DNA of 22,093 nucleotides from a virus, in IMG/VR virus record IMGVR_UViG_3300020433_000057, positions 1 through 22,093 of that record; one strand, given 5' to 3'. The notes under the pieces were generated by a model, which worked only from the letters and a program-made list of their open reading frames with translations, was not told the origin of the DNA and ran no database searches. The position numbers and the translations under genes were made by a program. Shown one piece after another: positions 1 to 22,093 of this stretch; position 1 is the stretch's first letter; each line of letters opens with the position of its first letter.

Positions 1-551
1 CCTCCTGCACCACCGCCACCACCACCAGCTATGAGACTGGCGTTGTCAAGAATAAAAGGAGTTCTTGTGTAAAAGGCACGTTGTCCGTTAGAACCATTAG
101 GTCCTGATCCAGAACCCGCACCAGTTGAGTTACCACCGTTACCACCTCGTGATTGTATTCTAGCATTAAGTTCTAATCTTAGATATATCAGAGAATCACT
201 AGAAAAATTACCAATGGTAAGTTGTTTACATGTCACGTTTGCTTTAATGGTTATCAAACCTTTAATTTTATTACCAGTATATCCTAAATTATTGATAAGA
301 TAAGGGTCTAAATCAAATCCATTACCAGTTGACGATACATCATACTTGAATAAGAAATGCTCACCCTCGTGAACTTTTCTCCATGTGCCACCTTGTTTTA
401 CATATACTTCCTTAGTGTCACGCCATGCTCCTGCATGTTTGATCTGTATGTCCTCAAGATATTGCCATGATCCATTTACCTTAATGGAACTATGTCTCAT
501 TACTGCACGAACATCAGTTCCTGTGTTTGTGGTGCTGTATGGTATTGCCAT
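1..551 (-). CDS. Partial glycine-rich distal tail/adhesin-like structural protein (C-terminus outside window)
   Basis: This ORF starts at ATG 551 and stays open to the left edge, so only about 183 residues are visible. After a short N-terminus there are three imperfect repeats of about 14-16 residues, each ending in a Gly-x-Trp element (NGSW, AGAW, GGTW; residues about 22-55). This pattern is common in phage structural proteins. The visible end is a glycine-rich stretch containing GGGGGGAGG, which resembles the polyglycine segments of myophage receptor-binding adhesins. A good SD (AAGGAG) lies 12 nt upstream of the ATG. The gene is the last visible one of a cluster of four tail/fibre genes on the same strand, 16 bp after the 1551-aa fibre gene. 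A role as a distal tail or host-recognition protein is inferred from composition and context. No specific family is identified. Confidence 0.75.
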   Translation of the reverse strand, partial: MAIPYSTTNTGTDVRAVMRHSSIKVNGSWQYLEDIQIKHAGAWRDTKEVYVKQGGTWRKVHEGEHFLFKYDVSSTGNGFDLDPYLINNLGYTGNKIKGLITIKANVTCKQLTIGNFSSDSLIYLRLELNARIQSRGGNGGNSTGAGSGSGPNGSNGQRAFYTRTPFILDNASLIAGGGGGGAG

Positions 552-567
552 AATTTATAATATCTCC

Positions 568-3500
568 TTAATACTTATACCAGATGTCGCCATCGGATCC
601 ACCACTAGGATTACTGGTAGATACTGTCCTTGCACCATATGCGTTCTGGTCATCAGTTCCAAAGTTTCCTGCTAATACGGTAGTAGCAAGTATATTTAAT
701 CCAGATAGGTATTGAGTGCTAGGATTATACTGTAGATGACTAGAATCAGTATCAACCGCTTGTGTGCTTATACCCGATGGTGAGTTATAACTTGTAAATG
801 TTAGTTGATAATTAGTATTGTTGTTTTGCTGTGCATGGTAAAGAGTGCTTGCACTCTGAGCATTACCAGATGTATCTTGGTTACCACCAGTATTGACGCC
901 AGGTAAATCTATGTTAGCAGTTCCGTCAAATGATACACCACCAATATTCCTTGCAGTCTGTAGTGCAGTTGCAGTTCCTGCGTTACCCGATACATTACCT
1001 GTTACATCACCAGTGAGGTTACCAGTTACGTTACCTATTACGTTAGCACTTATTGAAGTTACACCAGATATTCCAGTAGCATACAATGTGCCTGAGAAAT
1101 GTCCATCTCTCCATTTATTTGATGAACTACCAAAATCTCTAGTTGTTCCACTTGGTACAATATCAGAGTCAACTAATGCTGATATGGTTAAACTATCTGA
1201 CGTGTTACTACCTAAATCAATATTACCATTGACTGTTAGGTTACCTTCAGTTACAATATTACCTGTGGTTGCTGCAACTGTAAATTTGTCAGTCGTTCCA
1301 TTTCTAACTGCGAAGTTTGCATCAACATTAACTGCGTTGTTAAACTCAGAGGTTCCCCCGACTGTTAGACTACCACCAAGTGTAGTAGAACCTGTGCCTA
1401 CCTGTAATGTACCAGTTGATTGAATATCAATACCCAACCCGTTCTTGAATTGTAAGTCTCCTGCACCATCATTCCATGTAGAACCAGATGCACTACCACC
1501 AGTAATTTTTAAATTACCAGTGTCAGTTAAACCATATTTTGCCCATGCTGCACCCGTCCAATAAAATCCTAGATTCTCACCATCTGTGAAGTTACCTAAG
1601 AGTGTTATATCTCCTGTGTTTGCTGCAGCAGATGTGCTTGGTGTTCCTACTACAACGTTAATTTTTTTAGTTGCTTCGTTATTAGCTGCCTCTCCCTTGA
1701 TTGTAAGGTCAGCAACCTCAGCGGATTTAGTTACAGTTAACTCTTCGTTAATCTCAACATTACCTTTGAATACACTGGTCAACTGTGTGTTTTCAACTGT
1801 AATTTTATCTCTAATGATAATCTCATCAAATACAGGACGTAAGTTTGCAGTCTCACCAACGATTGACAGTGATGGAGTATCAAGTGATGCTTCCTCACCA
1901 GTAACAGCAGAGATTCTAGTGTTACCAATGAATAGGTCACCATTACTGTTAAGACCAGAGTAGAATGCGATACCACCATCTTCCTTCTGTGACTGTGCTA
2001 GTAATGTCTCAGCATCAGTAAGAACTCTGTTCTGCACAGATGGTAGACCAGTAGAGTAGTTGCCAGGTCCGAAACCAACATATTCAAATGTATGGTTACC
2101 TGATCTTAGGATACTAGGTCGTCTAAGTTCAGTCGCTGTACCACCTGTAGAGTTGACCTCTATCATTCGTAGTGACTTATCGACTTCATTAGTTTCACCA
2201 TCTCTTGCTTCAAGAGTGATGTATCCTTCTACAGATGGATCAGTTGATGATGAGTTAGTGTAGTTGTTTCTATTTTCTAAAATCCAACTACTCATAGATT
2301 CTTTGGTAATTGATAATGATAGATCAATTACGCCTGGCGTAGCAGGATTAGTTGTCTCAACTAGACCAACAGTAACGTTACTTGCAACAGATGATGCTTG
2401 AGAAGGATCTTCTATTGGATTATCTTTATCTAAGGTAGGATATAAATTATTGATATTTTGTGCAAATGAGAATAAATCTAAATTGCTATTTGTGGGTGAT
2501 ATACTACCTATCAAGACGGTCATGTAGTAAATACCATCTTGAACTGATTTTTTAAGTTCTTGTTCTACCTGTATATCATAGATGTAATATACATCTCCGT
2601 AAGATTGACCTGTGGGAACGTTTCTTGGTTGAATTACATAACCATTAATCGGTTCTCTTGACAATTCTGTTCCATTATCTACTGTATAACGAACCCTGTA
2701 AGTTCTATCTCTTGATGATCTGTTATCAGCAATACGTTGTGTATATGATGAACCAGTAAATAATGAGTTTGCATAGAAACTTTCATCACCTAGATGATAA
2801 TGAATGCCTTTATATCCAGTGGTTCCATTAACATTTGCATCGCCAGATGTAGAAGCAGTTACCCTAAGATACCAGTTTTGGTGATATGTATCATATTGTA
2901 ATGGATGATTGACATCGCCTGGCGTAAATCCTTGAACTGTTATGTCAGTATATTTGTCATCAGCAGGAGATGCAGTGCCATCGGGAGATATTAATGCAGA
3001 ATATGTAGCTTGAGTAGAACCATCAATCAAAGAAACATATATTTTGTCTTGTTTTCTAGCACCAATGCTAAAACCTTGTAGTTTGAATGGTGGTTTTGTT
3101 GCTACTGAGGTATATCCATAGAGATATAATCTGGTGTTGACTGCACCAGTATATGCCCATGTAACTTCATTATCTACAACCACGCCAGAGGTATGTACAG
3201 GTCCTGATCCTGCTCCTGCAGTAGATCCAGATCCAGATACAGCAGTTGCTAAGTATGAATTGCCACCATTAATTCTAGAATCTCCTACCTGTATACCAGA
3301 TTGGTTAATAGTCCATGCCTGATTACCTTGTGATGCGTTGTCTTGTATTTTTTGAACGTCAAGTGCAACATAACCAACAGGTATCTCACTAATAGTTCCT
3401 TTAAATGCAGTTTGACCAGATCCACTTACTGCACCGCTGATATTTCTATAACCTCTATTTAATGTTAACGCACCATTTGCCCCATTGACTGACTCAACGA

Positions 3501-5223
3501 GATATGATTCTGGATGATCGCTAGTTCCAAATCTTACATAATCACCAGCTACAATACCATGTGTAGTGGTGTTAGAAGTTACAGTTCTACTGTTAAATGC
3601 AAGAGTAAAATCTGTATTTCCTCCTGCTTGTGCATATGTTCTTGCTAATTTTTGTGGTGGTATAATATGAGTTATGGTTCCTGCTTTATCTTGTGTAAAT
3701 GGAACACTCTTAAATCCTTTTGCTCTTAATGCACATGAACCGAAATTACTGTTAGAGTTCGTAATGGACTGGTCACCACCAGACTCAGCGACGAAATGGT
3801 CAGCGAAACCAACAGCAAACACAGAAACAGCTTGGATAACTGAGTCGTTAGATGCTTTAACATGGAAGTTCCTATATGCTGCTTTGTATATACTGTCTCC
3901 ATCAGTGTGTGATCCTGCAATATATGCTGATCCATCCCACTTAATAAAGGCATTATCATCTTTCTGAAGTGATACCCCAGTAAACTGGGCAACAACCATG
4001 GATTTAAATCCAGTTGCTTTACTACCATCAGCATGCATACCTTGCATACCCCACGTAGAACGAAGAGATATGTTAAAGATGTATGGTGATGAACTATCTA
4101 CGTTATCAACTTCAACTTTTACTGTTGACCCACTAGCTGTTGGGTTACCAGATGGTGCACCTGTGCTAGGGTTTTTAATAGTATATCTAAATGTGGTCGG
4201 TGTTGGTATTGCACTAATGAAAAATGATCCATTAAATCTTGACGCATCAGTTCCCGTAACACCCTCAATCAATACAGGTGTCCCAACTGAGAATCCATGA
4301 GCATCACCTGTTGTTACTTCTGCTGTTGTTGTAAACACGTTTGTGCTAACGAAGTCAGTAACAACACTATTGATTGTTTTAGGACCTGCTGTATTAGGAC
4401 CTACAATTCTGTTTTCCTCTACACGTGCCTGTAATTCATCAGCAGATATGACACTTGTACTGTCAGGGATATCTTCCCATCCCTTCGCTACTTTTTGATA
4501 GTATAGTTGAAGATCACTTACTGATAAGGCGTTACCATCAGTTCCATTTTTTGAACTTTGAATATTTTTACCATCAGCATATTCAAAGCATGTTAATTTA
4601 TGGTGAGAGAATGTTGGTGGTGAAGATGCACTTGGTTGTGCAGGGTCTTTATACACACCAGATGTTATACCATCAAAGAAACTGAACTGCCAGAAATAAC
4701 ATCCACCAGTTACACGAAATATTGCACTACCACCGATAGCTCCAGATGAAGGATCAGGCACGTATAGAGGACGTAGTTTTGTCTTACGTAAGTCCATACC
4801 TACAATAGACGTACCTCTAGGAACTATGACACCACCATCTACTGAGTTAAATTTGTATAGAATATTATTTGGATTGATGTTACCACTATCATCCACCAGT
4901 GTCATATCGCTTGATGCACTTAATTCAGCAATATCTGAGGGGATAAATGCCTGACCAGATGTATTTGTGCCAGGTCTGTTGTCAATAACATAATCGCCAG
5001 GATATAATACTATACTGAACGATTCAAATGTATCGTTAAATTGTCCGCTTTTATATGAAAATCTAGCTGCTTCTATTAATGCCCTTTGTATACTCTTAAA
5101 AGGACGGTTAGGAGAGTTACCTCTATTGTCAAATGCGTCAGATGCATCAAAATCATCTGAGTTGACATATAAGCAACGTCCAGTTTTTGATGTAAAGACG
5201 TTTTTTAGTCTTGTAAGTGCCAT
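568..5223 (-). CDS. Large tail fibre/beta-helix virion structural protein (1551 aa)
   Basis: A very large structural protein. The N-terminal 130 or so residues (RPFKSIQRALIEAA, then VLYPGDYVIDNRPG) look like the start of a pectate-lyase-type right-handed beta-helix, a fold common in phage tailspikes. The long middle is beta-rich, low in Cys, and rich in Gly, Ser, Thr and Asn. The C-terminal third has tail-fibre hallmarks: five degenerate GN-x-TG/SG units and then ARNIGGVSFDGTANIDLPGVN followed by GNQDTSGNAQSAS, a motif shared by many phage fibres. No catalytic residues are assigned. It begins 14 bp after the 339-aa gene, and no strong SD is visible before ATG 5223. It is probably a fibre or baseplate-attached component that contacts the host. 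Its role as virion protein is well supported by composition and neighbours; its exact position in the particle is not. Confidence 0.85.
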   Translation of the reverse strand: MALTRLKNVFTSKTGRCLYVNSDDFDASDAFDNRGNSPNRPFKSIQRALIEAARFSYKSGQFNDTFESFSIVLYPGDYVIDNRPGTNTSGQAFIPSDIAELSASSDMTLVDDSGNINPNNILYKFNSVDGGVIVPRGTSIVGMDLRKTKLRPLYVPDPSSGAIGGSAIFRVTGGCYFWQFSFFDGITSGVYKDPAQPSASSPPTFSHHKLTCFEYADGKNIQSSKNGTDGNALSVSDLQLYYQKVAKGWEDIPDSTSVISADELQARVEENRIVGPNTAGPKTINSVVTDFVSTNVFTTTAEVTTGDAHGFSVGTPVLIEGVTGTDASRFNGSFFISAIPTPTTFRYTIKNPSTGAPSGNPTASGSTVKVEVDNVDSSSPYIFNISLRSTWGMQGMHADGSKATGFKSMVVAQFTGVSLQKDDNAFIKWDGSAYIAGSHTDGDSIYKAAYRNFHVKASNDSVIQAVSVFAVGFADHFVAESGGDQSITNSNSNFGSCALRAKGFKSVPFTQDKAGTITHIIPPQKLARTYAQAGGNTDFTLAFNSRTVTSNTTTHGIVAGDYVRFGTSDHPESYLVESVNGANGALTLNRGYRNISGAVSGSGQTAFKGTISEIPVGYVALDVQKIQDNASQGNQAWTINQSGIQVGDSRINGGNSYLATAVSGSGSTAGAGSGPVHTSGVVVDNEVTWAYTGAVNTRLYLYGYTSVATKPPFKLQGFSIGARKQDKIYVSLIDGSTQATYSALISPDGTASPADDKYTDITVQGFTPGDVNHPLQYDTYHQNWYLRVTASTSGDANVNGTTGYKGIHYHLGDESFYANSLFTGSSYTQRIADNRSSRDRTYRVRYTVDNGTELSREPINGYVIQPRNVPTGQSYGDVYYIYDIQVEQELKKSVQDGIYYMTVLIGSISPTNSNLDLFSFAQNINNLYPTLDKDNPIEDPSQASSVASNVTVGLVETTNPATPGVIDLSLSITKESMSSWILENRNNYTNSSSTDPSVEGYITLEARDGETNEVDKSLRMIEVNSTGGTATELRRPSILRSGNHTFEYVGFGPGNYSTGLPSVQNRVLTDAETLLAQSQKEDGGIAFYSGLNSNGDLFIGNTRISAVTGEEASLDTPSLSIVGETANLRPVFDEIIIRDKITVENTQLTSVFKGNVEINEELTVTKSAEVADLTIKGEAANNEATKKINVVVGTPSTSAAANTGDITLLGNFTDGENLGFYWTGAAWAKYGLTDTGNLKITGGSASGSTWNDGAGDLQFKNGLGIDIQSTGTLQVGTGSTTLGGSLTVGGTSEFNNAVNVDANFAVRNGTTDKFTVAATTGNIVTEGNLTVNGNIDLGSNTSDSLTISALVDSDIVPSGTTRDFGSSSNKWRDGHFSGTLYATGISGVTSISANVIGNVTGNLTGDVTGNVSGNAGTATALQTARNIGGVSFDGTANIDLPGVNTGGNQDTSGNAQSASTLYHAQQNNNTNYQLTFTSYNSPSGISTQAVDTDSSHLQYNPSTQYLSGLNILATTVLAGNFGTDDQNAYGARTVSTSNPSGGSDGDIWYKY
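983..1042 (-). repeat. Five degenerate 12-bp units encoding GN-x-TG/SG repeats in the fibre gene
   Basis: Five consecutive 12-bp units (983-994, 995-1006, 1007-1018, 1019-1030, 1031-1042) share a ttacc-like core on the plus strand. On the coding (minus) strand they give the tetrapeptide pattern Gly-Asn-x-Thr/Ser, read as GNVTGNLTGDVTGNVSGN. The units are diverged from each other, so this is an old protein-level repeat. It precedes the conserved fibre motif in the same gene. Confidence 0.7.
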
Positions 5224-5237
5224 CTTTTAATACTCTG

Positions 5238-6257
5238 TTATGAAGGAATTTCAGCAGCTTCCTCAAATCCTATGAAGGAAAAGGTTAGTGCTCCAGTTGA
5301 TTTAACATAAAGTGATTGATATGTGCCAAGCACAATACCGTTCAATTCAAAGATGTCATTGTCTGCAACCTGTTTATCTTGAACAAGGTATTGTTCTTCA
5401 CTTATAGCAGTTACACTAGCTATAGGACATTCAATATCATTTTGTGATATGAATTCAGTCACAGGAGTTGTAGTTCCTCCTGCAGCATATCTCTTTTGTG
5501 TTGTTTCGACAGGTCTAAAAACTCTTGCTAATGATCTATTAAGGTTGTTGTTTGCTTGTTCACGATTCTCATTGACTGTATCAAAGAGAACAGAATGATC
5601 AATATTGTTTCTAAACTCTTGATTTAAGAAATATATTCTTCCATTTAATGAGTCATAGAAACGCACCCAACCAGCCCATCCTTGTGTGCCACCTGATCCT
5701 GCGTATGAAGGACCTGCAGATATGGTAGCATTTGATGTACCACCTGTTATTGTAATATCGCCCGCTACATCTAAACCATTTGGTTGAGACATGTTTCTTA
5801 ACCACAATTTACTATTTACTGAATCCCATTTATGAACCACCGCTGTATTTGCTTGTGGAGTTGTGTTAGTATTAGTCCAACTTACAGACTCACCGACTTG
5901 AAATGATCCAGTAACACCACCACCTTCTACTACAATAGATGTAGTATATGAAGTAGGAGAGTTAGAAGAAAATTGTATACTACCGTAATTAGTTTGAGAA
6001 CCAGGAATTGACGCTAAGGAATCTAGTTGTATAACATCTGTCTGTTCTACTATACCGACATCTATATTCAAAGCACCACCTGTATTATTAGAAACTACCA
6101 GTTTTCCACTTGTCAACGTAGCAGCAGGACAAGTATAAATGTTATATCCAGATGCAGCTATCAAGTTACTTGGATAATTGGGATTAACCGTAAAATTGGT
6201 ATATTTTGAGACTGTTGGAGTAAAGGTTGCTAAGACTCCATTTTGTTTAACCGCCAT
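5238..6257 (-). CDS. Virion structural protein, tail/fibre cluster (339 aa)
   Basis: A 339-residue protein rich in Ser, Thr, Asn and Gly with alternating beta-prone segments and no signal peptide or membrane segment. The middle (about residues 105-215) has Gly-rich turns and aromatic pairs (WAGWVRFYDSLNGRIYFLNQ) typical of phage beta-structured proteins. A more helical stretch (NENREQANNNLNRSLARVFRP) follows. It lies 8 bp downstream of the 532-aa gene and 14 bp upstream of the 1551-aa fibre gene, so it is almost certainly co-transcribed with them from the late promoter at 7893-7900. I do not recognise a named family. A structural role is inferred from composition and position. The A-rich leader before ATG 6257 contains no clear SD. 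Confidence 0.8.
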   Translation of the reverse strand: MAVKQNGVLATFTPTVSKYTNFTVNPNYPSNLIAASGYNIYTCPAATLTSGKLVVSNNTGGALNIDVGIVEQTDVIQLDSLASIPGSQTNYGSIQFSSNSPTSYTTSIVVEGGGVTGSFQVGESVSWTNTNTTPQANTAVVHKWDSVNSKLWLRNMSQPNGLDVAGDITITGGTSNATISAGPSYAGSGGTQGWAGWVRFYDSLNGRIYFLNQEFRNNIDHSVLFDTVNENREQANNNLNRSLARVFRPVETTQKRYAAGGTTTPVTEFISQNDIECPIASVTAISEEQYLVQDKQVADNDIFELNGIVLGTYQSLYVKSTGALTFSFIGFEEAAEIPS

Positions 6258-6265
6258 GATTTTTT

Positions 6266-7864
6266 TTAATTAGCTAAAAAGAAAACTTTGCCTCTGGAGA
6301 CGCCAGATGCAGTTTCTGCATTTAATGTGGAAGTAGTTCCTGTTTGAGGATCAGTAAGTATGATCTCTCTCGCATTCAATATACCACCTACTCCTGCAGC
6401 AGGGTTTGTTGATGTAAGTGTTAAGTCACCATCAATGTTAGAGTTACCAGAAACATCTAATCTAAATGTAGGACTCTTAGCGATACCAAAGTTACCAGAT
6501 GACGATAGAACCGCCTGATCTGTTCCTGTGTTATCTGTGAAGTGTAAACCAATGCCACCCACTCCCTTTTGGATAATGAATTTACCCGTAGTTCCGTTTC
6601 CTGCAATGATTGTAGAGCCTGTAGAATATATAGACCCTTCAACTTCTAGATTATATGTGGTTGCTGCTCTACCAATACCTAATTTGGCAGACGCACTGGA
6701 ACCTAATTGGAATGTGGTTCCTGCGGTGGTTTGTATATCACCGCTACAAGTTATAGAACCCCCGAATACTGCGTTACCAGTAGTAGAATCCAGAGTAAAC
6801 TTATCAGTAGCAATAGCGACGTCGCCACTGCCTGTGATAGATGTGACAGCATCTATAGCACCTCCAATGTTAATTCCTGTTGCACTTGTTGTGATGCGTG
6901 CAGCATCATTGTGATAGACGATAGATTCAGTACTACTTGCCTTGAAATACTTAGTAGTGTGGTTTGAAGCATTTAATTCAACAACATCACTTGACACAAA
7001 TAACTGAGAAGCAGTGCTAGTGATGTATGATGTATCAACTCCATCAAAATACGAAATCGAAAGGTCATCATCAGTTCCCATTTTGATTGACTTGTCATCA
7101 ACCATATCAATATGACTATTCATAATCATATCGCCAGTGAGAGTCAAACCTTGACTTGCAACAATAGTGTTAGAAAATGTCGCAGATGAAGCAAATATTG
7201 ATGCTGCATTGACAGTCAAACTATCTCCTGCTGCATCACCAAGTGTAGTATTTCCAGATATAATAACGTTAACAGCACTTAAATCTCCAGTGAATACAGG
7301 AGATACAATAGTTTTGTTCTCAATAGTTTGTGTTGCTTTGAGTGTTACAAATTCATCAGTTGTATTAGTCAATCCTTCATTGGAAGGAAATGTATATATG
7401 TTTGTCAATCCTGATGTCAAGTTTGCTGTACTAAACTTTGCTATCTTTGTCTCATCAGATGAGTTAGGTATCACAAAGTTAAGATCACTAATTGCTAATA
7501 TAGAACCCAAACGTATCTTTCCAGTTCCCTGTGCAGATATTGTAAAGTCTAAGTTTTGATCAACATCATCTCTTGCTTGTATGTTAAGAGTGGTTCCAAC
7601 CTTCTGTAAATTTAATCTTGCGTTTCCCATTGCAAGACCAACCTGTCCTTGTTCCGTAGAGAATAGACCAGTAGATGTCTTCCCTTCAAAACGAATGCCA
7701 GGTGAAATAAATGTCCCAGATGGAACAGCAGTAAAAATACTTCCTACTGCAGATCTTTTATTTTGATCGGTTGGGTCTGAGTTATCTAGTAACAGCAGTG
7801 TATCGGATGAGGATACTTGGTCTGCTCCTAATAATGTCAGGTCAGATATCTTACGAGTTGCCAC
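6266..7864 (-). CDS. Tail fibre-like virion structural protein (532 aa), GTG start
   Basis: The N-terminus (ATRKISDLTLLGADQVSSSD followed by LLLLDNSDPTDQNKRS) matches the start of fibre-like virion proteins seen widely in T4-like cyanophages. The rest is repetitive, Gly/Ser/Thr-rich beta sequence with many short I-x-G and T-L-G-type strands (for example GDVAIATDKFTLDSTTGNAVF), characteristic of fibrous beta proteins. It has no catalytic motif. The start is GTG at 7864; the nearest upstream ATG is followed directly by a stop codon. A perfect T4-type late promoter (TATAAATA) ends 28 nt upstream, so this is the first gene of the fibre cluster transcription unit. It probably forms part of the distal tail or baseplate fibres; its exact role is not known. 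Confidence 0.82.
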   Translation of the reverse strand: MATRKISDLTLLGADQVSSSDTLLLLDNSDPTDQNKRSAVGSIFTAVPSGTFISPGIRFEGKTSTGLFSTEQGQVGLAMGNARLNLQKVGTTLNIQARDDVDQNLDFTISAQGTGKIRLGSILAISDLNFVIPNSSDETKIAKFSTANLTSGLTNIYTFPSNEGLTNTTDEFVTLKATQTIENKTIVSPVFTGDLSAVNVIISGNTTLGDAAGDSLTVNAASIFASSATFSNTIVASQGLTLTGDMIMNSHIDMVDDKSIKMGTDDDLSISYFDGVDTSYITSTASQLFVSSDVVELNASNHTTKYFKASSTESIVYHNDAARITTSATGINIGGAIDAVTSITGSGDVAIATDKFTLDSTTGNAVFGGSITCSGDIQTTAGTTFQLGSSASAKLGIGRAATTYNLEVEGSIYSTGSTIIAGNGTTGKFIIQKGVGGIGLHFTDNTGTDQAVLSSSGNFGIAKSPTFRLDVSGNSNIDGDLTLTSTNPAAGVGGILNAREIILTDPQTGTTSTLNAETASGVSRGKVFFLAN

Positions 7865-7892
7865 TACATACTTACAATAATACTATCAAGTC

Positions 7893-7900
7893 TATTTATA
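7893..7900 (-). promoter_or_regulatory. T4-type late promoter box TATAAATA
   Basis: Minus-strand TATAAATA, identical to the T4 late consensus recognised by gp55-type sigma factors. It lies 28 nt upstream of the GTG start of the 532-aa fibre-like gene. The box contains the stop codon of the cpeT-like gene (GTA TAA ATA), so the promoter is built into the end of the preceding reading frame. Confidence 0.75.
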
Positions 7901-8321
7901 CTTTCTTTTTGAAGGTAAAGAAACCTTCCGCACCTTGCCAATATCCTCTATCCCATGTGTGATATTCATTATGATATAATCTTGCCTGACTCTCTAATGG
8001 TTTGTTTTTATATGTACATTCTGGTTCTGATACACCTTCCCAATAATTACCACCCTCAACAAATGAAAACACCATGTCGCATGCAGGATTTTTTACTATT
8101 ATAATAGGAACATTTGCACCAAGAACATGTGGTTCTGTTATTTCCACAGTTTGTTCTCTGTATGGTTTATCCATGTAACTGTAACGAGAAGATGTATGAA
8201 ACATATCCATACCTATCTTCTCATGTTTCACTATTATATGTGCCCACTTTGTAGGATTTGATGCTGCCTGTGTCCAGTTATCGAACTCACCTTCAAACCA
8301 TTCACTAAACGTCTTTTTCAT
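7896..8321 (-). CDS. cpeT: CpeT/CpcT-type phycobilin lyase-like protein (phage auxiliary gene)
   Basis: The 141-residue protein follows the CpeT/CpcT family pattern along its whole length: [17 protein letters not shown] (residues 13-29), [14 protein letters not shown] (44-57), NPACDMVF (78-85), [11 protein letters not shown] (92-102) and [15 protein letters not shown] (123-137). In the host, T-type lyases attach phycoerythrobilin or phycocyanobilin to phycobiliproteins of the phycobilisome. Cellular members are usually near 200 residues; this short form resembles the cyanophage-encoded CpeT versions, one of which has been shown to bind bilin. Its start overlaps the end of the ACP gene by 17 bp, implying translational coupling. 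Its stop lies inside the late promoter of the next gene. Family assignment is firm; whether it ligates, carries or sequesters bilin during infection is inference. Confidence 0.85.
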
Positions 8322-8805
8322 CTACTTTAGATTCTCGGATATCCTCATGTAATCTTTCCATTGCTTCTTTTGTTTCTTCACTAGCAAGATTTGATCCGAT
8401 ATATTGACCTGGCGGTTTTGACATCATAGGACTCTCAGGATGTGGAACTGGAGTTTGCTTACTCTTGTATGCTGCTGCGTTTATTGTTTTCTTCTTGCCT
8501 TTGTTTGCTTTGCACTTCTTGATTGTTTCACATGCGTCACCAACTGTGACTATATTTCCTGCTTCTTCGTCAGGAATCTCAATACCAAAACATTCTTCTA
8601 AAAACATGACAAGTTCTACCATGTCAAGACTGTCTGCCTCTAGGTCAATAAATTTACTGTCCCATTTGATATTGTCATACTCTACTCTATCCCCTAGAGT
8701 TTCTTTGATAGCAAGTTGTGCTATCTGTAGCATAAGATCTTTAGTAATCTTCTTATTATTTTTTAGAAGATCCTTGATTTCACTATAAGTTTTGTTGTAA
8801 GACAT
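8305..8805 (-). CDS. Acyl carrier protein with N- and C-terminal extensions
   Basis: Residues about 23-95 match bacterial acyl carrier protein closely: [18 protein letters not shown] (54-71) then [19 protein letters not shown]. Ser59 in the DSL motif is the expected 4'-phosphopantetheine attachment site. The usual Gly of DLGADSLD is Glu here. Host-type ACPs are about 80 residues; this one has 166, with about 22 extra N-terminal residues, a basic linker ([10 protein letters not shown], near 93-102), a Pro/Ser-rich stretch, and an acidic helical tail ([17 protein letters not shown]). ACPs carry acyl chains for fatty-acid synthesis or partner enzymes. No acyltransferase, ketosynthase or PPTase is seen in the window, so it would depend on host enzymes. 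It shares one base (TAATG) with the 59-aa gene upstream and overlaps cpeT downstream. Confidence 0.88.
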
Positions 8806-8984
8806 TAGACGTAAGTTACTTCTTCAGTTGTTAACATGTTACGGACGACATCCAAAACTCTCATAAATTGTTCTGCATTACAATCAATGCGTTTGGTGTC
8901 GCCACTATCACTTATTAGTGTAAATGATCTTGATGTAATGTCAACTATGACTTTTTCGAGTTTTTCTTCTTCGTCGTAAAACAT
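8805..8984 (-). CDS. Small conserved-looking hypothetical protein (59 aa)
   Basis: Not recognised. From ATG 8984 it encodes 59 residues beginning [16 protein letters not shown]; an in-frame TTG at 9005 would add seven residues, but ATG is the more likely start. No clear SD is seen for either. The sequence suggests a small alpha/beta domain: beta strands ([15 protein letters not shown]) followed by one helix ([16 protein letters not shown]). Its stop overlaps the ACP start by one base (TAATG), so the two are probably co-translated. No membrane segment or signal peptide. Confidence 0.65.
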
Positions 8985-9023
8985 TAGGTTGTGCAATAGA
9001 TACAAAAATATTGTAGCACGTAA

Positions 9024-9257
9024 TCAGGAGTTTGTAAAGTAGGTAGAATTACCCGCCCTTGCTGCTCGTCTGATTGTATCCTCAACCTTACTTATAAGGT
9101 CTAGTCCTGCCTGTCTGTTTTCTTGCATGTGTTTCATCGCATGCTCTGTCTTATCTTCTCTTACTAGATCTTCTATGTGATCGTTTAAATGCTTTGCAAG
9201 AATACTCTTAAGAAACTTAGCTTCCTGCATGGTTACTGACATATGGTGTTGTGTCAT
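9024..9257 (-). CDS. Small helical hypothetical protein (77 aa)
   Basis: Not recognised. The 77-residue product is almost wholly helix-forming and highly charged (KFLKSILAKHLNDHIEDL, then DLISKVEDTIRRAARAG), with several Met and His near the N-terminus (MTQHHMSVTMQ). Met6 is an alternative start; neither has an obvious SD. It lies 21 bp after the beta-helix hub gene and before the 59-aa gene on the same strand, so it is probably in the same late transcript. It could be a small assembly or regulatory protein; no function can be assigned. Confidence 0.65.
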   Translation of the reverse strand: MTQHHMSVTMQEAKFLKSILAKHLNDHIEDLVREDKTEHAMKHMQENRQAGLDLISKVEDTIRRAARAGNSTYFTNS

Positions 9258-9278
9258 GTGTTTAATTGAATTCTGCTA

Positions 9279-10124
9279 TCAATTCAAGTATATCGCTGAA
9301 GCATCAAGGTCAATATTGCCTGTTGCATCTCCCTTGATTGTACCAGTGACATTTAATTTGTAAGCATTACTATCAGGGTCAGAGATCATTCCATCGAATG
9401 CACCTCCTTTGATACATGATTTAGAAGCACCATCCACTTTTGTATGAACTTTACCACCTACTTGTGTAAGATGATTGCCACCAACTTTTTCATATCGGCA
9501 TCCATCTGCCCTCATACGAACATCACCATCACTACTGACGGAAAATGTGGATGATTGTTTTTGTATCTTAATTTCATAATTACCTTTTACGTTCTCTTTT
9601 ACAGAACCGCCTTCACTCAAATCATTCTCCAAGAACGTTGTCTTGTTTGTGTAGGCATTGGATTCTAACTTCATCTCATTCTTAGCTTGTATTGCTAAGT
9701 TTTCATCTGACTGAATAGTGCATACACCACCGACTTGCATCTGATAGTTGCCATTTACTCTGTCAAATCTATCACCCTCAACCTCACTATGCATGTCACC
9801 TTCAACGTATATGTTGACATCACCAACCACATGCAGTGCCATTCTATCATTCTTTACATCCTTGCCGATTCTGATAACAAGGTTATGGTCTGACAGAATA
9901 TATGTATCATTGTACGATACTAGAGAATTATTATTTTTCTCATCCAGATTGAGAAAATTGCCATTAGCATTAAGCAAACGTATGTATTCACCTTCCCTTG
10001 TATTGTTCATCTCGAACATATGTCCTGCAGATGTTGACTGAACAAAGTTTCTAGGATATCGTATTCTTACTTTAGGTAGAAGATTATTAAGAATCGTTCC
10101 ACCAGTAAAAGGATTAAGAACCAT
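9279..10124 (-). CDS. gp5 C-terminal needle-like beta-helix protein (baseplate spike component)
   Basis: A 281-residue protein with short repeating strands ending in Val-Gly-Gly or Val-x-Gly (DVNIYVEGDMHSEVEGDRFD, GNYQMQVGG, GGNHLTQVGGKVHTKVDG). This is the pattern of the intertwined triple-stranded beta-helix in the C-terminus of T4 gp5 and in VgrG/P2 gpV spikes. It follows gp5 directly, sharing one base (TAATG). A strong SD (GGAGGT) lies 8 nt before its ATG, inside the last codons of gp5. In T4 the needle is fused to gp5; here it seems to be a separate polypeptide that would form or extend the membrane-piercing spike. The repeat pattern is seen directly; the role as needle is inferred from fold pattern and synteny. 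It has no lysozyme or peptidase motif. Confidence 0.72.
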   Translation of the reverse strand: MVLNPFTGGTILNNLLPKVRIRYPRNFVQSTSAGHMFEMNNTREGEYIRLLNANGNFLNLDEKNNNSLVSYNDTYILSDHNLVIRIGKDVKNDRMALHVVGDVNIYVEGDMHSEVEGDRFDRVNGNYQMQVGGVCTIQSDENLAIQAKNEMKLESNAYTNKTTFLENDLSEGGSVKENVKGNYEIKIQKQSSTFSVSSDGDVRMRADGCRYEKVGGNHLTQVGGKVHTKVDGASKSCIKGGAFDGMISDPDSNAYKLNVTGTIKGDATGNIDLDASAIYLN

Positions 10125-12931
10125 TAGTATCCACCTCCGTATGGTGAACTTGGTGAACTAGGAGCACTTGGTGCACTTGGAGCAGATGGAGCACTTGGAG
10201 CACTTGGTGCTGAGGGAGTCGATGGAGTAGAAGGTGCACTTGGTGGTGGTGTAGATGGTGTAGATGGTGTAACAGGAGTTGATACTGGATCAGCAACAGT
10301 TGGAGTAGAAACTGTAGTTGTATCACTATCAGTTGTAGTTTGCTCTAATTGACTGTCTATTAAATTAAATGAGGTATCAGTTAATCCCGCTTCTTCATCC
10401 TCTTTTGCTGATTTTATCATAGGATGCCCTACACAGTCAATATATTGTGTGAGTGGTAAGATATTGTTCTCTTTTATTTCTCTTGGACTTGTATACGTAT
10501 AAACAGCACTTAACAAAGCACCAGTTCCAGTTCCTGATTTGTTTATCGTACCTTTATCCTCTATTACTGGTTTAATAAAACCTATGACTGTTTTTGTAAT
10601 AGTTGCCTTCACAATTCTACCCTTTGAATCTGTAGTCGCAGTTCCTATCTCCTGTGCTTTAGATCCTGTTCCTATTGTTATGACTGGATTTACATAATTT
10701 ATCCCAACATTTATAACACTAACATCTCGTATTTTAGGAATGATATCACCACACTTAGCATAAATTGCTGTCGCACCTTGTGGTATTACTAGAGTTGGAA
10801 ACTTATCATTGAAGTTCAATATAAACTCATGTCCAGATTTAGTTTTTAACGCTAAACCAACAACTAAGTTTGGATTGAAATCTGGATCTATGGTTGTAAT
10901 CAATATGTGTTCCGAATCATAGTTAACATCTACAACTTGCAATATGTCAGGGTTGCCTTCTGTAATTTGTTCTATAAACTCACCATCATTAACATGTTCT
11001 TGCAATCCTGCCTTATCAACTAGCACACCATATTGTTCATTAGGACAAAATGTAGTTGCAGGATCAAATCCATATCCTATGCCAGGATTTGTAACTTCAA
11101 TAGAATCTACGACACCATTAACAATATTTGGTTTGAATGTCGCACCACTACCTTCTGGTTCATTACATGTAAATTGAGCTTTTACAGATGCTTCCGTATT
11201 GACATTAGATCCCTTCTTTTGCACGAACACACCAAGAATCTGTCCAATATCATCTACAATAGGCAATGCTTTTACTGGACTTGTTGATTGTAAATTATCC
11301 CATACCATCTCTGGGAAGCATGGTTTCTTGTTCAAGATACTATTGTTACAATTAACTGCTTGACTTGATATATTTCCTGACGAATCATAGAAGTTAAGAC
11401 CCTCAAACTTCTCTAAAGGTCCTCGTGTGTCAAATGCTTTGTCTGTCAAACCAGTAGCAATTCCTGCAGGACTATCTAAATCAACTAATGATCCATTTAC
11501 AGTATCAAATATTTTCTTGACTCCATTACGATCTACAGCAGGTACAAATCCATTCTTAGGTTTTGCATCTCCTACAATTGATACAGAATTAGGTGGTTTT
11601 ATTTTGAATTGTGATATTTCTTTTGCTGCTTTTTCTAATCCTTTTGGTTTGGCACCGATACCTGTCTCAAACACTGACGCACCAATAGAACATGATAATT
11701 GTCCGTCACAGAATAAATCTAAGAAGTCACCAACTTTGTTTAATAAGTTTTGAATTTTTTGTGCTGATCCTTTAATTGCACCCGTTACACCTTTCAATAC
11801 ATCTAACGCACCCGTAATCTTATCCATCAACTTTTTCATAATATCACCAAGCATATTTTGAACAAGACATAATGCGGTGTCTAACACGTTTTCTACCAGA
11901 TCACTAAGCATTCCTTTGATAAAATCACCAAGTTCATCTATCAACTGTTTGAATAGACATGAAACTAAATCACCTACACTTTTAAGTTGCTCTCTAACTG
12001 CAACATCTAATTCTGGGTCTGGTATGCTGAGTTTATCTAAACCATCTTGCACTAATTTATTAGTTTCTTCCATGACTACGCCTTTGATGTTGGCGGTCAA
12101 TCCAGTAAGTTTCTTTTGTATGCGTTGTTGAACTAAATTAATCTCATAATCCATGTCAACAACTTTACCAGTTGCTTTATTAATGAACTGATCTATCTCA
12201 TTTTTTTCTACACCACGAGCAAATTTCATAAACTCTGCCATAGGTGCCTCTAATTTTGCAGCAGTCTCACTACCACATTTACCGTTACCCACATGTACAG
12301 TGACTTCTTGTTTTTCTTTTGCTATCTTTTGTTTCTCACTCTCTAACTTTGCTGCACCACGTTCGTTTTTACTGTCTGTAGAATTATGTGTATGTCCATC
12401 ATTATTTTTTGGTGCTTCATCAAGACCAGTCTCTTCATTTACCTCAACTGTGCTACCTGTGTTTGGTGATGCACTTCCATCACCATTCATATGTTTAAAA
12501 TCATAATCTGGAGTTGCTAATTGTGCAAATCCCTGTTCTAAACCACCTTCAACACCATATCCACCACTAGGGTTTTCATCAGCAATACTACCCATGACAA
12601 TAGGTATTTGTGATGAAGTTCCATCCATAAAGAATCCTACAACCCAACTATTGAGTTGTAATTGGTGAATAGAACCCATGCCAGATCTCATAGAATATAT
12701 GGGTGGCATTAAGACCTGTGCCCATGGTAAATCTTGAGTAGGTAACTCTTTTCTATTTGGATTATGATAACCTACAATTCTAACCTTTACTTTGTTAGTC
12801 CAATCCCAGTCTGAATAATCGAATCTACTGATCTCAGCATTCCAAAATTTGTTACCATCATTCTCTACCTGTCCAACCCACCAGTTGAAACCTTCTCTTC
12901 CTATAAAATTAGCAACGTTTTCATTCATCAT
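10124..12931 (-). CDS. 5: Baseplate hub protein gp5 (OB-fold; no recognisable lysozyme domain)
   Basis: Residues 1-125 match the N-terminal OB-fold of T4-like gp5 (FIGREGFNWWVGQVENDG, RVKVRI-like NKVKVRIVGYHNPN, LPWAQVLMPP, SWVVGFFMDGTSSQIPIVMG). This domain sits on the gp27 trimer in the central hub. After a charged linker, residues about 225-425 are long amphipathic helices (for example MAEFMKFARGVEKNEID), then beta modules with two copies of a V-x-N-x-G-x-x-Y element (EVTNPGIGYGF; SVINVGINYVNP). The C-terminus is a Ser/Ala/Pro/Thr-rich tail with tandem SAP triplets ending in YGGGY. The T4-lysozyme-type domain of T4 gp5 is not visible. It overlaps the gp27-like gene by 4 bp (ATGA). At 935 aa it is much longer than T4 gp5 (575 aa). 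Confidence 0.85.
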   Translation of the reverse strand: MMNENVANFIGREGFNWWVGQVENDGNKFWNAEISRFDYSDWDWTNKVKVRIVGYHNPNRKELPTQDLPWAQVLMPPIYSMRSGMGSIHQLQLNSWVVGFFMDGTSSQIPIVMGSIADENPSGGYGVEGGLEQGFAQLATPDYDFKHMNGDGSASPNTGSTVEVNEETGLDEAPKNNDGHTHNSTDSKNERGAAKLESEKQKIAKEKQEVTVHVGNGKCGSETAAKLEAPMAEFMKFARGVEKNEIDQFINKATGKVVDMDYEINLVQQRIQKKLTGLTANIKGVVMEETNKLVQDGLDKLSIPDPELDVAVREQLKSVGDLVSCLFKQLIDELGDFIKGMLSDLVENVLDTALCLVQNMLGDIMKKLMDKITGALDVLKGVTGAIKGSAQKIQNLLNKVGDFLDLFCDGQLSCSIGASVFETGIGAKPKGLEKAAKEISQFKIKPPNSVSIVGDAKPKNGFVPAVDRNGVKKIFDTVNGSLVDLDSPAGIATGLTDKAFDTRGPLEKFEGLNFYDSSGNISSQAVNCNNSILNKKPCFPEMVWDNLQSTSPVKALPIVDDIGQILGVFVQKKGSNVNTEASVKAQFTCNEPEGSGATFKPNIVNGVVDSIEVTNPGIGYGFDPATTFCPNEQYGVLVDKAGLQEHVNDGEFIEQITEGNPDILQVVDVNYDSEHILITTIDPDFNPNLVVGLALKTKSGHEFILNFNDKFPTLVIPQGATAIYAKCGDIIPKIRDVSVINVGINYVNPVITIGTGSKAQEIGTATTDSKGRIVKATITKTVIGFIKPVIEDKGTINKSGTGTGALLSAVYTYTSPREIKENNILPLTQYIDCVGHPMIKSAKEDEEAGLTDTSFNLIDSQLEQTTTDSDTTTVSTPTVADPVSTPVTPSTPSTPPPSAPSTPSTPSAPSAPSAPSAPSAPSAPSSPSSPYGGGY
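10142..10272 (-). repeat. Short tandem repeats encoding the Ser-Ala-Pro/Ser-Thr-Pro tail of gp5
   Basis: On the plus strand this stretch is built from 9-bp units close to ggagcactt, with ggtgcactt and ggtgtagat variants. On the coding strand they give consecutive SAP triplets, then STP/SSP variants. The unit-to-unit variation is small, so slippage could change the copy number. It forms a probably flexible tail at the C-terminus of gp5, just before the separate needle-like gene. Confidence 0.8.
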
Positions 12932-14184
12932 GATTGAGTCTCTTCACCATCAGAATCGGTGTATAATGTGAGTTTTGAGGTCATTTTGTCCTCACTACTC
13001 TTAAATGTTCTCTCTACTCGACCAATAACATATTTACCAGAGTTTGCAAAATCTGGTTCTCTCTCACTCGTTCCTTTATAGATGTCTAGTTGTACAACCT
13101 CACCTATTTCTAACGAATAATCTGCTACAAATTCTACCACAACTTTTTTGTTGTAAAATAATTTTTCCCTTAATGAGGATTGTGATAATTGTTTTGTAAA
13201 CCCCTGTGTGTATGTTCCTTCAGTAAATAACGCAGAGTCAGATATTTTTGACATGATTCTAGTATATGTCCTAGTGTTGTTGAATCCTGAGTAAAATTCT
13301 GGAGTTGTTCTAGAGTTCATTACACTAACACTCTGATAATATTTATTGATGTTAAAAGGATATTCTTGATACTTCATATTTCTAAGATCTAAAGTCATAA
13401 CGTTGCTTGAATATGATCCTAAGTTCAACCCTTTCAGTAGATCAACAGATGACTCAACCGTAACTGTTGGCACAGCAAGAATACCTTTATCGTCTTCATC
13501 TTCTAGTTCTGATCCTTCATGTCCTACAACCATTCTTATAACGGGTTCTTTAGATGCAAATGAATCATAAGATACAAAATTATATCCAGATCTAGTCTCA
13601 TAAAATGCGTATCCTGCACTTGCTGCCTTACCACTGCCCTTTCCAGCTGGTATTGCTTTTGCTGCTAACCATCTTATAGATGTAAATGGATTCCAATATG
13701 GTGATATGAAAGAGAAATTATTGATACAAGGTTCAAAATTTTGCATTCTCTCATCAGAAACACCTAACAAATCACCTAATATCTCTTTCCTGACAATATC
13801 ATGTATCTTTACACCTTGCCCTTTCCCAAATCTGCGTGATATTTTATTTCCTGCATTATTTAAAAAATCAACTTTACATAACATCAAAACTGCCGATGAC
13901 CTACCACCTATATTTCTTCTATCTTGTATATCATATATGACATATTCTCCTCCAATCTCTGTTCTACCCTCACTATCACCAATACGTATGAATACATTTT
14001 CCATACCTGTCAACTCGGATAAAAATCCAGTCTCACTGTCGGTAATTTGCACCTCCATGAGCATGGTTGCAGACATAATATCCTCAGTATATCTGACATA
14101 CAATACCTGATTGACGCCAATAGGAGGATAATCGGCAATCAAAAATTGATATAATTGAAAATTGGACTGTGTATTAACTGACAT
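12928..14184 (-). CDS. 27: gp27-like baseplate hub protein
   Basis: The 418-residue protein lies directly upstream of gp5, overlapping it by 4 bp, as expected for gp27, whose trimer binds gp5 at the tail tip. Length fits (T4 gp27 is 391 aa). The segment FSFISPYWNPFTSIRWLAAKA (residues 158-176; written here as its core PYWNPFTSIRWLA) is characteristic of phage hub proteins of this type. N-terminal strands (VLYVRYTEDIMSATMLMEVQ) and C-terminal strands (GEVVQLDIYKG, SGKYVIGRVERTF) fit the beta-barrel domains that adapt the tail tube to the hub. It shares one base (TAATG) with the 449-aa gene before it. Assignment rests on motif plus synteny with gp5; overall identity to T4 gp27 is probably low. 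Confidence 0.75.
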   Translation of the reverse strand: MSVNTQSNFQLYQFLIADYPPIGVNQVLYVRYTEDIMSATMLMEVQITDSETGFLSELTGMENVFIRIGDSEGRTEIGGEYVIYDIQDRRNIGGRSSAVLMLCKVDFLNNAGNKISRRFGKGQGVKIHDIVRKEILGDLLGVSDERMQNFEPCINNFSFISPYWNPFTSIRWLAAKAIPAGKGSGKAASAGYAFYETRSGYNFVSYDSFASKEPVIRMVVGHEGSELEDEDDKGILAVPTVTVESSVDLLKGLNLGSYSSNVMTLDLRNMKYQEYPFNINKYYQSVSVMNSRTTPEFYSGFNNTRTYTRIMSKISDSALFTEGTYTQGFTKQLSQSSLREKLFYNKKVVVEFVADYSLEIGEVVQLDIYKGTSEREPDFANSGKYVIGRVERTFKSSEDKMTSKLTLYTDSDGEETQS

Positions 14185-15533
14185 TAGAATTGAGAAGTTG
14201 TATTGTATGCTTCAATATAAGGAGATCCCTTTATCATAGGTTGAGCAAGTTCACCACCTTCTGCTTGCATTGGAGGAGGACTTGGTGTACTAGCAATAGC
14301 ATTACCTGTTCCACTGGCAATATCAATCTGTTTCTGAGTTTTAGAGTCAGCATTTTCTCTATTTGCCTGTATTGTCTTATCAGTTAATTCTGTTAGATTA
14401 GTAACCTGATCACCTTTTGGTGCAAATATGTTTTTTATTCCACCAAATGCCTTCATGCCAAGTTTAAGACCCATGCCCGCAGGAGACATCATAAATGCTT
14501 TCTTTGCTAAATTTTTCACCCCATCTTTCATACCCATTGCTTTGCCAGCTAATCCTTTCGCACCCTTGAATAAACCCTGACCCGCATTGAGTGCCATACC
14601 CATCGGTGTCAAACCAAATAATTTTTTAGCAAGACCACCACCTTTACGTTTCTTAATGGGTTGCATCGCTCTACTGCCCGATGTACCATCGCCAAGACCT
14701 ATACCATCAGCAGTTCCTGTGTATGGTGCACGTCGTCCAGACGTAGGATCTCCAACCAGAGCACCGCCAGGACTAGGAACTATAGCACTACTCTGTTCTA
14801 CTCCACCTTCCCCACCAGATGATCCACCGCCCATCTTTCCACGAATAAATTCAACTGCCCTTCCTAAGAGACCACCAAGAATAGTTCCTTCTTTCTTATC
14901 CTCTTTGTTATCGTTATCCTCTTCGTCATTAGCAACCTCAGAACTAGCAGCACCCAACTTAAATGATTGTGATAATTGATTTATATTTCTATTCAATACC
15001 TTAGATGCTTCTTTACTTGGTGCGGGTATTTTCTCTAGTAAATCCACCATTGCAACAGCAGCAGATTTAGCAGGAAGTGCTAAGGCATCCATAAATGCCT
15101 TCTTAGTCTTAGGATCTATATCAAATTGATCTTCTAAATCTTTTTTTACCTTTTGTTTTACTTGATCCTCATCTATTCCTGCATTCTCTAACTTATCGAC
15201 TTTCGGTGTTTCTCCTGCCTCTGGTAAATCAGGATCTATCCCTGCTGCCCTCTTTGCTCTACGTTCTTTAAATTTTCTTATTCTATCTTCCTTCGACAAA
15301 TATTCTCCAGTCTTAGGATCTACACCCATTGCTGCAACTGGGTCTGGTACAAGATTTTGTTGTGGTTCTACCTTTGGTTTTATTATAGGTTTAGGTGTTA
15401 CATCTGTGGCAGTAACATCAACAGTTTGTTGAGATGCAGGGATATCAAATGCTTTTGCAATCGCATCGGGATTTGCAATGAACTTTGCTAGTCCACCACC
15501 TTGTTTTGACATTGCGGGAGGTAATGCTTTCAT
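14184..15533 (-). CDS. Inner-tail/baseplate structural protein with internal duplication (449 aa)
   Basis: Not assignable to a named T4 gene. The N-terminal half is charged and helical (RIRKFKERRAKRAAG; KQKVKKDLEDQFDID). A Gly-rich linker (residues about 230-245) leads to a C-terminal Lys/Gly/Met-rich half with two related copies: AKKLFGLTPMGMALNAGQ... and AKKAFMMSPAGMGLKLGM.... Each copy is a basic amphipathic segment of about 30 residues. The gene abuts the M15-peptidase gene (TAG directly followed by ATG) and shares a base with the gp27-like gene, the region where T4 keeps genes 28 and 29. It is probably a minor inner-tail or hub component packed with the tape-measure-like protein, but this rests on position and composition only. 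Confidence 0.75.
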   Translation of the reverse strand: MKALPPAMSKQGGGLAKFIANPDAIAKAFDIPASQQTVDVTATDVTPKPIIKPKVEPQQNLVPDPVAAMGVDPKTGEYLSKEDRIRKFKERRAKRAAGIDPDLPEAGETPKVDKLENAGIDEDQVKQKVKKDLEDQFDIDPKTKKAFMDALALPAKSAAVAMVDLLEKIPAPSKEASKVLNRNINQLSQSFKLGAASSEVANDEEDNDNKEDKKEGTILGGLLGRAVEFIRGKMGGGSSGGEGGVEQSSAIVPSPGGALVGDPTSGRRAPYTGTADGIGLGDGTSGSRAMQPIKKRKGGGLAKKLFGLTPMGMALNAGQGLFKGAKGLAGKAMGMKDGVKNLAKKAFMMSPAGMGLKLGMKAFGGIKNIFAPKGDQVTNLTELTDKTIQANRENADSKTQKQIDIASGTGNAIASTPSPPPMQAEGGELAQPMIKGSPYIEAYNTTSQF

Positions 15534-17414
15534 CTATACAAACTCATACTTATATGATCCCTTTCCTTGAGGATCTATTATTGTGTGTTGCTTAGTCCAC
15601 CACTCGTTGAACTCAGGAGTGCCAATTGGCATAGTTACTGGTCTATCCACATAAACAATTTGAACTCCGCCAGGCAATATTGCACCTTTGGTCATCGACC
15701 CTGTATCACCAGATCCAACGTTAACTGGTTCATTATTTAGAGTTTCTTTTGCAACATTTGTGCCAGGTGCTGTAATATTGGATACATCCTTCTTACCATC
15801 TGCTGCAGAACCTGATGATGGTGCTCCTACTGGATCATCAAGGTTAGGTATCCATTTATTTTTGCCAGGTTGTAACCATTTGTCGTTAGGTTCATTATTA
15901 TAGAGATCGAAATGAACTGGATCTTTCTCACCTTGCCACTGGAAACCATATTTCTTACCCTTTTCTCGCATCCACTCATTTGCTTTTGAGTAGTAATCAA
16001 TATCCACTGCCCAACCTTGTCCGTGTGGAGATTGTCCTACAGGTGCAGGACTTATGACATTCTCATCTCCTGCAGATGCTGCATCTATTAATGCTTGTTG
16101 TTGTTCTGGACTTCTATATGAAGATGTTACACTCATAGGCAAGTTGATACCATCTTTTGCTGCAGCGTTAACTGCCTTCTTCCATGCTTTCATGGTTGAT
16201 GGGTTCAGTATAATTGGTCTACCATACATGTCTTTAGTAGGATCAGGTGCTTGCATACCTGATTGTTGATCCTCGGCCTGTTTTTGACCTGGCAACACAC
16301 CCATATCTTTAGCAGCAAGTGCAGCATCAAGTCCCACTGATACAGCAGTTCCTACGCCAGGTATTGTAGATGCTATACCAGATGCTGCTTCAAGCATTGC
16401 ACCCTTAAAATCACCCGCCATCAATCGTTGTCCTGCAAACAACAATCCTGCACCCATACCAACGAAAGGTATCTTCTTCAATAGTCCTTTACCTAATGCT
16501 TTTGTACCTACCTTGGCAATTGCTTTTGCACCTACCTTGGCACCAATCTTCTTAGCACCTTTTTTGAGTAATGCCTTTCCTGCTTTACTTGCACCTTTTA
16601 ATAGTTTGCCACCTGATTTTGCAACCTTGGATATACCCTTGGTCGCTTTCTTACCACCAGCTACAATGTTTCTTATCTTCTTACCTAATTTTAAATTCTT
16701 AAATTTTTTCCCTAACTTTAATTTTTTCCCTATATTCTTTACGTTCTTGAACATTCGAGCAAAATTCATCATGCCCTTTCCACCACCTTTTGTTGGATCT
16801 TGCCCTTCTTTCTTCTGTTGAGGTATGGCACCAGTTTTTGATGACGACATGCCACCCCACCATTTCAATGGTGCTTTTAACCCAATTGTTTTTTGTGGTT
16901 TAGGTGTCTCAACTATACCAAAAAATGCTTTTAACTTATTTGCTTCTGTTACTACACTTGCTTTTGCAGGAGATGGAGGTAATGTTTTTAAAAAACCTAG
17001 TGATGAACTTATTATTAATGCTGCACCTTGTTTGTATATTAGTTCTACAGACTCACCATAGTCCTTTACAGGTTGTACAACTTCTGGTTCTTTCTCTCCA
17101 ACTTTTGCAATAGTTTCTCTCTTTACAATACCACCCTTCTGCAATGCCACCTCTGGTTGGTATGGCATACTCTTCTTAAATGCTACCTCTTTTATTTTCT
17201 CTTCTACTATCTGTTTATATTTTGAGTCGTCTTCCTTATCAGGTCTCTCTACGGGTTCTCCTCTACCATATGTCGTATCAACTTCATTAATAGGTATGGG
17301 TGCTATGGCAGGAACTATTTTTACCTCGTCTGTATTTGTGACAGCACCAGCTACCCCCGCAACAAGCGAACTTACTGCTTTCTTAAAAAACTCAATAACT
17401 GCTTTGCCTTCCAT
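15534..17414 (-). CDS. Tape-measure-position tail protein with VanY/M15 peptidase domain (626 aa)
   Basis: The N-terminus is helical. A strongly basic Lys/Gly/Ala-rich region (about 215-315) is followed by a hydrophobic Gly/Ala segment (about 316-372), then a peptidase M15 (VanY/D,D-carboxypeptidase type) domain at about 395-510. Motifs: SSYRSPEQQQ (431-440), SPHGQGWAVDID with zinc ligands His464 and Asp471, and VHFD with His501. M15 enzymes cut D-Ala-containing peptide bridges of peptidoglycan. The gene follows gp26 and the gp51-like ORF, exactly where tape-measure genes follow their chaperones. A likely role is tape measure/inner-tail protein with a wall-opening enzyme used during DNA entry. 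The M15 call is strong; the tape-measure call is inferred from position. The start is ATG 17414, sharing one base with the preceding stop (TAATG). Confidence 0.82.
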   Translation of the reverse strand: MEGKAVIEFFKKAVSSLVAGVAGAVTNTDEVKIVPAIAPIPINEVDTTYGRGEPVERPDKEDDSKYKQIVEEKIKEVAFKKSMPYQPEVALQKGGIVKRETIAKVGEKEPEVVQPVKDYGESVELIYKQGAALIISSSLGFLKTLPPSPAKASVVTEANKLKAFFGIVETPKPQKTIGLKAPLKWWGGMSSSKTGAIPQQKKEGQDPTKGGGKGMMNFARMFKNVKNIGKKLKLGKKFKNLKLGKKIRNIVAGGKKATKGISKVAKSGGKLLKGASKAGKALLKKGAKKIGAKVGAKAIAKVGTKALGKGLLKKIPFVGMGAGLLFAGQRLMAGDFKGAMLEAASGIASTIPGVGTAVSVGLDAALAAKDMGVLPGQKQAEDQQSGMQAPDPTKDMYGRPIILNPSTMKAWKKAVNAAAKDGINLPMSVTSSYRSPEQQQALIDAASAGDENVISPAPVGQSPHGQGWAVDIDYYSKANEWMREKGKKYGFQWQGEKDPVHFDLYNNEPNDKWLQPGKNKWIPNLDDPVGAPSSGSAADGKKDVSNITAPGTNVAKETLNNEPVNVGSGDTGSMTKGAILPGGVQIVYVDRPVTMPIGTPEFNEWWTKQHTIIDPQGKGSYKYEFV

Positions 17415-17578
17415 TAACGTTTACGTTGTTCCTCTGCGATACGCTCTCTTTCTTTTTGTAAGTGAGCTGCTAACATATTCACATACACCTCGCGTTCCCA
17501 AGGCATCATATTTTCAATATCTGTCAAACTATATTTATGGTGTTGAACGAGAGAAAAATTAGTTTGATAAAAGGTCAT
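17414..17578 (-). CDS. 51: gp51-like small tail/hub assembly ORF (54 aa), possible -1 frameshift extension of gp26
   Basis: Minus-strand ATG at 17578 opens a 54-residue ORF: YSLTDIENMMPWEREVYVNM (18-37) followed by a charged helix ending QKERERIAEEQRKR. This 'tDiEnMMPwEReiYv' helix is typical of the small protein beside gp26 in T4-like phages and resembles the C-terminal extension of G-T type tail chaperones. Two expression routes are visible. First, independent initiation from GAGG, 5 nt before the ATG. Second, -1 frameshifting at the end of gene 26: the frame is open from the slippery heptamer through nine codons (RIALFHEGI) into this ORF, giving a 294-residue fusion. The gp51 symbol is by position beside gp26 and is tentative. 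Confidence 0.72.
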   Translation of the reverse strand: MTFYQTNFSLVQHHKYSLTDIENMMPWEREVYVNMLAAHLQKERERIAEEQRKR

Positions 17579-17581
17579 GAT

Positions 17582-17626
17582 GCCCTCATGGAAGAGGGCT
17601 ATGCGAAAAAATCAGATAACCCTTCT
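17582..17626 (-). promoter_or_regulatory. Candidate -1 programmed ribosomal frameshift signal at the gp26/gp51-like junction
   Basis: Read on the minus strand: an SD-like AGAAGGG (17626-17620), 8 nt later a slippery heptamer T TTT TTC (17611-17605) in the correct phase with the gp26 frame (GAT TTT TTC GCA TAG), a 5-nt spacer, then a hairpin with a 6-bp GC-rich stem GCCCTC/GAGGGC (17599-17594 with 17587-17582) and a 6-nt loop. The gp26 stop codon is two codons after the slip site. The 3' arm of the hairpin contains GAGG, which could also serve as SD for the small ORF, so the hairpin could equally couple re-initiation. Confidence 0.65.
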
Positions 17627-18297
17627 AATACAACGTCGTTTACAACTTTAGTTTTAGGATTTTTTACCTTCAACACGTGTTTTAAACTAGGCATTGTCTC
17701 AAAAAACTTTTGTATTTCAGTAAACTGTGAGTTGGTTAGTGACTCTACCCACCCTCTAGATTCCTCAGTTGTGAACGAACTATAATCTTCCTCACCAACA
17801 TAGACTCTCTTAATACACTTAGCAACCAACTCATATGGATCGGGTTCTTCACCTATAAAATTAATCTTAGTAAAGTATTCCAAATCTGGATACTTCATTT
17901 CGACAGTAATTTCATCTGATAACTTGATGACAGGAGTGTGTCCTTTAGGAAAATTAACTTTGACGTCATTTACATAAAATTTTACGTCTACCGTGGTCTC
18001 TCCATCATCAGCACATGTAACCTTCATCTCAATCTCTTCACTGATCGACCTAGCACGTATCTGTAGAAACAAATATTCTATATCAAACAATGCCAAATCT
18101 TCTATCTTTACCTTAGTGTGTAGACAGTTTTTTATGGTACTGGTAATAGCGTCTAATATTTGTTCTTGATCGTCATTCTCTAATGCCAATATTAATAACT
18201 TTTGTTCTTTGACAAGGAATGGTCTATACTTTACCTTTTTCTTTGTAGAAGGAATAGTTAAGGTATAGATTGGCGTCGCAATCTCAGGTAATGGCAT
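17599..18297 (-). CDS. 26: Baseplate hub/tail assembly protein gp26
   Basis: The 232-residue protein has the conserved T4-type gp26 N-terminus: PEIATPIYTLTIPSTKKKVK, then YRPFLVKEQKLLILALE and the segment LALFDIEYLFLQIRARSI (near 64-81). This matches the T4 baseplate hub gp26 family (T4 gp26 is 208 aa). In T4 it acts with gp51 in building the central hub. The position just before the gp51-like ORF and the tape-measure-position gene is also that of the G-type tail chaperones of other phages. The C-terminus ends SDFFA at a slippery T run, so ribosomes may either stop at 17599 or shift to make a longer product. ATG 18297 is preceded by an AT-rich leader with no strong SD. Confidence 0.82.
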   Translation of the reverse strand: MPLPEIATPIYTLTIPSTKKKVKYRPFLVKEQKLLILALENDDQEQILDAITSTIKNCLHTKVKIEDLALFDIEYLFLQIRARSISEEIEMKVTCADDGETTVDVKFYVNDVKVNFPKGHTPVIKLSDEITVEMKYPDLEYFTKINFIGEEPDPYELVAKCIKRVYVGEEDYSSFTTEESRGWVESLTNSQFTEIQKFFETMPSLKHVLKVKNPKTKVVNDVVLEGLSDFFA

Positions 18298-18332
18298 AAT
18301 TTATAAAATCAGTATATTATATAGCAACCTAA

Positions 18333-19016
18333 TTAGGTGGTTATTAAGTGACTATACTCATAGTAAAATCCTACAGTTACCTTAACAAGTTGTGCAGGAC
18401 CTGCTGAGTATGGTATTGATGCTACAGTGTATGGGTATGCCTTAACTAATCTGGCATTCCATGGATTAGCAAGTGAGTCTTTCTTTCTATTGCCATTGGT
18501 GTCAGTTGTACCAGCTATCTTACCATCATATTTTTCTAGTTTGTTTATAAACATGTCACATGCATAGTCTTCATAGTAATTAGATGCGAATGCTCTCTTA
18601 TATTCTTGATCATCATAGAAGAACTCAGGGTTAGAAGCTACACCGTTGGATGTAAAGTCTTGCCATGCTCTAAAAAATCTTAATGGTAGTGATGTTCCAT
18701 CCATGAAGAAACTAACATCTAATTCATTATATACTTTTGCAGTCGCCATCTTCTGTGTGATGCCCTTGTGAACTGACTTTATATCAAATGCTGAATATGT
18801 CACGCCAGGCAACTGTATCTCATTACATAACAACTGCAAATTTATCTCATCACCATTGTCAGTTAACTTTAAAAACTCTTCTAACAGGTTATCTTTAAAG
18901 AATTTTTGTAATTTTGGAGTTGGTTGGAATGAAAATTGGTATAAATTAGACGCAGAAATACCACCAGCTTTGCCGATGGATCTCATAAAATTCTCTAGTC
19001 CTCTTGCAGTTACCAT
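18333..19016 (-). CDS. Tail-tube-fold protein (gp19/gp54-like)
   Basis: The 227-residue protein resembles T4 gp19-type tail tube proteins: YQFSFQPTPKLQKFF near the N-terminus, INLQLLCNEIQLPGVTYSAF (58-77), then YNELDVSFFMDGTSLPLRFF (96-115) and W-x-D-F. Canonical gp19 is shorter (T4, 163 aa), and here the gene sits with hub genes and not beside the sheath gene. It may therefore be the tube initiator (gp54 equivalent) or another tube paralogue and not the main tube subunit. It is first in the leftward hub operon, with a late promoter (CATAAATA) 26 nt upstream and AGG 5 nt before the ATG. Fold family is fairly safe; the exact gp number is not. Confidence 0.72.
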   Translation of the reverse strand: MVTARGLENFMRSIGKAGGISASNLYQFSFQPTPKLQKFFKDNLLEEFLKLTDNGDEINLQLLCNEIQLPGVTYSAFDIKSVHKGITQKMATAKVYNELDVSFFMDGTSLPLRFFRAWQDFTSNGVASNPEFFYDDQEYKRAFASNYYEDYACDMFINKLEKYDGKIAGTTDTNGNRKKDSLANPWNARLVKAYPYTVASIPYSAGPAQLVKVTVGFYYEYSHLITT

Positions 19017-19021
19017 AAATA
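19014..19021 (+). promoter_or_regulatory. Late promoter box CATAAATA driving gene 4 operon
   Basis: Plus-strand CATAAATA, one base from the T4 late consensus TATAAATA. It ends 26 nt before the ATG of gene 4. The box is the reverse complement of the start region (TATTTATG) of the divergent tail-tube-fold gene, so promoter and opposing start codon share bases. The ATAAATA core is very rare on this strand in the window. Confidence 0.65.
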
Positions 19022-19042
19022 CCTGATATGGTTTGTTATATG

Positions 19043-19050
19043 TATTTATG
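19043..19050 (-). promoter_or_regulatory. Late promoter box CATAAATA driving leftward hub operon
   Basis: Minus-strand CATAAATA ending 26 nt before the ATG (19016) of the tail-tube-fold gene. Its first three bases are the complement of the gene 4 start codon (ATG 19048-19050). Together with the box at 19014-19021 it forms a mirror-symmetric divergent promoter pair. Confidence 0.65.
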
Positions 19051-19503
19051 AAGTCTTATAAGGGAAAGTATAAAGTCATCAATTATAAGAAGTATAAAGG
19101 TGATCCCACGTGTGTAATTTACCGTTCACTGTGGGAAAGGAAGGTGATGATGTATTTTGATAGGAAAACGGAAGTTAAACTTTGGTCATCGGAAGAGATA
19201 ATAATTCCCTATCGCAATCCATTTGACGGTAAGATACATAGATATTATCCCGATTTCTACTGTGAGAGATTAGATCCTAAGACTGGAAAAATAATCAAAG
19301 AAATTATAGAGGTAAAACCAAAAAGACAAACACTACCACCCAAATCTAGAGGAAAGACATTCCTTGCAGAGAGAAAGACTTACATCATAAACCAAGTAAA
19401 ATGGGAAGCTGCACATGACTATTGCGAAAACAGAGGATACGTCTTCAGAATCTTCACCGAAGAGCAGATTCGACCCTCTAATTACAGAACTAAAAGGAAG
19501 TAA
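19048..19503 (+). CDS. 4: Head completion protein gp4 (predicted PD-(D/E)xK nuclease fold)
   Basis: A 151-residue protein, nearly the length of T4 gp4 (150 aa), with the family signature: SYKGKYKVINYKKYKGDP, IYRSLWERKVM, WSSEEIIIPYRNPFDGK and HRYYPDF. Residues Glu30, Asp69 (PDF), Glu88 and Lys90 (EVKP) fit a PD-(D/E)xK nuclease-like core. gp4 acts late in head completion, after packaging and before tail joining. The start chosen is ATG 19048; an in-frame TTG at 19033 would add five residues, but the ATG lies at the expected 26-nt distance from the late promoter. It is the first gene of the rightward operon. Confidence 0.88.
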   Translation: MKSYKGKYKVINYKKYKGDPTCVIYRSLWERKVMMYFDRKTEVKLWSSEEIIIPYRNPFDGKIHRYYPDFYCERLDPKTGKIIKEIIEVKPKRQTLPPKSRGKTFLAERKTYIINQVKWEAAHDYCENRGYVFRIFTEEQIRPSNYRTKRK

Positions 19504-19873
19504 GATATCAAATTCAAAGTTGAGACAAGAGGTTTTCAACTTACTGTTAGATGATGCTACTGAGTCACCAGAGACAGGTAAGTATTATACGTTTGAATAT
19601 GAACCTAAATTTGCAGATAAACTTTCCGAGTGGGATGAGTATCCACTTGTGTATGCCATGGAATTTAAGAAGAATAATCTCATAGGTGCCAATGTACATT
19701 ACATAAGAACTACAAATGCTCGATTAAAGGCACTAAATAATAAAAGGTTTCCCAAAAAAACTTTACGTCAATATATACCTAAGAGAGCAGACAGTCTCTT
19801 TTTTGAAATAAACGAGAGTGAAGTGCAACTACTAAGCACGTTGCCATTAGAAAAATTTCATTACAATAGATGA
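19415..19873 (+). CDS. Small unrecognised T4-like conserved protein between gp4 and gp48-like genes (152 aa)
   Basis: Function not recognised. The core (about residues 56-95) has an aromatic pattern YYTFEYEPKF, LSEWDEYPLVYAMEF and LIGANVHYI that looks like a compact beta domain seen near structural genes of large myophages. From ATG 19415 (SD GGGAAG 6 nt upstream) the gene overlaps gene 4 by 89 bp in another frame. Alternative in-frame starts after the gene 4 stop are only ATA 19505 (with GGAAG just upstream) and TTG 19520. The first 30 residues are encoded inside gene 4 and look unstructured, so a later start is possible. It overlaps the next gene by 4 bp (ATGA). Context suggests a small virion or assembly protein. 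Confidence 0.7.
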   Translation: MTIAKTEDTSSESSPKSRFDPLITELKGSKISNSKLRQEVFNLLLDDATESPETGKYYTFEYEPKFADKLSEWDEYPLVYAMEFKKNNLIGANVHYIRTTNARLKALNNKRFPKKTLRQYIPKRADSLFFEINESEVQLLSTLPLEKFHYNR

Positions 19874-21213
19874 CTCAACAAAACACTGTAATAGAATATC
19901 CAACTGGTTTATCGTCCATTCCTTTTGCTTCTTTTCTACAAATAGAGAAGTATAGTTATGACGAAGCACAAAAAACTGTTGCAAAAGAGTTTAACGATGC
20001 TCTTGGATCATTCAATAGAAGTAAAATATCAGATTTAGTCAGGACAGGATCCAATGCGTTGGCAGTAGCTTATGGATCTGGTGAACCTGGCAAAACTACT
20101 GTTAATGATATTGATACATATCGAACAGAAGATAGACAAGTAACTGAAAAAACTGGTTTTTTTGGGAGAAAGACAAGAACCAAAACTGTAAAGGGTGATA
20201 AGATAAACATCAATCAAGAGGGTATTGATCCAAATATCGTTGTCCAATTAGCTGATGGCACAAAAAAGACAGTAGGACAATTATTAAAAGAGAAACAAGA
20301 TAAAATAAACAGAAAAAATAAAGGTTTAATGTCAAGTCTTTGTAACTTGCCTTTGCCTAATGAGTTTCAATACAAGTATGGTGCTGATTGGAGTAACGAA
20401 TTTAAACTTGGAACCTTAGCACTCGCTGCTGATGAAGCGGGTAAATTTGCAGGAGTTGCTACTGCGGGAGGTATCATAGGTGGTGGTTTAGATTTTCTTG
20501 GTCAGAAACTTACTCAAGGATCACAAATAGGAAAAATTAGTGGTGTAATAGATCCTACAAAAATAATTCAAGGTGCAGTTGGTGGTATAAAAACTGCTGC
20601 TGATCCATTTAAAATCAATAGTCCACTTAATCCTAAGAACGTTGCAGGATTAGCAGGATTAGCACCAAATGAAAACTCAATACAATTTTTTGAAAGAATG
20701 CAAGGTAGGGAGTTTAGTTTTAGATTTGAATTAGCATCAAGAAATAAACAAGAGAGTAACAGGGTAATAGAAATAATTGAGTGGTTTAAACGTGGCATGC
20801 ATCCTAATTCAAAATCAGGTAGAGGTAGTGCGGTTATGCTTACATTTCCAGATGTATTTGTATTGACACCTAAGTTTGTACAATGCGATGCTGATGGACG
20901 TCCAACAGGAAATGCAATTCAACATCCAATGATGCCTAGAACTAAATTATGTGCACTGACTGGTTTGACTGTCAATACTACACCTTTTGGTCAATTACAA
21001 ACCGTATTTGATGGAACAGTTCCCATGGTAACTATGGAATTGATGTTTAAAGAAACAACAAAACTTACACGTGTGGATATGGAAGGTTCATCATACTCTG
21101 AAAATAGAAACTCAGCACTTATAAGTGTAGGTAAATTTAAAGCTGGCAAGACATCTGAAGGTGGATTTGTTGCTGATAAAAATGCACAACATACTGGAGA
21201 GGTATCATTCTAA
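19870..21213 (+). CDS. 48: Baseplate tail-tube cap/initiator protein (gp48-like)
   Basis: The 447-residue protein has the N-terminus MTQQNTVIEYPTGLSSIPFA, a long variable middle containing Gly-rich helices, and a conserved C-terminal half: FFERMQGREFSFRFELASRN, ESNRVIEIIEWFKRGMHP, and VMLTFPDVFVLTPKF. The F-x-F-x-L ... II-x-x-FK-x-x-M-x-P pattern is that of the T4 gp48/gp54 pair, tube-like proteins that cap the baseplate and start tail-tube growth. T4 gp48 is 364 aa. Its position between gene 4 and gene 53 and the length favour gp48, but gp54 is not excluded. It overlaps the previous gene by ATGA and the next by TAATG, indicating tight translational coupling. Confidence 0.72.
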   Translation: MTQQNTVIEYPTGLSSIPFASFLQIEKYSYDEAQKTVAKEFNDALGSFNRSKISDLVRTGSNALAVAYGSGEPGKTTVNDIDTYRTEDRQVTEKTGFFGRKTRTKTVKGDKININQEGIDPNIVVQLADGTKKTVGQLLKEKQDKINRKNKGLMSSLCNLPLPNEFQYKYGADWSNEFKLGTLALAADEAGKFAGVATAGGIIGGGLDFLGQKLTQGSQIGKISGVIDPTKIIQGAVGGIKTAADPFKINSPLNPKNVAGLAGLAPNENSIQFFERMQGREFSFRFELASRNKQESNRVIEIIEWFKRGMHPNSKSGRGSAVMLTFPDVFVLTPKFVQCDADGRPTGNAIQHPMMPRTKLCALTGLTVNTTPFGQLQTVFDGTVPMVTMELMFKETTKLTRVDMEGSSYSENRNSALISVGKFKAGKTSEGGFVADKNAQHTGEVSF

Positions 21214-21827
21214 TGTTAAGGAAATTACCAGAAGTATTATATAATTTCTCATCAAAACCTCTTGATCCAGATTTTTTATACGTTAAAAATATTTGGCGAC
21301 GTGCTCAAATATTGACCGAGTTTAAATCACAAGTGACACTATTTGATGAGACAACTGTTGGTGATGGAGAAAGACCCGAAGATATTGCTGTAAGATTGTA
21401 TAGAAATCCATTCTATAATTGGACTTTGTTAATTGCAAATGATATAACAGATTACTATGCACAATGGCCTAGATCTGTAAAACAATTAGAAGATTTTGTT
21501 GCAAACAAATATGATAATCCACAGGCAACTAAGCATCATGTAACGACAGAGGTAAGAGATGCTAACAATAATATTATTGTACCTGCAGGGAAAGTTGTTC
21601 CATCTAATTTTTCAGTTGCATATTACAATGGTTCTACAACTGTTACTGCAACTCCAACTGTGTCAGTTTCCAATGCACAGTATGAGAATGAAATAAATGC
21701 TGAGAAACAATTGATTAAAGTTATCAAACCAGATATAATAGAAGATTTTGTAGCGACTTATGGAGAGATACTTAATAAAGGAAATGCAACTAAATTTGCT
21801 AGTAGCGTATCAGATATAAACATGTAA
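21213..21827 (+). CDS. 53: Baseplate wedge protein gp53
   Basis: A 204-residue protein (T4 gp53 is 196 aa) with the diagnostic gp53 segment: VGDGERPEDIAVRLYRNPFY (49-68), NWTLLIANDITDYYAQWP (69-86), LEDFVANKY and the C-terminal INAEKQLIKVIKP. gp53 joins wedges to the central hub and is needed for hexagonal baseplate assembly. This GxRPEDIA...W...LLAN pattern is shared with LysM-like gp53 domains of other contractile systems. It is the last gene of the rightward operon; its TAA is followed within about 5 bp by the terminator hairpin. The start shares one base with the gp48-like stop (TAATG). Confidence 0.88.
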   Translation: MLRKLPEVLYNFSSKPLDPDFLYVKNIWRRAQILTEFKSQVTLFDETTVGDGERPEDIAVRLYRNPFYNWTLLIANDITDYYAQWPRSVKQLEDFVANKYDNPQATKHHVTTEVRDANNNIIVPAGKVVPSNFSVAYYNGSTTVTATPTVSVSNAQYENEINAEKQLIKVIKPDIIEDFVATYGEILNKGNATKFASSVSDINM

Positions 21828-21852
21828 TAAAAAAGCACCCCGAAGGGTGCTT
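21825..21852 (-). terminator. Rho-independent terminator with UUCG tetraloop, for the gp32-like gene
   Basis: On the minus strand the transcript forms an 8-bp stem AAGCACCC/GGGTGCTT (21852-21845 with 21840-21833) closed by a TTCG loop and followed by a T run (TTTTTTATTA when the last stem Ts are included). On the plus strand the bases after the stem are gatcc, so there is no U-tract. It therefore serves mainly the leftward gp32-like gene, 23 bp after its stop. It sits between the two convergent units and could slow plus-strand transcription weakly. Confidence 0.85.
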
Positions 21853-21874
21853 GATCCATCTCGAACAAATATAT

Positions 21875-22093
21875 TTAGTCGTCTTGTGCTAGTTGAGCAA
21901 AATACGATAACGTGTCCGTTTCTTCATTTACTGAAGCAGGGGCAGAAGCAATAGGTGCGGGTGTAGATTCTACATCTTCACCAAATGTTTCTTCATCCAA
22001 TGGTTTTGAATAGTTACCTTTCAATGTAGACTCAAGACGTAACTTGAGATCTTCATATGATTTGAACTGATCATCAGCAGTAAATGCTGCAAG
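21875..22093 (-). CDS. 32: C-terminal part of a gp32-like single-stranded DNA-binding protein
   Basis: Only the last 72 codons plus stop are in the window, on the minus strand; the N-terminus lies beyond the right edge. The visible part has a helix (DDQFKSYEDLKLRLESTL), a Pro/Ala/Ser/Glu-rich flexible linker, and an acidic aromatic end, DTLSYFAQLAQDD. A flexible linker ending in an acidic tip is the arrangement of T4-like gp32, whose C-terminus binds replication and recombination partners. The core OB-fold and zinc site cannot be checked here. The identification rests on the tail only and is moderate. A strong terminator follows, fitting a separately regulated gene. Confidence 0.55.
   Translation of the reverse strand, partial: LAAFTADDQFKSYEDLKLRLESTLKGNYSKPLDEETFGEDVESTPAPIASAPASVNEETDTLSYFAQLAQDD

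Follow-up and report, generated by a model that had tools for sequence, protein, structure and literature searches.

Two outcomes are conceivable for a ribosome that reaches the end of gp26 in this marine virus. It may stop at the gp26 stop codon, leaving the small gp51-like open reading frame (ORF) downstream to be started separately, or it may slip back one base and read on into that ORF, so that one start codon yields two proteins. The stretch of DNA analysed here (the window) comprises 22,093 bases of the virus record, and at the DNA level the named phages nearest to it are the Prochlorococcus phages MED4-213, P-HM1 and P-HM2 (76-79%). P-HM2 has the same gene order as the window; its annotated "gp51" is a 30-aa protein begun at an internal start. 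Judged from sequence, the best explanation is a programmed −1 frameshift of the lambda G/GT type at T_TTT_TTC, through which a single start codon would yield a tail assembly chaperone in two forms; we put its probability at roughly 0.93. The features on which the argument draws are as follows.

18333-19016, minus strand: tail-tube-like ORF directly upstream of gp26 (PF23849, E = 3e-15).
17599-18297, minus strand: gp26, zero frame, the predicted short form of the tail assembly chaperone (TAC-N), 232 aa (232 codons and TAG).
17620-17626, minus strand: Shine-Dalgarno (SD)-like AGAAGGG, a putative stimulator, ending 8 nt upstream of the heptamer.
17611-17605, minus strand: slippery heptamer T_TTT_TTC, in the gp26 phase X_XXY_YYZ, read from the sequence.
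17599-17601, minus strand: zero-frame stop TAG of the short form, read from the sequence.
17582-17599, minus strand: 6-bp hairpin, a putative stimulator, observed only in the window's clade (z = −3.67).
17414-17611, minus strand: −1 frame, FFRIALFHEGI followed by the gp51-like C-domain, which with gp26 would make the 294-aa long form (TAC-NC).
17576-17578, minus strand: in-frame ATG of the 54-aa ORF, a possible start for coupled re-initiation, clade-specific, with GAGG 5 nt upstream.
17414-17578, minus strand: gp51-like ORF of 54 aa, starting at ATG 17578.
15534-17414, minus strand: 626-aa ORF in the tape-measure position, with an M15/VanY peptidase domain (PF02557, E = 4.5e-9).
14184-15533, minus strand: 449-aa ORF, after the 626-aa ORF in gene order.

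Read on the minus strand, the last codons of gp26 are GAA GGG TTA TCT GAT TTT TTC GCA TAG, and the heptamer T TTT TTC that an earlier note on this DNA had placed in phase before the gp26 TAG is exact at 17611-17605. The further elements described in that note are likewise present in the sequence, namely the SD-like AGAAGGG 8 nt before the heptamer (17620-17626), the 6-bp GC hairpin 5 nt past it (17599-17582), and a GAGG within the 3′ arm of the hairpin, 5 nt before the ATG of the small ORF. The hairpin is built from the stem strand GCCCTC (17599-17594), the loop TTCCAT and the strand GAGGGC (17587-17582), with the 5-nt spacer GCATA between it and the heptamer. From the slip onward the −1 frame is uninterrupted to 17417, which bears out the open frame and the 294-residue fusion that had been proposed; the region of this predicted 294-aa protein that spans the junction is SDFFRIALFHEGI. 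In-frame X_XXY_YYZ heptamers are common in the window's genes (42 in about 6,870 codons of the 16 listed genes, five of them T6), and the heptamer alone is therefore weak evidence.

What carries the reading is the conservation of the site. Homologues of gp26 were gathered from IMG/VR and from named phages, and 325 loci with a complete junction were counted; a KVP40-based scan of viral contigs contributed only two further loci. In 323 of the 325 loci an in-frame T_TTT_TTC or T_TTT_TTT starts between 7 and 31 nt ahead of the gp26 stop, and in every one of these 323 no stop interrupts the −1 frame between the slip and the C-domain. Carriers of T_TTT_TTY range from Prochlorococcus phages to KVP40 (Vibrio), and include S-PM2, S-RIM2, Mosig (Pelagibacter), phiN3 (Sinorhizobium), pf16 (Pseudomonas), CC2 (Aeromonas), ACP17 (Acidovorax), OLIVR6 (Agrobacterium), Marzo (Stenotrophomonas), phiAS5 and Bakedbeans. 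When the heptamer-bearing loci are grouped in 77 clusters below 70% identity, the first Phe of the slip site is spelled TTT in 77/77 clusters and is preceded by a T in 77/77, despite a variable preceding amino acid. The 77 clusters share descent, so that these counts are not independent events, and Phe columns of the same gene serve as the control for that: seven further conserved Phe columns of gp26 use TTT in 48-88% and have a preceding T in 6-45%, and the first Phe of a second Phe-Phe within gp26 is TTT in 48% of clusters. Because the slip site is conserved in 323 of 325 loci, its position, phase and context go far beyond what chance would give, and we regard this conservation as decisive.

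The sequence past the slip site is also kept as protein. The −1-frame peptide FFRIALxHxxLExYYxxNFALMQHHKYSLTEIENMxPWEREIY is retained across lineages, and in the portion ahead of the ATG (FFRIALxHxSLENYY) the conservation follows a codon-like periodicity. Over the eight codons from the slip to the ATG position, mean entropies at codon positions 1, 2 and 3 are 1.23, 0.69 and 1.52 bits, as expected for coding sequence, and this stretch codes in the −1 frame. The C-domain that follows is predicted to be helical and matches phrog_634 (E = 7.2e-25), as well as positions 243-280 of the 282 positions of phrog_150. Start codons are distributed quite differently from the slip site: before the C-domain core, 43 of the 77 clusters have no in-frame ATG, GTG or TTG, eight have GTG or TTG only, and 26 have an ATG, which sits at several different columns. 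With no start codon ahead of the C-domain in 43 of 77 clusters, the general product cannot be a small protein made on its own.

A comparison with T4 points in the same direction. The window's gp26 matches Pfam T4_baseplate (PF12322, E = 4.6e-65) and phrog_150, baseplate hub (E = 1.6e-75), and a profile of the fusion protein matches T4 gp26 at 1.7e-23 and T4 gp51 at 2.3e-13, the latter match being colinear across the junction over most of its length. Within phrog_150, T4 gp51 covers positions 13-280 of 282. By these profile matches T4 encodes the long form separately, as gp51, and would thus need no slip. In T4 and WG01 gp26 ends with Gly-Leu-Lys-Glu-Phe-Phe, spelled GAG TTC TTT (G_TTC_TTT), which is not slippery, and in AS-gz gp26 the Phe-Phe is lost. 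The T4 lineage can be seen as a natural control, with a second gene copy in place of recoding.

The predicted fold of gp26 agrees with a chaperone role. In an AlphaFold2 model of gp26 (63-sequence alignment, pLDDT 88), the best VIA-align matches for residues 1-94 were 3fgx, 3klu and 2ob9 (Z of 8.1, 7.6 and 7.5 over about 85 residues), and the next match had a Z of 4.6. These three are RBSTP2171, YqbN and HK97 gp13, respectively, all of them phage tail assembly chaperones (PMC9603447). The Foldseek E-value of the chaperone match was about 0.7. Although a Z near 8 can reflect common arrangements, a chance match is unlikely because chaperones fill the top three places, and the model lends moderate support to a chaperone-like fold of the gp26 N-domain. 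Profile comparison of gp26 with lambda G gave nothing, and a search of solved structures by sequence gave nothing meaningful.

With a programmed −1 frameshift at this junction, most ribosomes would stop at TAG and release gp26 (232 aa, TAC-N), while a minority would slip back one base, keep the Phe-Phe, and read RIALFHEGI into the gp51-like helical C-domain to complete the 294-aa fusion (TAC-NC). Reasoning from lambda G/GT, one would expect the N-domain to form oligomers that coat the tape measure protein and the C-domain of the minority form to recruit tail tube subunits. We infer the slipping itself, its rate and the binding partners of both forms. The suggestion in the earlier note that gp26 and gp51 may be a G/GT-type pair draws support from the near-universal slip site and open −1 frame, the colinearity with T4 gp51 and the predicted chaperone fold.

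In lambda, a −1 slip in G/GT gives short and long chaperone forms. The gp26 junction resembles it in its predicted short and long forms and in a putative −1 slip close to where the first gene ends, ahead of an ORF in the tape-measure position, and differs in its slippery sequence, since lambda's is other than T_TTT_TTC, which here stands with SD-like and hairpin elements; sequence similarity between lambda gpG and gp26 is not detectable. The Escherichia coli dnaX gene combines an upstream SD-like stimulator with a downstream hairpin, the same arrangement as that of the putative stimulators at the gp26 junction. Unlike gp26, dnaX is a cellular gene that slips on A_AAA_AAG, and its frameshift product is the shorter one.

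Both candidate stimulators leave a signal in the alignment. The stability of the downstream RNA was computed over 60 nt from 4 nt after the heptamer and compared with dinucleotide shuffles; in the window this RNA is steadier than its shuffles (z = −3.67), and the mean z of the 77 clusters is −1.48, compared with −0.25, −0.26 and −0.33 at three control offsets. A single RNA structure common to all lineages was not found, the stems being a 6-bp GC stem in the window's clade, a long AU stem in S-PM2 and a long stem in S-WAM1. Among the 56 distinct junctions of the window's clade, third positions of the −1 frame are invariant at 4/4 sites within the stem vs 6/27 outside it (Fisher p = 0.007), and because of this invariance the hairpin itself appears to be selected in the clade. 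The SD-like site has a mean anti-SD ΔG of −6.2 over the 77 clusters, where control positions give −0.3 to −3.5, and is stronger than synonymous recoding gives (z of −0.79 ± 0.14; controls +0.05 to +0.30). Loci L072-L080 have the slip site without the window-type GC hairpin and without the ATG. In L072, the one locus of this group for which structure was computed, downstream structure is not significant (z = 0.17), and in L072-L080 as a whole such structure may be dispensable or located elsewhere.

The hairpin also bears on what else may be made in the window's clade of Prochlorococcus phages. Frameshifting and re-initiation could both occur there, so that the short form, the frameshift fusion and a re-initiated free 54-aa C-domain are three outputs of one locus, which we consider unlikely. 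All of the evidence for frameshifting fits this picture as well, and the ATG with GAGG 5 nt upstream is clade-wide. Yet stimulation of the frameshift suffices to explain the stem, and the conservation of the ATG is weak evidence when neighbouring residues are mostly as invariant; the scattered columns of the ATGs in other lineages are what chance Met/Leu exchange would give. Similarly doubtful is the more detailed proposal that the 3′ arm of the frameshift hairpin is the SD, a single hairpin then both stimulating slipping and gating re-initiation.

Coupled re-initiation with no fusion at all is far less probable. Ribosomes would stop at TAG and restart at ATG 17578 through the GAGGG of the hairpin arm, releasing a free 54-aa gp51. 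In its favour, the window's clade has the ATG in 56/56 distinct junctions and GAGGG likewise in all 56, and annotators of related phages have called separate gp51 genes from internal starts. The related phages K444 and D503 (Vibrio) and CBA120 (Escherichia) (L096, L338 and L097) are without the heptamer and keep a C-domain in the −1 frame, K444 and D503 having a TAATG overlap at the junction; in this lineage frameshifting may have given way to restart. As a general mechanism restart is ruled out, most clusters having no ATG, GTG or TTG in the place where it would begin. It would also leave the invariant T_TTT_TTY unexplained, and is at odds both with the peptide between slip and ATG being kept as protein in the −1 frame and with the encoding of the T4 long form as one protein. 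The pattern that the earlier note had set against its own proposal, a missing slip site or stops in the −1 frame together with a conserved ATG and SD, is the reverse of what was found, as the slip site is present in 323 of 325 loci and the ATG and SD are not conserved. Least probable of all is a chance heptamer, or a sequencing error that split one gene, which is ruled out by conservation: in-frame heptamers are not rare in the AT-rich genes of the window (42), but the identical site, phase and stop arrangement recurs in 323 loci from many separate assemblies.

A frameshifted tail chaperone in T4-like phages has, according to citing papers, already been proposed. Poly-T −1 slip signals in T4-like TAC-N genes are credited to Vladimirov, Gautam and Davidson (Virology 2022, 566:9-15) in PMC12846349, and PMC10885494, citing Vladimirov et al. 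(2022), describes some T4-like phages as having a short gene and a separate fused long gene. The earlier note was unaware of this proposal, and its mechanism is supported while its newness is not, given the citations of Vladimirov et al. (2022) for T4-like phages. Full-text literature searches found no open paper on frameshifting in cyanophage gp26/gp51. In the Vandenendeviridae and Andersonviridae (phage Adele), an invariant poly-T lies at the TAC-N end before the tape-measure gene, and the −1 frame is open in all genomes (PMC12846349); the Adele group differs from the window in its GTTTTT motif and belongs to another phage lineage. The present analysis adds a large survey of slip sites, a count of start codons, the finding of synonymous constraint in the stem within the clade, and the T4 codon control.

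Many cyanophage genomes label the C-domain as a "baseplate hub assembly catalyst" in its own right, frequently begun at an internal start, or omit it, and a −1 frameshift at gp26 would correct this annotation. The C-domain has no annotated feature in 14 of 33 cyanophage genome rows (H121-H153). In PMC3037559 cyanophage gp51 came out at only some 20% of the length of its T4 counterpart, and on our reading it looked short because it forms the extension to a frameshifted protein.

Downstream of the junction, the 626-aa ORF would, from its position, be the tape measure. Its match to phrog_16823, "tail length tape measure", is limited to the peptidase domain; the phiN3 ORF in the corresponding region matches tape-measure PHROGs (3.5e-5), and several related phages have a protein of 570-700 aa at or near the same place. 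Should the 626-aa ORF be the tape measure, its predicted D-Ala-D-Ala carboxypeptidase (VanY/M15) domain might work on the cell wall as the phage enters.

Two other proteins of the window were noted in passing. A 166-aa ORF amid the tail genes (8305-8805, minus strand) carries a phosphopantetheine attachment site (PF00550, E = 2.5e-8) and appears to be an acyl-carrier-like protein. A 935-aa gp5-like protein, with a weak Gp5_OB match, has a C-terminal Ser/Pro/Ala-rich repeat followed by GGGY (10127-10330, minus strand).
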